A DNA stretch of 64,000 nt. Source: Myxococcus guangdongensis (lineage in GTDB: Bacteria; Myxococcota; Myxococcia; Myxococcales; Myxococcaceae). Made by a program: the position numbers and the translations under genes. Below the pieces are notes generated by a model that was not told the origin of the DNA, did not search any database, and saw nothing but the letters and a program-made list of their open reading frames with translations. Of the stretch, positions 1 to 64,000 are shown piece after piece (within the stretch, counting starts at the first letter, position 1; the number at the start of each line of letters is the position of its first letter). Location of the stretch: contig NZ_JAJVKW010000003.1 in assembly GCF_024198255.1 (NCBI RefSeq), positions 248,001-312,000 on the forward strand, written 5' to 3'.

Positions 1-895
1 CGGCGACGGGGGCCTCCAGCAGCGCATGACCACAGGCGTGCTCGGTGACGCCGTCCCGCTTGCCCGTGGTGAAGTCGAGCCGTCCATCCCCGAGGCTCGC
101 GTGCGCCGTGTCCAACGCATGGCCCGCCTCGTTGCGCAGCTGCGTGAGGTCCACCGAGTAGCGGCTCTCCTCCTCGAGCGGCGGCAGGTCTGACTCTGGC
201 CGGGGAATCGAGACGGTGAGCGTCAGCGCGTCCTCGGACCAGGTGCCCGTCAGCAGGCGCGGAGCGTTGGCGGGCGTGCTCTCATCCCGCAGCGTCACCC
301 GGCCCTCCGCGACGTCCATCTTCTCGTTGAACGTGACGGCGACCAGACGCCGCAGCGACGTGTTCGTGCCGACCTTGTACGTCTGCACGGGCAGCACCCC
401 CGTGGCGCCCTCCGTCGGATTCGAGGACACGACGTGGGGCCGCGCGACGTCCGCACCCACCTGGAACGAGAAGCTGTAGGCCGTCGCCTGGCGGTTGCCC
501 GCGAGGTCCTCGAACCGCTCCACCGTGACGTCCACCTTCGCCCCGGCGCGCAGGGGCTGCGTGGGATGCGCGATGAGCGTGCGCCCCTGGTCCTCCCAGT
601 GCCCCGTCTCCAGCGAGAGGGAGACGTCGCCGTCCGCGGCGCGCACCGTGCCCGAGCCCTGTCGGACGGGCTCGCTGAAGCGCACCGTGAGCGCGCTGCC
701 CGGGGCGATATCCACGGCGTCGGCCGTGGGCGTGGTGCCCGTCACCGTGGGCGGCGTGGTGTCTCCCGCGTCGGGGCCCGCGTCCGTCGTCGTTCCTCCA
801 TCGGGAGGCGCGGGCGTGGGGTCGTCGTTGTCGCAGCCCGTCAGGGCCAGCAGGGTGCAGGTGGCCAGCAGCGTGGCCGCGTTGGAGAAGCGCAT
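1..895 (-). CDS. Ig-like (SbsA/Big_5) repeat lipoprotein, 3' end outside window
   Basis: The frame is open from an ATG at 895 to the window edge, so the C-terminus is missing (about 298 residues visible). It begins with a type II signal peptide ending in a lipobox (LLALTGC) and a Asp/Thr/Pro-rich linker. Two tandem SbsA-type Ig-like domains follow, the first starting near DTTPPTVTGTTP and both having the usual V-x-F-x-E-x-V/M strands. At residues 286-290 it reads HACGH, the start of the domain shared with the next three lipoproteins upstream; the rest of that domain lies beyond the edge. Probably an outer-membrane-anchored surface protein. It is 108 bases downstream of the 1004-1708 gene and likely co-transcribed with it. 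Function unknown. Confidence 0.85.
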   Translation of the reverse strand, partial: MRFSNAATLLATCTLLALTGCDNDDPTPAPPDGGTTTDAGPDAGDTTPPTVTGTTPTADAVDIAPGSALTVRFSEPVRQGSGTVRAADGDVSLSLETGHWEDQGRTLIAHPTQPLRAGAKVDVTVERFEDLAGNRQATAYSFSFQVGADVARPHVVSSNPTEGATGVLPVQTYKVGTNTSLRRLVAVTFNEKMDVAEGRVTLRDESTPANAPRLLTGTWSEDALTLTVSIPRPESDLPPLEEESRYSVDLTQLRNEAGHALDTAHASLGDGRLDFTTGKRDGVTEHACGHALLEAPVA

Positions 896-1003
896 CGGGT
901 GTGACCTCGCGAGGGTGAGTCAAGGACGAGGGCGGAGCACCCCTGGATGTCTGGGATGCCCCGCCGGCAGTCACGCGGACTGCTTGCTACGGGTCAGCGA
1001 CTG

Positions 1004-1708
1004 TCAGCAGTTGAAGATGGCGGGGTTGGTGTCGTCGCAGTCGAAGCGCGTCTTCGAGTAGCCGCCGTTCACCTCACAGGCGAAGCGGTAGACGGGCGTG
1101 TTCACGCCGTAGCCGTCGCCGTCCTGGTCCCGGTAGTAGCGGTCGCGGTTGTTGTAGAGGTACTCGGGGACGATGCCCACCTGGTTGCCCGACGCGGTGG
1201 CCGAGACGACGATGTACTGGGTTCCCGGCGTGAGGTCGTAGACCTGCGCCTTGATGAGCGAGCAGCCCGTCTCCGCGACGGACTCGTTGATGAGCGGGGC
1301 CACCGTCGCGCTGGTGGCGGCGTTCACCACCGTGAGGGCCACGTTCTTGTTCACATAGAACGCGACGGACTCCACGGTGCCGCTCCCGGACACGTTGGTC
1401 GGGGTGAACGTCACCGAGCCCTCGGCGCCAGCCGGCAGGGTGAGCGTGTAGTGCTTGTGCTGCGTGCTGATGTCCGGCGCGGTGGACACGCGCGTGGCGC
1501 TGGCCGTCACGCCCACGTTGTCACCGCTGTTGTTCGCGTGCGTGCACGCGTGCGTCGTCATCATCGTGTCGTCCACCGACACGCAGCCGGCCTCCAGCGG
1601 CTGCTCCGCCTGGCCGGTCGACTCCTGCTCCACGTCCTCCGTCGGTCCGCAGGCCGCGAGCGACAGGCCGAGCAATGCACCGCAGAGGGTCTGCTTCAGC
1701 ATCTTCAT
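1004..1708 (-). CDS. HACxH-domain lipoprotein with MopE-like C-terminal motif
   Basis: A 234-residue lipoprotein. The start at 1708 (MKMLKQT) gives a short signal peptide with lipobox LSLAAC and has GGAAA about eight bases upstream; an in-frame start at 1789 would add 27 residues with no signal character. After the signal comes a Cys-containing segment, then H53-A-C55-x-H57 followed by a VTAS strand and a beta-rich domain. The C-terminus carries D-Q-D-G-D-G-Y-G and F-D-C-D-D-T-N-P, the repeat type seen in MopE-like proteins and thrombospondin type 3 calcium sites. It has its own upstream AT-rich promoter element (1791-1816). Surface location is inferred; the ligand is unknown, with a metal ion one possibility. 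Confidence 0.85.
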   Translation of the reverse strand: MKMLKQTLCGALLGLSLAACGPTEDVEQESTGQAEQPLEAGCVSVDDTMMTTHACTHANNSGDNVGVTASATRVSTAPDISTQHKHYTLTLPAGAEGSVTFTPTNVSGSGTVESVAFYVNKNVALTVVNAATSATVAPLINESVAETGCSLIKAQVYDLTPGTQYIVVSATASGNQVGIVPEYLYNNRDRYYRDQDGDGYGVNTPVYRFACEVNGGYSKTRFDCDDTNPAIFNC

Positions 1709-1790
1709 GTGGGATTTCCTTTCAAGGCCGGGCGCGACGCGCGGGCACCGAAGCGGCGTCCTGCAACACGCCACGGCGCCGATATTCATG

Positions 1791-1816
1791 TCTTAATAGT
1801 AACTCAGTTGCAATAA
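1791..1816 (-). promoter_or_regulatory. AT-rich promoter/operator element upstream of the 1004-1708 gene
   Basis: An AT-rich island in otherwise GC-rich DNA, 83-108 bases before the start codon at 1708. Read on the minus strand it is TTGCAACT, three bases, TTACT, one base, TTAAGA. The same order and spacing (TGCAACT-N3-TTACT-N-TT) occurs on the same strand upstream of the gene starting at 3978. Likely a shared regulator site or promoter; the binding protein is unknown. Confidence 0.5.
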
Positions 1817-1853
1817 CGACGCGCACGATTTCCAGGAGTCGCTGCGTGCGGCG

Positions 1854-2495
1854 TTACTGGAGGTGCTCGATGACCATGCCGAGCTCGGCGAGCGAGGTGG
1901 GGCCGAGCGTGAGCGTGTATTGGACGCGGTCGGTCAGCTCGTAGCCGACCATGTGTTTCAGGCCCGGACAGAAGTCGCCGGTGGCCTGGGTGCCCGCGGG
2001 GGTCACGGTCTTCTGGACGGCGGTCTCCACGAGGGTGACGGGGACGTCGGGGGTGCCCAGGTAGACGACGAAGTTGCCGGAGGCGAAGGCCTTGTAGCTG
2101 AACGTGCCGGTGTACTGGCCATCCACCTCGCGCAGCTTCACGGTGTAGTACGTGTGGAAGTCGTCCACGCGAGGGTCGCGGGTGGTGGAGGCGGTGACGG
2201 TGACGAAGGGGCCGCTGGAGACGTGCCAGCAGGCGTGCTCCCCGTTGTCGCCGAAGTCGAAGCCGTCGCTGGGGACGTAGTCGGGGTCCACGACGCAGGC
2301 GAGGCCATTCTGCGCGGCCAGGTAGCCCTTGTGGCAGTGACACCAGTCACCGTCGGGCTCGCGGTGGATGTGGCCATTCGGCTCGCACGGGTCTCCCGAG
2401 GGCTCGGGTTTGGGTTCGGGCGGAGGGTCGTCGCCACCGCAGGCGGAGGTCGCCAGGGCGAGCGTGGCCAGGAGGGCACGGAGTTTCCAACGCAT
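1854..2495 (-). CDS. HACxH-domain lipoprotein with Cys/His-rich N-terminal segment
   Basis: A 213-residue lipoprotein. The start at 2495 (MRWKLRALL) gives a signal peptide with lipobox ATSAC and has GGAG upstream; the in-frame ATG at 2534 adds 13 non-signal residues. A Pro/Glu linker leads into a small Cys/His-rich knuckle (residues 37-67, with GHIH and WCHCHKGY), resembling an EGF-like or metal-binding module. Then H87-A-C89-W-H91 opens the shared domain, with GPF, VTAS and a TYYTVKL strand. No catalytic signature is seen. It is 126 bases downstream of the 2622-3230 gene and probably in the same transcript. Confidence 0.85.
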   Translation of the reverse strand: MRWKLRALLATLALATSACGGDDPPPEPKPEPSGDPCEPNGHIHREPDGDWCHCHKGYLAAQNGLACVVDPDYVPSDGFDFGDNGEHACWHVSSGPFVTVTASTTRDPRVDDFHTYYTVKLREVDGQYTGTFSYKAFASGNFVVYLGTPDVPVTLVETAVQKTVTPAGTQATGDFCPGLKHMVGYELTDRVQYTLTLGPTSLAELGMVIEHLQ

Positions 2496-2621
2496 GGGGG
2501 AGCGCTCCACGAGGGCTCGAGAGGTGGATGTCATTGAGAGGCGGGCCGGGAAGAAGGTCTTGGACGACGCTGCACGGAGTGCAAGTGCCCGGAACGATTC
2601 CAGGCACTCGCGGGTGAGGGG

Positions 2622-3230
2622 TTACTCCTCGTGGTGGTGACCGGCCTCCTCGACGATGAGCGAGAAGGCTGCGTTGCGGCGCAGCACGGAGCGGAACTCC
2701 AGGTAGTACTCGGTGTCGGCCTCGAGGTCCGCGATGATGGTGGTCTTCAGCGCGCCGCAGACCTCGGCGGGGACGTTGTAGCGGCACTCACGCGCCACCT
2801 CGGCGCCGGTGGCCGCCTCGTAGATGCGCAGGCCCCGGTGACGCGACAGCAGGAAGGCGAACTCACCCGACTCGTCCGGGAGGAACGAGACGCGGCCGGC
2901 CCAGCCCCAGGAGTTCGTGCTCCGCGGTAGGCTGATGTTGAACGTGGTGTGGGGCGCGCTGACGTCCACCAGCACGGGGGCGCCGAGGGCCGCGGCGGTG
3001 ACGGGCTCGAAGGGGCCCATCTCCGCGTGGATGCACGCGTGCTCGATGACCTCGTCGAGCTCCTCCGGCTCATCGCAGGAGGGCAGGGCGCCGAAGAGCA
3101 GCGCGGACTCGCTGGTGGACAGCTCCTCGGACTGGACGGCCGCTTCGTCGGCGGTGGAGCCGCAACCGGTGAGCAGCATCGCGACGCCGGCGGCGAGCAG
3201 GGACTTGTGCAGCAGGGACTGGGGCTTCAT
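2622..3230 (-). CDS. HACxH-domain lipoprotein with His-rich tail
   Basis: A 202-residue lipoprotein with lipobox LLTGC and a strong AAGGAGAAG ribosome site ahead of the ATG at 3230. An acidic/Ser spacer precedes H64-A-C66-I-H68, then GPF, VTAAA and beta-rich sequence with two conserved Cys (about 150 and 159) and the terminal strand AAFSLIVEEA. It ends in GHHHEE. The match to its neighbours in the order of motifs argues for a family produced by local duplication. The His-rich end and HACxH motif could bind a transition metal, but that is inference. Only 58 bases separate it from the upstream gene at 3289-3978. Confidence 0.85.
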   Translation of the reverse strand: MKPQSLLHKSLLAAGVAMLLTGCGSTADEAAVQSEELSTSESALLFGALPSCDEPEELDEVIEHACIHAEMGPFEPVTAAALGAPVLVDVSAPHTTFNISLPRSTNSWGWAGRVSFLPDESGEFAFLLSRHRGLRIYEAATGAEVARECRYNVPAEVCGALKTTIIADLEADTEYYLEFRSVLRRNAAFSLIVEEAGHHHEE

Positions 3231-3288
3231 CGGGGGACTTCTCCTTGTTGTGGGTACGGCGGGTGTGTCGACTGCGAAGGGCGGTGGC

Positions 3289-3978
3289 TCAGGGCGTGTC
3301 CGGACGCAGCACGACCCAGGTGGCCAGGACCTGGCCCGAGGCGAGGTGCTCGGCGGGGAGCTGCAGGTGCGCGGCGTTGCCCGGCAGGCGCAGCTCGGGC
3401 GTGAGGCGGAAGGCCGCGTCGTGTGTGGCCGCGTCCGGGAAGGTGACGCGCGTGACGCAGCCCGCGGCGAAGCAGCGCGGTGGCTCGGCCTCGACGGGCT
3501 GGATGCTCGTCGTCATCCGCTGTCGCCACGCGTCCAGCGCCTCGCGGGCCCCGGCGGTCCAGGGCTCCTGACTCACGCCCGTGGACTCGAGTGACGCGAG
3601 CACGGCGCTGCGGCGTGCGTTGGGTTCGGCGGGCGCGCCGCGCAGGGCCTGGACGAGCAGCTTGCGTGACTCGGAGAGGGGACGGCGTGCGCGGACGGAG
3701 GGGGCGGCCTGCGTCTGCTCGAGGCTGGGTGCCTCGAACTCCAGCGGCTCGGGCTCGTCGGGGAGTGGAGGCTGGGGTGGGGCGGAGGGCGGAGGCTGGG
3801 TGTGCGTGAGTGCCGGCGGCCTGGGCGCAACCGCCGCGCGCTCGACACGGCGCGTGGGCTCGACGTGGAAGTCCTGGGGTTCGACGGGAGTGGAGAGGTC
3901 GGGATGCCGCAACAGCGCTGACGCGACGCACGCGAGCGCGAGCCCCACCACTCCCACGCTCCAGATGAGTCGCTTCAT
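3289..3978 (-). CDS. Membrane-anchored Pro-rich hypothetical protein
   Basis: A 229-residue protein beginning with a hydrophobic segment (WSVGVVGLALACVASAL) that acts as signal anchor or signal peptide. A proline-rich, low-complexity stretch (residues 45-95, PPALTH, PPPSAPPQPPLPDEPEP) could span the periplasm. The C-terminal part (about 105-229) is mixed alpha/beta with two Cys (PRCFAAGC). GGAG sits upstream of the ATG. It is the first gene of the minus-strand block that continues into the HACxH lipoproteins, and it lies behind the inverted repeat at 4056-4089. I do not recognise a family. Confidence 0.75.
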   Translation of the reverse strand: MKRLIWSVGVVGLALACVASALLRHPDLSTPVEPQDFHVEPTRRVERAAVAPRPPALTHTQPPPSAPPQPPLPDEPEPLEFEAPSLEQTQAAPSVRARRPLSESRKLLVQALRGAPAEPNARRSAVLASLESTGVSQEPWTAGAREALDAWRQRMTTSIQPVEAEPPRCFAAGCVTRVTFPDAATHDAAFRLTPELRLPGNAAHLQLPAEHLASGQVLATWVVLRPDTP

Positions 3979-4555
3979 CGCTCCGCTCCCGCTCGAGGAC
4001 CGTGTCGGCGGCCGACGGTGGTGTCAGCCGGTCAGTCCCCGCGAACCCCGCAAATATGCAACTGAGATCTAAAAGTAATCAAGTTGCATTTACTGGCCGT
4101 GGCCCCGGCATGTCCCGAGGGGTGGGCGAGCCGGGACCCGGTGCGAGTGCGAGAGGGGAGGCGCTGCGAACTCCAGGCGGGATGGGGCGCGAGCCCGCGG
4201 CGCGGACTCGGGTACTCGCCTCACGCGCAGGTCGCGCCCGCGCTGCTCACGCGAATGGTCGGTGACTTGTTCCAGCCAGAGAGGTCACCGTCGGACACTC
4301 AAGGAGGGACGTCACTTCGGGATGCGCGGCCATCGCGCACGCCGTGGCGCCCATGCTCGTGAGCAGAGGGCTGGCATCCATCGGGGAGCGCAGTCGAGGC
4401 GCGGAGCCGCTGGGAGCGCTCACCCGTCACACCATCGCCGAGAGACACTCAGGTCGACGGGCGTCAGGGCGCCAGGTCATCACCGGGCACCGCGCCTGGT
4501 GACCGCGAGACGCCGGACCCAGGATGGCCGGCGCCCCACGAACGTCGAGACCGCA
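3979..4555. other. Intergenic region between the lipoprotein block and the MarR gene
   Basis: A 577-base stretch. It contains the AT-rich inverted repeat at 4056-4089 that should drive the minus-strand gene starting at 3978. Between 4100 and 4555 the short open frames on both strands show no recognisable protein features, and I see no convincing gene. Confidence 0.55.
4056..4089 (-). promoter_or_regulatory. Perfect 8-bp inverted repeat in AT-rich promoter region
   Basis: ATGCAACT (4056-4063) and AGTTGCAT (4082-4089) form a perfect inverted repeat around an 18-base AT-rich spacer. It lies 78 bases upstream of the start codon at 3978. One arm plus flank (TGCAACT-N3-TTACT-N-TT on the minus strand) matches the element at 1791-1816. 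A minus-strand TTGATT followed 17-18 bases later by CATATT could be the -35/-10, so a bound regulator would overlap the promoter. The regulator is not identifiable from this window. Confidence 0.55.
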
Positions 4556-5125
4556 TCAAGCCGCGTTGGCGGTGACGCCTACGTCCTCGACGGCGGCGAG
4601 TCGAGGTCGATGCGCCTGGGCCCGGTGGTTGGCCTCGGCCTCCTCGGCGGCCTGCTCCTCGGCGCGGTTCCAGCAACCGAGCGCCTCCACCCAGCCCTCG
4701 AGCAAATCCATCAGCGCGCTGCGCTGCTCGCCGCCCAGCGGCATCAACAGGCGCGCCATGCGCTCCTGCACCACCGAGTCCGCGTTCTCCGCCAGCGCCC
4801 GTCCCTGCTCGGTGAGCCGCACGCGCACGCGGCGACGGTCATGCCGCACCGAGCGCTCGCGCTGCACGAGCTTCGCGTCCTCCAGCCGGTCCAACAGCCG
4901 GCTCAGTCGGGGCAGGGCGATGCCACCCAGGCGGTCGGCGAGCACGTTGACGGGCAGCAGGCTCTCCGCCTTCAGCCACCAGATGGCCTGGACTTCCATG
5001 GGGTCCAGCTCATGGTGGGGCAGGGCACCCAGGGGGCTGGCGAGCGCGCCACAACGCGCCACATCGATGACCAGGTTGCGTAACCGCGCCACCTGGACAC
5101 GCACTTCCGCCGAAAGCTCGGTCAT
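4556..5125 (-). CDS. MarR-family transcriptional regulator
   Basis: A 189-residue winged-helix regulator. The start at 5125 (MTELSAEV) is preceded by GGAGG; longer in-frame starts add unrelated residues. The MarR core is visible: a helix-turn-helix around VNVLADRLGGIALPRLSRLLDRLEDAKLV and the wing with R-R-x-x-R-V-R-L-T-E-Q-G (about residues 95-105), followed by the dimerisation helices. The C-terminal tail of about 30 residues is Glu/Ala-rich and longer than in typical 140-150 residue members. MarR proteins usually repress neighbouring genes in response to small ligands; no obvious target is adjacent. Confidence 0.88.
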   Translation of the reverse strand: MTELSAEVRVQVARLRNLVIDVARCGALASPLGALPHHELDPMEVQAIWWLKAESLLPVNVLADRLGGIALPRLSRLLDRLEDAKLVQRERSVRHDRRRVRVRLTEQGRALAENADSVVQERMARLLMPLGGEQRSALMDLLEGWVEALGCWNRAEEQAAEEAEANHRAQAHRPRLAAVEDVGVTANAA

Positions 5126-5293
5126 CTTCGTGCCTCCGCCTCGCGGACACCGTCTCCCCCATCCGGCCCTCGGGAGTCCGTCGGTCGTCCGCCATGAATG
5201 GAGGGCTTTCGCCCCCTGCTTGGGGACGTGAACGTGGCGGCGAAGGAGGCATATCGGACCCGTTGGAATATTTCCGGATCCGCGGGGAATCAC

Positions 5294-5926
5294 TCACCCC
5301 GTCTGGTGGGGGCGCTGGGCCGCCTTGGCCTTGGCGTGGGCCTTGTCGAAGCCCTCATAGAAGCGCACGGCCTGCTCGCCCACGCGTTGGATGTGCTGGT
5401 TGTTGAAGTACGCGGTGATGGGGGCGGCCACGAGCGGCATGGCCCGTCCCAGCGTGTGCATCCCGCCCTTCTCCAGCACCATCGCGGCCAGCTTCCCCAT
5501 CACCTTGGGGCTGGAGCGGTGCACCGGGCCCAGGCCGTTGGCGTAGCCGAACAGGTCCAGCATCTCCCCCCGGGCGCGCTCGCTCTTGAGGTTCACCTTG
5601 TAGAGCGTGGCCACGTCGGTGAGCAGGATGATCTGCAGATAGGACATGAACAGCAGGTCCGCGGGCAGCGCCACCAGGCCGAAGACGCCGCTGACGCCGC
5701 CCACCATGCTGGCCAGGTTCTTCTTGTCGTCCACCAGACGTTGGGCCAGCTCCCGGGTGTCCGCGCGGGGGTAGCGCTTCTCCAGCTCCGCCACCCGCAC
5801 GCGGGCCCGCTTCGTCTCCTGCAGGACGATGTCCGACAGCCGCGCCGAGCCGAGCTTCTTGAGCTCCGCGGGCGTCAGCTTCTTCATGAAGGCCAGCCGC
5901 TCGGCCACGCTGTCGTAGAAGGCCAT
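5294..5926 (-). CDS. EcsC family protein
   Basis: A 210-residue protein matching the EcsC family. It has a charged N-terminal helical region, a central hydrophobic pair of helices (about residues 75-110: SMVGGVSGVFGLVALPADLLFMSYLQ, given here only for orientation as SMVGG...SYLQ) and a second hydrophobic patch (LVAAPITAYFNN). EcsC was named for a gene in the Bacillus ecs operon that affects secretion and competence; the biochemical role is undefined. The C-terminal tail is Ala/Lys-rich. It lies 36 bases downstream of the 5963-6406 lipoprotein gene on the same strand, so they may be co-transcribed. Confidence 0.8.
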   Translation of the reverse strand: MAFYDSVAERLAFMKKLTPAELKKLGSARLSDIVLQETKRARVRVAELEKRYPRADTRELAQRLVDDKKNLASMVGGVSGVFGLVALPADLLFMSYLQIILLTDVATLYKVNLKSERARGEMLDLFGYANGLGPVHRSSPKVMGKLAAMVLEKGGMHTLGRAMPLVAAPITAYFNNQHIQRVGEQAVRFYEGFDKAHAKAKAAQRPHQTG

Positions 5927-5962
5927 GAGGTGCGTCTCCCGCCTCGGGTTGTCCCGGGTCCT

Positions 5963-6406
5963 CTAATAACCCCGCTCGGAGAGGTAGAGGTCCACCAGCG
6001 CGCCTTCCTCGTACCAGGCGTGGCGCATCTCCGCGTTGAACCAGCGCGAGTCCGGCTTCGCCCCGCGCACCTCCAGCTTCACCTGGTTGGGCGACGTGTC
6101 GATGACGGCCGCGCGCGCCTTGCAGGCGTAGCCGGGCTCCTCGCCGTAGCCGCCCTCCAGGCAGACCTCGTCACCCACCGACAGGCGCCGCGTGTACTCG
6201 GTGGCCAGGTAGAGCGCCTCGTCACAGTGGGCGCGCACCGAGGACTTCCCGTGGCCCACGCAGCGCGTCTGCAATGGCGCCTTGATGACGGGAATGGCCC
6301 CGTAGAGAGGGTCTTCATCGTTGGGGTTGGGCCGGAACGAGCCCACCCCGGAACATCCGGAGAGTCCCAGCGCGAACACGCTGACTCCCGCCCACAGCCG
6401 CCTCAT
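5963..6406 (-). CDS. Small hypothetical lipoprotein
   Basis: A 147-residue protein with a signal peptide and lipobox (LGLSGC) at its start. The mature part has three further Cys (TRCVGHG, AHCDEA, EVCLEGG) and an Ala/Arg-rich centre, with a short beta-rich C-terminus ending ERGY. No known family is evident. It sits between panD and the EcsC gene on the minus strand. The export signal is clear, while the function is unknown. Confidence 0.75.
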   Translation of the reverse strand: MRRLWAGVSVFALGLSGCSGVGSFRPNPNDEDPLYGAIPVIKAPLQTRCVGHGKSSVRAHCDEALYLATEYTRRLSVGDEVCLEGGYGEEPGYACKARAAVIDTSPNQVKLEVRGAKPDSRWFNAEMRHAWYEEGALVDLYLSERGY

Positions 6407-6430
6407 CGTGATGGTGCCTCCGGGGCCATG

Positions 6431-6453
6431 AGCCCCCCTCTAAAAGGTGGGGC
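6431..6453 (-). terminator. Possible terminator after panD
   Basis: In the minus-strand reading, GCCCC-A-CC and GGGGGGC arms enclose a short T-rich loop (CTTTTAGA region), just after the panD stop. It forms about seven GC pairs with one bulge. No U-run follows, so termination is only suggested. Confidence 0.35.
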
Positions 6454-6508
6454 GAGCATGGCAAAAGGCGCGCGGAGGCGAAAGCCGACGACGGGAGGAC
6501 GTCTGCCC

Positions 6509-6901
6509 TCAGGCAATCCGGCGAGCGGGCCCTGGAATCTCTTCCGTCTGTCCGGGGACGATTCGGTTGGCCGCGTCGACGAAGACGACCTTGGGCTTCC
6601 AGTCCCGGGCCTCGGCGTCCTCCACCTCGGCGAAGGTCGCGATGATGACCAGGTCGCCGGGCTTGTTGAGGTGCGCGGCGGCGCCGTTGATGCAGATGAC
6701 GCCGCTGCCGGGCTCACCCTCGAGGGCGTACGTCTCCAGGCGCGTGCCCTGGGTGACGTTCCAGATGGCGACCTTCTCGTTGGCGATGATGTCCGCCGCG
6801 CGGAGCAGGTTCAGGTCGATGGTGACCGAGCCTTCGTAGTCGAGGTCGGCCTGGGTCACCGTCGCGCGGTGGATCTTGGACTTGAAGAGGATGCGGCGCA
6901 T
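6509..6901 (-). CDS. panD: Aspartate 1-decarboxylase precursor
   Basis: A 130-residue pyruvoyl enzyme that decarboxylates L-aspartate to beta-alanine for pantothenate and coenzyme A synthesis in the cytoplasm. The family start [16 protein letters not shown] is present, which selects the ATG at 6901 over one at 6928. The self-cleavage site G24-S25 lies in YEGSVTID; cleavage makes the pyruvoyl group on the new N-terminus. The substrate-loop and core motifs [14 protein letters not shown] and [11 protein letters not shown] are intact. Length is typical. No other pantothenate gene lies nearby. Confidence 0.97.
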
Positions 6902-6997
6902 GGCGTGTGTCCCACGAAAGGCGCCCAACCGTAACGGCTGGGACGCCCTGGGACAACCTTCAGGTGCGCTCCTGCCCGCCCGGCGCCCGGACGGGCG

Positions 6998-7840
6998 TCA
7001 TTTCACGATGTTGACCAGCTGGCTCAGGTTCAGCGGCACGGACTGCGAGTCCGAGGTCAGCTTGCCGTCCAGGCTCAGCTTGGCGTTGCCCCCCGAGCGC
7101 AGGGCCACCGCGGCGGAGGCGGCCCGGGCGAAGTTGATGGTGAGCGGCAGCGTCACCTGCTTCGTCCCGCTGCCGTCGAGCATGCCCAGGTTTCCGGTGG
7201 ACAGCGTACCCACATCCGCGCCGGCGACCTTGAGCGCGCCGGTGATTCCGGCGACGGGCAGGGGGAAGCTGTTGCGGTTGGTGATGGCCAGGGGGAACTC
7301 GACGGTGGCGCTGGTCAACCCGATGTTGGTGATGCGGGGAGGCTGGAAGGAGACCTGGGGAATCTTGGGGACGTCGAACGCGCCCTCCTTCTGGAGGGGG
7401 AAGGACAGGACACCGATGGGCGTCTGCACGCCGACGCTGCCCTGGGCCTTGTAGGCGGCGCGGTCCTTGTTGAGGAAGGTCTCCACCACGGGGACGATGT
7501 CCGCGAAGCGCACGTTGGCGGGGAAGACCAGCTCGCTTCTGCCATTGGCCTTGAGGTTCAGGCCCTTCTTGGGCTTGCCGGCGACCACCTGCTTGCCCTC
7601 GACGAAGAACGAGTAGTCCACCGAGGCCAGCTCCAGACCGAAGCCGTTGGGGTTGTTGACCTCGTAGACCAGGTCGACGGTGGCGTCGGAGAGCGACGCG
7701 CTGGACAGCCGCGCCGTCTTGAAGGTGAGGGTGGGCTTCTTGAAGGCCTTCTTCAGCGCGCTCTGCAGGCCAGCGCAGCCGGCGAGCGTGGTGAAGCAGA
7801 GGGCGAACAGGACGAGGGCGAAGCGTTTCATCGTGGGCAT
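6998..7840 (-). CDS. LEA14-like (LEA type 2) lipoprotein
   Basis: About 280 residues. A signal peptide with lipobox TTLAGC precedes two water-stress/LEA_2-type beta domains. The first has V-x-L-V-Y-E-V-N-N-P-N-G-F (about residues 60-75) and the second F-P-L-A-I-T-N-R-N-S-F, the typical N-N-P/N-x-F pattern of the family. LEA14 domains fold like fibronectin type III modules; bacterial members are usually periplasmic or outer-membrane proteins of unknown role. ATGs at 7840 and 7831 are both possible, as neither has a strong ribosome site. It is divergent from the hydrolase at 7936. Confidence 0.85.
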   Translation of the reverse strand: MPTMKRFALVLFALCFTTLAGCAGLQSALKKAFKKPTLTFKTARLSSASLSDATVDLVYEVNNPNGFGLELASVDYSFFVEGKQVVAGKPKKGLNLKANGRSELVFPANVRFADIVPVVETFLNKDRAAYKAQGSVGVQTPIGVLSFPLQKEGAFDVPKIPQVSFQPPRITNIGLTSATVEFPLAITNRNSFPLPVAGITGALKVAGADVGTLSTGNLGMLDGSGTKQVTLPLTINFARAASAAVALRSGGNAKLSLDGKLTSDSQSVPLNLSQLVNIVK

Positions 7841-7935
7841 GGGCGTATCACCAGACGGCCGCGACCGCGTGGGATTCACGCTCGGGCGGTGTCGACGCAA
7901 TCACTTGCGGGGGTGGGTGTACTAGGAGGCGGCAG

Positions 7936-9471
7936 GTGTTAAAGGTCGGTGCGCCCGCACCCTACAGGGAGACACACTTGGCCGGGGCCCACACCCACAT
8001 CCGCTCCATCCTCCGCCGCCTGGCCTGGGTCCTCGGGCTCGTGGCGCTGTCGGCCTGCTCGCGGGGGGGGTCGTCCCCCCAGGCGCGCACCTTGAAGCTC
8101 GAGCCCTGCCAGTTGGAGGGGCTGGCGCCCCAGGCGCAGTGCGGCACGCTGGAGGTCTTCGAGAACCGCGAGACGAAGACGGGCCGCAAGCTGTCCCTGC
8201 GCGTGGCGGTGGTGCCCGCGCTGGCGGCGCAGCCCCAGCCCGACCCCCTGGTGTTCCTGGCGGGAGGGCCCGGGCAGGCGGCCACCCGATTGGGCGCCGT
8301 GCTGCGCGCGGTGGAGCCCATCCGCCGCCAGCGCGACATCGTGCTGGTGGACATGCGCGGCACGGGGGACTCGAACCCGCTGGACTGCGACTTCCTCCCG
8401 AAGGACGCCGGGCTGTCCGACTACTTCAGCGAAGACGACGACCTGGCGCCGCGCCTGCGCGCGTGCCGGGAGCGCTGGGACGCGGACGTGCGGCAGTACA
8501 CCACGCCCATCGCCATGGCGGACCTGGACGAGGTGCGCGCGGCGCTGGGCTACGAGAAGCTCAACCTCTGGGGCGGCTCCTACGGCACGCGCGCGGCGCT
8601 GGTGTACATACGCCAGTATCCGGAGCGGGTGCGCACCGCCATCCTGGACGGCGTGGCGCCCATGAGCCTGTACCTGCCGCTGTACATGCCTCGCGACGCG
8701 CAGCGCTCGTTGGATCTGCTGCTGGCCCACTGCGAGAAGGACGCGGTCTGCGAGAAGAACTTCCCCCGGCTGCGCGCGCGCACGGAGGCCCTGCTGGAGA
8801 AGCTGACCCAGGAGCCGGTGCGGGTGCGGGTGCCCCATCCGCGCACGGGCGTGCCGGAGGACATCGTGCTGACACGCCAGGCCTTCGTCGGGGCGCTGTT
8901 CGGGCTGCTCTACAGCGCGGAGGACTCGTCGATGGTGCCGCTGATGCTGGACCGGGTGACGCAGGGCGACTGGGCGCCGTTCGTGGCGCTGAACGTGGGG
9001 CGCGGCGAGCGGATGGAGAAGGTGATGAGCCGGGGGCTGCAGATGGCCGTCATCTGCGCGGAGGACGTCCCGTTCGTCGACAAGGCCGCGGTGGAGCGCG
9101 AGGCGAAGGGGACGTGGTTCGGCGCGGGGATGGGCCTGGAGATGATGAAGGTGTGCGAGGACTGGCCGAAGGCGACGGTGCCCGCGGGCTTCCGCGAGGC
9201 GGTGGTGTCGGACGTGCCCACGCTGCTGCTCTCCGGAGAGCTGGACCCGGTGACGCCTCCTGCGTGGGCGGAGGAGGCGAAGCGCACGCTGAAGAACAGC
9301 CTGCACGTGCAGGTCCCGGGCGTGGGGCACAACACGCTGGGCGTCGACTGTGTGCGCAAGCTGATGGTGGACCTGGTGGCGGACGGTCGGGTGGACACGC
9401 TCAAGCCTTCGTGCGGCGCGGGACTCGCCAGGCCGCCTTTCTTCACGTCCTTCGCCGGACCGGTACCCTGA
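7936..9471 (+). CDS. Alpha/beta hydrolase lipoprotein, TAP-like (S33 peptidase) family
   Basis: A 511-residue secreted hydrolase. The lipobox LVALSAC ends the signal peptide. The nucleophile elbow is G-G-S215-Y-G-T, the Asp is in LLSGELDPVTPP and the His in VPGVGHNTLG, followed by the TAP-like C-terminal domain. The oxyanion/early motifs FLAGGPGQA and DMRGTGDS are present. Relatives release N-terminal di- or tripeptides or hydrolyse proline-linked substrates; the exact substrate is unknown. Two starts compete: GTG 7936 with AGGAGG, and TTG 7978 with AGGGAGA, which gives a more normal signal length. Confidence 0.9.
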   Translation: MLKVGAPAPYRETHLAGAHTHIRSILRRLAWVLGLVALSACSRGGSSPQARTLKLEPCQLEGLAPQAQCGTLEVFENRETKTGRKLSLRVAVVPALAAQPQPDPLVFLAGGPGQAATRLGAVLRAVEPIRRQRDIVLVDMRGTGDSNPLDCDFLPKDAGLSDYFSEDDDLAPRLRACRERWDADVRQYTTPIAMADLDEVRAALGYEKLNLWGGSYGTRAALVYIRQYPERVRTAILDGVAPMSLYLPLYMPRDAQRSLDLLLAHCEKDAVCEKNFPRLRARTEALLEKLTQEPVRVRVPHPRTGVPEDIVLTRQAFVGALFGLLYSAEDSSMVPLMLDRVTQGDWAPFVALNVGRGERMEKVMSRGLQMAVICAEDVPFVDKAAVEREAKGTWFGAGMGLEMMKVCEDWPKATVPAGFREAVVSDVPTLLLSGELDPVTPPAWAEEAKRTLKNSLHVQVPGVGHNTLGVDCVRKLMVDLVADGRVDTLKPSCGAGLARPPFFTSFAGPVP

Positions 9472-9484
9472 GGACGCGACGCGG

Positions 9485-10219
9485 ATGATTCGAGCGACGA
9501 ATCTGCACAAGCGGTTTGGCGCCGTGACGGCGGTGGAGGATGTGTCCTTCACCGCCGAGGACGGGATGATCACGGGCCTGCTCGGCCCCAACGGCGCGGG
9601 GAAGACGACGACGCTGCGGATGCTCTACACGCTGGTGCGCCCGGACAAGGGCACCGCGGTGGTGGACGACGTGGACGTGGTGGCGCGTCCCCAGGATGCG
9701 CGTCGGGGACTGGGCGTGCTGCCGGACACGCGGGGCCTGTACCCACGGCTCACCGCGCGCGAGCACGCGCGCTACTTCGGGGAGCTGCACGGGCTGTCGG
9801 GCGCGGCGCTCGACAAGCGCGTGGACGAGCTGGTGGACCTGCTGGACATGAAGGACATCGTGGACCGGCGCGTGGAGGGCTTCAGCCAGGGCGAGCGGGT
9901 GAAGGTGGCGCTGGCGCGGGCGCTGGTGCACGGGCCTCGCAACGTGCTGCTGGACGAGCCCACCAACGGCCTGGATGTGATGAGCACGCGCGCGGTGCGC
10001 ACGCTCTTGCGCCGCCTGCGGGACGAAGGTCGGTGCATCGTCTTCTCCAGCCACGTCATGCAGGAGGTCGCCGCGCTGTGCGAGCGCGTCGTCGTGGTGG
10101 CGCATGGCCGGGTGGTGGCGGAGGGGACGCCGGAGGCGCTGCGGCAGGCCACCGGGAAGGACAGCCTGGAAGAGGCCTTCGTGGCGACCATCGGCAGTGA
10201 GCAGGGGTTGATGCAATGA
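9485..10219 (+). CDS. ABC transporter ATP-binding protein, NatA-like
   Basis: A 244-residue ATPase with Walker A G-P-N-G-A-G-K-T-T, ABC signature F-S-Q-G-E, Walker B L-L-D-E-P-T-N-G-L-D and switch His in SSHVMQEV. Sequence style matches the NatA/daunorubicin-exporter class of ABC-2 systems. Its stop overlaps the start of the permease by ATGA, so the two are translationally coupled and form one exporter in the inner membrane. Na+ export is the role of the Bacillus NatAB pair, but substrate cannot be assigned here. Confidence 0.95.
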   Translation: MIRATNLHKRFGAVTAVEDVSFTAEDGMITGLLGPNGAGKTTTLRMLYTLVRPDKGTAVVDDVDVVARPQDARRGLGVLPDTRGLYPRLTAREHARYFGELHGLSGAALDKRVDELVDLLDMKDIVDRRVEGFSQGERVKVALARALVHGPRNVLLDEPTNGLDVMSTRAVRTLLRRLRDEGRCIVFSSHVMQEVAALCERVVVVAHGRVVAEGTPEALRQATGKDSLEEAFVATIGSEQGLMQ

Positions 10220-11385
10220 GGCGGCTGGTGGGCAGTGTCCTGCGCAAGGAGCTGACGGACCACGTCCGGGACCGACGCACGCTGAGCTCCTCGCTCCTGT
10301 GGGCGGTGTTCGGTCCGCTGGTGTTCCTGGCGACCTTCCAGCTCATGTCCAACATGATGCGGGACAAGCCGCTGGAGCTGCCCGTGGTGGGCCGCCAGCA
10401 CGCGCCCAGCCTGATGGCGTTCCTGGAGCGCCAGGGCGTGACGCTGAAGGATGCGCCCCCGGACTACGAGGCGAGCGTTCGCACGGGAGTGCTGGACGTG
10501 GTGCTGGTGGTGCCGGAGGACTACGGCCGGGACTTCTCCACCGGGCGCACCGCGGACGTGAACCTCGTCATGGACAGCTCCCGCACGGCGGCCCGCAAGT
10601 CGGTGCAGCGCGCGCGGATGATGGTGGAAATCTACTCCCGGCAGCTCGGAGACCAGCGATTGTACGCGCGCGGCATCGCGCCGGAGCTGTCGATGCCGGT
10701 GGACGTGGAGGAGTTGGATTTGTCCACGCCCGAGCGCACCGCGGCCACGCTGTTCAACATGCTGCCGCTGTTCCTGGTGATGGCCACCTTCACGGGCGGC
10801 CTGCAGGTGGCGAGCGACACCATGGCGGGTGAGCGCGAGCGTGGCTCGCTGGAGCCGCTGTTGCTCAACCCGGCCCCGCGCGGGGCGCTGGTGGCGGGCA
10901 AGTGGCTGGCGACGGTGACGATGGCGGCGAGCACGGTGCTGGTGTCGCTCTTGGGCTTCGTGCTGGTGGTGCGCGCGGTGCCGTTGGAGGAGCTGGGGCT
11001 CAAGGCGCGCATGGACCTGCCCATCATCCTGGGGATGGTGCTGGCGGTGTTGCCGCTGACGCTGGCGGCCTCGGCGGTGCAGCTGTGGGTGTCCACCTAT
11101 GCGCGCTCGTTCAAGGAGTCGCAGACGTACCTCAGCTTGCTGACGGTGGTGCCGACGCTGCCGGGCATGTTGCTGGCGATGTCGCCGGTGCAGACGCAGA
11201 CGTGGATGTTCGCGGTGCCGGTGGCGGGGCAGCAGATGCTCGCGGCCGAGGTGATGCGGGGCGAGGCGCTGGGGCCGCTGCCCTTCCTGCTCGCCGCGGC
11301 GTCCAGTGTGCTGCTGGCGCTGGTGGCCCTGCGTGTCACCACGGGGCTGTTGTCGAAGGAGAAGATCGTCTTCGGTCGGGCCTGA
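10216..11385 (+). CDS. ABC-2 type permease, NatB-like
   Basis: A 389-residue membrane protein. One transmembrane helix near residues 30-48 is followed by a large extracytoplasmic segment (about 50-180) and five hydrophobic segments from about 180 to 370, the typical ABC-2/NatB layout. The E-R-E-R-G-S-L-E-P-L-L motif after the second helix is characteristic of this class. It overlaps the upstream ATPase gene by four bases. Together they should form an ATP-driven exporter. Confidence 0.93.
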   Translation: MRRLVGSVLRKELTDHVRDRRTLSSSLLWAVFGPLVFLATFQLMSNMMRDKPLELPVVGRQHAPSLMAFLERQGVTLKDAPPDYEASVRTGVLDVVLVVPEDYGRDFSTGRTADVNLVMDSSRTAARKSVQRARMMVEIYSRQLGDQRLYARGIAPELSMPVDVEELDLSTPERTAATLFNMLPLFLVMATFTGGLQVASDTMAGERERGSLEPLLLNPAPRGALVAGKWLATVTMAASTVLVSLLGFVLVVRAVPLEELGLKARMDLPIILGMVLAVLPLTLAASAVQLWVSTYARSFKESQTYLSLLTVVPTLPGMLLAMSPVQTQTWMFAVPVAGQQMLAAEVMRGEALGPLPFLLAAASSVLLALVALRVTTGLLSKEKIVFGRA

Positions 11386-11481
11386 GCGGGGGCCCGGGCA
11401 GTGTCGTCGAGGTGTCGGTTGGTGCCAGGGCCTTCCGACGCGAGGTGACTTCGGCGGGAGGTTGGCTTCCAATGGGGTGTG

Positions 11482-12549
11482 ATGACACCCGAGAGAGAAG
11501 CCCTCCTGCCCCTCGCCCCGGCCTCCGTGGCCACCGCCCAGGGCGAGCCCCGATTCGGCACGTACCAGGGTGAGCTGCCCGAGGTGGACCTGCCCAGGTT
11601 GCTGGGCCGCTGGGCGCCCGGGCGCACCTCGCGGCTGCTCAAGCGCAAGCGGTGGCACTACACCTTCACGGCGACGCCGGAGGTGGCCGCGCTCTTCGCG
11701 GTGGTGGACCTGGGTTATTCGGCGAGCGCGTTCGCGGTGGCGTTGGATTTGCGCGAGCGCAAGCCGCTGTGTGACGTGAGCTTCCTGGGGGCACCCGGGC
11801 CCATGGTGTCGCTGGGGGACAAGCCCGGCGCGGGGCTGGCCGCGTCGTTCCGCACGTTGGGTGGGAAGCTGGCCATCCGCCGGGGCGAGGAGGACGAGCG
11901 CTACCAGGTGGAGGTGGACGTCAGCCGCGTGCGCACGGGCAGCCTCAACACGTTCCAGTGGAATGGGGAGATGTTGGTGGCGGGGGGGCCTCCCGCGCTG
12001 ACGGTGATTGCGCCGGTGCAGGGGGATGGGCTCGTCAACGTCACGATGAAGCGCAACGGGCTGTTGTCCTTCGGCAGCCTGGAGGCCGGCGGGAAGCGCT
12101 TCCGGCTGGATGGGGGCGTGGGCGGCATCGACTACACGCAGGGGTATCTGGCGCGGCACACGGCGTGGCGCTGGGCGTTCGCGGCCGGGAGGCTGGCGGA
12201 TGGGACGCCGGTGGGGCTGAACCTCGTGGAGGGCTTCAACGAGACGGCGACCGAGGCGAACGAGAACGCCTTCTGGCTGGGGGACAAGTTGTATCCGCTG
12301 GCGCGCGCGCGGTTCGAGTACGACACGAAGGACCTGCTCGGGCCGTGGCGGATGACGACGGTGGATGGCGCGGTGGACCTGCGCTTCACGCCGTTCTACG
12401 TGCACCGCGAGGAGCGCAACCTGCGCCTCATCATCAGCCACTTCGCCCAGCCGGTGGGTTTCTTCGACGGCACGGTGACGGTGGGGGGGCGGACGCACCA
12501 GCTCTCGCACGTCCCCGGCGTCAGCGAGGACCAGGACATGCTCTGGTGA
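11482..12549 (+). CDS. DUF2804 domain-containing protein
   Basis: A protein of about 355 residues matching the DUF2804 family over its length. Visible family features are the R-W-H-Y-x-F segment near residue 55, the E-N-A-F-W and D-L-x-G-P-W-R motifs, and the C-terminal G-x-F-D-G-x-V. The fold is expected to be lipocalin/AttH-like beta sandwiches; biochemical function is unknown. GTG 11479 immediately precedes the ATG chosen here. No signal peptide. It is 96 bases after the ABC exporter and may be a separate unit. Confidence 0.88.
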   Translation: MTPEREALLPLAPASVATAQGEPRFGTYQGELPEVDLPRLLGRWAPGRTSRLLKRKRWHYTFTATPEVAALFAVVDLGYSASAFAVALDLRERKPLCDVSFLGAPGPMVSLGDKPGAGLAASFRTLGGKLAIRRGEEDERYQVEVDVSRVRTGSLNTFQWNGEMLVAGGPPALTVIAPVQGDGLVNVTMKRNGLLSFGSLEAGGKRFRLDGGVGGIDYTQGYLARHTAWRWAFAAGRLADGTPVGLNLVEGFNETATEANENAFWLGDKLYPLARARFEYDTKDLLGPWRMTTVDGAVDLRFTPFYVHREERNLRLIISHFAQPVGFFDGTVTVGGRTHQLSHVPGVSEDQDMLW

Positions 12550-12645
12550 GGATGGGGGGTGTGCGTCCGGGCTCGCATCGTGCGTGGAGCCCGGGGCCGG
12601 AGGCGCTAGGCTGGGAGGCCCACGCCGTCGGTCTGGAGTGAGCCC

Positions 12646-13758
12646 ATGTCGTCGTGTCCGCACTGCGGTCTGCCGCTTTCCGATGCGCGCGTCGTCGCGT
12701 GCCCGTCCTGTGGCCAGAGCGTGGGCGCGTCCGCGCGTGGAACCGAGTTGCCCGACGACGCCTCGGAGTCCGCGTTCCGAGCCGCCGAGGCTGCGGGCCG
12801 CGCGGTGCGCACGGTGCTCGAGGACCCTCGGTTGCGTGAGCGGCTTCCTGGAGGCTCGTTGCCGTTGCTCGGCTCGGGGCTCGTCGCCGCGGCGGTGCTG
12901 TTGCCGGGTCTGCCCTTCATCAGCGGGACGATTGGCATCCCGTGGTCGGTGGTGATGCTGGGGGGGAGCCTCCTGCTCGGGGCTCGGGAGTGGAGCGCGG
13001 CGGGGCGGCCTGTTCCTCCGCTCCTGGAGCAGCTCGCGCGGATGGCCACGTCCGCCACGTTCCTGCTGCTCTTCACCTCGCTGGTCATCACCTTCGCGTT
13101 CCTCTCGCTCGGCTTTGGAGTGGTGCCGCTGGTGTGGGTCGCGGCCGCGGTGGTGCTCGGGTACGTGCAGTGGCGCGTGTTCCAGGCGTCGGCTGCCGCG
13201 ATGCCCGAGCTTCGGCCCGCGCCGGGGGCCGCGCGGTTGAAGCTGTGGGTGCTCAGCGGCGCGGCCGTGTGCGCGGTGTCGCTGCTGCTCACGTGGGGCT
13301 CGGGGATGCGGACGTGGACGTCGCTGGGGGGCTACGGCTACGACAACAACCTCGTGTACGAGGTGGACAGCACCGGCCGCTCCACGGGGCATACGTACAC
13401 GGAGAATCGCTACGGCTGGCAGCCGGGCATCACCAACACGTTCACCTCGTTCGCGAAGTCGGGCCGTGCCCGGCCGGGAGCGCCGCTCGTCGTCATGGCG
13501 TTGATGTCACTCGCCATGCTGGCCGCCGTGCCCCGGCTCCGCGACGCCATCCCGTCCCAGACGCCTTTCATCCTGGCGGGTGCCGTCACCCTGTGGGGCC
13601 TGCTGGGCCTGTCCATGCGACTGGGGCCGCTGGTCTTCCTGGCGGGTGCGCTGGCCATCGACTTCGCCCTGTATCAGGCCCACCGCGAGGCGAACGCGCG
13701 GGAGGAGACTCCACCCGGGGGAGATGACTCATCGAGCTCCGGCTCGACGAGCGTCTGA
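12646..13758 (+). CDS. Zinc-ribbon multi-pass membrane protein
   Basis: A 370-residue protein. The N-terminus holds two C-x-x-C pairs (C4-P-H-C7 and C-P-S-C about residue 22-25), a zinc ribbon. About seven hydrophobic segments follow from residue 70, with a soluble loop near 225-275 that is rich in Tyr and Gly (GGYGYDNN, TYTENRYGW). The C-terminus is Ser-rich. No catalytic motif is visible and I do not recognise the family beyond this architecture. It is followed by a strong hairpin at 13761-13789. Confidence 0.75.
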   Translation: MSSCPHCGLPLSDARVVACPSCGQSVGASARGTELPDDASESAFRAAEAAGRAVRTVLEDPRLRERLPGGSLPLLGSGLVAAAVLLPGLPFISGTIGIPWSVVMLGGSLLLGAREWSAAGRPVPPLLEQLARMATSATFLLLFTSLVITFAFLSLGFGVVPLVWVAAAVVLGYVQWRVFQASAAAMPELRPAPGAARLKLWVLSGAAVCAVSLLLTWGSGMRTWTSLGGYGYDNNLVYEVDSTGRSTGHTYTENRYGWQPGITNTFTSFAKSGRARPGAPLVVMALMSLAMLAAVPRLRDAIPSQTPFILAGAVTLWGLLGLSMRLGPLVFLAGALAIDFALYQAHREANAREETPPGGDDSSSSGSTSV

Positions 13759-13760
13759 GA

Positions 13761-13789
13761 CACGGGCTCGCTGTCATGGCGAGCCCATG
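13761..13789. terminator. Bidirectional terminator-like hairpin
   Basis: GGGCTCGC (13764-13771) and GCGAGCCC (13779-13786) pair perfectly around a seven-base loop, and the flanks extend the stem imperfectly. It lies between the convergent genes ending at 13758 and 13794. Confidence 0.6.
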
Positions 13790-13793
13790 TGCC

Positions 13794-15149
13794 TCACTTG
13801 CCCGCGCGGCGTGACTCGACGATGGCTCGGAACGAGCGGCTCCGCAGCTCCTCCAGCGTGAGCCCCGTGGCGAGCACTTCTTCCTGACTGAGCGCGCCAC
13901 AGCTCGAGCCGCGCAGGAAGAAGTTGAGCAGGCCCTGGCCCGTCGCCGCGTCGTCGAACACGTCGCCCACCAGCGTCGCCTGCGCCGCCTTCTCCATGAA
14001 GGCCTTGAGCCGCCGCGTGGCCGCGTCCAGTCCTTCGAGGAAGAACGCATACACGGCCGCGTAGCGCACCGGGAGCTGGGCCGGATGCAAGTCCCACCCC
14101 TGATACCACCCGCGCTCCAGCGAGTGCCGGATGTGGCGATACGACAACTGCCACACCCGCTGCACCGCCTCCGAGTTCTCCCTCAGCTGCGTGGGCAAGA
14201 GCGCCGTGTCCCCCTGCTTGCGATGCGGCGGCACCGGCATGACGTTCGTCGCGCCGTCCGCCATCTGGATGCCCGTGCCCGACAGCGACACCTGCACCAA
14301 ATCCCTCAGGAAGTCACAGGCCGGGTGCAGCATGCTCTGCACATGCGCGCTGACGCTGAGCGCCGCCGTGTAGTCATACAACCCCAGGTGCACGCTGGAG
14401 CACCGCCCCGCCCCCGCGGCCACCAGCGCCGACAGGTGCAGCTTCCCCTCCTGGTCGAACAGGGCCTGAGGCGTCTCCACCATCAACTCCAGCCCCAGCG
14501 CTCCCTTCTCCAGGCCGTGCTCCGTCTCCAGCACCTCCAGGATGCGCGCGAGCGCGGCCACCTGCTCGGGCAGGGCCACCTTGGGCAGCGTGACGACGAA
14601 CGACGGCGGCAGCTTCCCACCGCTCTGCTCCAACAACGTCGTGACGAACAAGTCCAACGTGCGCGATGCCCGCTCGAACAGCTCCTCGGTGAAGGACTTC
14701 ACCCGGATGCCGATGAACGGCGGCAACGTCCCCTGCTCCAGCCCCCGCGCCAGCTCCTTCGCCGCGGAGACGGCGTGACCATCCTCCTCCGCGTCGGAGC
14801 GGTGGCCGTAGCCGTCCTCGAAGTCGATGCGATAGTCCTCCACCGGCTCGCGCTGGAGCTTGTCCACCACGCGCTCGTACACGCGCTGGGCGAACCTCCC
14901 TCGCTGGGGCAGGCCCAGCCCGTGCGCCAGCTCGGCCGCGTCCGGCGCATAGTCCTTCAACGCACCCAGGGCCAAATCGCCCAGCTTCCGCGCTGCCTCC
15001 GCGCGGAACAGGTGCGCGCCGCCGTACACGACGTGCACCGGCTGGCGACGGGGGGAGTCCCCCGGATACGTGCGTGAGAACCCGGCGTTGGCTCGCCGGA
15101 GGGACTCACGCACGCTGGAGAGGCTGTTGGGTGTCAGGGTGGTCTTCAT
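13794..15149 (-). CDS. HpcH/HpaI aldolase-like protein (DUF6986 type)
   Basis: A 451-residue protein resembling the HpcH/HpaI/citrate lyase beta TIM-barrel group, in the DUF6986 subset. Conserved stretches include D-F-E-D-G-Y-G (near residue 120), FIGIRVKSF, V-T-L-P-K-V and L-E-L-M-V-E-T-P-Q, which correspond to the metal- and substrate-binding strands of the barrel (Asp/Glu, Arg, Glu). The usual reaction is cleavage or formation of C-C bonds with pyruvate or acyl-CoA; the substrate here is unknown. No signal peptide. It lies 27 bases downstream of the M1 aminopeptidase start region on a different transcript edge and may share its mRNA. Confidence 0.78.
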   Translation of the reverse strand: MKTTLTPNSLSSVRESLRRANAGFSRTYPGDSPRRQPVHVVYGGAHLFRAEAARKLGDLALGALKDYAPDAAELAHGLGLPQRGRFAQRVYERVVDKLQREPVEDYRIDFEDGYGHRSDAEEDGHAVSAAKELARGLEQGTLPPFIGIRVKSFTEELFERASRTLDLFVTTLLEQSGGKLPPSFVVTLPKVALPEQVAALARILEVLETEHGLEKGALGLELMVETPQALFDQEGKLHLSALVAAGAGRCSSVHLGLYDYTAALSVSAHVQSMLHPACDFLRDLVQVSLSGTGIQMADGATNVMPVPPHRKQGDTALLPTQLRENSEAVQRVWQLSYRHIRHSLERGWYQGWDLHPAQLPVRYAAVYAFFLEGLDAATRRLKAFMEKAAQATLVGDVFDDAATGQGLLNFFLRGSSCGALSQEEVLATGLTLEELRSRSFRAIVESRRAGK

Positions 15150-15176
15150 CGAGTGCCTCTCGAATGGCTGCTCTCG

Positions 15177-17735
15177 CTACGGCTGACGCTTGAGCCAGGC
15201 GCTGACCTCCGGACCGCAGCGCTCCCGCAGCTCCACGTCCTGCGACAGCCGCTCCAACGTCTGCGCCGTGGCCTGCTGCGCGTCGTTCACCGGCTGCTCC
15301 TTGAGCAGCGCCCGCACCGCGTCCAGGTGCTCGCGCGTGCGCAACATGCCGAGCGCCTCCACGATGCGCCGCACCAGCATCGGCGCGCCACCCGTGCGGG
15401 CGACCACGTCCTTCCACTGCTTGCGCATCTGCGCCCACCACGGCTCGCGACCCGTGCGGTTGGCGAGCAGGCCCGTGGCGAAGCTCGCCACATCCTGCGT
15501 CTTCACCGTGTCCGAGAAGAACAACGCGCGCGCACGCTCGGCCAGCGCGGGCTCCTCGAACGCAGTCAGCGCCATCAGGTAGCGGCGCTGCGTGGCCGGG
15601 TCCGGCTCACCGGGCATCCGCTGCAGGAAGATGTCGAACAGCTCCGCGTCCCCCGAGCGCGCCGCCATGGACACCGCCGCGTCGAGCAGGTTGGGCTCCA
15701 GCGCGTCACGCTCGCCCTTCAGCATCCGCGTCACCCTCTGCCGCGCCTCCTCGAGCACCTTCGGCTCACGCGCCAGGCCACCCACCGCGCGCACCAGCGC
15801 CGCGCGCCGCAGCTTCACCCGGTCCGTCTCCCCGGCCAGCGCCTGCCACCCGAGCTTCTCCAGACCCGGACCGAGCAGCCGCGCCACCCACGCGCGCACC
15901 CGCGCCTGGTCCTCGTCATCCACCAGCCGGCTCTCCACGTACGCCAGCCGCCCCACCAGCTCGTCCAGGACCGAGTCGTCCTCCTCGTTCCCGAAGAGCG
16001 CGGCCAAATCCAGCAGCTCCCCCACCGAGGCCCGCCCCGAGCGCACCAGCCCCCACTGGTCCGCCAGCAGGGAGATGCGCTCCGACGGCGCCAGCGCGTG
16101 CAGGTTCGCCGACAGGCCCGCGAGCGTCGCCTTGTCGTAGGCCACCCGGTAGAAGCCCGTGGAGCCCGCGTTGGCGCACAGCCACTTCACCGCGCCCGAG
16201 CCCGCCTCCAGCTTCACCGTGGCCTGCTTGTCGCGCAGCAGCACCCGCTGCTCCTTCACGCCGCTGGCGTCCTCGTAGCGCAGCACCATGGGCACCGGCC
16301 ACTTCTCCGCGCTCTGCACGCCGGGCTCCGAGTAGAAGCGCTCCTGCGACAGCGTCACCTCGCGGCCCTCCACGCGCGCCGTCACCAGGGGGAAGCCGCT
16401 CTGGCCCACCCACGCCGTGGCCAGCTCCTCCACCGGCTGCTTCGCCGCCTCACCCAGCGCGTTCCACAGGTCCTCCTTCACCGCGTTGGCGCGCGCGTGC
16501 CGGCGCATGTACAGCCGGATGCCGTCGCGGAAGGGGCCCTCGCCGAGGAACCCTTCAATCATGCGCAGCACCGCGCCGCCCTTCTCGTACGTAATCGCGT
16601 CGAAGCTCTCGCCGGCCTCACCCGCGTTGTTCACCTCGCCGTGGATGGGGTGCGTGGACTTGAGCGCGTCCAGGAACAGCGCGCTGGTGCGGTGCGAGTC
16701 GAAGTCCAGCCACATCCGCCACTCGGGGCGCCACTGGTCGACAATCTTGAAGGCAATCCACGTGGCGAACGCCTCGTTGAGCCACAGGTCGTCCCACCAC
16801 ACCATGGTGACCCAGTTGCCGAACCACTGGTGCGCCAGCTCGTGCGTCACGACCTCCGCCACGCGCTTCTGCACCGACAGGGGCGCGGTGGCCGGGTCGA
16901 GCAGCAGCGCCACCTCGCGGTAGGTAATCAGGCCGGCGTTCTCCATCGCGCCCGCCTCGAAGTCCGGGATGCCCACCTGGTCCACCTTGGTGAAGGCATA
17001 CGGCAAGTCGAAGTACTCCTGCAGGCGCGGCAGCACCGCGAGCGCCACGTCCTGGCCGAAGCGCGTCAGGTGCTTCTTCTCCTCCAGCGCCCAGGTGCGC
17101 ACGGGCACCGTGCCCACGTGCTCCACGGGCGTGCCCACCAGCGGGCCCACCACGAGCGCGATGAGGTAGCTGCTGAGCACCTCCGTCTCCTGGAACGTCA
17201 CCTTCGTCAGCGCGCCGTCCTTCTCCTCCTTCACCACCGGGCCGTTGCCCAGCACCGCGAGGCCCTGGGGCACGCGCACGCTCAGCGACCACTTCGCCTT
17301 GAAGGCCGGCTCGTCGAACGAGGGGAAGACGCGGCGGGCGTCCGCGGCCTCGAACTGCGTGGCCGCCACCTTGCCCGCCGAGTACAGGCCGCGCAGGCCG
17401 TCCGTGAAGGGGCCCGTCCAGGCGACGTCCAGCTGCGCCTCACCCTGGGGCAGCGGCGCGTCGAACGTCAGCAGCACCGTCTCGCTCACGGCGTTGACCT
17501 GGAGGGAGGAGGGCTTGTGCGACGCGCCACCCTTCGCGCGGAACGTCACGTCCCCCAGCTTCAGGGAGATGGCGTGGAGGATGATTTCGCGCGTGGGCTC
17601 CGCCAGCGTCACGTCCACGGTCTGCTGACCGGAGAAGGTCTTCGCCTCCAGGTCCAGGGTCAGCGTGGCCGCGTAGCGCTGGGGGCGAACGGTGAGGGGA
17701 AGGCGGAAGTTCTTGTCTTCGGTCGGATGCGCCAT
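15177..17735 (-). CDS. M1 family aminopeptidase (PepN-like)
   Basis: An 852-residue cytosolic zinc aminopeptidase that removes N-terminal residues from peptides. The substrate motif G-A-M-E-N (in AGAMENAGLITYRE) and the zinc site H-E-L-A-H-x18-E (HELAHQWFGN ... NEAFATW) are intact, and the long alpha-helical ERAP1-like C-terminal half is present. The ATG at 17735 (MAHPTEDKNF) is chosen because the protein-like sequence begins there; an upstream in-frame ATG at 17786 adds 17 residues. There is no signal peptide. It lies directly upstream of the aldolase-like gene. Confidence 0.95.
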   Translation of the reverse strand: MAHPTEDKNFRLPLTVRPQRYAATLTLDLEAKTFSGQQTVDVTLAEPTREIILHAISLKLGDVTFRAKGGASHKPSSLQVNAVSETVLLTFDAPLPQGEAQLDVAWTGPFTDGLRGLYSAGKVAATQFEAADARRVFPSFDEPAFKAKWSLSVRVPQGLAVLGNGPVVKEEKDGALTKVTFQETEVLSSYLIALVVGPLVGTPVEHVGTVPVRTWALEEKKHLTRFGQDVALAVLPRLQEYFDLPYAFTKVDQVGIPDFEAGAMENAGLITYREVALLLDPATAPLSVQKRVAEVVTHELAHQWFGNWVTMVWWDDLWLNEAFATWIAFKIVDQWRPEWRMWLDFDSHRTSALFLDALKSTHPIHGEVNNAGEAGESFDAITYEKGGAVLRMIEGFLGEGPFRDGIRLYMRRHARANAVKEDLWNALGEAAKQPVEELATAWVGQSGFPLVTARVEGREVTLSQERFYSEPGVQSAEKWPVPMVLRYEDASGVKEQRVLLRDKQATVKLEAGSGAVKWLCANAGSTGFYRVAYDKATLAGLSANLHALAPSERISLLADQWGLVRSGRASVGELLDLAALFGNEEDDSVLDELVGRLAYVESRLVDDEDQARVRAWVARLLGPGLEKLGWQALAGETDRVKLRRAALVRAVGGLAREPKVLEEARQRVTRMLKGERDALEPNLLDAAVSMAARSGDAELFDIFLQRMPGEPDPATQRRYLMALTAFEEPALAERARALFFSDTVKTQDVASFATGLLANRTGREPWWAQMRKQWKDVVARTGGAPMLVRRIVEALGMLRTREHLDAVRALLKEQPVNDAQQATAQTLERLSQDVELRERCGPEVSAWLKRQP

Positions 17736-17852
17736 AGGGAGGCGGAATCTAGCCTCGCTCAGGGCGCGCGTTCCCACTTCTGTCACGCCGGTGCAAGAAA
17801 CCTGTCGTCGGACGGGTGGGGTGTCGTCCGCCTCACCCTTCCTTTTCCGGGC

Positions 17853-18377
17853 CTATGGCCGAGCCTTCTTCGGGCCTCGCGCGGCGGGCTTGGGTACCAG
17901 CTGGTGGAAGAGGCTGGATTCGCGCTCGAAGAAGCCCTCGGTGTGGAAGGAGTGGGGCAGCTCCAGCAGCTGGAAGTCCAGGTGGTGACACAGCTCGTGC
18001 AGCAGCGTGCGCAGGTACGTGCGGAAGGCCACGACGCGCGCCTGCTTCGCGGTGCGCATCCAGACCTGGAGGCGGGGGAGACGGCCGGCCTCCCAGGTGT
18101 ACAGGCCGTGCAGCTCGCCCTCCTCGGAGGACGGGCGGACCTCCAGCACCTGGACCCGGATGGTGGCCACGTCCAACCGCTCGCACAAGGCATCCGTGAG
18201 GGCCCGGCTCGCGCGCTCCAGCGGGGCCCGGGCTCCGCTGGCCAGGGCCTCACGCACGGCGTCGACGCGGGGGGACAGCGCCCCGGGGGCCCTCACCCGG
18301 AGGGACTTCACCCCGTCGCTCATGCGGTAGATGCGCTGCTGCTCGGGGTCGAGGTTCTCGTAGTAGGCGAAGGGCAC
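17853..18377 (-). CDS. Putative small zinc metallopeptidase (HELCHH motif, SprT-like)
   Basis: A protein of about 174 residues from a GTG at 18377 (first residues MPFAYYENLD). A helical N-terminal half leads into a beta strand region and then H127-E-L-C-H131-H132 followed by L-P-H-S-F-H-T-E-G-F-F about 12 residues later. HExxH plus a downstream H-x(n)-H/F resembles SprT-type and related minimal metallopeptidases, where a third His completes the zinc site. There is no export signal, so it is probably cytoplasmic. Family assignment is inference; the motif is directly visible. Starts further upstream (18548) add Pro/Arg-rich residues that do not look coding. Confidence 0.65.
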   Translation of the reverse strand: MPFAYYENLDPEQQRIYRMSDGVKSLRVRAPGALSPRVDAVREALASGARAPLERASRALTDALCERLDVATIRVQVLEVRPSSEEGELHGLYTWEAGRLPRLQVWMRTAKQARVVAFRTYLRTLLHELCHHLDFQLLELPHSFHTEGFFERESSLFHQLVPKPAARGPKKARP

Positions 18378-18565
18378 GGGACGGCCGCGCACTCTAGGCG
18401 AGCGCCGCGCGGCGTGATGCGTCGAGGCGCCAGGAGGGCGACCTGGCGGGGCAGGTTGGGAAAGGGATTGCTCACGGGTGGGGCGCGCGCGGGATGGGAG
18501 GTGTTCGCGAGCCGACGTCGGAGGCGGCAGGGGGCAGGGCACGTCCATTGCTGTGGCGTGCGGGG

Positions 18566-19225
18566 ATGCATCGTGGCGCGTGGTTGGGGGCGTTGGTGGG
18601 GTTGTGGCTGTGGGGTGGAACGGCCGAGGCCGCGAGGCGGAGTCCTCCGAAGCGGGCCGCGCCAGTGGCCCTGTCGGACCGGGCCGTGTGGCGCGCGAAG
18701 GGTTGGGTGGGGCTGGGCTCGCTGAAGACGGTGAGCAGCGCGGTCAACGATGACTGTTCGGGCCTGACGCAGCTGGCCTACCGCCGCCCCGGGCTCAGCC
18801 TGATGCCGTCGCTCACCCTGCCTGGGGAGAACGGCGTGAAGGCCATCTACCGGAAGGCGGGCTCGCTGGGCGCGCTTCGCCAGACGCCGAAGCCGGGGGA
18901 CCTGGTGTTCTTCCGCGAGACGCTGGACCGCAACCGGGATGGCCGCCGCAACGACGGGCTCACGCACATCGGCATCGTCGAGAAGGTGGGACAGGACGGC
19001 ACCGTCACGTTCGTCCACCGCGCCGGCGGCGGGGTGAAGCGCGGTCGCTTCAATCAGGCGCGCCCGGAGGTGCACAAGGACGAGAAGGGGCGCGTCGTGA
19101 ATGACTGGCTGCGCCGCCGTGAGAAGCGCCAGCGGGCCTACCTGGCGGGCGAGCTGGTGGCGGGCTTCGCCTCCGTGGACGACAGCTGGCAGGCGCCCGT
19201 CACCGCGTCGAGGACGCAGCGCTGA
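18566..19225 (+). CDS. Secreted NlpC/P60-like peptidase
   Basis: About 219 residues. A signal peptide (LGALVGLWLWGGTAEA) starts at the ATG at 18566, which has GCGGGG just upstream; an earlier in-frame ATG at 18494 adds non-signal residues. The mature domain has D-D-C-S-G-L (nucleophile Cys), P-G-D-L-V-F-F and T-H-I-G-I-V (catalytic His), the hallmarks of NlpC/P60 cysteine peptidases that cut peptidoglycan stem peptides. The C-terminal 60 residues are basic. It is followed 47 bases later by mtgA, also a peptidoglycan enzyme. Confidence 0.82.
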   Translation: MHRGAWLGALVGLWLWGGTAEAARRSPPKRAAPVALSDRAVWRAKGWVGLGSLKTVSSAVNDDCSGLTQLAYRRPGLSLMPSLTLPGENGVKAIYRKAGSLGALRQTPKPGDLVFFRETLDRNRDGRRNDGLTHIGIVEKVGQDGTVTFVHRAGGGVKRGRFNQARPEVHKDEKGRVVNDWLRRREKRQRAYLAGELVAGFASVDDSWQAPVTASRTQR

Positions 19226-19272
19226 GCGTGGGGAGGTGACGTCCGGGGCGCGAGGCGCTATGCACGGCGCCG

Positions 19273-20175
19273 ATGTCGACCACGGATGGACGACCGGAAG
19301 GCTCGCCGGAGGGCACCGAGGCCACGGCGGTGGTGCCTTCGGTGGCGGCTGTGCCCTCGCAGCCTCCGGTGCCTCGTCGGCGGGGGATGGGGCGATTCAA
19401 GTGGGTGCTCGGGGCCGTGGTGCTGCTCCTCGGCTTCGGCGTGTATGAGTACGTCACGCTCCCCAAGGCCGCGTCGCTCGAAAAGGAGAACCCGAAGTCG
19501 ACCGCGTTGATGGACCAGCGCGCCGAGGAGGCTCGGGCCGAGGGGAAGAAGGTCCGTCGGCGACAGCATTGGGTTCCGCTCGCGTCGGTGCCGAAGCACG
19601 CGGTGGACTCGGTGCTCATCTCCGAGGACGCGAGCTTCTATCTGCACGAGGGTGTGGATACGACGGAGATGCGCAAGGCGCTGGAGGAGGCCTGGGCGAA
19701 GGGGCAACTGGGGCGAGGCGCTTCGACCATCACCCAGCAGCTCGCGAAGAACCTCTGGCTGTCCACGGACCGCAGCCTGTTCCGCAAGGCGAAGGAGCTG
19801 GTGCTCGCCCGGCGGCTGGAGGACGCGCTCTCCAAGAAGCGCATCCTCACGCTGTACCTCAACGTCGTCGAGTGGGGGAACGGCGTCTACGGCATCGACG
19901 CCGGTGCGCGGGAGCACTTCGGCGTGTCCGCGTCGCAGGTCTCCGTGGCCCAGGGCGCCATCCTCGCCGCGATGCTGCCCGCGCCTCGCAAGCGCGCTCC
20001 GTCCTCCGGCTCGCGCGCGCTGTGGCGGCGTGCGCATTGGATTGTCGACCGGATGGAGTCCGTGGGGCGCATCTCCGAGGCGCAGGCCACCGACGCGCGT
20101 GGGGACATCGACCGGTTGCTGGGGCGCACGCCCGCCGGGAAGAGCGACGACGAAGGCTCCGACGACGACGCGTGA
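19273..20175 (+). CDS. mtgA: Monofunctional peptidoglycan glycosyltransferase
   Basis: A 300-residue membrane-anchored GT51 enzyme that polymerises lipid II into glycan strands. After a 40-residue cytoplasmic tail, one transmembrane helix (about 43-60, VLGAVVLLLGFGVYEY) anchors it. Motif 1 with catalytic Glu is S-E-D-A-S-F-Y-x-H-E-G (about 117), followed by G-A-S-T-I-T-Q-Q-L-A-K-N, R-K-x-K-E and the second Glu region ILTLYLNVVEWGNGVYG. There is no transpeptidase domain. The acidic tail (KSDDEGSDDDA) is unusual. Paired with the NlpC/P60 gene upstream. Confidence 0.95.
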   Translation: MSTTDGRPEGSPEGTEATAVVPSVAAVPSQPPVPRRRGMGRFKWVLGAVVLLLGFGVYEYVTLPKAASLEKENPKSTALMDQRAEEARAEGKKVRRRQHWVPLASVPKHAVDSVLISEDASFYLHEGVDTTEMRKALEEAWAKGQLGRGASTITQQLAKNLWLSTDRSLFRKAKELVLARRLEDALSKKRILTLYLNVVEWGNGVYGIDAGAREHFGVSASQVSVAQGAILAAMLPAPRKRAPSSGSRALWRRAHWIVDRMESVGRISEAQATDARGDIDRLLGRTPAGKSDDEGSDDDA

Positions 20176-20212
20176 CCTGCGCGGCGGCTCGCGAAGCACG
20201 TGGAGCTTGCTT

Positions 20213-20238
20213 CCACGAGCCTCCAAGGTGGCTCGTGG
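20213..20238. terminator. Bidirectional terminator-like hairpin
   Basis: CCACGAGCC (20213-20221) and GGCTCGTGG (20230-20238) pair perfectly around an eight-base loop; GCTTGC and GCAAGC outside extend it. It separates the convergent genes ending at 20175 and 20278. Confidence 0.65.
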
Positions 20239-20277
20239 CGTCAGCAAGCCGGTGCGTGGCTCCTCGCGTGCGCTCGC

Positions 20278-22218
20278 TCAGGGTGTGAGCTGGAGGAACA
20301 GCAGGTCTCCCTCGCCCCGTGAGGTGTATGACGCGTCACCGGGTGACAGGGCATTGCTGAAGGGAACGCAGAGCCGGGCCTGGCCACCGTACGTGACTTG
20401 AAGGGCCACGCTGTCCGGCGCGGTGCTCCCCAGCTCCCGGGCGTCGAGGTGTTTCCCCGTGCTGTCGTAGCGCGCGACGAAGTGGAGCACTTCGCCCCGT
20501 GAGAGCGCCGTGCTCCCGAGCGCGCCGCTTCCGAGGTCCAGCTTCGCGTCCCGTGTCCACCCGGCGACGACGAGCTCGCCCTTCGAGCTCCGGCCCAGTG
20601 AGTGGCCTCGCGCGGCTTTCGAGGTGCCCATGACGCGCGCCCAGCCATCCGCCGCCGTCTCGTGCAGCGTGCCCAGCAAGACATCCTCGCTCGCCTCGAC
20701 CGCCTTCCCGTCGAAGGAGAACCGACCGCTGACGTCGCCGACGAAGGCCACGTCGCCGCGCGGCATGGGCGTGAGCGCGCGGATGCTGCCCTTCGCCCCG
20801 TTGAACGCCCGGAACCACTGCGGCGTACCGTTCGCGGAGAGCTTGCCGAGGAACGGCGTCTCGCCGCCCGTCGCGTTCAGCAGCCACGAGTCCGTGTGCC
20901 CGCCCACGTAGATGAAGCCCGCTCCATCCGTGGCGAGTGCCTCCGCGTTCGAGCCCTCGTCCCCACCGGGAAACGCGAGCGACCAGTCATGGGCCCCACT
21001 CGCGTGGAACTTCGCGAGGAAGAGCGCGGGCACCGAGTCATCCCGCGTCCGATTGCCCGGGTCCGCGTAGAGCCGTCCACGCCCCAGGCCCATCTCGCCC
21101 GTGAAGTGGCCCGTGATGATGACACTCCCCCGCGAGTCGAGCGTCACCGCCTGCGCCCTCGCGAGCCCCGAGCGCGTGTCGGAGATCTCCGCGCGGAAGC
21201 CTCGGGACCACAACGGAGTTCCTTCCGCGGACAGCTTGAGCAGGAAGATGCCGGACGCCACCGAGTGCTCCTCGATGTACGTCAGCGCGCCCGTCCCCAG
21301 GTCCGGGTCGCCCTGATACGCGCCCACCACCCAGACCTCACCCGAGGTCGCCACCGCGAGCCCCGTCGCCTCCACGCGCTCGCCCACCGCGAAGGCCCGC
21401 GACCACTGGTGCGCGCCATCCGCGCCGTAGCGCGCGACCACGAGTCCCCGTTCGCCCTCGAAGACTTCGCCGCCGAAGTCACCGCTCCCCTTGAACGCGC
21501 CCGCGACGAGGAAGTCGAGCCCATCCTCCGCGCTCGCCATCGCGGTGACGCGCTCGTCTCCCGCTCCGCCCCGATGCCAGCTCCAATCCGGCGTCGGGGC
21601 TCGCGGTGTCGCCGTCGGCTCCCGGGTCTCCACCACGAGGCGCGGCCGCATCGCCGGGTCCACATCCTCACGTGAGGCGAAGTCCGCGCCGTCGATGTCC
21701 GTGGAGAAGAGCCCGAAGTCCTGCGTGCCGTTCTCCGTCACCGCCGCCGTCACATCCATCTCCACCCAGCGGCCGGCGCGCACCTCCTTCGCATCGGACA
21801 ACACGGGGCCCAACGCCGCGGGCTGCCGGTCGAACGTGACGCTGTCCTCCTTCCAGTCGGACTCCACCCGCCGGACGACAGGACCGTTGCCCGAGCCGTT
21901 CGTCACGAACAGCCGCAACACCGCGCGCTTCACCGGGTCCTTCAACCCCGACACCTCGAAGCGCAGGAAGGAGCGGTACTCGACAGGGGAGTCGTCCACG
22001 TAGAGCTGCGACGCGGCGCCGAAGTTCTTGTCGGGCCTGGCGGAGTCGACGTGCGCATCCGCGACGGCGACGAAGCTGCCGCCTCCGGTCGCGAAGTCGC
22101 CCTGCTGTTCGAGGGGCGCCACCGCCTCGGGTGACGTGAGGCCGCCACAGTGCGGCAGCAACGCCAGGACCGCCATCGCCCCCGCCTCCCGCCATCCCCG
22201 CTTCCAGCTTCCGTGCAT
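20278..22218 (-). CDS. DNRLRE-domain secreted protein with beta-propeller-like repeats
   Basis: A 646-residue exported protein. The signal peptide ends in LLPHCGG; this could be a lipobox, but His before Cys is atypical. Residues about 50-200 form a DNRLRE domain (A-D-A-x-V-D-S-A-x-P-D-x-N-F-G, Y-R-S-F-L-R-F-E-V). The rest (about 215-640) consists of repeated blade-like units of about 50 residues with G-D-x-x-V-A-G and W-S-x-x-F patterns (GAFKGSGDFGG, VGGHTDS), as in SBBP-type propellers. Probably a cell-surface or secreted structural protein. Start at 22218 (MHGSWKRG) preferred over GTG 22230. Confidence 0.82.
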   Translation of the reverse strand: MHGSWKRGWREAGAMAVLALLPHCGGLTSPEAVAPLEQQGDFATGGGSFVAVADAHVDSARPDKNFGAASQLYVDDSPVEYRSFLRFEVSGLKDPVKRAVLRLFVTNGSGNGPVVRRVESDWKEDSVTFDRQPAALGPVLSDAKEVRAGRWVEMDVTAAVTENGTQDFGLFSTDIDGADFASREDVDPAMRPRLVVETREPTATPRAPTPDWSWHRGGAGDERVTAMASAEDGLDFLVAGAFKGSGDFGGEVFEGERGLVVARYGADGAHQWSRAFAVGERVEATGLAVATSGEVWVVGAYQGDPDLGTGALTYIEEHSVASGIFLLKLSAEGTPLWSRGFRAEISDTRSGLARAQAVTLDSRGSVIITGHFTGEMGLGRGRLYADPGNRTRDDSVPALFLAKFHASGAHDWSLAFPGGDEGSNAEALATDGAGFIYVGGHTDSWLLNATGGETPFLGKLSANGTPQWFRAFNGAKGSIRALTPMPRGDVAFVGDVSGRFSFDGKAVEASEDVLLGTLHETAADGWARVMGTSKAARGHSLGRSSKGELVVAGWTRDAKLDLGSGALGSTALSRGEVLHFVARYDSTGKHLDARELGSTAPDSVALQVTYGGQARLCVPFSNALSPGDASYTSRGEGDLLFLQLTP

Positions 22219-22385
22219 CGTCCCCCCCACGCCACGTGCTCGCCAGGAGGCCGGCTGTGCATCGCGGGTGCCGCGCGCGGATGGGCTCGCGACGTGTGGA
22301 GCCCGACCCTCGCCTCATCCCGATGGACGAGGCGAGGGGCAAGGCGCTTCCTCCGAGGAAGAAGTCGGAGGCCCGGCGTGGGGCG

Positions 22386-22970
22386 CTACAGTCCGCCCGC
22401 TTCCAGCGCGCCACCCAGCCCCGGGAAGGGCTTGGTCAGCACCGCCTGGAACACGATGTCCTCGAGGAGAATCTCCACGGGGAACCGAGGCGTTCCCAGC
22501 CCGCTGCGCACCACGGTGTTGCTGACGATGAACCAGACGCGCCGCCTGCCCACCGCGTCCTTCAGCGCGGGATGGTCCAGTCGGATGGGCGTGCGGGTCT
22601 CCGGGTTGAAGTCGCGCGTGGGGAGGATTTCCGCCGCCTGCGCGTAGTACGCGGGCCGGTTCAGGTCCGAGTACACGAGGGGCTCGTCCGGCGTGGCCTG
22701 CCCGGTGAAGGACAGCCGGATGGACGTGCGCAGCGTCAGCGAGGGGGATGGGTTGACGATGGTGAACGTGGCGGAGACCTCCTCCACGACCAGGTCCAGG
22801 TCCTCGGTGTTCACCGACTCCTCGGGCAGGTCCAACGCCACCTCGGCGTAGACGGGCTGGAGCACGGAGGTGACGGGCACCCTCACGTCGAAGGGCTCGG
22901 TCTCGATGTCGATGCGCGCCGAGCAGCCGGACAGCATCAGGACACAACAGGCGAAGAGCGCGCGCATCAT
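22386..22970 (-). CDS. Hypothetical lipoprotein paired with outer-membrane barrel
   Basis: A 194-residue protein with lipobox LMLSGC after a short signal peptide. The mature part is beta-rich with no recognised motif; it contains VYAEVALDLPEESV and RRRVWFIVSNTVV strands. The start overlaps the stop of the upstream barrel gene (22967-23704) by ATGA, so expression is coupled. The pairing suggests a lipoprotein acting with that barrel at the outer membrane, which is inference from position. Function unknown. Confidence 0.75.
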   Translation of the reverse strand: MMRALFACCVLMLSGCSARIDIETEPFDVRVPVTSVLQPVYAEVALDLPEESVNTEDLDLVVEEVSATFTIVNPSPSLTLRTSIRLSFTGQATPDEPLVYSDLNRPAYYAQAAEILPTRDFNPETRTPIRLDHPALKDAVGRRRVWFIVSNTVVRSGLGTPRFPVEILLEDIVFQAVLTKPFPGLGGALEAGGL

Positions 22971-23704
22971 CGGAAGGACCAGGAGACATCGAGGACGGGA
23001 AGGACGGGGAGCGTCTCGCCGGGGACGGCCGGGTCGCTCAGGTCGACGTACGTGGCGCCGAGTCCCAGGCCGAAGTTCTCACCGCCATAGCGGACCCCCG
23101 CGGCGGCGCGCAGCTTCGCGCCACCCTTCACCCGCACGCCGGCCTCCGCCACCACGGACCAGTTCCCCACGAAGTTGAGCGCCGCGCCGCCGGTGAAGGA
23201 CAGGTAGTCGGTGGTGTAGCGCGCGTAGCGGGCCTCGCCCTGCACCAGCAGCCGGCCGAGCGCCAGGCCATAGACGGCGTAGAACGAAGGCCCCTGCAGC
23301 TCGGGCTCGAAGCGCTTCAGGCCCGTCGTCCGGGACTCGACGATGCCCGAGTAGACGGAGGCGCCGACGAAGTGCGTGTAGCGCGCGCCCAGGACGACTC
23401 GGTGCGGGCCGGCCGCCAGCGCCCAGCGCAGGCCCAGGTTGGGCGCGAGCAGCAGGTCCGCGTAGACGGAGGTGTCCAGCGCGAGCCCCGCGAACAACGG
23501 CAACGCGGAGCGCTGCAGCCCGAGCACGGGTGCGTCGATGACCTCCGCCGCGTCAGAGCCCATCAACCGCGCGGTGTTGGTGCGCACGCCCACGGAGGGC
23601 TCCGCGGAGGCGGGCAGGGGAGACAGCCATGAGACGAGGAGACTGCACAGGGCGGCGGTTCCGGTGCCAATGACTCGCACGCGAGAACGTCTGGAGTGTT
23701 TCAA
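22967..23704 (-). CDS. Probable outer-membrane beta-barrel protein
   Basis: A 245-residue protein with a cleavable signal peptide ending near LPASAEPS. The mature chain alternates polar and hydrophobic residues typical of transmembrane strands (VVLGARYTHFVGASVY, YTTDYLSFTGGAAL, VVAEAGVRVKG) and ends in V-S-W-S-F-R, close to the aromatic C-terminal signature of barrel proteins. About ten to twelve strands can be guessed. It is the first gene of a coupled pair with the 22386-22970 lipoprotein. Transport or structural role unknown. Confidence 0.78.
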   Translation of the reverse strand: MKHSRRSRVRVIGTGTAALCSLLVSWLSPLPASAEPSVGVRTNTARLMGSDAAEVIDAPVLGLQRSALPLFAGLALDTSVYADLLLAPNLGLRWALAAGPHRVVLGARYTHFVGASVYSGIVESRTTGLKRFEPELQGPSFYAVYGLALGRLLVQGEARYARYTTDYLSFTGGAALNFVGNWSVVAEAGVRVKGGAKLRAAAGVRYGGENFGLGLGATYVDLSDPAVPGETLPVLPVLDVSWSFR

Positions 23705-23921
23705 ATGGGGTGCTCCTGGAGTGGGCGACGCGGGTCCGGCGTGCGCCTCACATGAGTCATCTTCGCACTTGAGCCATCATCTCGCCATCCAGCCTGGCTG
23801 GCCGCATCATGCACAGGGGATAGGGCGGGGGAGGGGCTGTGCTGACACCAGATGCCCGATGGCCATCACCGATGCTCCGGTATGGCATTCTCTTCCACGG
23901 GACGCTCGTCGGGGACATTGC

Positions 23922-25259
23922 ATGCGACTTCGCTGGGCAGTGCCGCTGCTCCTGCTGATGTGCATCACAGGCTGTGCGACGACTCGCATCGTGCGGCTCG
24001 AAACCGGACAGGACTCTTTTGTTGTCACACCAGGCGAGGAGCCAGGCGCGGAGCTGGCGTCCGTCGAACTGGACGACGAGGAGTTCGAAGCGGCTCTCAC
24101 GGTGCTTGCGCGGGACGTTCACCCGCGGCGCAACCCCATGCGGCAAGCGAGAGACCTCTTTGGCGTTCCGCCCCGCGGCGGCGTGTATGGCTATGAGAGC
24201 CACCCGCCTCGGTTGACACCCCAGTCTCGAGAAGATGTGGACGGCCTTCACCTGCTGGAGGCCTACGCGGACGAGGAGCTGACGCGTGCTTATGGCCAGT
24301 GGTGCGAGCGAAAGGACCGGCCTGGCGACTGCCTGCGCTTGTTGGACGAAGGCCCTCTGCTGGCCAGCGACGGCAAATTCACCTGGGCCTTCGCCATCGC
24401 GATGGATTCGGTATGGGAGCAGACCGCTGACGCCTTGAAGGGCATGACGGACGAAGTCGCGCTCATGTCCACCATCGCCGCCGCCGCGACGATGTACCTC
24501 ATGCTCTGGGCCCTGCCGGAGCCGCTCTCGAAGGGGGTGGCGGCGACCTTGACGGCTCTCGCCATCGCCTATCTGGGGGTGGATACGGTCTGGCGCTTGC
24601 TCGACGGCTGGCTGACGTTGGTGCGCGAAGTGGAGCGGGCGACGACCTACGCTCAGCTCAGTGCGGCGAGTGAGGCGTATGGGGAAGTGCTCGGAGAGAA
24701 CGCGGCGCGCGTGTTCGTGATGCTGGCGACCGCCGCGGTGGGCAGCGCCGCGGGCCTGGCTTCCAAGGCCGTGGGGCTGCCGGGTTCCGCCCAGGCGGCT
24801 CTCGCCGTGGAGTCTCAGGCGGGCATTCGCTATGTCGCTGTCGGAGGCGTGCGGACCGTCGCCGTGACGACGGAGGGCTTCACCCTGGCGCTCGCTCCCA
24901 CTGCCATGGCCATGGCGAACCAGGGCACGGGTGGGGGTGAGCGGCACCACATCGCCACCAACAAGAACGATGTCTCATCCACGAGAGGCGGACCCTGGTC
25001 GCCGCGATTCAGGAAGCTGTTCGCGAGGGCCGGCATGGAGCTCAAGGACGCTGAGAACATCGTCAGGGTCTCAGGTCACAAGGGGCCTCACCCCAAGAAG
25101 TACCATGATGCGGTCTTCTTGCGGCTCCAGGATGCGTTGGGGACATGTCGGACGGTGGCTGCTTGTCGCACGGCCCTCACGAGGGAGCTGCGCAATCTCG
25201 CCACGGAAGCCCAGACTCCAGGAACGGTCATCAACAGGCTCGTGACTCAGGGTAAGTAG
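23922..25259 (+). CDS. SitA5-like lipoprotein toxin with AHH nuclease domain (copy 1)
   Basis: A 445-residue polymorphic toxin. Lipobox C18 (MCITGC) is followed by the T-T-R-I-V-R-L-E-T-G start common to SitA-type proteins. Residues about 180-285 include hydrophobic helices that may aid membrane passage. The C-terminus from 341 is an AHH-type HNH nuclease: R-H-H-I-A-T-N-K-N, then G-H-K-G-P-H-P-x-x-Y-H. In Myxococcus xanthus, SitA lipoproteins move to sibling cells by TraAB outer-membrane exchange and poison those lacking immunity (established for the family). The matching immunity gene starts 19 bases downstream. Start at ATG 23922 has GGGGA upstream. GC looks lower than in neighbours. Confidence 0.88.
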   Translation: MRLRWAVPLLLLMCITGCATTRIVRLETGQDSFVVTPGEEPGAELASVELDDEEFEAALTVLARDVHPRRNPMRQARDLFGVPPRGGVYGYESHPPRLTPQSREDVDGLHLLEAYADEELTRAYGQWCERKDRPGDCLRLLDEGPLLASDGKFTWAFAIAMDSVWEQTADALKGMTDEVALMSTIAAAATMYLMLWALPEPLSKGVAATLTALAIAYLGVDTVWRLLDGWLTLVREVERATTYAQLSAASEAYGEVLGENAARVFVMLATAAVGSAAGLASKAVGLPGSAQAALAVESQAGIRYVAVGGVRTVAVTTEGFTLALAPTAMAMANQGTGGGERHHIATNKNDVSSTRGGPWSPRFRKLFARAGMELKDAENIVRVSGHKGPHPKKYHDAVFLRLQDALGTCRTVAACRTALTRELRNLATEAQTPGTVINRLVTQGK

Positions 25260-25278
25260 GCCCCTCGAGCAATCCACC

Positions 25279-25854
25279 ATGGCGAACCCATCGCGATACT
25301 TCAGGCTCATGGAGAACGTCCAGGCAGGGAACTGGTACCTGGGCGACCCGCTGACGAGGCAGGGACACGAGCTGGAGGACTTCAGGGAATTCTCGTCGGG
25401 ACGACCCACGCAGTTCTCCGAGCGTTTGACGGTTCCCATCGACGAGCCCGGGAGGCGATTGGATTTCAGCACCGCGGGGGCCGGAGCGACCCCCGTCGTG
25501 CACGTCCGGGTGGCCACCCTCTTCGCGGAAATGGCCCCGAACGACGTGCAGTTGATCCCTGTGGGCATCAAGGGCTGCCCCGATGAATACCTCATTCTCG
25601 TCGCGACGCGCCTCGTCCGGTGTATCGACGATGAGGCCTCTGAAGAGGTGCTGTATTGGAAGCCGGAGGATGAGCGTCCGGAGAAGCTCGGCATGTATCG
25701 AAGCGTCTTCGGGATGCGGATCGACCCCGCCCAAGTGGGTGACGTCAGGGTGTTCCGTCCCTGGGGATGGTCTGGAGTGCTCATCGTCTCCCAGGACATC
25801 AAGGCGGCGCTGGAGCGCGCGAACGTCACGGGGGCTGAGTTCGAGGAGGTCTAG
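25279..25854 (+). CDS. Imm11-family immunity protein (copy 1)
   Basis: A 191-residue cytosolic protein of the Imm11 (DUF1629) type. The C-terminal half has the family pattern C-I-D-D-E-A-S-E-E-V-L-Y-W, G-M-R-I-D-P-A-Q-V-G, V-F-R-P-W-G-W and V-S-Q-D-I-K-x-A-L-E. Located 19 bases after the SitA-like toxin and on the same strand, it should bind and block the nuclease domain in the producer. Codon third positions include more A and T than in the neighbouring genes. A close paralogue is at 48206-48775. Confidence 0.85.
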   Translation: MANPSRYFRLMENVQAGNWYLGDPLTRQGHELEDFREFSSGRPTQFSERLTVPIDEPGRRLDFSTAGAGATPVVHVRVATLFAEMAPNDVQLIPVGIKGCPDEYLILVATRLVRCIDDEASEEVLYWKPEDERPEKLGMYRSVFGMRIDPAQVGDVRVFRPWGWSGVLIVSQDIKAALERANVTGAEFEEV

Positions 25855-25896
25855 TCCGGTGGGCGTGCTGTCGCCGGTGGGCTACCCTCGCGAGGA

Positions 25897-27288
25897 ATGA
25901 GGAGCATCGAAGTCGTGGACGTCGAGCAGGAGCACGCAGGGGAGCAGCGGGAGCGCGCGCTGGGGCTGCTGCGCCGGTTCGGCTGGAACGCCACGTCCTT
26001 CCAGGTGCTGATGCCGGGCTTCCGCTACTGGTTCGACCCGGCGGGTGACGCCTTCGTCGCGTACGTGGACACGGGCGGCGCGTGGGTGGCGGCCGGGGCG
26101 CCCATCGCCTCGGAGGCGTCGCTGGCGCGCGCGGCGGAGGGCTTTCGTGAAGCCGCACGGCGCGAAGGTCGGCGCGTCTGCTTCTTCGCCACCGAGCCGC
26201 GCTTCACCGAAGCCGTCCCCATGGAGTCGCTCTCCATCGGCGAGCAGCCGGTGTGGGAGCCCTCTCGCTGGGACGCGGTGGTGCGCGGCAGCAAGAGCCT
26301 GCGTGAGCAACTGCGTCGCGCGCGCTCGCACGGCGTGGTGGTGCGCGAGCTGCCCGCGGAGGCGCTGGAGGACGCGGAGCACCCCGCGCGGCAGGCGCTG
26401 GAGCGGCTCAAGAAGCGATGGCTCGCGTCTCGGCGCATGGCGCCCATGGGCTTCCTGGTGCAGCTGCGCCCGGATGCCTTCGCGCGCGAGCGGCGCGCCT
26501 TCGTCGCCGAGGCGAAGGGCGAGCTCATGGGCTTCCTGCTCGTGTCCCCCGTCTACGCGCGCGACGGCTGGTTCCTCCAGGACCTGGTGCGCGACCCCGA
26601 GTCCCCCAACGGCACCGCGGAGGCCCTGGTCGACGCGGCCATGCGCACCGCCGCCGCCGAGGACCGCCGCTACGTGACGCTGGGCCTCGCGCCCCTCTCC
26701 GGCCCTGTGCGTCCATGGCTGCGGCTGGCGCGCGCCTGTGGCCGGCCCCTGTTCGACTTCGAGGGCCTGCGCACCTTCAAGGCGAAGTTCCGTCCCGACT
26801 CCTGGGTGCCGCTCCACCTCTCCTATCCAGAGCCGCGCGGCGGCGTGCTCGCCGTGTACGACGCGCTGCGAGCCTTCGCTCGCGGCAGCCTGGTGCGCTT
26901 CGGGGTGGCCACGTTGCTCAGGCGCCCCCGGCTGCTGGTGCACGGGCTCGCGGTGCTGCTCGTGCCCTGGACGGCGATGCTCGCGCTGCCCGCCACCACG
27001 CGGTGGTTCCCGTCGTTGCGCGTGCAGTGGAGCTGGGTGCTGTTCGACGTGGCGCTGGCCGCGGGCCTCTTCTCGCTGGTGCGGCGCTGGCGCGACGGGC
27101 TGGCCACGGCGCTGGTGTGCCTCACCGCCGCGGACGCGTGCCTCACCTTCGTCCAGGCCGCCGTCTACAACGCGCCCCGCGCCCGCGGCCCCGTCGACTG
27201 GCTCGTCATCACCGCGGCCGTGCTCGCGCCCGCCACCGCCTCCGGCCTGCTCGTCCGCGCGCGGGACTTCCGCCTGCCCGCGCGCTGA
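25897..27288 (+). CDS. DUF2156 (MprF-like acyltransferase) protein with C-terminal membrane helices
   Basis: A 463-residue protein. Residues 1-300 match the DUF2156/phosphatidylglycerol lysyltransferase catalytic domain (FRYWFDPAGDAFVAYV, V-A-A-G-A-P-I, L-R-R-A-R, F-D-F-E-G-L-R-T-F-K-x-K-F-x-P). From about 345 there are roughly four hydrophobic segments (VHGLAVLLVPWTAML, LFDVALAAGLFSL, LVITAAVLAPATASG). In MprF the helices come first; here the order is reversed. MprF enzymes attach amino acids to phospholipids using aminoacyl-tRNA, lowering envelope charge. Substrate here unproven. Confidence 0.85.
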   Translation: MRSIEVVDVEQEHAGEQRERALGLLRRFGWNATSFQVLMPGFRYWFDPAGDAFVAYVDTGGAWVAAGAPIASEASLARAAEGFREAARREGRRVCFFATEPRFTEAVPMESLSIGEQPVWEPSRWDAVVRGSKSLREQLRRARSHGVVVRELPAEALEDAEHPARQALERLKKRWLASRRMAPMGFLVQLRPDAFARERRAFVAEAKGELMGFLLVSPVYARDGWFLQDLVRDPESPNGTAEALVDAAMRTAAAEDRRYVTLGLAPLSGPVRPWLRLARACGRPLFDFEGLRTFKAKFRPDSWVPLHLSYPEPRGGVLAVYDALRAFARGSLVRFGVATLLRRPRLLVHGLAVLLVPWTAMLALPATTRWFPSLRVQWSWVLFDVALAAGLFSLVRRWRDGLATALVCLTAADACLTFVQAAVYNAPRARGPVDWLVITAAVLAPATASGLLVRARDFRLPAR

Positions 27289-27470
27289 CGCACCGCGCTC
27301 ATTTCCGTGGCGGACATCACGCCCTCGCGGGTTTCCACAGGTCGACACTCCCCCGAAAGTCACCTGGACCCGAAGGCGAGAAGAATGGTGTTTTCCGGAA
27401 AGAGCTGTTCCGGCGTCGGGTGCCGCGACTTTCTCGCGGCGTCGTCCGTCGCCGGTTGGGAGGGGTGACC

Positions 27471-28784
27471 ATGCGAACGCCGTGGGGCGTTGCCCTGTCG
27501 CTCGCCGTGTTGCTGTGGGTCCACGAGAGCCACGCCGCGCCCGAAGCCCAGCGCTCGGCTCCGCCACCCTCGCCGTTGCCGCCCGGGGTGTCGGCCGTGC
27601 TGTGGAAGCTGTCGGTGCCGGAGAGCGCGGCGCCCACGCCCGAGCGGGTGGCGTTGGGAGAGAAGCTCTACAACGAGAAGCGGCTGTCATTGGATGACAG
27701 CGTGTCGTGCGCCACGTGCCACGACCCGGCCAAGGGCTTCACGGACCACCTGCCAGTGTCGGCGGGCGTGAAGGGCCAGTTCGGCATGCGCAACAGCCCG
27801 ACGGTGCTCAACGCGCTCTTCAACGCCTCGCAGTTCTGGGACGGGCGCGCGGCGTCGCTGGAGGACCAGGCGAAGCTGCCCATCCTCAACCCGGTGGAGA
27901 TGGCCATGCCCTCCCCCGAGGCGGTGGTGGCCAAGCTCAAGGGCATCCCCGAGTACGTCACCGCCTTCCAGCAGGTCTTCAAGCGCGACATCACCTACGA
28001 CGACCTGGCCGCGGCCATCGCCGCCTTCGAGCGCACGCAGTTCTCCGGCAGCGCCCGCTTCGACCGCTTCATCCACGGCGAGACGAAGGCGCTCAACGAG
28101 TCGGAGCGCCGAGGCTGGGCGCTGTTCAACGGCAAGGCGCGCTGCAACTCGTGCCACGCGGGCAACGCCGTGTCGCCGCTGTTCAGCGACCAGAAGTTCC
28201 ACAACATCGGCGTCTCCGCCCACAAGCAGGACTTCCCGCAGCTGGCCCGAGAGGGCCTGAAAATCGTCCGCCTGGGAGACGAGAAGCAGATCGACGAGTT
28301 GGCGCTCCAGACGCGCTTCTCCGAGCTGGGCCGCTTCCTGGTGACGAAGCAGGAGAACGACGTGGGGGCCTTCAAGACGCCCACGCTGCGCAACGTGGGC
28401 ATCACCGGCCCGTACATGCACGACGGCACGCTCGCGACGATGTGGGACGTCATCGACCACTACAACAAGGGCGGCGTGGCCAACCCGTTCCTGGACGGGG
28501 GGATGCAGCGACTGGGGCTGACGGAGCCCGAAATCGACGACCTGGTGGCCTTCCTCTTCACGCTCACCGACGAGCGCTTCACCCGACTCAACGGCCAGGA
28601 GCTGGCGAAGCAGCGGGCGCGCAAGAACAAGCGCCCGGAGCGCGACACCGCGGTGGCGATGGGGAAGAAGGGGAACCTGGGAGACCTGGCGCCCAATCCG
28701 GACCTGGCGGTGAAGAATCCGGCGGACATCGGCGCGTATGGCACCGAGACGCTGCCCAAACCCGCTTCGACGAAGCAGCCCTGA
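27471..28784 (+). CDS. Di-heme cytochrome c peroxidase / MauG-family protein
   Basis: A 437-residue periplasmic protein with signal peptide (LSLAVLLWVHESHAAP) and GGGAGGGG before ATG 27471. Two heme sites are present: C80-A-T-C-H84 and C225-N-S-C-H229. Family motifs F-W-D-G-R-A, N-P-V-E-M and P-Y-M-H-D-G-T-L are intact. CcpA-type members reduce hydrogen peroxide with electrons from small cytochromes; MauG-type members oxidise protein side chains. It heads an operon with a Tat metallophosphoesterase (gap 13 bases) and a mono-heme cytochrome that could be its electron donor. The tail is Lys/Pro-rich. Confidence 0.93.
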   Translation: MRTPWGVALSLAVLLWVHESHAAPEAQRSAPPPSPLPPGVSAVLWKLSVPESAAPTPERVALGEKLYNEKRLSLDDSVSCATCHDPAKGFTDHLPVSAGVKGQFGMRNSPTVLNALFNASQFWDGRAASLEDQAKLPILNPVEMAMPSPEAVVAKLKGIPEYVTAFQQVFKRDITYDDLAAAIAAFERTQFSGSARFDRFIHGETKALNESERRGWALFNGKARCNSCHAGNAVSPLFSDQKFHNIGVSAHKQDFPQLAREGLKIVRLGDEKQIDELALQTRFSELGRFLVTKQENDVGAFKTPTLRNVGITGPYMHDGTLATMWDVIDHYNKGGVANPFLDGGMQRLGLTEPEIDDLVAFLFTLTDERFTRLNGQELAKQRARKNKRPERDTAVAMGKKGNLGDLAPNPDLAVKNPADIGAYGTETLPKPASTKQP

Positions 28785-28797
28785 GGAGGCGCCGCCC

Positions 28798-29916
28798 ATG
28801 GGGAACAAGTTCCGCAGCATCGAGACGAAGCACCACGAGGAGCGCGACGCCTTCTTCGAGGACCTGAAGCGGTTGGACCGCCGGGCCTTCCTGCGCGTCG
28901 CGGGCATGTCCGCCGGCATCGTCGCCGGCATGGGCCTGAGGACGCCTCAGAGCTTCCAGCTGGTCAACGTGGCCGAGGCGCAGGGCACCAAGCCGCGCTT
29001 CTCCTTCGCGTACATCTCCGACACGCACCTGTACGAGCAGAAGCTCAATGACCGCTTCGTGCGCTCCATCCTGAAGGCGGTGGACGACGTCAACGGGTTG
29101 GACCCGCAGCCGGACTTCGTCCTCTTCGGCGGGGACCTCGCCCAGCTGGGCGCCCCGGAGGAGCTGAAGCTGGGCGCGCAGATCCTCAAGAGCGTCAAGG
29201 CGCCCGTGAGGATGATGGTGGGCGAGCACGACTGGTTCCTCGACATGGGGGACATGTGGAAGGACCTGTTCGGCGCCCCGAACTATTCGTTCGACCACAA
29301 GGGCGTGCACTTCGTGGTGCTCAACTCCATCCTGGAGAAGGACTTCTGGACGGAGCGAAAGCTCACGCCCAAGGAGCGGATGCAGATTGTCGCGGGCCTG
29401 GACAACGGCATCCAGTCCCGCTTCGAGGTGGGCGAGCCGCAGCGCGCCTGGATGAAGCAGGACCTGGCGAAGGTGGACAAGAAGACGCCCGTCATCGTCT
29501 TCAGCCACTCGCCGCTCTACAAGTACTACCGCCCCTGGAACTTCTGGACGGACGACGCGGACGAGGTCCAGGCGCTGCTCAAGCCGTTCGACAAGGTCAC
29601 CGTCATCCACGGGCACACGCACCAGCTGTTGTCGAACCGCATCAACAACATCCAGTTCCACGGGATGCTGTCCACCGCGTGGCCGTGGCCGTACGCGCCC
29701 GAGGGCCTGCCGCAGCTCACGGTGCAGATGAACCGGCCGGACCCGTTCAGCCAGTTCGACGGGTGCGGAGACGGACGGATGGACGTGCTGGAGTCGGGTC
29801 TGGTGGACAAGCTGTACAACCTCTGGGAGCGCAACCCCATCACCGTCCGGGCCAGCTACCTGGGCTCGGGTGGGAAGCAGGACGCGCCGCCCCGGACGAA
29901 GCTTCCGAGCTACTGA
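28798..29916 (+). CDS. Tat-exported metallophosphoesterase
   Basis: A 372-residue calcineurin-like phosphoesterase with a twin-arginine signal (D-R-R-A-F-L-R-V-A-G, near residue 25) and an AGGAGG site before ATG 28798. The dinuclear metal site is visible: S-D-T-H-L, G-G-D-L-A, G-E-H-D-W (in place of the usual G-N-H-D), F-S-H-S-P and H-G-H-T-H. Tat export suggests it folds with its metals in the cytoplasm. Sandwiched between two cytochrome genes with gaps of 13 and 15 bases, so it belongs to the same redox unit. Substrate unknown. Confidence 0.9.
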   Translation: MGNKFRSIETKHHEERDAFFEDLKRLDRRAFLRVAGMSAGIVAGMGLRTPQSFQLVNVAEAQGTKPRFSFAYISDTHLYEQKLNDRFVRSILKAVDDVNGLDPQPDFVLFGGDLAQLGAPEELKLGAQILKSVKAPVRMMVGEHDWFLDMGDMWKDLFGAPNYSFDHKGVHFVVLNSILEKDFWTERKLTPKERMQIVAGLDNGIQSRFEVGEPQRAWMKQDLAKVDKKTPVIVFSHSPLYKYYRPWNFWTDDADEVQALLKPFDKVTVIHGHTHQLLSNRINNIQFHGMLSTAWPWPYAPEGLPQLTVQMNRPDPFSQFDGCGDGRMDVLESGLVDKLYNLWERNPITVRASYLGSGGKQDAPPRTKLPSY

Positions 29917-29931
29917 GCGCGAGGCGACACG

Positions 29932-30771
29932 ATGAACTTCCGGATGAAGCTGTGGGTGGGAACCGGAGCGCTGCTGTCCTTCGCGGGAGGCGTGGCGCTG
30001 GCCACCGGTCCCGCCGAGCGCCCCAAGGCGGCCTCGCTGAAGACCGAGCCGCTGCCGCGTCACCAGGTGCCGGTGTCGAAGGACGGCAACCTGGTCGTGG
30101 GCATGTGCGACGGCCAGACGTCCCTGGAGGTCAAGGGCGTCAAGGAGGGCGAGTCGCTCACGCGCGAGCAGGCCCAGCGCGTGTCCGACGAGCTGATGGC
30201 CGCGTGGCACCAGAAGAACCCGGACGCGACGTGGGACCCGCCGCCCGCGACGCGCGTGGTGGCGCAGGCCCAGAAGCCGCCGCAGAAGCAGCCTCAGCCC
30301 AACCCGCCCATGGGCACCAACCAGCCCTCCACGGGCATCGGGGTGCGAGAGGGCGGCGTGACGGCGGAGAGCGGCGGCCGCGAGGTGCGCAAGGAGGCCG
30401 GCGCGAACATCCAGGACGGTCACTCCTACGGCGCCTTCACGCCTCGCGATGAAGCGGTGTGGGCCGCGTCCACGCAGCAGTTCGTGGAGGAGGGGCACCG
30501 CGTGTTCCACGACGCGGCGGCGGTGGGCGGCACCATCGCGGTCTCCTGTGACATGTGTCACCCGGATGCATCCAACACGCATCCGGAGACGTATCCGAAG
30601 TACCAGGTGCAGCTGGGCCGCGTGGCGCTGCTGCGGGACATGATCAACTGGTGCATCGAGAACCCGGTGCGCGGCAAGCCGCTCGCGGACGGAGACCCTC
30701 GGATGCGCGCGATGGAGGCGTACATCTACGCGCAGCGCAAGGGCGTGAAGCTGGAGTACGGGAAGAAGTAG
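29932..30771 (+). CDS. Periplasmic mono-heme c-type cytochrome
   Basis: A 279-residue exported protein (signal or anchor KLWVGTGALLSFAGGVALA). A Pro/Gln-rich linker sits around residues 90-135. One heme motif, C206-D-M-C209-H210, is followed by T-H-P-E-T-Y-P-K-Y-Q and L-R-D-M-I-N-W-C-I-E-N-P-V-R-G, a pattern close to the SoxA/TsdA-like cytochromes; a Met in RMRAMEAYI may be the distal ligand. Last gene of the operon from 27471 and followed by a hairpin at 30782-30809. Likely electron partner of the di-heme protein. Confidence 0.82.
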   Translation: MNFRMKLWVGTGALLSFAGGVALATGPAERPKAASLKTEPLPRHQVPVSKDGNLVVGMCDGQTSLEVKGVKEGESLTREQAQRVSDELMAAWHQKNPDATWDPPPATRVVAQAQKPPQKQPQPNPPMGTNQPSTGIGVREGGVTAESGGREVRKEAGANIQDGHSYGAFTPRDEAVWAASTQQFVEEGHRVFHDAAAVGGTIAVSCDMCHPDASNTHPETYPKYQVQLGRVALLRDMINWCIENPVRGKPLADGDPRMRAMEAYIYAQRKGVKLEYGKK

Positions 30772-30781
30772 CCCGCGCCGG

Positions 30782-30809
30782 CCCGTGCCTCGGTGGAGCG
30801 GGGCACGGG
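30782..30809 (+). terminator. Terminator-like hairpin after the redox operon
   Basis: CCCGTGCC (30782-30789) and GGCACGGG (30802-30809) form a perfect eight-pair stem around a 12-base loop, 11 bases after the stop at 30771. No U-run follows. Confidence 0.55.
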
Positions 30810-30931
30810 TGCACAGTCGAGGCGCCACTCCACCGGAACAGTCCACGGTCGGTTGGAGGTCCGACGAGCCCGGGGCTCACGCGAGGGTTGACGGCGGTGT
30901 CCGGAAGGACCATGTCTCGCCGGCACGACGC

Positions 30932-31660
30932 ATGAGCTTCTCGCCCCCCACCAACGCTCCCTCCGAAACCGTCAACGCCTTGCGAGACAGGGGCTACGCC
31001 GTGCTGGACCGCGCGGGCCTGTCCGAGCTGGTGGGCATCCCCGCCGCCGCGCTGGATGCGTGGAGGCCCACGTGGGACGCGCTGCCGGCGGATGGCTATC
31101 TGCGGGACGGTGGCCGGTATCGCACGCGGCGCCACTCGTGCTTCGTCGTGGAGGGGGACACCGTCACCCAGGTGCCCCACCGCGCGCACTGGCAGCCCGT
31201 CGAGTACAACGCCCTGCACGGCGGCCTGGAGCGCTGGTTCGAGCCGATGACGTCCACCGTCGTCGAGCGCCCCGAGTGGCCTCGGCTGCTCAGCCGGCTG
31301 GCGGCCTGTGGCTCGGCGCTCAAGGGCGCGCAGCCCTGGTACGTGGAGGCGCACCAGTTCCGCATCGACACCACGGATGGCATCGGCCGACCGACACCCG
31401 AGGGCGCGCACCGCGACGGCGTGGACTTCGTCGTGGTGCTGCTGGTGGGGCGTGACGGCATCAAGGGCGGCGAGACGCGCGTGTTCGAGGCCGCCGGCCC
31501 CAATGGCATCCGCTTCACGCTGACGGAGCCCTGGTCGGCGCTGCTGCTCGACGACGAGCGTGTCATCCACGAGAGCACGCCCATCCAGCCGTTGGAGGCC
31601 GCGGGACACCGCGACACCCTGGTGCTCACCTTCCGCGCGAAGGGCTTCCAGGGTCCGTGA
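30932..31660 (+). CDS. 2OG-Fe(II) dioxygenase family protein
   Basis: A 242-residue cytosolic protein of the 2OG-Fe dioxygenase family PF10014. The iron facial triad is apparent as H-R-D-G-V-D-F (His and Asp) and the distal His in D-D-E-R-V-I-H-E-S-T; the Arg in H-R-D-T-L-V-L-T-F likely binds 2-oxoglutarate. Relatives hydroxylate free amino acids such as isoleucine, but the substrate is unknown here. The ATG at 30932 (MSFSPPTN) lacks a strong ribosome site. It converges on the alpha-2-macroglobulin gene with seven bases between. Confidence 0.85.
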   Translation: MSFSPPTNAPSETVNALRDRGYAVLDRAGLSELVGIPAAALDAWRPTWDALPADGYLRDGGRYRTRRHSCFVVEGDTVTQVPHRAHWQPVEYNALHGGLERWFEPMTSTVVERPEWPRLLSRLAACGSALKGAQPWYVEAHQFRIDTTDGIGRPTPEGAHRDGVDFVVVLLVGRDGIKGGETRVFEAAGPNGIRFTLTEPWSALLLDDERVIHESTPIQPLEAAGHRDTLVLTFRAKGFQGP

Positions 31661-31667
31661 GCCACGG

Positions 31668-34600
31668 TCAGGACTTCGGGGCGATGGTGACCTTCACGCC
31701 CGAGGTCCAGACCTTGTGCTCGTCCCCGTAGTACAGGTAGGCGCGGCTCGCCGCGCCGGTGTACGTGCCGGGCACCGCGGCGATGAGGGACAGCGGGATG
31801 TCGTGGTGCTTCCTGGGCTCCATGCCTCGCCAGTACAGGACGACGTCGCGACCCCGCACCTCGTAGGCGTCCACGAGCTTGCGCTTCACCAGCTCCTTGA
31901 GCTGGTCATGGCGCACCTCCAGGCCTCCCGGCACCCCGAAGATGGCCACCGCGGTGGACAGGTGCTGGTCCGTGCGGTTGGTCACCATCACCCGCGCCTC
32001 CGTGGGCTCGCCCTCGGTCAGCTCCTTCTTCGCGAGCGCCACCTCGAGCGACACCAGCGTGTCCTTCGAGCTGTCCGGCACCAGCGAGTGGTAGGAGACC
32101 TCGACGGTGTACGGAATCTCCGCGGGGCCCTCCAGGCGCAGCTCCACGCGGTGTGCGCCGGAGCCGAGCAGGGGCCCCGCGTCCGGCAGGTGGAGCACCT
32201 CACGCGTGGCCGAGGTGAAGCGCACGGGCTCGCCCACCGGACGTCCGTCCACGTAGAGCCGCACCTGTCCCGAGGGGAGCGAGGCCGCGTGGGCCAGGTC
32301 GTAGGCGTTGATGGCGCGCAGCGTGAGCACCGTGCTCTGGGTGGACCCGTAGCGTCCACCCTTGTTGACCTCCGCGAAGTACCTCAGCACGCTCGTCACG
32401 TTTTCGAGGTGTGCCTTGGGCTCGCGCAGCCACGCCAGCGCGGCGATGGCCGTCGTCTCGATGTCGAGGGATGCGCCCCAGCCGCCGACGATGGACTGGG
32501 TGCCGCCCGTCACCTTGCCGGAGGGCTCCTGCAGCTTCGCCAGTCGCGCCATCAGCGCGCGGGCCGACGCGCCGTCCCCCGCGAGCGAGAGCACGTTGGC
32601 CGCGAGCGCCACCTCGTAGCTGTTGCTGCTGGCCGAGGCCGCCGCCTTCACCGAGGCAATCTCGCGCGCCAGCTCCTTCGCCTGCGCGGCGCGTGAGGTC
32701 CCCGCGCTCTCCAGCAGGGCCCAGGCGATGTAGGCGTTGGCGGTCTCCGCGTTCTCGGTCCAGGCGTGGGACGCGCGGTGGCCGCGCGCGAAGTTGCCCT
32801 TGCCGTCGCGCTGGTTCATCAGCCACGCGCGCGTGCGCTCCACCAGCCGCGCATCCACGGACATCACCTGCTTCATGTCCGTGAAGTGGAGCAGGCCGTA
32901 GGCCGTCAGCGCCTCGTGGCCGGGGGCTGCACCGAACCACTCGAAGCCGTGTGACTTCGTCTCGAAGCTCACCAGCCGCTTGTAGCCGCGCTCCAGCATC
33001 TCCCGCGCGGAGCTCATCAGCGCTGGGTGGATGCCCGGGTGCGTCTGGAAGTAGAGCTGCGCCATCGTCATCGGATACGTGGTCGAGCTCGTCTGCTCGA
33101 AGCAGCCGCTCGGCTCGCGGATGAGCTGGGCCAGGCTCTCCGTCATGTTGGCGAGGGGGCTGGGATACACGGCGATGCTGGCGCGGATGCTGCCGGGCGC
33201 CAGTCGCTCGGGCAGGGTGATGACGTGGCTGGCGGGCTTGTTCGCCGACAGCAGGCCTCCGTGCGAGACCGTCCCGGGAAAGCCCAGGGGTTGGATGGCC
33301 AGCGTGCGGGTGACGGTGTCCGAGTAGTCGCCTGCGCGCGCCACCAGCTTCACGTCCACGGGCTTCGACTGTTGTGAGCCGATTGTCAGCGACAGGAGCT
33401 GTCGCCCGCGTGCCCCGGCCGCGAGGTCCACCGCGCGGGCCATCGCGAGCGTCACGTCGCCCTGGGCCTCCGCCTGGACGCTGGCGTTCTTCAGCGCGGA
33501 CTGCGTCCCGTTCACCAGCGAGACGGGCAGCCGCACCACGTCTCCGGAGGTGACCTCGAGCGGCAGCTTGGGCTCCGCGTAGAAGGGGCGCACCGACTCC
33601 AGCTCGAGCTCCGCGGCGCCGAGCGCGCCGTCCAGACCCACGGCTCCCGCAACGGCGCGGAACGTCGTCACCGCGTCGCTCAGCGCGAAGTAGACCTTCG
33701 CCTCGCCGGTAGCCGCGTCGGTGCGGACGGCCGGGCTCCAGTAGAGCGTCTCCGAGAAGTCCACGCGGTCGTCGGGTTTGCGGCCTGGTCGCAAGGCGTG
33801 CGAGTACTCGCGAACCCAGTGATAGGTGGGGAGCTCGTGGCCCGAGACGGGGTATTCGTCCTCCGCGTCGCTCTTCGAGGACTTCCCTTCCACGACCGAA
33901 GGGCTCACCGGGGCGGGCGGCGGGGCTTCGACGGGCGGGCGTCCTTGCTCGACCGGGGCGGCGAGGGGAACCGCGAGGGCCGGGTCCACGGGAGTGAAGC
34001 GGTCCTGCTGCTCCCTGGCCTCGTCGCGCCGGGCCAGGAGGTCAGCGGGGATGTTCCTGGGCCGCTCGCCCACGCGGAGCTGGATGAAGCGCCAGCCCAC
34101 CTCCGGGTCACGCTGCATGACGCCCAGCGGGTCGGAGAAGCCGAAGCGGCGCCAGCCCTGGGTGCCCAGGAGCAGGTCCACCGCCAGCGTGCTCTTCGGG
34201 TTCTTCCGGTCGAGGTAGAGCTGCGCGTCCGCGAGCTCGCGCACCTCGGGCTCCAGCAGGACCATCACCGGGAGGCGGGGCGCCTGCTCGCGCTTCTCCA
34301 CGAGCTGGAGCACGGAGTCGTCGGTGACGCTGAGCATCACCAGCGCGGTGACGGGCTGGCCATCCCGCGTGGTGCGCGCGGTCAGCTCCACCACGTCGCC
34401 GGGCACCGGACGTGTCTGGTGCACCGTCAGCTCCACCTGGACTTCCTTCGCGGGCTGACGGAACACCAGCCGCTCCGCGAGGGGACGTCCGTCCTCCGCC
34501 CAGGCCGTGGCGACGAGCACTCCGTCGGCCGCGCCCGCGTCCAGCGTCACGTTGGTGCCCGTCACGCGCTGCTCGGAGACCCGCAGGTCGCGCTGGCTCA

Positions 34601-35723
34601 GCGTCACCTTCACGCGGCCCGTGCCCGCGCTGGCCACGGTGAGCTTCACGTCCTTGCCCGCGGCAGTCACGTCCTCGCTCGCGCGCAGGACCACGCCCGT
34701 CTTCTTCACCTCCGGCAGCGGGAAGGTCTTCCGGATGCCTGAGGGCGCGTCGATGCGCAGCGCATAGCGCGCGCCCGCGCGAGGCGTCAGCTCGAAGCGG
34801 CCCCGGCCCTCGTGCTCGGAGCGCACGGTGGCGACGTCCTTGCCGGTCGACACGTCCACCACCGCGCCCGTCAGGTCCGCGGGCTTGCGCGCGGGCGTGC
34901 GCGCCTCGAAGTACACGCGCGACGTCAGGCCCGCCACCAGGTCGCCGCTCTCCGGGAAGAACGCCAGGTCCAGCGTCTGGAGGAGGATGGGAATCGTCTT
35001 CGCCGCGGTCTCCACCACGCCGCCGTCCTCGACGGTGAAGGACAGCGTGCCCTCGCCGCGCTCCATGCGCGCGGGCAACGCGAAGCGCACCAGGCAGTGG
35101 CCCTGGTCATCCACGGTGCAGGGGACCTGCGCGGCGCTGACGCCGTCCACCAGCGCGGCGGCGGTGACGCGGGCGCCCTTCGGGACACCGCCCTCGGCGC
35201 GCTTCACCTCGAGCGTCGCGGTGATGGTGTCGCCCGGGCCGTAGCCGTCACGGGCGAACTGGATGTGTGACTTGAGCCGGGGAGCGCGGTAGGCGCGCAC
35301 GTCGAACTTCCGCTCGGCGACGGGCGTGTCGAAGCCGGCGCTGCTCAACCGCGCCGTGTACTCGCCACCCGGTTGCTCGTGGGGGATGTCCCAGCCGATG
35401 CCCCAGGCCGAGTCGGCGCTGTAGTGGTACTGCTGGTAGACGACCTCGCCCCGGGGGCCTCGAATCTCCAGTTGGGAGCGCACCTGGCCCTGGTAGGGCT
35501 TGTGACTCAGGCTCTGCAGGAACAGCCCTCCGATGAAGACCTTCTCCCCCGGCCGATACAGGGGCTTGTCCGTGGTGATGTACGTGGAGGGACGGTCGCT
35601 GTCCGGGGCTGGGCTGGAGGGCTGCTGGGTGCCCGAGGCGTCCCCCGGTGACGGCAGCAACAGCGTGGCGAACAGCCCCAGGACGAGGAGTGCCCCGAGC
35701 GAGAGGGGGACAGGGAAGATCAT
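31668..35723 (-). CDS. Alpha-2-macroglobulin family protein
   Basis: A 1351-residue exported protein with an N-terminal hydrophobic segment (LGALLVLGLFATLLLP) and no lipobox. MG-type beta domains start at STYITTDKPLYRPGEKV; a Pro/Glu-rich linker around 600-640 (EAPPPAPVSPSV) probably marks the bait region; then the MG and thioester domain with C874-F-E-Q (P-S-G-C-F-E-Q-T), and a receptor-binding-like domain at the C-terminus. The Cys-Gln thioester is intact. Such proteins trap proteases by covalent capture. No pbpC partner is adjacent, unlike in many proteobacteria. Confidence 0.93.
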   Translation of the reverse strand: MIFPVPLSLGALLVLGLFATLLLPSPGDASGTQQPSSPAPDSDRPSTYITTDKPLYRPGEKVFIGGLFLQSLSHKPYQGQVRSQLEIRGPRGEVVYQQYHYSADSAWGIGWDIPHEQPGGEYTARLSSAGFDTPVAERKFDVRAYRAPRLKSHIQFARDGYGPGDTITATLEVKRAEGGVPKGARVTAAALVDGVSAAQVPCTVDDQGHCLVRFALPARMERGEGTLSFTVEDGGVVETAAKTIPILLQTLDLAFFPESGDLVAGLTSRVYFEARTPARKPADLTGAVVDVSTGKDVATVRSEHEGRGRFELTPRAGARYALRIDAPSGIRKTFPLPEVKKTGVVLRASEDVTAAGKDVKLTVASAGTGRVKVTLSQRDLRVSEQRVTGTNVTLDAGAADGVLVATAWAEDGRPLAERLVFRQPAKEVQVELTVHQTRPVPGDVVELTARTTRDGQPVTALVMLSVTDDSVLQLVEKREQAPRLPVMVLLEPEVRELADAQLYLDRKNPKSTLAVDLLLGTQGWRRFGFSDPLGVMQRDPEVGWRFIQLRVGERPRNIPADLLARRDEAREQQDRFTPVDPALAVPLAAPVEQGRPPVEAPPPAPVSPSVVEGKSSKSDAEDEYPVSGHELPTYHWVREYSHALRPGRKPDDRVDFSETLYWSPAVRTDAATGEAKVYFALSDAVTTFRAVAGAVGLDGALGAAELELESVRPFYAEPKLPLEVTSGDVVRLPVSLVNGTQSALKNASVQAEAQGDVTLAMARAVDLAAGARGRQLLSLTIGSQQSKPVDVKLVARAGDYSDTVTRTLAIQPLGFPGTVSHGGLLSANKPASHVITLPERLAPGSIRASIAVYPSPLANMTESLAQLIREPSGCFEQTSSTTYPMTMAQLYFQTHPGIHPALMSSAREMLERGYKRLVSFETKSHGFEWFGAAPGHEALTAYGLLHFTDMKQVMSVDARLVERTRAWLMNQRDGKGNFARGHRASHAWTENAETANAYIAWALLESAGTSRAAQAKELAREIASVKAAASASSNSYEVALAANVLSLAGDGASARALMARLAKLQEPSGKVTGGTQSIVGGWGASLDIETTAIAALAWLREPKAHLENVTSVLRYFAEVNKGGRYGSTQSTVLTLRAINAYDLAHAASLPSGQVRLYVDGRPVGEPVRFTSATREVLHLPDAGPLLGSGAHRVELRLEGPAEIPYTVEVSYHSLVPDSSKDTLVSLEVALAKKELTEGEPTEARVMVTNRTDQHLSTAVAIFGVPGGLEVRHDQLKELVKRKLVDAYEVRGRDVVLYWRGMEPRKHHDIPLSLIAAVPGTYTGAASRAYLYYGDEHKVWTSGVKVTIAPKS

Positions 35724-35993
35724 GTCGGCTCAGAACGGCTGACCACGAGGGAAGTTCTGGAGAAAGGGTGCCCCGTCTCCCGAGCGGGGACGATACCGAG
35801 GGGGCGCCGCGCGACGCCATGCGGGGCCTTGGGGACACCCCCGTGACGAGGCGCGTCCGGAATCGTCGGAACGACGTCCTTGTCCCCCGTGGACACCCGC
35901 CCGAGACTCGGCCTGCGGTGGTCGCGGCTCGCACGCTTTCGTGAGAGGGGGAGCGGCCAGCGGCCCGGGCATGTCCCGGCACAGGAGCAGGTG

Positions 35994-38420
35994 ATGTTGG
36001 ACACCCTCTGGCAGGACCTCCGTTACGGCGCGCGTGTGCTCGTCCGCAGCCCTGCTTTCACCCTCGCCATCTTGTTGACGCTGGCGCTGGGCATCGGCGC
36101 GAACACCGCCATCTTCAGCCTCATCCACGGCGTGCTGCTGCGGCCGTTGCCCTATGCGGACGGCGCGCGGCTGGTGCACCTGGAGCAGCCGGTGACCCGG
36201 GCGGGCGTCGAGAACACGGGCTTCTCGCCGGTGGAGCTGGCGGACTACCGGGCGCAGCTCACGCGCATCCAGGGGCTGGTGGAGTATCACTCGATGCCCT
36301 TCAGCATCGTGGGGCATGGCGAGCCGCGACGGGTGCAGACGGCGGTGGTGTCCGCGGGCTTCTTCGACACCCTGGGCGTGCGTCCGTTCCTGGGCCGCAC
36401 GTTCCTCCCCGAGGAGGAGGCGCCCGGCGCCGCCCCCGTGCTCATCCTGAGCCATGCGTATTGGAAGAACGTGCTGGGCGGAGACCCGGCCATGGTGGGG
36501 AAGACCTTCACCATGAACGGGCGCACGCACACGGTCGTCGGCGTGTTGCCTCCCGTGCCGCAGTACCCGGCGGAGAACGACGTGTACATGCCCATCTCCG
36601 CGTGTCCGTTCCGCTCGGGGGCGGACTGGGCACACGGGCGTGCCAGCCGTGGGCTCACCGTCCTCGGACGACTGGCGCCGGGGGTGTCGCTCGCGGAGGC
36701 GCGTGTCGAGCTGGCCACGGTGGCGACGCGGCTGCATGAGACGCATCCCGAGGCCTATCCCGCCGCGGAGGGGTTCTCCTCCACGGCGTCGAGCCTCCAG
36801 GACCGGCTGGTGGCGCGTGCGCGGCCCACGCTGTTGTTGTTGCTGGGCACCGCGCTCTTCCTGCTGCTCGTCGTCTGCGCGAACGTGGCGAACCTCACGC
36901 TGGCGCGGCTGGCGCGACGTGAGCAGGAGCTGGCGGTCCGCGCGGCGCTGGGCGCGGGACAGGGGCGGATTGCGAGGCAGTTGCTGACCGAGCACCTGTT
37001 GCTGTCGTTCGTGGGCGGGCTGCTCGGGCTCATGGTGGCGGCGGCGGGGATGGAGCTGCTGGTGGCGTTCGTCGCGCGCTACACGTCGCGCGCGGTGGAG
37101 GTGGAGGTCGGCCTGCCGATGCTGCTCATCAATCTCTGCCTGTCGCTGGGCACGGGGCTGGTGCTCTCGTTGCTGCCCGCGATGCCGACGCGCACGGTGC
37201 TCGGCTCGGCGGTCACCGGTGGCGCGGGGACGTCACGGGTGAGCCCGCGTCTGCGTGGGTTCTTCATCGTCTCGCAGGTGGCGCTCTCGTGCATCCTGTT
37301 GGTGGGCGCGGGGTTGATGTTGCGCAGCATGGCGCGGCTGCATCGCGTGGACCCGGGGTTCGACGCGGACAACGTGCTCACCGCGCGCGTGGACCTCGGG
37401 TGGGACCGTTATCGCGAGGACGACAAGGTCCGCGCCTTCGTCGAGGAGCTGTTGCCCCGGTTGGAGGCGATGCCGGGAGTGACCTCCGTCGGGCTCGCCA
37501 ATGCGCTGCCGCTCAGTGAGAACAGGCCCTGGACGACCACGTTGCAGGTGGACGGGCAGGAGCTCGTCCCGGGGCAGGTGCGTCCCCAGGCGGACCTGCG
37601 CAGCGCGACGGGCGGCTACTTCCGGGCGCTCGGGGTGCCGTTGCTGAAGGGGCGGCTGTTCGAGCCCGGGGACCGTCCCGGGACGGAGCCGGTGGTGGTG
37701 GTGAACCAGGCGTTCGTGCGCGCGCATCTCGGCGGTGGGGAGGGCGTGGGGCGGCGCATCTCGTTCGATGGCGGGAGCCACTGGGTCACGGTGGTGGGCG
37801 TGGTGGGCGATGTGCGGGAGCGCGGGCTCGGGGATGAGCCGCCGCGCGAGGTGTATCTCCCGTTCTCGCTGCAGCCGTTGAGGGATTTGAGGTTGCTCGT
37901 CCGCACGCAGGGGCCGCCGATGGTGCTCGCGGAGCGCGTGCGTGCGCTCGTGCATGAGCTGGACGCGGTGCAGCCCGTGACGGACGTGCACCCGCTGTCG
38001 AACGTGCGCAACGAGTCGCTCGCCGCGCCGCGCTTGATGACGATGCTCCTGGGCTTCTTCGCGGTGCTGGCGCTGGTGCTGACGTGCACGGGCCTGTCCG
38101 GCGTGGTGGCGTTCTCGGTCAGCCAGCGGGTGCGGGAGATGGGCATCCGTCTGGCGCTCGGCGCCACGCCCGCGGGTGTGCTCGCGCTGGTGTTGCGGCA
38201 GGGCATGCACCTGGTGCTGGTGGGGCTCGCGGTGGGGACGGCGGGGGCGCTCGGCCTGTCCTCGTTGATGGAGGGGCTGCTGTTCGGCGTGGAGCCCACG
38301 GACCCGGTGACGCTGCTGGGCGTGCTGGTGTTGCTGGGGGGCACGGGAGTGGTCGCCTGCCTGCTGCCCGCGCTGCAGGCCTCGCGTGTGGACCCGGCCA
38401 TCTCGTTGCGCGGGGCGTGA
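35994..38420 (+). CDS. ADOP-type ABC permease (MacB/FtsX-like, duplicated)
   Basis: An 808-residue permease. It begins [20 protein letters not shown] and G-I-G-A-N-T-A-I-F, the typical opening of acidobacterial duplicated orphan permeases, with AGGAGCAGG before ATG 35994. MacB periplasmic core and FtsX domains occur twice (F-L-G-R-T-F, then three helices near 280-400; second F-x-P-G-D and helices from about 680). No ATPase gene is next to it, consistent with the orphan label; partner ATPase must be elsewhere. Probably an efflux or lipoprotein-extraction type membrane machine; substrate unknown. Confidence 0.9.
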
Positions 38421-38609
38421 CGGTTCCTGCTCCTCGCGTGGCAGGGCCATGCGAGGGGCGTGAAATCCCTCGCCGTGAGGTCGGCACGGCGAGCCCCTGC
38501 TCGCGTCGTGGGGCTCGACGGCTGGGAGGTGTGACCTCCCTCGTTGCGATGCCTCGCGAAGCGCCCGTGCTCCCGAGGCGGGGCTAACATGCCCCGGCGT
38601 GAGGTGCGG

Positions 38610-39644
38610 ATGACGGCGACACGGAAGCGGGTGGGCATTCTCGGCTACGAGGGCGTGGAGAGCCTGGACCTCGTCGGGCCGCTGGAGGCCTTCGCGAAGG
38701 TCCAGTCGGACGGACACCGCAGCTACGAGGTGCTGGTGGTGGGGCTGCACCCGGGAGAGTTCCGCTCCGAGTCGGGCGTCGTCTTCAAGCCGCACCTCGT
38801 GCTGGAGGACGCGAGCGGATTGGACACGCTCGTCATCCCCGGCGGCGCGGGCCTGCGGACCCCGGAGACCCACGCGCGGGTGACGCGCTGGCTCCGCGCG
38901 CATGGGCCCAAGCTCCGTCGCGTCGTCTCCGTCTGCACGGGCATCTATGCGCTCGCGGCGTCGGGGCTGCTCGATGGGCGACGCGCCACCACGCATTGGC
39001 AGTTCGCGAGGGACGTGGCCGAGCGCTTCCCGAAGGTCCGCATCGAGGCGGACGCGCTGTTCATCAAGGACGGCTCCTTCTACACGTCCGCGGGAATCAC
39101 CGCCGGCATCGACCTGGCGCTCGCGCTCATCGAGGAGGACCACGGCCCACGCTCGGCGCTCACCGTCGCGCGGGAGCTGGTGATGTATCTCAAGCGCCCC
39201 GGAGGTCAGGCCCAGTACTCCGAGCCGCTGCGCTTCCAGGAGGAGAGCGGCGGACGCTTCGGTGACCTGCCGAGCTGGATGCTGGTCAACCTCGCGAAGG
39301 ACCTCTCCGTCGAGGCACTGGCTCAACGCGTCTCCCTCAGCCCGCGACACTTCGCGCGTCAGTTCCGCTCCGTCTTCGGCCAGACGCCGGCCGCGTACGT
39401 GGAGCAGCTCCGACTGGAGGAGGCGCGGAGCCGGCTGGTGGAGGGCCACGGCGGCATCGAGCAGGTGGCGCTCGCCGTCGGTTTCCAGAGCGCCGACGTC
39501 TTCCGCAGGGCCTTCGAGCGTCGCTTCGGCGTGGCCCCGAGTCTGTATCGCGAGGGTTTCCGCGCCCACGCGTCGGGGCCCAGGGGCGCACCACGGCCTG
39601 GCGGCTCCAGGCGCATGGGGACTCGGGCACGGGCCGCGCGCTGA
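38610..39644 (+). CDS. GlxA-type AraC family regulator (DJ-1/PfpI plus HTH)
   Basis: A 344-residue regulator. The N-terminal DJ-1/PfpI-like domain covers residues about 5-190 (V-G-I-L-G-Y-E-G-V-E-S-L-D, V-I-P-G-G-A-G, V-C-T-G-I-Y-A-L-A) and probably senses a ligand. The C-terminal AraC double helix-turn-helix runs from about 225 (LSVEALAQRVSLSPRHFARQF, G-F-Q-S-A-D-V-F-R-R-A-F). ATG 38610 has GAGG at a good distance; ATG 38589 is an alternative. It may activate nearby genes, but no clear target is evident. Confidence 0.9.
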   Translation: MTATRKRVGILGYEGVESLDLVGPLEAFAKVQSDGHRSYEVLVVGLHPGEFRSESGVVFKPHLVLEDASGLDTLVIPGGAGLRTPETHARVTRWLRAHGPKLRRVVSVCTGIYALAASGLLDGRRATTHWQFARDVAERFPKVRIEADALFIKDGSFYTSAGITAGIDLALALIEEDHGPRSALTVARELVMYLKRPGGQAQYSEPLRFQEESGGRFGDLPSWMLVNLAKDLSVEALAQRVSLSPRHFARQFRSVFGQTPAAYVEQLRLEEARSRLVEGHGGIEQVALAVGFQSADVFRRAFERRFGVAPSLYREGFRAHASGPRGAPRPGGSRRMGTRARAAR

Positions 39645-39819
39645 GGCCGCCGGGTCGGGACTCGGCGTGTCGCCAGCGGGGCACGCCGGGCGGGTGGCGA
39701 GGACCCGGGGCTTCAAGGGAAGCTGCCCGCCGTGTGGGAGGGAGAGGGGCCGTGGCCTGGAATGGGAGCGGCCGAGCCGTGTTGGAGGCCCGCCGCATCC
39801 CCACCAGGAGACGAGGACC

Positions 39820-41910
39820 ATGGGCAGGTTGTTTGTCGCGCCGCTGCTGACCGGGCTGTTGACTGCTTCGCCGGCGATGGCCGAGGAGGACCCCTTCCTG
39901 TGGCTGGAGGAGGTGCAGGGACAGCGCGCGCTGGAGTGGGTGCGCGCGCAGAACGCGAAGACGGAAGCCGTGCTGGAGAAGGACCCGCGCTTCGAGCCCT
40001 TCCAGGCCGAGGCGCTGCGCATCTTCACCGCCACGGACCGCATCCCCGCTCCCTCGTTCCGCGCGGGCGGCGTGGACACCTTCTGGCAGGACGCGACGAA
40101 CCCTCGCGGCCAGTGGCGTCACACCACCACGGAGGGCTACGCGAGCCCCACCATCCCCTGGCAGACGGTGCTGGACGTGGACGTGCTGGCGAAGACGGAG
40201 GGCGCCAACTGGATCTGGAAGGGCAAGGAGTGCCTGCCCCCCGCGGACCAGCGCTGCATCGTGCGGCTGTCCAATGGCGGCAAGGACGCGGTGGAGGCGC
40301 GCGAGTTCGACGCGAGCACGAAGCAGTTCGTCGACAACGGCTTCAAGCTCGCCGAGGGCAAGCAGTCCGTGGACTGGCTGGACACGGACACGCTGCTCGT
40401 GGGGCGCGACTGGGGCGGTGACACGCTCACCGAGTCCGGTTACCCGTTCGTGCTCAAGCGCTGGAAGCGCGGCACGCCGGTGGAGCAGGCGACGGAGGTG
40501 TTCCGCGGCGAGCGCACGGACGTGTCCGCGTCGCCCATCATCCTTCGCGACGAGGAGGGCGCGCTCCAGGCGGTGTTCGTCAACCGCGGGGTGACGTTCT
40601 ACGAGTCGGAGCTGTACCTCCTGGGCGACGCGGCGCCCGTGCGGCTGCCGTTCCCCCGGAAGGTGTCATTCCAGGCCTTCCTCCAGGGACAGGTGGTCTT
40701 CACCATCGAGGAGGACTGGGGCGGCTTCAAGCAGGGCGCGCTCCTGGCCTATCCGCTGGCTGCGCTGAAGGCGGACCCTGCGAAGGCGAAGCCCACGCTG
40801 GTCCTCCAGCCCGGTCCCCGGCAGGGCATCGAGCGCGTCGCGGCCACGCGCAACCTGCTGCTCGTCAACGTGTACGAGGACGTGAAGGGCGCGCTGGACG
40901 TCTACACGCCGGGCAAGAAGCGCTGGACGCGCAAGCGGCTGGCGATGCCGAAGAATGCGTCGGTGGAGATTGTCGACACGTCCTCCGCGCATGACCAGGT
41001 GTTCGCGGGCGCGGAGGGCTTCCTGGAGCCGGGGTCGCTGTGGCTCGGCGACGCGGCGGCGGGGAAGGTGAAGCGCATCAAGTCACTGCCCGCGCGCTTC
41101 GATGCGTCCAAGCACCGCGTGGAGCAGTTCTGGGTGAAGTCGAAGGACGGGACGAAGGTGCCGTACTTCCTGGTGCGTCCGGTGAAGGCGAAGGTGGCCG
41201 GTGCCACGCCGACGGTGGTGTACGGCTACGGCGGCTTCCAGGTGTCCAAGCCGCCCGTCTACCTGCCGGAGATGGGCAAGCTGTGGCTGGAGCGGGGCGG
41301 CGCGTATGTCGTCGCCAACATCCGGGGTGGCGGTGAGTTCGGTCCGAGCTGGCACCAGGCCGCCCTGCGCGAGAAGCGTCAGCGCGCGTTCGATGACTTC
41401 GCCGCGGTCCTGGAGGACCTGGCGCGCCGCAAGGTGACGTCGCCGGAGCACATCGGCATCTACGGGCGCTCGAATGGTGGCGTGCTCACCAGCGTGGTGA
41501 TGACGCAGCGGCCGGAGCTGCTCAACGCGGCGGTCATCGAGAGCCCGCTCATCGACATGATGCGCTACCCGAAGCTGCCCGCGGGCGCGTCCTGGGTGGG
41601 CGAGTTCGGTGACCCGGCGGTGCCCGAGGACGCGGCGTTCATCTCGAAGTACTCCGCCTACCAGAACCTCAAGCCGGGGGTGCGCTACCCCAAGCCGTAC
41701 ATCACCACGAACACGAAGGACGACCGCGTGCACCCGGGACACGCGCGCAAGTTCGCCGCGAAGCTGGAGTCGATGGGGCTGCCGTATCTCTATTACGAGA
41801 ACACGGACGGCGGGCACAGCAACGACTCCGACCCGATGCTCAATGCGCGTCGGTGGGCGCTGCACTACGTGTACCTGTCGCAGCAGCTGATGGACGCGAC
41901 GGCGCCCTAG
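39820..41910 (+). CDS. Secreted prolyl oligopeptidase family (S9) protease
   Basis: A 696-residue serine peptidase with a signal peptide (LLTGLLTASPAMAEED). The N-terminal segment forms the propeller; the catalytic domain has G-R-S551-N-G-G, Asp in K-D-D-R-V-H-P-G-H and His in G-G-H-S-N-D. Prolyl oligopeptidases cut after proline in short peptides. AGGAG plus ACGAGG precede ATG 39820. Its stop overlaps the end of the convergent ABC permease by four bases. Confidence 0.94.
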   Translation: MGRLFVAPLLTGLLTASPAMAEEDPFLWLEEVQGQRALEWVRAQNAKTEAVLEKDPRFEPFQAEALRIFTATDRIPAPSFRAGGVDTFWQDATNPRGQWRHTTTEGYASPTIPWQTVLDVDVLAKTEGANWIWKGKECLPPADQRCIVRLSNGGKDAVEAREFDASTKQFVDNGFKLAEGKQSVDWLDTDTLLVGRDWGGDTLTESGYPFVLKRWKRGTPVEQATEVFRGERTDVSASPIILRDEEGALQAVFVNRGVTFYESELYLLGDAAPVRLPFPRKVSFQAFLQGQVVFTIEEDWGGFKQGALLAYPLAALKADPAKAKPTLVLQPGPRQGIERVAATRNLLLVNVYEDVKGALDVYTPGKKRWTRKRLAMPKNASVEIVDTSSAHDQVFAGAEGFLEPGSLWLGDAAAGKVKRIKSLPARFDASKHRVEQFWVKSKDGTKVPYFLVRPVKAKVAGATPTVVYGYGGFQVSKPPVYLPEMGKLWLERGGAYVVANIRGGGEFGPSWHQAALREKRQRAFDDFAAVLEDLARRKVTSPEHIGIYGRSNGGVLTSVVMTQRPELLNAAVIESPLIDMMRYPKLPAGASWVGEFGDPAVPEDAAFISKYSAYQNLKPGVRYPKPYITTNTKDDRVHPGHARKFAAKLESMGLPYLYYENTDGGHSNDSDPMLNARRWALHYVYLSQQLMDATAP

Positions 41911-42713
41911 CTGACGCTCTCCGCGCTGTAGCGGGCGATCAGGCCCGTGCGCACGGCGTGGCGGAAGACGCGGGTGAAGAAGAAGGCGGCCAGCAGGATG
42001 TAGAGGATGGCGAGGCCGCCTCCCAGCGCCACCGTGGACCAGGACACCGAGCCACCGGCGACGATGGCTCGCATGCCCTCGAACACGTACGAGGGCGGCA
42101 GCATCCGGCTGATGCCCTGCATCCACGAGGGCAAGGTGGACAGCGGGTAGAAGACGCCGACGAACGGGGACAGGAGCGCGGGGATGGGCCAGATGAACCA
42201 CTCCGCGGACGGCCCCAGCCGCAGCACCACCGCCGTGCCGATGATGCCCAGCGCGATGCCGAAGAGGAACAGCACGAGCAGGAACGGCACCAGCATGGCG
42301 CCATAGACGAGCATCGACAGGCCGAACACCGTGCCCGCGACGACGAGCATGACGACCAGGCCCACCGAGCTGGTCGCGATGCTGGAGAGCACCAGCCCCA
42401 GCACGTACTCGCTGATGGACATGGGGGTGGCGAAGACGTTGAGGAAGTTGCGCGACCAGACGTCCTCGAAGAAGGCCATCGTCACGCCCTGCATGACGCG
42501 GGTGAGGAAGTCCCACAGGAGCACCGCGCCCAGCAGCGCGGGCACCAGGTCCATGCCGGGCTCGTGGGTGATGGTGCCCAGGTAGCGGGTGATGAACCCC
42601 CACAGGACGATGTCGATGGCCACCCACGCGAAGAGGGGGAAGACGCGCGAGGGGCTGCCCTTGAGCAGGTAGAACTGGCGCAGGACGACGGCGGCGGCGC
42701 GGGACAGTCGCAT
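41907..42713 (-). CDS. ABC-2 type transporter permease
   Basis: A 268-residue inner-membrane protein with about six transmembrane helices, including VGLVVMLVVAGTVFGLSM and LAILYILLAAFFFTRVF, in the ABC-2 membrane layout. It follows its ATPase gene by four bases and completes an exporter. The order of genes on the minus strand is macro domain, YdeI, ATPase, permease, so this is the last gene of a likely operon. Substrate unknown. Confidence 0.92.
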   Translation of the reverse strand: MRLSRAAAVVLRQFYLLKGSPSRVFPLFAWVAIDIVLWGFITRYLGTITHEPGMDLVPALLGAVLLWDFLTRVMQGVTMAFFEDVWSRNFLNVFATPMSISEYVLGLVLSSIATSSVGLVVMLVVAGTVFGLSMLVYGAMLVPFLLVLFLFGIALGIIGTAVVLRLGPSAEWFIWPIPALLSPFVGVFYPLSTLPSWMQGISRMLPPSYVFEGMRAIVAGGSVSWSTVALGGGLAILYILLAAFFFTRVFRHAVRTGLIARYSAESVS

Positions 42714-42717
42714 GGCT

Positions 42718-43482
42718 TCAGTGATTCCCCAGCGCGAGCGGCTCGCGGGCGACGGTGATGAACAGCTCCTCGAGCGAGGCCTTGCCGTGCTCCTTCGGCA
42801 GCTCGCGCGGGTCTCCCTGGAGCAGCACCTTGCCGCGCGACATGAAGAGGACGCGGTGACAGACCTCCTCGACCTCGTACATGTTGTGGGACGTCCACAG
42901 CACGCCGCCGGTGCCCTGGGCGGCGAAGTCGCGGATGCGGGCGCGGATGTCCTTCGCGGTGGCCGGGTCGAGCGACGCGGTGGGCTCGTCGAGCAGGAGC
43001 AGCTGCGGCTGGTTGAGCATGGCCTTGGCGAGCGCCACGCGGGTCTGCTCGCCGGAGGAGAGCACGCCGCTCTTGGTGTCGCGGAAGCGCACGAGGTCGA
43101 ACTCGTTGAGCAGGGTCTCGATGCGCTCGGAGATGTGCTTCACGCCGTAGATGAGGCCGAAGTAGCGCAGGTTCTGGACGACGGTGAGGTTGCCGGGCAG
43201 GGGCGCGTAGACGGCGGCGAAGTTGGTGCGCTCCAGGGCCTGGGAGCGGTGCTTCGCCAGGTCCACGCCCTGGATGTGGATGGAGCCGGAGGTGGGCTCG
43301 AGCACGCCGAGCACCATGTTGATGGTGGTGGTTTTACCGGCGCCGTTGGGGCCGAGCAGCCCGACGATTTCGTTGCGGCCCACCTCGAAGGAGATGCCGT
43401 CCACGGCGACGGTGCCCGCGTAGGTCTTGCACAGCTCGCGCACGGCGAGCACGGAGGGGGTGCTGGGAGGAGAGGCGGGCAT
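42718..43482 (-). CDS. ABC transporter ATP-binding protein
   Basis: A 254-residue ATPase with Walker A L-L-G-P-N-G-A-G-K-T-T, signature L-S-S-G-E, Walker B L-L-L-L-D-E-P-T-A-S-L-D-P and switch His in T-S-H-N-M. The start at 43482 shares its A with the TGA stop of the YdeI-like gene upstream (TGATG), indicating coupled translation. Works with the permease encoded immediately downstream. Confidence 0.95.
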   Translation of the reverse strand: MPASPPSTPSVLAVRELCKTYAGTVAVDGISFEVGRNEIVGLLGPNGAGKTTTINMVLGVLEPTSGSIHIQGVDLAKHRSQALERTNFAAVYAPLPGNLTVVQNLRYFGLIYGVKHISERIETLLNEFDLVRFRDTKSGVLSSGEQTRVALAKAMLNQPQLLLLDEPTASLDPATAKDIRARIRDFAAQGTGGVLWTSHNMYEVEEVCHRVLFMSRGKVLLQGDPRELPKEHGKASLEELFITVAREPLALGNH

Positions 43483-44435
43483 CAGGCGTGAATCTTTTCG
43501 TTCCGGGCGAGCATGTCGACGTACTCGGCAATCTTGCGGGCGCGGGTCTCCGCCTTCTTGACGTTCTGGATGCGGAACAGGATGGCGTAGCGGTTGACGG
43601 AGTTGAGTGTCGCGAAGAACGCCTGCGCGCGCGGGTTGGCGGCGAGCGCCTGGGCGAGGTCCTCCGGCACGGTGGCTGTGCGCGCGGAGTCGTAGGCGGC
43701 GTCCCAGCGGCCGTTCTTCTTCGCGTTCTCGACTTCGGCCAGCCCCGTGGGGCGCATCTTCCCGGCGTCGATGAGGGCGAGCACCTTCTCGCGGTTGATT
43801 TTCGACCAGATGCTGCGCGGGCCTCGCGGCGTGAAGCGCAGGAGGTAGGCCGTCTCGTCGAAGCGGCCCTTCTGGCCGTCGATCCAACCCCATATCAGGG
43901 CGACTTCGAGCGCCTCCTGGTAGGTGACGGAGGTGGGGCTGTGGCCCTTCTTCGTGAACTTGAGCCACGCGCCGCGCGTGGTGTGGTGCTTCTCCATCCA
44001 CCGGTCGAAGGCGGCGGGGGACTCGAAGAAGACGATGGGCAGGCCGTCCGCGGGCGCGGTGGCGGACGGCGTCTTCGTCGCGGCGGGCGCGGACTTGGAT
44101 GGCATGGGCGGGCTTCGCGTGGCGCTGGCGGTGGGCTTCGCGGCCGGGGACTTGTGGGTCGCGGCGCTGGCGAGCGTCTTCCGGGCGTCGGACTTGCGCG
44201 GCGCGGAGCCCGTGGCGGGCTTCGCGGCCGAGGACTTGCCCCTCACCGGGCTGGCCGGGGTCTTCAGGGGGGAGGACTTGCTGCGCCTGGTGCCGCGAGG
44301 AGGCGTCTCTGAGGCCACGGACTTCGCGTCGAGGGCGTTCCGGGTGGCCTTCACGGGCGTGGTGGTCTTCTCGCGCTTCGACGCGGGGCGGGCGGACTGC
44401 TTCGTCGAGGAGCGAGGCTCGCGGGCAGGGCTCAT
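43482..44435 (-). CDS. YdeI-family protein with long basic N-terminal tail
   Basis: About 317 residues. Residues 130-317 form a YdeI/OmpD-associated (bacteriocin-protection) domain: I-V-F-F-E-S-P-A-A-F-D-R-W-M, A-L-I-W-G-W-I-D-G-Q-K, L-R-F-T-P-R-G-P-R-S-I-W-S-K-I-N, F-F-A-T-L-N-S-V-N-R-Y-A-I-L. The preceding 110-130 residues are Lys/Ala/Ser/Pro/Thr-rich with repeats such as K-S-x-A-A-K-P, like histone H1 tails. The start at 44435 includes this tail; an internal ATG at 44105 would remove most of it. Coupled to the ABC ATPase downstream. Confidence 0.85.
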   Translation of the reverse strand: MSPAREPRSSTKQSARPASKREKTTTPVKATRNALDAKSVASETPPRGTRRSKSSPLKTPASPVRGKSSAAKPATGSAPRKSDARKTLASAATHKSPAAKPTASATRSPPMPSKSAPAATKTPSATAPADGLPIVFFESPAAFDRWMEKHHTTRGAWLKFTKKGHSPTSVTYQEALEVALIWGWIDGQKGRFDETAYLLRFTPRGPRSIWSKINREKVLALIDAGKMRPTGLAEVENAKKNGRWDAAYDSARTATVPEDLAQALAANPRAQAFFATLNSVNRYAILFRIQNVKKAETRARKIAEYVDMLARNEKIHA

Positions 44436-44482
44436 GGGGCCCGGCTTGTAGCACGGGGATGCAGGCGCGGGTCCGCGCGGTG

Positions 44483-45121
44483 CTACGGCTTCAGCCGGAA
44501 GTCGTCCGTCGCGGCTTCGCGGAGTGTGTGGGGGATGAAGTCCGGTCCCACCACGGTGCGCAGCCACGCGTCCTTCATCTGTCGCGCGCAGCGGTTGGGG
44601 GGCATGCGACCGACGGCCGTGCCCAGGCCCGGGGTGAGGAGGGTGCGGATGGGCGTCTTCGCCGTCTTGTTGTGCGCGAGCACACAGCGCAGGGCGGCGC
44701 GCATGGCGAGGTAGGCGTTCACCGTCTCGCTGACATCCACGGGCACGCGCATGGTGGGCGCGCTGATGCACCAGGGAATCTCCTCGCGGCCGGTGGGGAC
44801 GAGCACCGCGCTGCCCACGGGCAGCTCGCCGCCCCAGTCCTGCTCGAGCAACTCGCGCAGGCGGTCCTGGACCTGCTGGCCGAGCTGGTACGTGTACACG
44901 GCGTCGATGCCGCCATCCATGAACCCGAAGCTGTTGGCGGGGCTGATGATGGCGTCGGCGCGGAGGTCGATGGGGTCGCTGGGGGACACCTGTCCCTCTC
45001 GCTCGGAGAAGATGTCTCCTCGGGAGATGGTGACGCCTTCGATGCCCGCGAACTCCTGACGCCAGGCCTCCACCAGGGAGTGGCTGATGTCACGCAGGTG
45101 CAATTGGAGGGGAGGCGCCAT
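44483..45121 (-). CDS. Macro domain protein (ADP-ribose binding)
   Basis: A protein of about 212 residues with the macro-domain core D-A-I-I-S-P-A-N-S-F-G-F-M-D-G-G-I-D (ADP-ribose loop) and R-T-L-L-T-P-G-L-G-T (second phosphate loop). Macro domains bind or hydrolyse ADP-ribose-1-phosphate or ADP-ribosylated targets. ATG 45121 (MAPPLQLHL) is chosen, with 45136 as a five-residue longer alternative. It leads the minus-strand operon containing YdeI and an ABC exporter, and is divergent from the GST-like gene at 45169. Confidence 0.85.
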   Translation of the reverse strand: MAPPLQLHLRDISHSLVEAWRQEFAGIEGVTISRGDIFSEREGQVSPSDPIDLRADAIISPANSFGFMDGGIDAVYTYQLGQQVQDRLRELLEQDWGGELPVGSAVLVPTGREEIPWCISAPTMRVPVDVSETVNAYLAMRAALRCVLAHNKTAKTPIRTLLTPGLGTAVGRMPPNRCARQMKDAWLRTVVGPDFIPHTLREAATDDFRLKP

Positions 45122-45168
45122 GTCGGGGTTATACATCCTGGTCAGGTCCGGCGTAGGTTCTCGGGCCT

Positions 45169-45942
45169 ATGCGCACTCTGTATGGGTTGCGGTACTCGGG
45201 TTGGACGGAGAAGGCCCTCTGGGCGTTGGACCACCACGGTGTCGACTACCGCTACCGCGAGCACACGCCGCTCACGGGTGAGCTGGTGTTGCGCTGGCGC
45301 ACGCCGAAGGGCACGCGTCCCACGGTGCCGTTGCTGGTGGAGCCGGAGGGCGCGACGACGGGCTCGTTCTCGATTGCGCGCAGGGCGGAGGCCCAGGGGC
45401 GCGGGGCGCCGCTGTTTCCCGCGAGCGCGTTGGAGACCATCGAGCGCTGGGAGGCGGTGAGCGACGCGGTGCTGGGCATCGCGCGGGCGAACGTGTTGCG
45501 TCGGATGCTCGAGAATCCGCGGGCGCAGCGGGAGAGCCTGCCCGCGTACATCCCCGGGTTCCTCCGCGGTGTGTCCGCGCCGGTCGCTCGGATGGGAGTT
45601 CGGTTCATCTCGCGCAAGCACCACGCGGTGGCGGACCCGGAGCGTGTCCTGCAGGAGAAGGCCATCCCCGCGCTGGAGCGGCTTCGCGCGGAGCTGAAGG
45701 GGCGTCCCTACTTGATGGAGCGCTTCACGTACGCGGACATCACGGCGGGCTTGATGCTCCAGTTCGTGCGGCCCGTGGATGACGCGTGGTTGCCGGTGGG
45801 ACCGGGGACGCGTGAGGTGTGGCATCACGAGTCGTTGGCCGCGGCGTTCCCGGACCTGCTCGCGTGGCGGGACTCGCTGTACGCGAAGCACCGCCGCCCC
45901 GCGTTGTTGGGGGACGGCGGCGTGGTGGCTCGCGCGAGCTGA
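45169..45942 (+). CDS. Glutathione S-transferase family protein
   Basis: A 257-residue cytosolic protein. Residues 1-85 form a thioredoxin-like GST domain (LYGLRYSGWTEKALWALDHHG, R-P-T-V-P-L-L-V-E), followed by an all-helical C-terminal domain with Y-L-M-E-R-F-T-Y-A-D-I-T-A-G, the conserved N-capping D in the GST alpha-6 helix. The usual catalytic Ser/Cys is not certain (S10 or W12 region). Conjugation or peroxidase activity is possible. It converges with the DUF4412 gene (six bases apart). Confidence 0.85.
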   Translation: MRTLYGLRYSGWTEKALWALDHHGVDYRYREHTPLTGELVLRWRTPKGTRPTVPLLVEPEGATTGSFSIARRAEAQGRGAPLFPASALETIERWEAVSDAVLGIARANVLRRMLENPRAQRESLPAYIPGFLRGVSAPVARMGVRFISRKHHAVADPERVLQEKAIPALERLRAELKGRPYLMERFTYADITAGLMLQFVRPVDDAWLPVGPGTREVWHHESLAAAFPDLLAWRDSLYAKHRRPALLGDGGVVARAS

Positions 45943-45948
45943 GGCGGG

Positions 45949-46725
45949 CTACTTCGTCTTGGCGGGAGGCGGCGCGGGCGGAGCGCCTTGGGGGGCGGCC
46001 ATGCGCTGACGAATCATCTCCTGGATCTGCTCGGGTGACTTGCCCTTGAAGTCCTCGGGCTTGAAGGAGCCCATGACGGAGTCGTTGGGGCCGGGGGCGT
46101 CGAGCTCCTCGTAGTCGGCGGGGATGACGAAGAGGGAGGCGGGCTGTTCGCCGACCTTGATGTTGGTGACGTCGATTTCAGCCTGGAGCTTGCCCTTGGT
46201 GTCGAACGTCTGGCTGCGCACGTAGGCGACCTCGGGGAGGTCGGTGGGGCGCCAGACTTTCTGACGCTCGACGGCGCCTTCGGCACCGGGAGGGACCCCT
46301 TCGTAGATGACGGTGGGGTGGCCGTTGACCTTCTGGGTGCCGACCTTCTTGAAGCCCTGCTCCTTGAAGCACGCGTCGAAGTCCTGGTTCTTCCCGGAAC
46401 AGGCGCCGGGAATCTTCACGGACATGTCGTCGAGGTTGCGCGTGGTGGCGGCCTTGCGGTCGTGGAAGAGGGTGGAGCCGGTGCGCTTCTCCCAGTTGAA
46501 GAGGATGGACATGCCGCCGGGGACCTCGACGGGGGACAGGTCCATGCGGAGCATGCCGGTGCGGCCGTACATCTTGCCCTTGGTCTCGGGGGCGGCCTTC
46601 TGGCCGGGGGCGGGAGCGCTCTTCACGCGCAGGTCACCGACCCAGTCCGCGAGCGCGGGCGCGGACACGAGCAGCGTGGCGGCGAGGACTTTCGACAACG
46701 TGTGACGAACCGTGGATGTGCTCAT
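45949..46725 (-). CDS. DUF4412 domain-containing exported protein
   Basis: A 258-residue protein with a signal peptide (VLAATLLVSAPALADW) from ATG 46725. The mature domain matches DUF4412: early G-K-M-Y-G-R-T-G-M-L-R-M-D strand, D-D-M-S-V-K-I, and V-N-G-H-P-T-V-I-Y-E-G-V. The tail is Pro/Ala-rich with a Q-I-Q-E-M-I-R-Q-R-M helix. Probably periplasmic or outer-membrane associated; role unknown. Its promoter region (46726-46846) is shared with the divergent second toxin gene. Confidence 0.82.
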   Translation of the reverse strand: MSTSTVRHTLSKVLAATLLVSAPALADWVGDLRVKSAPAPGQKAAPETKGKMYGRTGMLRMDLSPVEVPGGMSILFNWEKRTGSTLFHDRKAATTRNLDDMSVKIPGACSGKNQDFDACFKEQGFKKVGTQKVNGHPTVIYEGVPPGAEGAVERQKVWRPTDLPEVAYVRSQTFDTKGKLQAEIDVTNIKVGEQPASLFVIPADYEELDAPGPNDSVMGSFKPEDFKGKSPEQIQEMIRQRMAAPQGAPPAPPPAKTK

Positions 46726-46846
46726 GGGCGCACCACAATCCAGGGCCTGTGTGGGTGTCAAACATGCTCGTGCTCCCTTGCTGGCCCGGGCGCGAGGCCG
46801 TGTCAGGGCCGCGCGGCATGGTTCGGGCTCCTGACACGGAGGGCCC

Positions 46847-48190
46847 ATGTCGCCACGTTGGTGCGTCGCGCTGCTCATGCTGTTGACGGGAGTGGGGTGC
46901 TCCTCGGCCCGGGTCGTTCGCCTCGACACTGGCAGCGAGATCTTCACCCTGACCCCACGTGAGGAAGAGGGCGCGGAGCTGGCTGATGCCCGACTCGAGG
47001 ATGGCGAGTTCGAGGACGCGATGAAGTCCCTGGCGCGGGATGTCGTTCCCTCGAACAACCCGATGCGTCAGGCCCGTGAGCTGTTCGAGCTCCCCTCCCG
47101 CAGTGGCCTGTACCTCTACGAACACCGGACGCACCGTCTCTCGGCCCGAGACGTGTCCCTGGGTGAGGGGCCTCACCTGCTGGAGACCTATGCGGACGAG
47201 GAGATGACCCAGGCCTATGGCCGATGGTGTCGGAACCAGGGCACGCCGGGCGACTGTCTGAGTCTGCTGGAGGAAGGCCCGCTGCTCGGCAGTGATGGCA
47301 AGTACGTGCTGGCGATGGCCATCGCCATGGGCTCGGTCTGGGAGGAATCCGCCGAGGCGCTGGAGGACATGACCGACCCTCGGCAGGTCCTCTCGATGGT
47401 GATGGCCTCGGTGACGATGTACATGCTCCTGTGGACCTTGCCCGAGCCCGTGTCGAAGGGACTGGCGACGCTGCTGACGGCAACGGCCATCGCCTATCTG
47501 GGCGTCGACACGGTGTTGGGCATCATCGGTGGATGGTGCGTGCTCGTCAGGGATGTGGACCGCGCGACCACCTTCGAGCAGCTCGACGATGCGGGCTCCG
47601 CGTTTGGTGCGGTGCTGGGTGAGAACGCGGCACGCGTCTTCGTGATGTTGGCCACCGCCGCTATCGGCAACACGGCGGGGCTGGCTGCGAAGTCAGCGCA
47701 GCTGCCGGGCTCCGCACAGGCGGCGCTGGCGGTCGAGTCGCAGGCGGGTTTTCAATTCGCGGCGATGGGTGCGGTGCGCTCGGTCGCGGTGTCGAGCGAG
47801 GGACTCACCATCGCGCTTGCACCCAATGCGCTGGCGATGGCTGGCCAGAGGGATGGGGCGAGCAGGCCGCATCGTCATCACATCGCTACAGACAAGAACA
47901 GCATCTCTGCTGTCCAGGGTGGACCTTGGACCCCTCAGTTCAGGAGACTCTTCCGGAAGGCGGGAATGAAGCTGAAGGACCCGGAGAACATCGTGGAAGT
48001 GCGAGGCCACAAAGGCCCTCACCCACGGTCGTACCACGAAGCCGTTTATGAGCGACTCAACGGCGCGACGAGGACTTGTCGCACCGTGGAGGCTTGTCGC
48101 AAGGCGCTGACCACCGAGCTCCAGGCCCTGTCCGTGGAAGTCAGGACGAAGGGGACGAGACTCAACGAACTGGTGACGCGAGGAAAGTGA
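46847..48190 (+). CDS. SitA5-like lipoprotein toxin with AHH nuclease domain (copy 2)
   Basis: A 447-residue paralogue of the protein at 23922-25259 with the same architecture: lipobox Cys18 (LTGVGC), R-V-V-R-L-D-T-G start, central hydrophobic helices, and C-terminal AHH nuclease (R-H-H-I-A-T-D-K-N, G-H-K-G-P-H-P-x-x-Y-H). By hand count about 67 of the last 105 residues are identical to copy 1. GGAGG precedes the ATG. The immunity gene starts 15 bases downstream. As for copy 1, delivery by outer-membrane exchange is known for SitA proteins, and inferred here. Confidence 0.88.
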   Translation: MSPRWCVALLMLLTGVGCSSARVVRLDTGSEIFTLTPREEEGAELADARLEDGEFEDAMKSLARDVVPSNNPMRQARELFELPSRSGLYLYEHRTHRLSARDVSLGEGPHLLETYADEEMTQAYGRWCRNQGTPGDCLSLLEEGPLLGSDGKYVLAMAIAMGSVWEESAEALEDMTDPRQVLSMVMASVTMYMLLWTLPEPVSKGLATLLTATAIAYLGVDTVLGIIGGWCVLVRDVDRATTFEQLDDAGSAFGAVLGENAARVFVMLATAAIGNTAGLAAKSAQLPGSAQAALAVESQAGFQFAAMGAVRSVAVSSEGLTIALAPNALAMAGQRDGASRPHRHHIATDKNSISAVQGGPWTPQFRRLFRKAGMKLKDPENIVEVRGHKGPHPRSYHEAVYERLNGATRTCRTVEACRKALTTELQALSVEVRTKGTRLNELVTRGK

Positions 48191-48205
48191 GGTAGAGGGC
48201 CAGAT

Positions 48206-48775
48206 ATGCCCAAGCGCTACTTCAAGCTCGCGCAAGTGATGGAGTCCGGGAACTGGGACCTGGGAGATCCGCTGGATGCGCATGGCGTGGAACTGGATGA
48301 CCCGTATGTCTTCCGTTCCGGGCGAGCGCTTCCACACCCAGGGCGTTTGAGCATTCCCATCGATGAACCGGGGCGACGCCTGGAGTTCAGCACTGCGGGG
48401 CTTGGCATGGCGCCAGTCGTCCATGTCCGTGTCGCCACGCTCTTCATGGAGCTGGCACCTGACGCGGTGCAGGTCTTCCCCGTCGAAATCCAGGGGATGC
48501 CCGACCAGTACCTCATCCTGGTGGCCACGAAGCTCCTGCGCTGCATTGACGACGAGGCCTCCGACGAGGTCCTGTACTGGAAGCCGGAAGACGGTCAGCC
48601 CGAACGGGTGGGGGAGTACAGGTCCGTCATCGGCATGCGCATCGACACCTCGAAGGTCGGCGACGCCAAGGTGTTCCGCACCTGGGGCTGGGACCTGGGC
48701 CTCATCGTCTCCGAGGACCTCAAGCTCGCCCTGGAGCGCGCCCGCGTCACCGGCGTGAGATTCACCGAGGTCTGA
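48206..48775 (+). CDS. Imm11-family immunity protein (copy 2)
   Basis: A 189-residue Imm11 (DUF1629) protein with G-M-R-I-D-T-S-K-V-G, V-F-R-T-W-G-W and V-S-E-D-L-K-L-A-L-E. It is closely related to the protein at 25279-25854 (C-I-D-D-E-A-S-D-E-V-L-Y-W shared) and sits 15 bases after its cognate toxin. Whether the two immunity proteins protect against each other's toxin cannot be judged from sequence. Confidence 0.85.
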   Translation: MPKRYFKLAQVMESGNWDLGDPLDAHGVELDDPYVFRSGRALPHPGRLSIPIDEPGRRLEFSTAGLGMAPVVHVRVATLFMELAPDAVQVFPVEIQGMPDQYLILVATKLLRCIDDEASDEVLYWKPEDGQPERVGEYRSVIGMRIDTSKVGDAKVFRTWGWDLGLIVSEDLKLALERARVTGVRFTEV

Positions 48776-48790
48776 CCCCGGAAACACGAA

Positions 48791-48820
48791 CGGCGCCGGC
48801 CTCCAGGAGGCACGGCGCCG
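48791..48820. terminator. Bidirectional terminator-like hairpin
   Basis: CGGCGCCG-GCCTCC and its near-perfect complement GGAGGC-A-CGGCGCCG face each other with one bulged base, giving a stem of about 14 pairs. It lies between the immunity gene end (48775) and the mreB stop (48847), so it can serve both strands. No U-run is present. Confidence 0.6.
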
Positions 48821-48846
48821 CGGTGCTCACGACACAGGGCCGAAGC

Positions 48847-49953
<1,107 letters not shown>

Positions 49954-50066
49954 CTACGCGACGCGGCACGGAGGAAGAAAAGCCGGAAGCCCTTTCACAA
50001 CCGCCTGGGGAGCAGTCGACCAGCGGACTCGGCGGGGGGAAGGGCCATCCCCCCAGTCCCCAGGCC

Positions 50067-50615
50067 TCAGGGGGAGACTTCCACCACCTGGGCCTGCTCG
50101 AAGCGCGTGGCCACCACACCGGCCTGCTCCGCCTCGCCCTCGGGAAGGCACCCGGCGGGCACCACCCCGGCCTCCTCGGCCTCCCGGTACTCGGGCGTGT
50201 GCCGCAGGGCCTCGCTGGTGACGTGGAGCAGCCCGTCACGGACCGGCTCGAACAGCAGCGCGGTGAGGTACCAGGCGGGCGCGTAGTCCAGGCGGATGAA
50301 CCCGTGCACGCTCCAGCGGTGCGGCGCGTAGTCCCAGGGGCAGCGGCCCAGCAGCTTCTTCAGCAACCACCCCGTGGCGTACTCCGCCCCGAAGATGAGG
50401 GCCGTGTAGGCCAGCGCCCTCACGGGCCGGGGCAGGGGCTTGAGCCGCGCGGAGACCTCCTCCAGCGCCAGCGCCGTGCCCCCGTAGATGGGGTGCATCC
50501 ACAGATAGGTCTGCGCCGTGGCGCTCCTGTCCCGGCGCAGGGCCGCGTTCGCCCCCGTGAAGAGGACCTCCAGCACCCAACCCGTGCACCCGTAGAGCAG
50601 GAATCGTGAAAGCAC
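50067..50615 (-). CDS. CmpB-like putative ABC transporter membrane protein
   Basis: A 182-residue protein of the ABC_trans_CmpB family (PF06541): short hydrophobic segments (LSRFLLYGCTGWVLEVLF, ALAYTALIFGAEYATGWLLK) and the G-R-C-P-W-D-Y and R-W-S-V-H-G-F-I-R-L-D-Y motifs typical of these proteins. The family is annotated as a permease but its function is not established. It contains roughly four hydrophobic helices. It ends 185 bases from mreB and is not obviously co-transcribed with another gene. Confidence 0.82.
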   Translation of the reverse strand: MLSRFLLYGCTGWVLEVLFTGANAALRRDRSATAQTYLWMHPIYGGTALALEEVSARLKPLPRPVRALAYTALIFGAEYATGWLLKKLLGRCPWDYAPHRWSVHGFIRLDYAPAWYLTALLFEPVRDGLLHVTSEALRHTPEYREAEEAGVVPAGCLPEGEAEQAGVVATRFEQAQVVEVSP

Positions 50616-51175
50616 ATCCTCAACCTAGGGATGCTCCCACCCGGCGGCACGCCCACGCACGCGCCGCACCGACGCCTGCCGTCGCTGTGCACGGGTGGAC
50701 GTTGTCCTCGTCCACGCGCGCCTTCGCGCTGCGTCCCGGTCGGCTCAGCCGTGGAGAGGAGGACATGGGCCTACAACCCGGTGACGCACCCGCCTGGAAC
50801 GGGGTGTCGTCCCCTCGCGTCAGGGCGCGTGGAGATCCACGGCCGCGCCGCCGCGAATCTCGCGGGAACTCCGGGCCCGAGGTCGTTACCCGTGGAGCCC
50901 CAAGCCCGCCCCAGGCCACGCCGCCCGAGCCTCGGACCCCAGCCCCCGCGTCACCCCTCAACCCCATGAAGGCGCCACCTCCCCAGCCACGCACGCGCGT
51001 CCGGTCCGCCCCGAGCGGAGGCCCCCGGGATGGGAGTCCCGCGGCCCCCGGGACGAGGGCGCAAATCATGCGTCGAGCGGCGAGCGAGCAGGGCGCTCCA
51101 CGCGCTCGCCACCTCGTCCGCGCGCCGGGGCCCAGCGGACTGGCGGGCTGGGGGCAACCCGCGCTTTACGGGGCC
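50616..51175. other. Intergenic stretch of unclear content
   Basis: 560 bases between the CmpB-like gene and the small membrane protein at 51176. Short open frames exist on both strands but are Arg/Pro/Ala-rich in every frame and show no signal peptide, ribosome site or family resemblance. I see no gene or RNA here. Confidence 0.5.
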
Positions 51176-51709
51176 ATGTCCGGCGTAGTACCTGAACGAG
51201 CGATGCGCTCCCCCGGCACGACATCGCGAATGCCCGGTTCCGGGAGTGAGCTGCTCCGGACCGGACTGCTGGCCCTGGGCGTGGTCCTGGTCCTGGCGAC
51301 CGTCCTGCGCGCCGGGGACGCCGAGTGCCCCACCCGGGGCGCCACCCCCGAGCGCGGCTTCTACGCCGACTCTGGCGCGACGTCGGTGCGCCAGGGCGCC
51401 AGGTCCTCCAAGAAGTCCTCGCGGCGCTGGGGCGCGCAGTTCCACATCACGGATTTGGGCGGCTGGGACTTGGCCCTCCATGTGGGCGGGGGGCCCGCCT
51501 TCGCGGCGGCGTCCTCCGTGCGGACCCGCACCGCGCTCGAGCCCGACCTGTTGGCCCTGTACCGCTGGGGCCGCGAGCGTCACCACGCCTTCACGCGAGT
51601 CACCTTGCGCGAACGTCGCGCCCCGGCGGCGCCCACGTCGAGCGGGGAAATCGCGGACCGTCCCTCCATCGCCAGTCGCACGCTGCGCGGACCGCCCGAG
51701 TTCGGCTGA
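51176..51709 (+). CDS. Hypothetical small membrane-anchored protein
   Basis: About 177 residues from ATG 51176 (ATG 51203 is an alternative). One hydrophobic helix (LLRTGLLALGVVLVLATVLRA) near residue 28-48 is followed by a short soluble domain with W-G-A-Q-F-H-I-T-D-L-G-G-W-D-L-A-L-H-V-G-G and L-E-P-D-L-L-A-L-Y-R-W-G-R-E-R-H-H. The codon use is less convincing than in neighbours, and opposite-strand frames also stay open. No family recognised. Confidence 0.5.
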   Translation: MSGVVPERAMRSPGTTSRMPGSGSELLRTGLLALGVVLVLATVLRAGDAECPTRGATPERGFYADSGATSVRQGARSSKKSSRRWGAQFHITDLGGWDLALHVGGGPAFAAASSVRTRTALEPDLLALYRWGRERHHAFTRVTLRERRAPAAPTSSGEIADRPSIASRTLRGPPEFG

Positions 51710-51892
51710 CCCGTGCGCGACGCGGGCCCTTCCCGGGCCGGGGTCGCGCGTGGAGCCCCGCGGTGGTCCGGGCGAAAAAGCCCGGCGTGACGTCGTCTTT
51801 TCCTTTCATCCCCGAGGGATGGCCCTTGTCTTCCGAGTCCTCGGAAATCATGGGGCGCGTCCCGTCCGAGTCTTCCAGATTGAGGTGACCTG

Positions 51893-54007
51893 ATGCACGG
51901 AGCCCACGAGGTCCTCCAGGCCATTGCCATTGTCCTGTGCGTCGCCGCGGTGACGACGGTGGTCTTCCAGAAGCTGCGCCAGCCCGTGGTGCTCGGCTAC
52001 ATCCTCGCGGGCCTCGTGGTGGGCCCCTACCTGCCGATTCCGCTCGTCGCCAATCAGGAGGTGGTGACGACGCTGTCGGAGCTGGGCGTCATCCTGCTGA
52101 TGTTCTCGCTCGGGCTGGAGTTCAGCCTGCGCAAGCTGTTCTCCGTGGGGTTCACCGCCGGAATCACCGCCGTCATCCAATGCAGCATCATGGTGTGGCT
52201 GGGCTTCATGGTGGGGCGCGCCTTCGGCTGGACGACGCTGGAGAGCATCTTCACGGGCGCCATCATCGCGGTGTCCAGCACCACCATCATCGCCAAGGTG
52301 TTCGACGAGCAGGGCATCCGCGGGAAGCTGCGGGAGCTGGTGGTGGGGGTGCTCATCGTCGAGGACCTCATCGCGGTGCTGTTGATGGCCACGCTGACGG
52401 CCATCTCCACCGGCGCGGGCCTGTCCGTGAAGGACCTGACGCTGACCACGGGCAAGCTGGTGGCGTTCCTGGTGGGCCTGGTGGCGGTGGGCCTGTTCAT
52501 CATCCCCCGGGCGATGCGCGCGGTCATCAAGCTGAACCGGCCGGAGACGACGCTCGTGGCCAGCGTGGGCATCTGCTTCGCGGTGGCGCTGCTGGCGCAG
52601 TCGTTCGGCTACTCGGTGGCGCTCGGCGCGTTCCTGGCGGGCTCGCTGGTGGCGGAGTCGGGTGAGGAGAAGCTGGTCGAGCACCTGGTGCAGCCGGTGC
52701 GCGACATGTTCGCCGCCATCTTCTTCGTGTCGGTGGGCATGCTCATCAGCCCCGCGCTCATCATGGAGCACTGGGCGGCCATCATCGTGCTCACCGTGGT
52801 GGTCATCGTGGGCAAGCTGATCAGCGTGGCGCTGGGCGCGTTCCTGACGGGCAACAGCACGCGCACCTCGGTGCAGGCGGGCCTGAGCCTGGCGCAGATT
52901 GGCGAGTTCTCCTTCATCATCGCCGCGCTGGGCCTGTCCCTGAAGGCGACCGGCTCGTTCATCTATCCAGTGGCGGTGGCGGTGTCGGCCATCACCACGC
53001 TCACCACGCCCTTGCTCATCAAGGCGTCCGGGCCCGTCGCATCGTGGGTGGACCGCAAGCTGCCCAAGCCCCTGCAGACCTTCGTCACGCTGTACGGCAC
53101 GTGGGTGGAGCGGCTGCGGCAGGCGCCGCGTCGGGAGACGCTGGGCGCGGGCGTGCGGCGCCTCATCCGGCTGTTGGTGCTGGACGCGGTGCTGCTGGTC
53201 ATCCTGGTCATCGGCACGTCGCTGATGGCGGACCGCATGGCCCACTTCGTCGAGGTGCAGACGGGCGTGGACGAGGACCTGTCGAAGAACCTCATCCTCG
53301 GCGGCGCGGTGCTGCTGGGGGTGCCGTTCATCGTGGGCGTCATCGGCATGGCGCGGCGGCTGGGGACCATCCTGGCGGAGGCGGCGCTGCCGGCGCGCCA
53401 GGACGGGAAGCTGGACCTGGCCGCGGCGCCTCGGCGGGTGCTGCTCGTCACGCTGCAGGTGGGCATCGTGCTGCTGGTGGCCATCCCCGTGGTGGTGGTG
53501 ACGCAGCCGTTCTTGAAGGGCGCGGCGGGCCCCCTGGTGTTGTTGGTGCTGGTGGGCGCGCTGGGCGTCGCGTTCTGGCGCGGGGCCACCAACCTGCATG
53601 GCCACGTGCGCGCCGGCGCGCAGGTGCTGGTGGCGGCGCTGGCGGCGCAGTCGCACTCGAAGGAGCCGGGCGCGGACGAGCACGCGCTGGACCACGTGCA
53701 GGGGCTGCTGCCGGGCCTGGGCGCGCCGGCCTCCGTGCGGTTGGAGGAGTCGAGCCCCGGGGCGGGCAAGACGCTGGCCCAGGTGAACCTGCGCGGGCTC
53801 ACGGGCGCGACGGTGCTGGCCATCCAGCGCGGCGAGCAGAGCCTGTCGGTGCCCACCGCGCAGGAGGTGCTGCAGGTGGGCGACGTGCTCGCGTTGACGG
53901 GGACGAGCGAGGCGGTGGACGCGGCGAAGGCGCTGCTGCTGGGCGCGCCTCCCTCGGTGCCGCCGCCCGAGCCCTCTCCTCCGGAGGAGACACGCGCCCA
54001 CGGGTAG
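51893..54007 (+). CDS. Monovalent cation:proton antiporter, KefB/CPA2 type
   Basis: A 704-residue antiporter of the inner membrane. The first 380 residues contain about twelve helices of the Na+/H+ exchanger domain (Q-P-V-V-L-G-Y-I-L-A-G-L-V-V-G-P, L-S-E-L-G-V-I-L-L-M-F-S-L-G-L-E-F, V-E-D-L-I-A-V). Residues 430-600 carry further helices, and a TrkA_C (RCK_C) domain closes the protein (about 605-690, L-A-Q-V-N-L-R-G-L-T-G-A-T-V-L-A-I). No RCK_N/NAD domain is seen. GAGGTG precedes the ATG. Role in K+ or Na+ homeostasis is likely. Confidence 0.93.
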   Translation: MHGAHEVLQAIAIVLCVAAVTTVVFQKLRQPVVLGYILAGLVVGPYLPIPLVANQEVVTTLSELGVILLMFSLGLEFSLRKLFSVGFTAGITAVIQCSIMVWLGFMVGRAFGWTTLESIFTGAIIAVSSTTIIAKVFDEQGIRGKLRELVVGVLIVEDLIAVLLMATLTAISTGAGLSVKDLTLTTGKLVAFLVGLVAVGLFIIPRAMRAVIKLNRPETTLVASVGICFAVALLAQSFGYSVALGAFLAGSLVAESGEEKLVEHLVQPVRDMFAAIFFVSVGMLISPALIMEHWAAIIVLTVVVIVGKLISVALGAFLTGNSTRTSVQAGLSLAQIGEFSFIIAALGLSLKATGSFIYPVAVAVSAITTLTTPLLIKASGPVASWVDRKLPKPLQTFVTLYGTWVERLRQAPRRETLGAGVRRLIRLLVLDAVLLVILVIGTSLMADRMAHFVEVQTGVDEDLSKNLILGGAVLLGVPFIVGVIGMARRLGTILAEAALPARQDGKLDLAAAPRRVLLVTLQVGIVLLVAIPVVVVTQPFLKGAAGPLVLLVLVGALGVAFWRGATNLHGHVRAGAQVLVAALAAQSHSKEPGADEHALDHVQGLLPGLGAPASVRLEESSPGAGKTLAQVNLRGLTGATVLAIQRGEQSLSVPTAQEVLQVGDVLALTGTSEAVDAAKALLLGAPPSVPPPEPSPPEETRAHG

Positions 54008-54227
54008 CCTGCCCGCCTGGGGGGCGGCGGTGAGCCTCACCGCCCCCGTGTGCGGCGCTCCGGTGTGTCCCGCGTCCGCATGCTCCCTTGCCTCACGGTC
54101 CACGGGAGGGGCGTTGTGCCTGGGCGTCCTGCTCTCCGAGCAAAGGCCCGACACCCCTCGCCATGTCCCTGCCCTTCGTGCGCCTCGTTTTCACATTGAG
54201 AGGTCCACAGTGGCGGGGAACAAGACC

Positions 54228-54779
54228 ATGAAAGATTTCCGAAGAGGGTGGTTGATTGGCGCGCTGGTGCCGGCGATGGCGCTGGGCTGGGCCTGTGAGT
54301 CCCGGCAGTCCTCCGATGCACGCAATGACCAGGGCACGGGGGGCTCGGGCAACACGACGGAGATGACGGGGGGCTCGCAGGAGGCGGTCCCCGGCGGGTC
54401 CACGCGGGACAGCAGCGGTGCGGGCTCGGGCTACAACGGCACCGGCGGCAGCGGCAGCAGCTCCGATATCCAGGGCTCGGGCACCCGCCCTGGCAGCACC
54501 GGCTCGGACCTCAACGGCGCGGGCTCCGGCGGCAGTGGCGCGAGCGGGACGGACACCACGGGCACGTCGGGGACGAGCAGCACGAACGACCCGGCCACCA
54601 GCGGCACCAGCCCGGGCGGCACCGGTGGCACGGGCGCGAGCGGCACCAGCACGGGCAACCCGAACACGCAGGGCGGCACCGGCGGCTCGGGCGCGGGGCT
54701 CGACAACACCGGCACCGGCGGCACCACGGGCACCAACGCGGGACCCTCGGGTGCGAGTGACAGCGGCACCCAACGCTAG
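54228..54779 (+). CDS. Gly/Ser/Thr-rich low-complexity lipoprotein-like protein
   Basis: A 183-residue exported protein. From ATG 54228 (MKDFRRGW) a hydrophobic segment ends in LGWACES, which could be a lipobox. The mature part from about residue 35 consists almost only of Gly, Ser, Thr, Asn, Asp and Ala with loose repeats of G-T-G-G-S-G and T-S-G-T-S-type units. Such sequences are typical of flexible surface or matrix-associated proteins. GC is high but not repetitive at the DNA level over long spans. No enzyme features. Confidence 0.7.
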   Translation: MKDFRRGWLIGALVPAMALGWACESRQSSDARNDQGTGGSGNTTEMTGGSQEAVPGGSTRDSSGAGSGYNGTGGSGSSSDIQGSGTRPGSTGSDLNGAGSGGSGASGTDTTGTSGTSSTNDPATSGTSPGGTGGTGASGTSTGNPNTQGGTGGSGAGLDNTGTGGTTGTNAGPSGASDSGTQR

Positions 54780-54796
54780 TCGTGAAGGGAGCCTGT

Positions 54797-54835
54797 GTCC
54801 GGGCGGACCTCGTGTGCGCGAGGCCCGCGCCGGAC
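54797..54835. terminator. Terminator-like hairpin between convergent genes
   Basis: GTCCGG (54797-54802) pairs with CCGGAC (54830-54835), with inner GCGG/CCGC and CCTCG/CGAGG pairs around a TGTGCG loop. It separates the genes ending at 54779 and 54870. Confidence 0.55.
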
Positions 54836-54869
54836 GACCCGGGAGGTCCGCTTCCGTCCCGACGCGCGC

Positions 54870-55589
54870 CTAACGCTTCAGCGCGTACTTGCCGATGACG
54901 TAGAGGGCGCGCACGCCGTCCTTCCATCCAATCTTCTTGCCCTCCTCGTACGTGCGCCCGTGGTAGCTGATGGGCACCTCGTAGATGCGCCAGTTGCCGC
55001 GGGCCACCTTGGCGGTGATTTCCGGCTCGAAGCCGAAGCGGTTCTCCTCCACCTCGACGGAGCGCAGGACCTCGGCGCGGAAGGCCTTGTAGCAGGTCTC
55101 CATGTCGGTGAGGTTCAGCCCGCTCGTCATGTTGGAGAGCATGGTCAGCAGGTTGTTGAGCACCGTGTGCCAGAAGTACAGCACCCGGCGGGGCGTCCCG
55201 GTGAAGCGGCTGCCGAAGACCACGTCGGCCTCACCGTCCAGGATGGGCTGAATCACCCGCGGGATGTCGCGCGGGTCGTACTCCAGGTCCGCGTCCTGCA
55301 CGAGGATGATGTCCCCGGTGGCCTCCGCGAAGCCTCGCCGCAGCGCGGCGCCCTTGCCCTGGTTCTGCTCCTGGAACAGCACCCGGACCTCGTTGCGGTT
55401 CTTCGGCGTGCCCCCCAACAGGCCCACACCCTGCTCGGCGAGCTGCTGCAGCAACTCCCGGCTTCCGTCCCGGGAACAATCGTCCACGAGGACAATCTCC
55501 TTGGGGAAGTCGACCGCGATGCAGCGGCGCAGCAGCTCCGCCAGGGTGGGAATCTCGTTGTAGACGGGGATGACCAGGGAGACGAGCAT
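54870..55589 (-). CDS. Family 2 glycosyltransferase (DPM-like)
   Basis: A 239-residue GT2 enzyme. It opens L-V-S-L-V-I-P-V-Y-N-E, then V-L-V-D-D-C-S-R-D-G-S, Q-N-Q-G-K-G-A-A-L-R-R-G and the metal/nucleotide site D-A-D-L-E-Y-D-P. T-D-M-E-T-C-Y-K and F-G-F-E-P-E-I-T-A-K-V-A-R match polyprenyl-phosphate mannosyl- or glucosyltransferases. No C-terminal membrane helices, so it acts at the cytoplasmic membrane face. Start codon ATG at 55589 with GGGAGACGAGC-type spacing. It is divergent from the hybrid kinase. Confidence 0.92.
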   Translation of the reverse strand: MLVSLVIPVYNEIPTLAELLRRCIAVDFPKEIVLVDDCSRDGSRELLQQLAEQGVGLLGGTPKNRNEVRVLFQEQNQGKGAALRRGFAEATGDIILVQDADLEYDPRDIPRVIQPILDGEADVVFGSRFTGTPRRVLYFWHTVLNNLLTMLSNMTSGLNLTDMETCYKAFRAEVLRSVEVEENRFGFEPEITAKVARGNWRIYEVPISYHGRTYEEGKKIGWKDGVRALYVIGKYALKR

Positions 55590-55786
55590 GGCGCCCCGGC
55601 TCTATCGCATTTCGACCCGGGGGGCGACTGTCCAGCACCCGGCGCGTGTACTCGCGTCTCATGCCCTTTCCCCGCGTCCCGGTGTGAGATGGGGGGTGGC
55701 AAGAGTCACCTGTTTTGCATGGAATACTTCCTCCGGGGGAGCAGCCGTGGGGGCCCCCGCCATGCGTGACAGTGGAAGGGAACGCC

Positions 55787-58282
55787 ATGAACGACCAGCT
55801 CGGACACGCGGTGCGCGGCGCGGTTTCCCTGGAGCGGTTCTCCCAGCTCACAGAGGGTCTGCGAGACTTCTTCTACGGTGCCTGGAACATGCCGCACGGG
55901 CACTGCTACCTGTGGAAACAGGACCTGGTGGCGATGCATGTCGTGTCGGACACACTCATCGGCGCGGCGTACTTCTTCATCTCGCTGACGTTGTACGCGC
56001 TGGTGCGGCGGGCGCGGCTGCCCTTCGGCGGGATGATTCTGTCGTTCGGGGTCTTCATCGGCGCGTGTGGGCTGACGCACCTGATGGAGGTGTGGAACGT
56101 CTGGTACTCGGCCTACTACCTGGGGGGCGGCATCAAGGTGGTGACGGCGGTGGCCTCGGTGGCCACGGGCATGTACCTGGTGCCGCTGCGCGGGCGGGTG
56201 GTGGAGGTGACGGAGGCGGCGCGGCTGTCCGAGGAGCGCCGGGTGCAGTTGGAGAAGAGCTCGCGGGAGCTGGAGACGCTGTACGCGAAGCTGAAGGCCT
56301 CCGAGGCGCAGCGCACCGGCTTCTTCGCCAATGTCAGCCATGAGCTGCGCACGCCGCTGACGCTCATCCTGGGGCCGGTGGACCGGCTGCTCCAGCAGGG
56401 CACGCTGCCGGACGCGGCGCACAGGGATTTGGAGGTGGTGCGCCGCAACGCGCGCGTGCTCCTGCGGCACGTCAACGCGCTGCTCGACGTGGCCAAGCTG
56501 GACGCGGGGCAGATGCGGCTGTCGTACGAGGAGGTGGACCTGGCGCGGCTGGTGCGGCTGGGCGCGGAGAACTTCGAGGGGCTGGTGGCCGAGCGGCGGC
56601 TGGACTTCGCGCTGGAGCTGCCCGCGATGCTGCCGGCGCAGGTGGACCCGGAGAAGGTGGAGCGGGTGGTGCTCAACCTCCTGTCCAACGCGGCCAAGTT
56701 CACGCCCGACGGTGGGCACATCCGCGTGGCGGTGAGCGCGGAGTCGGGCCGGGGGCGGCTGGTGGTGGAGGACAGCGGGCCCGGCGTGCCCGCCGAGCAG
56801 CGCGAGAGCATCTTCGAGCGCTTCCGTCAGGGCGACGCGGCCACCACGCGCGACACCGGGGGCACGGGCCTGGGGCTGGCCATCGCCCGGGACTTCGTGG
56901 CGCTGCACGAGGGGCGCATCTGGGTGGAGGAGCGCCCGGGTGGCGGCGCGCGCTTCGTGGTGGAGCTGCCGCTCCTGGCGCCCACGGGCGTGAAGCTCGC
57001 GGCGCGCGCGGAGGCGCAGGCGCACGAGCAGAGCGTCGAGGCGGCGCACGCGGAGCTGGACGTGCTCCAGCCGCCCGAGCGCGAGGTGGCGGTGAGCACG
57101 CGCGCGGATGACTCGAGCCGGCCGCGCGTGCTGGTGGTGGAGGACACCCAGGAGATGCGCCGCTACGTGGTGGACACGCTGGCGAGGGACTTCCAGGTGG
57201 CCACCGCCGAGGACGGCGTGGAGGGGTTGGCGAAGGCGGAGCGGATGATGCCGGACGTCATCGTCAGCGACTTGATGATGCCGCGCATGGGCGGGGACCA
57301 GCTGGTGCGCGCGGTGCGCACGCGTCCGGGGCTGGAGTCCACGCCCATCCTGCTGCTCACCGCGCGCGCGGATGACGCGTTGAGGGTGGACCTGCTGCGC
57401 GGCGGCGCACAGGACTACGTGGTGAAGCCCTTCGTGTCCGAGGAGCTGGTGGCGCGGGTGACGAACCTGGCCGTGATGAAGCGCACGCGCGAGGTGCTGC
57501 AGGGGTTGCTCGCCGCGCGCTCGGTGGACCTGGAGGCGATGGCGCGCGAGCTGGGCATGCGCAAGCGGCAGCTGGAGGTGGCGCTGGAGACCACCGAGCG
57601 CGCCAGCGCGTCGCGCAGCACGCTGTTGCAGCTGGTGTCGCACGAGCTGCGCACGCCGCTGTCGGTGCTGCAGCTCACCCAGCACGCGCTGCAGCGGGAG
57701 CTGGGGGGGCTGCCGCCCCGGGCGCTGGACATGTTCGACCGGATGCACCGCTCCACGCTGCGCCTGCGCGACATGGTGGAGATGGTGCTCCAGTACAACC
57801 AGTTGGAGGAGGGCCGGCTGGTGGTGCGGCGCGAGACGGTGGACCTGGGCGAGGTGGTGGACGAGGTGGTGGAGGAGGCGCGGCTGGAGGCGCGCCGCAA
57901 GGGGCTGGCGCTCGAGTGGGACCGGCCGCAGGGGCGGGCGGTGGCGCGCACGGACCCGCGCATCGTGCAGATGGTGCTGCTCAACCTGGTGTCCAACGCG
58001 GTGAAGTACACCGAGCAGGGTGGGGTGTTGGTGGCGGTGGAGGAGCGGCCCCAGGGCTGGTGCCTGCGGGTGCGCGACACCGGGCCGGGCATCCCCCGCG
58101 CCGAGCAGGGCCACATCTTCGAGCCCTTCTCGCACCTGGAGCCCCTGGAGCATAAGTCCAAGCCGGGCGTGGGGCTGGGGCTGACGCTGGTGCGGGAGAT
58201 GGTGTCGGTGCTGGGCGGCGTCGTCTCGGTGGCGTCCGAGCCGGGCGTCGGCAGCGAGTTCACCGTCGAGCTGCCGTCCTGA
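55787..58282 (+). CDS. Hybrid histidine kinase with ethylene-receptor-like sensor domain
   Basis: An 831-residue inner-membrane protein. Residues 35-130 form three hydrophobic helices with D55, Y62, C94 and H98 in V-S-D-T-L-I-G-A-A-Y and A-C-G-L-T-H, the residues that bind ethylene-linked copper in plant ETR1. A coiled-coil precedes kinase 1 (H185 in V-S-H-E-L-R-T, N-box L-L-S-N-A-A-K-F, G-T-G-L-G-L), a receiver (D in V-S-D-L-M-M-P-R-M-G-G) and kinase 2 (second V-S-H-E-L-R-T, N-box V-S-N-A-V-K). No HPt domain follows. GGAAGGGAACGCC precedes ATG 55787. It overlaps the convergent decarboxylase gene by 23 bases. Confidence 0.92.
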   Translation: MNDQLGHAVRGAVSLERFSQLTEGLRDFFYGAWNMPHGHCYLWKQDLVAMHVVSDTLIGAAYFFISLTLYALVRRARLPFGGMILSFGVFIGACGLTHLMEVWNVWYSAYYLGGGIKVVTAVASVATGMYLVPLRGRVVEVTEAARLSEERRVQLEKSSRELETLYAKLKASEAQRTGFFANVSHELRTPLTLILGPVDRLLQQGTLPDAAHRDLEVVRRNARVLLRHVNALLDVAKLDAGQMRLSYEEVDLARLVRLGAENFEGLVAERRLDFALELPAMLPAQVDPEKVERVVLNLLSNAAKFTPDGGHIRVAVSAESGRGRLVVEDSGPGVPAEQRESIFERFRQGDAATTRDTGGTGLGLAIARDFVALHEGRIWVEERPGGGARFVVELPLLAPTGVKLAARAEAQAHEQSVEAAHAELDVLQPPEREVAVSTRADDSSRPRVLVVEDTQEMRRYVVDTLARDFQVATAEDGVEGLAKAERMMPDVIVSDLMMPRMGGDQLVRAVRTRPGLESTPILLLTARADDALRVDLLRGGAQDYVVKPFVSEELVARVTNLAVMKRTREVLQGLLAARSVDLEAMARELGMRKRQLEVALETTERASASRSTLLQLVSHELRTPLSVLQLTQHALQRELGGLPPRALDMFDRMHRSTLRLRDMVEMVLQYNQLEEGRLVVRRETVDLGEVVDEVVEEARLEARRKGLALEWDRPQGRAVARTDPRIVQMVLLNLVSNAVKYTEQGGVLVAVEERPQGWCLRVRDTGPGIPRAEQGHIFEPFSHLEPLEHKSKPGVGLGLTLVREMVSVLGGVVSVASEPGVGSEFTVELPS

Positions 58283-59702
58283 GCGCCTCCATCAATGCGT
58301 CCAGGTCCGCGTCGGTGGTGAGCGGGTTGATGAGGGTGACGCGCAGGAACACGCCCTGGGGCAGCTTGGTCTGCACCAGGTAGAAGTCTCCGCGGGTCAC
58401 CAGCCGCTCGCGCAGGCGGACCTGCAGCGCGTCCCATGCGTCGGGCGGGACGTGCTCGGGGGTGTGGCGGAAGCAGAGGATGTTGCAGTCGGGTGGGACG
58501 GGGACGTGGAAGTCGCCGGCCTGGGACAGCCGCTCGGCGAAGCGGCGGGTGAGGGCGTAGGACTCCGTCACCGCGTCGGCGAACAGGCGGGTGCCCAGCA
58601 CGCTCAGGCAGGCGTACAGCTTGAGCGCCATCATCTCCTTGGTGCACTCCATCGTCCGCAGGGCCACGTCGCTCCACGGGCGCTCGGTGTCGCCGAAGAG
58701 GTAGCTGGCCTCCTGGGCGAAGGACTCGAAGGAGCGCGCGCCGTCGCGGAAGAGCACCGCCGTCACCAGCGCGGGCATGAGCAGGCCCTTGTGCGCGTCC
58801 CAGACGACGGAGTCCGCGCGGGCGATTCCGCGCACCTGGTGCCGATGGGCGGCGCTGAGCGCGGCGGAGGCGCCGTGCGCCGCGTCCACGTGGAACCAGA
58901 GGCCGTGCTGCTGGCAGAAGTCCGCCACGGGCTCCAGCGGGTCGAACGCGCCGGTGGCGGTGGAGCCCGCGCTGGCGACCACGGCGATGACCTTGCGTCC
59001 CGCGCGGGTGGCGGACTCCAGCGCGGGGCCGAGAGCGTCCGGGCGCAGGCGGAAGCGCTCGTCCACGGCGACGGGGATGGCGCCGCCCTGGCCCCAGCCC
59101 ATGACGCGGATGGCACGCGACAGGCTGTAGTGGGCGGAGGCGGGCACGAGCACCGCGAGCGGGGGCCCGGCGTGGGCGCCCTCGTTCCATGCGTCGTAGC
59201 CGGCCTTCGCCTGACGGGCGGCGAGCAGGGCGGTGAGGTTGCCCAGGGAGCCGCCCGAGGTGAGCACGCCGTCCGAGGTCTCCGGCAGGCCCAGGCGCGC
59301 GGCCATCCAGCGCAGGACGTTGCGCTCCATGGCGGTGGAGACGGGGCCCATCTCGTACACGGCCATGCCGTTGTTGAGCAGCGAGGAGACGGCGTCGCAC
59401 AGCGCGGCCAGCGGCACGGGGGCCGTCACCTGGTGGCCCACGTAGCGCGGGTGGTGCAGGTGGTTGGAGCCGGAGAGCACGCGCGCCACCAGCTCCGCGA
59501 AGTCGCCCGTGGGCTCCTCGGGGAAGGCGGCGGGGAAGCGGTCCACGCTCACCGCGGGCGCGGCCCATGGCAACACGGGCAGGTCCTGGCCGTGCGTGGC
59601 CTGGCCCAGGTAGTCCGCCAGCGTATCGACCAGCCGCTGGCCCTCGCGGCGGAAGGACTCGACGTCATAGGCGGCGGCGATGCGCTCACGAAAGTCCGTC
59701 AT
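58260..59702 (-). CDS. PLP-dependent group II (aromatic amino acid-type) decarboxylase
   Basis: A 480-residue enzyme from ATG 59702. The PLP-binding segment has H-V-D-A-A-H-G-A and the Schiff-base Lys in W-D-A-H-K-G-L-L-M; H-L-H-H-P-R-Y-V-G-H and T-S-G-G-S-L-G-N-L-T further mark the group II decarboxylase family (glutamate, tyrosine, L-2,4-diaminobutyrate or aromatic amino acid decarboxylases). Substrate cannot be told. Its 3' end overlaps the hybrid kinase gene end by 23 bases. The upstream region contains repeats (59833-59957). Confidence 0.92.
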   Translation of the reverse strand: MTDFRERIAAAYDVESFRREGQRLVDTLADYLGQATHGQDLPVLPWAAPAVSVDRFPAAFPEEPTGDFAELVARVLSGSNHLHHPRYVGHQVTAPVPLAALCDAVSSLLNNGMAVYEMGPVSTAMERNVLRWMAARLGLPETSDGVLTSGGSLGNLTALLAARQAKAGYDAWNEGAHAGPPLAVLVPASAHYSLSRAIRVMGWGQGGAIPVAVDERFRLRPDALGPALESATRAGRKVIAVVASAGSTATGAFDPLEPVADFCQQHGLWFHVDAAHGASAALSAAHRHQVRGIARADSVVWDAHKGLLMPALVTAVLFRDGARSFESFAQEASYLFGDTERPWSDVALRTMECTKEMMALKLYACLSVLGTRLFADAVTESYALTRRFAERLSQAGDFHVPVPPDCNILCFRHTPEHVPPDAWDALQVRLRERLVTRGDFYLVQTKLPQGVFLRVTLINPLTTDADLDALMEALRTAARR

Positions 59703-60114
59703 GGCGGAGGACAACCTAGCGCCTGGACCGGCGCGCGTCCTGTTCCCGGCGCGGTGGCGAAACCCTCGCCTCGACGCCCTCGCCTCGGCGCGCGCTCTCC
59801 GCGGAGCCCTCTCCAGGGCTTGCTCTCTCCAGGGCGCGAGGCAGGCACCTTCGCCACGCCCCCCTTTCCATGGCGTGCTCTCGCCCCGGGTGCTCTTCAT
59901 GGCGCGAGAGGCAGGTGCCTTCGCCATGGCGCGAGGCAGGCACCTTCGCCACGCCCCTCTCGCCACGGCGCGAGGCGCGTGTCCTCGCTACGGGCCCCTC
60001 GTCGCGGCGCGCCCTCCGCTGGCCCGGGGAGCAACCTGGCTGGCTCGCGGGCCGCGAACGCACTATCTCTCAGGGACGCGGGCCCGAAGCCTCGCCCGCG
60101 CGAGGAGACACACC
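59703..60114. other. Intergenic region with degenerate repeats
   Basis: 412 bases between the decarboxylase start and the SelW-like gene. It is unusually rich in CTCGCC/GGCGCGAG words and holds two identical 30-base direct repeats plus degenerate copies (59833-60000). The promoters of both divergent flanking genes must lie here. No protein gene is apparent in any frame. Confidence 0.55.
59833..59957. repeat. Direct repeats with hairpin character
   Basis: Two identical 30-base copies, 59833-59862 and 59928-59957, starting GGCGCGAGGCAGGC and ending CCACGCCCC. A variant (GGCGCGAGAGGCAGGTGCC) sits at 59901-59926, and a more degenerate one follows at about 59968. Each unit is weakly palindromic (GGCG-GAGG ... 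CCTTCGCC), so it may form a hairpin like REP elements. No transposase is nearby. Confidence 0.6.
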
Positions 60115-60351
60115 ATGGCCGACAAGAAGGTCACGATTACGTACTGCAACTCCTGAGGCTACAAGCCCAGGGCCGCCCGTGCGGCGGTCGCGTTGAAGGA
60201 CGAGTTGGATGTGGAGGCGGAGCTGAAGCCCGGGCCGTCGGGGAGCTACGAGGTCGCCGTCGACGGCAAGGTGGTCATCCGGAAGGCGTCGCTCGCCTTC
60301 CCCACGGACCAGGAGGTGGTGGACGCGGTGGCGCGCGTCCTCGACGCCTGA
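60115..60351 (+). CDS. SelW-like (SelT/SelW/SelH, Rdx family) selenoprotein
   Basis: A 78-residue gene interrupted by an in-frame TGA (60154-60156) at codon 14 that I read as selenocysteine: M-A-D-K-K-V-T-I-T-Y-C11-N-S-U14-G-Y-K-P-R. The C-x-x-U redox motif followed by G-Y-K is the SelW/Rdx signature. After the TGA the frame stays open to a normal TGA at 60349, and the C-terminal half (SGSYEVAVDGKVV, D-Q-E-V-V-D-A-V) matches Rdx proteins in length and pattern. GAGGAG precedes ATG 60115. Such proteins are thioredoxin-fold oxidoreductases. A hairpin downstream of the UGA fits a bacterial SECIS. A sequencing change from TGC cannot be excluded by reading alone. Confidence 0.88.
60171..60189 (+). 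promoter_or_regulatory. Candidate bacterial SECIS hairpin
   Basis: GGCCGCC (60171-60177) pairs with GGCGGTC (60183-60189) with one wobble, around a CGTGC loop that contains GU. The loop starts 21 bases after the UGA, within the 16-37 base range used for bacterial SECIS models. It would recruit SelB and Sec-tRNA to decode the UGA. Confidence 0.6.
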
Positions 60352-60358
60352 GCCGTAA

Positions 60359-60390
60359 GGGGCCGCCTCCGGAAGAGCGGTGGCGGCCCC
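60359..60390. terminator. Bidirectional terminator-like hairpin
   Basis: GGGGCCGCC (60359-60367) and GGCGGCCCC (60382-60390) form a perfect nine-pair stem. It lies between the SelW-like gene (plus) and the DUF1501-like gene (minus), so it can act on both. Confidence 0.6.
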
Positions 60391-60406
60391 GCATCCTGCG
60401 GGCCCT

Positions 60407-62077
60407 TCAGCGCTTGATGAACGTCATGGGCGGGCGGTCGTTCTTGCCCTTGCCCGCGGCCTTGAGCGCCGCCGGGTCCAGCCCGGACAGGTGGAGCGCC
60501 GTCGCGTAGACGTGGCCCGCGTCGGACACGAAGCTCGTGGGGTTCTTCGTCCGCCCCGGCACCAGCAGGCCCGTGTCCGCGTCGTACGCGGGGTCCAGCG
60601 TGCCGTTGGGCATCATCGGGATGCCGTCCAGTGACGAGCTGCCCACGCGGCCGTACTGCGTGTTGCCGCGCACGGTCCCACCCAGGAAGGCCACGCTGTT
60701 GACGCGCCAGTGCTGGCAGCAGTCCTGGAGCATGATCTCCTCGTACTTCTGCGCGTCCGTCACGCCCGCCTTGGTGAGGATGCCCTCCACGTCGCCCTGA
60801 ATCGTGCGGCCCATCTCCGAGGCGAGGACGATGGTGGTGAAGTCGTAGTAGCTCTTGCCCGTGGTGCCGTAGGGCGTGGCCTTGAGCTTCGCCACCAGCG
60901 TCTTCAGCGGGTTCCAGAGGTTCTTGCGCATCATGTCGCGCTGCTCCGTCTGGCCCTTGTTGCTCATGATGGAGCGGCGGTCGCGGTGCGTGTCGAACTG
61001 GCGCAGGCCGCGGTTCTCGATGAAGAAGCCGATGGAGAGCCCCTTCGTCATCATCTCGTACGTCATCAACGCCTGCACGTTGGTGTTGGGCGTCTCCTTC
61101 GTGCGCGCGGGATTGCCGTTGATGGACGACGAGTCGGTGGCCTCGTCCGCCGCGGTGATTCCGAACTCGGCGCGCAGCGTGGTGTTGGTGAACAGTGTGC
61201 GCGGGTCCAGGTTGATGCTGCCGCCGGCCGTCAGCGCGCGATGGATTTGCAGCGCGGAGTTGAAGGCGCGCACCGACTCGCTGTTCTTCTCCGCCAGGAA
61301 GCTCGACTGCAGGTTGTCGGTGAACTGGCGGATGCGCGCGTCGCGCTGACCCTGCGCCACGTTGCCCAGCGACGCCAGCCGCTCGCGCATCGCCGCGGGC
61401 GTCTTGCCGTAGAGCGTGTGCGCGTGCACCGGGCCCAGCTTCTCGTAGTAGCCCGTGCCCTCGGGATAGGACGGGATGGACAGCTCACCGTCGGACAGCC
61501 ACCGGTGCCACGAGACGTGGGGCAACAGGAAGCCCGTCCCGTACGCCTCGCAGAACGCCTGCATCACCGTGCGCTCGTCCGCGCCCCGCTTGCCGGACAG
61601 CGACGCGCTGTACTTGCCGTAGTGGTACTCCCACCGTCCACCCGAGTGGAAGGTGTTGCCGTTGTGGCTGGACACCACCGCCAGCTCCGGGAACAGGTCC
61701 AGGCCGTCCTGCGCCAGGTAGCCGTACTGGATGTTGCCCTGCGTCCTGGGCGGGTCCGACGGCGTGGCGCCGTAGCCCTTGGGGCGGTAGCGGTGGTTCG
61801 TCCACGACGGCGTGGGCCGCAGCTCGCCCGCGGGGATGACGCGGATGGAGTCGTTGGGCGTGTGGACGGGGTTGAACATCGAATACCCGTCCCAGCCTCC
61901 CTCCTGGAACCAGTAGATGAGGAAGCGGGGGTTGTCGGCCTCGGCGGCGGCGGCCTCGGCGAAGCCCAGCTCCTTCTTCGTCCCGGGCACTCCGAAGGCG
62001 CGGAAGAAGCGGAGCCAGTCCAGGGTGCTGATGGCGGCGCCCGCGGCGGCGCCCGCGAGGAATCGGCGGCGGTTCAT
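60407..62077 (-). CDS. Tat-exported DUF1501-like protein
   Basis: A 556-residue protein with a twin-arginine signal (N-R-R-R-F-L-A-G-A-A-A-G). Its DUF1501-like fold is of the alkaline phosphatase/sulfatase-related type: V-V-S-S-H-N-G-N-T-F-H-S-G-G near residue 135, T-I-V-L-A-S-E-M-G-R-T-I near 410 and G-H-V-Y-A-T-A-L-H-L-S-G-L-D near the end. The catalytic Ser/Thr is not clear. It follows the partial CxxCH protein (62099 onward) by 21 bases; such pairs occur widely in Planctomycetes and myxobacteria. Function unknown. Confidence 0.82.
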   Translation of the reverse strand: MNRRRFLAGAAAGAAISTLDWLRFFRAFGVPGTKKELGFAEAAAAEADNPRFLIYWFQEGGWDGYSMFNPVHTPNDSIRVIPAGELRPTPSWTNHRYRPKGYGATPSDPPRTQGNIQYGYLAQDGLDLFPELAVVSSHNGNTFHSGGRWEYHYGKYSASLSGKRGADERTVMQAFCEAYGTGFLLPHVSWHRWLSDGELSIPSYPEGTGYYEKLGPVHAHTLYGKTPAAMRERLASLGNVAQGQRDARIRQFTDNLQSSFLAEKNSESVRAFNSALQIHRALTAGGSINLDPRTLFTNTTLRAEFGITAADEATDSSSINGNPARTKETPNTNVQALMTYEMMTKGLSIGFFIENRGLRQFDTHRDRRSIMSNKGQTEQRDMMRKNLWNPLKTLVAKLKATPYGTTGKSYYDFTTIVLASEMGRTIQGDVEGILTKAGVTDAQKYEEIMLQDCCQHWRVNSVAFLGGTVRGNTQYGRVGSSSLDGIPMMPNGTLDPAYDADTGLLVPGRTKNPTSFVSDAGHVYATALHLSGLDPAALKAAGKGKNDRPPMTFIKR

Positions 62078-62098
62078 GGCGGCGGTCCTTTGGGCGGG

Positions 62099-64000
62099 TT
62101 ACTGGCGCAGGTACTCAGGAGAGGTGGCGAGCGTCTTGAGCACGGCCTTGAGGTTGCCGTCGTGCTCGTGGCTGACGTCCCACAGGCGCTTGTAGATGAC
62201 GCGCTCGTCCTGCTCGTGGCGCATCTCGCGGCCGAACAGGAGGGCGAACTGGGCGTTGAGCGTGCGGCGCACGAAGGCTTCCTTCTTCACCGCCTGCGTG
62301 GCGAAGGCCTCCATGCCCTGGCCCTTGAAGGCATACGTGGCGGCCAGGTTGCGGTCCGTGTCGTCCAGCGCGACGCCCTGCTCGTCCTGGGTGCGGTAGT
62401 TGCCCTCGTCATCCCAGCGCAGGCGCTGGTGCGCCAGGGGGGTGAGCGTCTGGTGGCAGGAGTAGCAGATGCTGCTGGGGTCCACGGTGGAGGACGCGGT
62501 GGCCGCGCCCCGCATGTCGAAGACCTCGGCGGGGACCTCGTACATCGTGCCCATGAAGTCCGTCATTACCCGCGCCGCGTAGTTGTAGTGCGGCAGGCCC
62601 GGCTTGTTCTTGATGAAGCCCTTCATCGTCAGCACGCCCGTCTTGCCGTGCTGCGTGGGGCGCGTCACCTGCTGGAAGCTTCCGTCCACCGAGTAGTCGC
62701 CGGTGAGCAGCTCCTCGAAGGGCCGCTCCTGCTCCACCAGGAAGGTCCACAGCCGCGCGGGCTCGTCCGTGTCGGGCGTGCCCTCGCTCTCGGTGCGCAC
62801 GCGCATGCGCTTGAAGTAGTTCGTCCGGAAGTCCGCCGAGGCCAGGTAGCCGTCCACCAGGGCCTCCCACGACGTCTGTCCCCCCTCCAGCGCGGTGAAG
62901 TCCTGCGCGGACGGCGGCTTGCCGAGCAGGTCCATGGCCAGCTTCACCAGCAGCAGCCGCTCGCGCTCCTTGCCCGTGAAGCGCTCGTACGAGGGCGGCA
63001 GCGTGAAGAGGAAGTCGGGCGCGCGCATCAGCCCCTCGCACAGGCCGCTCCAGGCCTTGTTCGCGTTGGCCTCGATGTCCAACAGGTCCGTCACCAGCGC
63101 GTAGCCGTTGGCGCGCTCCTCGGGGGTGGAGGCGCGGTACAGCATCCGTCGGTAGAGCGTGTCCACCTTGGCCTTCGCCGCGTCCGCGCGCTGGGTGCCG
63201 GTGGCGGCCTCCGTGGGGCCGTACACCACGAGCGCGTCCACGTGCAGGTTGCGGTCGCAGACGCCCGTCTCGCCGTAGTCGTTGGTGAAGCCCACCGTGA
63301 GGATGTGGTCCCCGCCGGCGACGGCCTGCGTGTGCACGAAGTCCGCGTAGGCCGTGTTGTTGGAGACGCTCCACTCCTTCACCAGCACGCCGTCCACCTT
63401 GAGCTGCATGTTCGGCAGGTCCGGGCCGCACAGGTCTCCCTTGGCCTTCACCGTGAAGCGGTAGGTGGCGGACGCGGGGAAGACGTAGGGCTGCAGCGTG
63501 GTGAGGGTGCCGGTGGTGTAGAGGTTCCAACCGGTGCTGCCGGACTTGCCGCCGGTGCTCGCGAGAATCTGCGTGCCCGCGGGGACCGTCATGCCGTCGC
63601 GCACGGCGGCCTCCATCTCGTACGTCTTCGTGGAGGGCGCGGGGATGTCCGTCAGCGGCTGGGCCAGGTCCAGGCCCGTGAAGGGGCCCGTCTTGTTGGT
63701 GGCGGCCGTGAGGCACACGTCGCGCGACAACTCATCCAGGCCCAGGAAGAAGTCGGCGGTGGCGACGCGCGCCTCGACGAAGTGGTCCTTGTAGTCCACG
63801 CCGCCCAGCAGGCCCACGTTCTGCGCGAAGCGGTCCTGTCCGCCGCGCACCCAGTCGTCGTTGAAGACGGCCTTCACCTTGCCCTTGAGCTGCTCGAAGC
63901 CCAGGAAGGGATTGTCATACGTGGCCACGGCCGGGCCCCGGTAGGGCTCCAGGAGCGCCTGGGGGAACTCCTCGTCCGGACGCGACGAGGGCTGGCGCGT
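62099..64000 (-). CDS. DUF1592/DUF1588-type CxxCH protein with carbohydrate-binding module, 5' end outside window
   Basis: At least 633 residues, open to the right edge. The first visible part has a beta-sandwich resembling a Ca-dependent xylan-binding module (P-A-S-A-T-Y-R-F, P-N-M-Q-L-K-V-D-G, G-D-H-I-L-T-V-G-F-T-N-D). The middle resembles the DUF1592/DUF1588 proteins, with Y-R-R-M-L-Y-R-A-S-T and C-Y-S-C-H followed by P-L-A-H-Q-R-L-R-W-D. A single CxxCH suggests a heme or a metal site. A GTG at 63928 would make a shorter product but is not credible as the true start, since the frame continues upstream. It forms a pair with the DUF1501-like gene. Confidence 0.8.
   Translation of the reverse strand, partial: TRQPSSRPDEEFPQALLEPYRGPAVATYDNPFLGFEQLKGKVKAVFNDDWVRGGQDRFAQNVGLLGGVDYKDHFVEARVATADFFLGLDELSRDVCLTAATNKTGPFTGLDLAQPLTDIPAPSTKTYEMEAAVRDGMTVPAGTQILASTGGKSGSTGWNLYTTGTLTTLQPYVFPASATYRFTVKAKGDLCGPDLPNMQLKVDGVLVKEWSVSNNTAYADFVHTQAVAGGDHILTVGFTNDYGETGVCDRNLHVDALVVYGPTEAATGTQRADAAKAKVDTLYRRMLYRASTPEERANGYALVTDLLDIEANANKAWSGLCEGLMRAPDFLFTLPPSYERFTGKERERLLLVKLAMDLLGKPPSAQDFTALEGGQTSWEALVDGYLASADFRTNYFKRMRVRTESEGTPDTDEPARLWTFLVEQERPFEELLTGDYSVDGSFQQVTRPTQHGKTGVLTMKGFIKNKPGLPHYNYAARVMTDFMGTMYEVPAEVFDMRGAATASSTVDPSSICYSCHQTLTPLAHQRLRWDDEGNYRTQDEQGVALDDTDRNLAATYAFKGQGMEAFATQAVKKEAFVRRTLNAQFALLFGREMRHEQDERVIYKRLWDVSHEHDGNLKAVLKTLATSPEYLRQ

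Follow-up and report, generated by a model that had tools for sequence, protein, structure and literature searches.

A short reading frame in the genome of Myxococcus guangdongensis is interrupted by a TGA triplet and continues in the same frame to a second TGA, which raises the question of whether the first triplet terminates translation, marks a broken gene or is decoded as selenocysteine (Sec). The window that we analysed, the whole stretch of 64,000 nucleotides from contig NZ_JAJVKW010000003.1 (positions 248,001 to 312,000), was compared with the rest of the source genome and with relatives of the same order and phylum. We conclude that the frame is almost certainly a SelW-like selenoprotein gene of the Rdx family, in which the in-frame UGA is read as a predicted Sec. 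The features at the locus, in window positions, are:

60102-60107, plus strand: GAGGAG, Shine-Dalgarno-like, 7 nt 5' of the ATG, read directly from the letters
60115-60351, plus strand: predicted SelW-like (Rdx family) selenoprotein gene, 78 residues, Sec at residue 14
60145-60156, plus strand: redox motif C-N-S-U (TGC AAC TCC TGA), with Cys11 and predicted Sec14
60154-60156, plus strand: UGA codon taken as Sec; TGA in relatives at the same codon
58263-59966, minus strand: pyridoxal-dependent decarboxylase gene, upstream and divergent
60410-62077, minus strand: DUF1501-like gene, downstream and convergent (26.6 bits, just below the Pfam cut-off of 27)

The frame at 60115-60351 (plus strand) comprises 237 bases and has the form MADKKVTITYCNS-UGA-GYKPR...VLDA-UGA; it starts with ATG at 60115, meets its first in-frame TGA at 60154-60156 and its terminal TGA at 60349-60351, and its read-through product has 78 residues. 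The sequence-only reading of this DNA had named the same start, inner TGA, frame to 60349 and product length, as well as a ribosome-binding site before the ATG, and direct reading agreed on each, the latter being the Shine-Dalgarno-like GAGGAG at 60102-60107. That reading had also counted the uninterrupted frame as evidence for Sec, a point that we had to drop. The window has a G+C content of 70%, and at least 64 open codons follow 202 out of 674 TGA triplets examined on the plus strand and 192 out of 667 on the minus strand; because 29-30% of the TGAs thus have an equally long open run, an open frame by itself does not count as evidence. The gene rises above chance through homology that spans the UGA, together with the conserved position of this codon. 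The expectation that standard tools would call just a 13-residue fragment held in part: the frame is indeed broken at the UGA, but the ORFs listed with translation table 11 differ from such a fragment. An ORF of 158 aa (59680-60156) ends at the UGA, a 52-aa ORF begins in the SelW-like frame at TTG 60193, and a 685-aa ORF in another frame (58452-60509) spans the site. The locus is a clear case of a gene broken by ordinary stop-codon rules, and routine gene finders can miss such genes; SelW genes are known to escape annotation (PMC4607533).

No operon partner of the SelW-like gene was identified in the window, both neighbours lying on the opposite strand. Relatives of the decarboxylase were found in the flank of 54 and relatives of the DUF1501-like gene in the flank of 21 out of 102 loci searched, counts that are rough because many loci come with about 1.5 kb of flank and 16 of them partly repeat species of the order set. 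Four degenerate direct repeats (…GGCGCGAGGCAGGCACCTTCGCCA…) occupy intergenic DNA upstream of the SelW-like gene at 59736-60009, with 62-85% identity to the reference copy.

The SelW-like identity proposed from the letters was borne out by family models, by solved structures and by the predicted fold. The read-through protein matched Pfam Rdx PF10262 over residues 5-73 (E 2.8e-13, 50.3 bits against a cut-off of 22.6) and TIGR02174 CXXU_selWTH (46.1 bits against 34.2). It reached 66.5 bits with NF041051 SelTWH_Campy, under the curated cut-off of 88, and was therefore not assigned to this narrower equivalog. Among solved structures, sequence matches included human MIEN1 (C17orf37; 2ljk, E 2.7e-7), SAV_2001 (3dex, E 1.1e-5) and mouse SelW (2npb, E 2.7e-3). 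In an alignment of 51 of the 88 proteins from the order, near-duplicates having been dropped, Cys11 and position 14 were invariant as C when UGA was read as C. From the same 51-member alignment AlphaFold2 predicted a beta-alpha-beta-beta-beta-alpha arrangement (mean pLDDT 82.7, pTM 0.67), with a strand at residues 6-11 and a helix at 17-31, so that the CxxU motif follows the first strand. Foldseek returned 22 matches at E <= 0.001, all of them chains of 3dex, 2fa8, 2obk, 2ojl, 2oka, 2p0g and 2ljk. The best were the bacterial Rdx structures 3dex (SAV_2001), 2fa8 (Atu0228) and 2obk, with TM-scores of 0.79-0.85 by query length at 26-37% identity; MIEN1 matched in fold at E 1.9e-4 and mouse SelW at E 1.1e-3. 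Out of these structures 3dex, 2fa8, 2obk, 2oka and 2ljk match by sequence too, and 2fa8 and 2p0g are titled SelW-related; most were thus recognised as Rdx/SelW relatives by title or sequence, and 2ojl was taken as one from its Foldseek rank alone. Both 3dex and MIEN1 differ from our protein in carrying Cys in the alignment column of Sec14. The model hence points to the thioredoxin-like fold of the Rdx family.

Whether the UGA is a recent lesion or a kept codon was judged from the relatives. Protein searches found 88 copies in 87 of the 145 genomes of the order, and the codon aligned to residue 14 is TGA in 86 and TGC in 2 of all 88. A profile search raised this to 99 copies in 98 of the 195 genomes of the phylum, and all 11 copies from outside the order have CxxU with TGA, so that the position is UGA in 97 and Cys in 2 of the 99 copies. 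In 98 of the 195 genomes there was no UGA copy, 97 of them giving no match whatever and one a Cys copy; with a profile that derives largely from UGA copies and a limit of 29 scored candidates per genome, these counts may miss distant Cys forms. Since nearly every copy found has UGA and 97 of the 98 genomes lacking it are without any match, the Sec form of SelW seems all but fixed in the phylum. A further 16 loci from Myxococcus, Pyxidicoccus, Corallococcus and Myxococcaceae records, one of them titled Comamonas, were left uncounted because they overlap with species of the order set.

The alternative that the TGA is a nonsense mutation, in a Cys-type Rdx gene that is decaying into a pseudogene, has some grounds, TGA being one base away from the Cys codons TGC and TGT and Cys forms being present in 2 of the 88 copies of the order. 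However, the same codon is UGA in 97 out of 99 copies spread over 98 genomes and, among those aligned, down to 36% protein identity, and the protein sequence 3' of it is conserved. A conserved stop with no similarity beyond it was the pattern that the sequence-only reading had set against its own proposal; the alignment with Cys and Sec relatives showed similarity that persists past the UGA. On these two observations we ruled the pseudogene out, and its probability is close to nil.

One of the two Cys copies (C-V-T-C-N-Y) belongs to a tandem pair (L096, G087:C44), in which it lies shortly downstream of a UGA copy on the same strand. The other (L118, G038:C109) comes from a genome that is 98% complete; selA had no match there, no selB exceeded the cut-off, and the best tRNA-Sec match (E 1.6e-7) lay outside the matches listed over the cut-off; the TAA reported within the L118 match is the end of that frame of 73 codons. 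As a separate observation, the record 'Comamonas sp. KCTC 72670' contains a SelW-like gene of 87% identity together with relatives of neighbouring genes in the window, a decarboxylase (83.6%) and a glycosyltransferase (90.0%), which suggests a myxobacterial genome that was mislabelled or contaminated.

A UGA codon is of use for Sec in a genome that can decode it, and the absence of the sel genes had been named beforehand as a reason to abandon the proposal. The source genome (11.2 Mb, 53 contigs, 99.96% complete) was found to have the complete machinery, each part over its family cut-off: one tRNA-Sec with anticodon tca (UCA; RF01852, 62.1 bits against 47), selA (552.9 bits against 267.9, in an open frame of 465 aa), selB (314.4 bits with neighbouring matches in frame, against 242.25, its N- and C-terminal matches falling in one open frame of 685 aa) and selD (384.7 bits against 125; 352 aa without an inner stop). 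The presence of all four parts also speaks against a nonsense mutation and, with the conserved UGA and the downstream similarity, supports the preference for Sec that was first drawn from the letters. In the order, selA was over the cut-off in 128 of 145 genomes, and the UGA form was found in 84 of the 128 selA-positive and 2 of the 17 selA-negative genomes (Fisher p 2.7e-5, a value that ignores relatedness). The two selA-negative genomes with the UGA form are 80% (G050) and 87% (G124) complete; tRNA-Sec and selB are over their cut-offs in the former, and selB is not over its cut-off in the latter. The UGA form and selA are not strictly linked, because 44 selA-positive genomes gave no UGA form, which is to be expected if formate dehydrogenase and other proteins also use Sec. 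Such a second user is probably present in the source genome itself:

contig C7, 225784-226536, minus strand, source genome: formate-dehydrogenase-like frame with an in-frame UGA

The UGA of this frame stands in the context …VQVENQARI-U-HSSTVPGLGITLGRGG… (NQARI-U-HSS), which we take to be the Sec site of formate dehydrogenases, and a 7-bp stem with loop GGUCU follows, the loop starting 18 nt after the UGA. Its pieces score under the TIGR01591 cut-off (best piece 169.6 against 666.25 bits), and we regard it as a probable second selenoprotein gene. A look for other selenoproteins in the source genome gave 19 AhpC-TSA matches, none with an inner stop.

Decoding of UGA as Sec in bacteria further involves a hairpin in the message, for which one candidate was seen just downstream of the codon:

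60171-60189, plus strand: putative bacterial SECIS, 7-bp stem 60171-60177 / 60183-60189, loop CGUGC at 60178-60182

Here GGCCGCC (60171-60177) pairs with GGCGGUC (60183-60189), the loop beginning 21 nt after the UGA, and the stem belongs to the minimum-energy fold of the window sequence. The published bacterial model has a loop of 3-9 nt, a stem of 4-16 bp, a G in the first two loop positions and a loop mostly 16-37 nt after the UGA (PMC13188914), and the candidate fits it. Two tests covered all 86 UGA copies of the order without selection. All 7 pairs can form in 70 and at least 6 in 80 of the 86 copies, and under a null of synonymous codons with family usage all 7 pairs were reached by a mean of 6.1 copies (sd 2.5, maximum 15 in 500 draws). 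In 62 of the 86 copies the 54 nt that follow the UGA have a minimum-energy fold with 6 or all 7 of the pairs, against a null mean of 5.6 and a maximum of 11 in 40 draws; in the other 24 copies none of the 7 pairs is part of that fold. The 16 incomplete stems comprise 10 with a single A-C mismatch, 3 without the two outer pairs and 3 with other letters.

Further measures were taken on 46 of the 86 sequences, a selection that favours the proposed stem, near-duplicates and the divergent L116, L117, L119 and L120 with other stem sequences having been left out. In these 46, standard pairs fill 97.1% of cells compared with at most 72.1% after shifting the partner, the covariation score was reached by none of 500 shuffles, and two pairs change on both sides (G-C to A-U and C-G to U-A). 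Out of five measures, two (both-sided changes and further pair types) were not above the shuffles, 412 of 500 being as high. RNAalifold recovered 6 of the 7 proposed pairs from the 46 sequences; from all 74 unique sequences of the 86, divergent ones included, it gave a weak 4-bp consensus elsewhere (columns 28-31/35-38). Divergent copies often keep a stem in other letters, such as GGCGGCG-AGUCU-CGCCGCC (L116) and GGCUUCC-CGUGU-GGAAGCU (L131), and an unbroken stem of 6-8 bp stands at the site in 8 of the 11 copies from outside the order, L122, L124 and L126 being without one. An Rfam search of 59900-60500 at a permissive threshold gave no SECIS family; its one match, to a different family, was at chance level (E 4.9). 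For the window sequence by itself the probability of all 7 pairs under synonymous codons with family usage is 0.084, which is unremarkable, and the SECIS assignment therefore rests on the set of relatives, which are not independent. As to the Cys copies, the SECIS-like stem is absent from that of the tandem pair. In L118 all 7 pairs form; a fossil SECIS is not claimed there, as synonymous codons give 7 pairs in 9% of draws and a score as high in 59%.

The same evidence bears on the possibility that near-cognate decoding places a residue other than Sec, such as Trp or Cys, at the codon. The identity of residue 14 as Sec is deduced from sequence, which leaves this reading some room. Nevertheless, Sec forms are known in the family to which the CxxU position belongs, the UGA form is associated with selA (84/128 against 2/17), the SECIS-like hairpin is conserved and the replacement in the two variants is Cys, not Trp; we thus hold a residue other than Sec to be extremely unlikely. 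It could also be proposed that the UGA is a regulated stop, that is a selenium-dependent switch between a 13-residue product under selenium shortage and the full protein under ample supply. In favour are the early place of the UGA, at codon 14, and the competition between Sec insertion and termination in genes of this kind. Against this, the sequence holds no sign of a short-peptide function, and the predicted fold has its first strand at residues 6-11. In many distant copies the closest start precedes the UGA by 9-12 codons, not 13, so the short piece would be one without a fixed length. Such a switch is very improbable, if slightly less so than the misreading.

Decoding of the UGA as Sec would accordingly be expected to proceed by the bacterial route, and we infer insertion in vivo through SelA, SelB, SelD, tRNA-Sec and the hairpin because the set of parts is complete. 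SelD would make selenophosphate, SelA would turn Ser-tRNA-Sec into Sec-tRNA-Sec, and SelB would bind the latter together with the hairpin just 3' of the UGA and deliver Sec at codon 14. In eukaryotes, unlike the bacterial hairpin, the SECIS lies in the 3' UTR. The product would be a thioredoxin-like protein of 78 residues, in which Cys11 and Sec14 make up the C-x-x-U redox pair, located between strand 1 and helix 1. Its most likely role is that of a small CxxU thiol/selenol oxidoreductase, with oxidised thiols or peroxides as the species that it reduces or senses.

The closest described parallel is SelW of Campylobacter jejuni (CxxU, PF10262), with which the gene shares a length of about 80 residues and, as predicted here, a UGA decoded by tRNA-Sec (PMC4607533, PMC11955535). 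For C. jejuni SelW, Ribo-seq and proteomic support extends past the Sec site (PMC11955535), and selenoprotein genes of epsilonproteobacteria have been found to carry a SECIS 3' of the UGA (PMC4607533, PMC11955535). Unlike it, our gene belongs to a myxobacterial branch, and its NF041051 score is below the cut-off. A method of 2005 dealt with UGA-containing SelW proteins of G. sulfurreducens and C. jejuni (PMC1242214), SelW-like selenoproteins of Desulfotalea psychrophila and others were listed in 2006, and the list given there for Anaeromyxobacter dehalogenans has 11 selenoproteins, none SelW-like (PMC1794560). A 2026 review places SELENOW-like PF10262 CxxU proteins among those 'predicted with high confidence' (PMC13188914). 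Among titles and abstract beginnings in the open literature, no paper on the topic came up for SelW, selenoprotein or selenocysteine in Myxococcus, Myxococcota or Myxococcus xanthus. SelW-like bacterial selenoproteins were thus already known by 2005, and the gene adds a securely identified myxobacterial member to a known family.

It is conceivable, if rather doubtful, that the phylum has lost the Cys way of doing the job of SelW, that this job needs a selenol, and that SelW and formate dehydrogenase are together the reason why these bacteria, with their large genomes, retain the Sec machinery. In other respects the SelW-like gene confirms existing knowledge; its value lies in the phylum-wide conservation, which offers good material for testing SECIS models and for asking whether the chemistry of SelW needs selenium.
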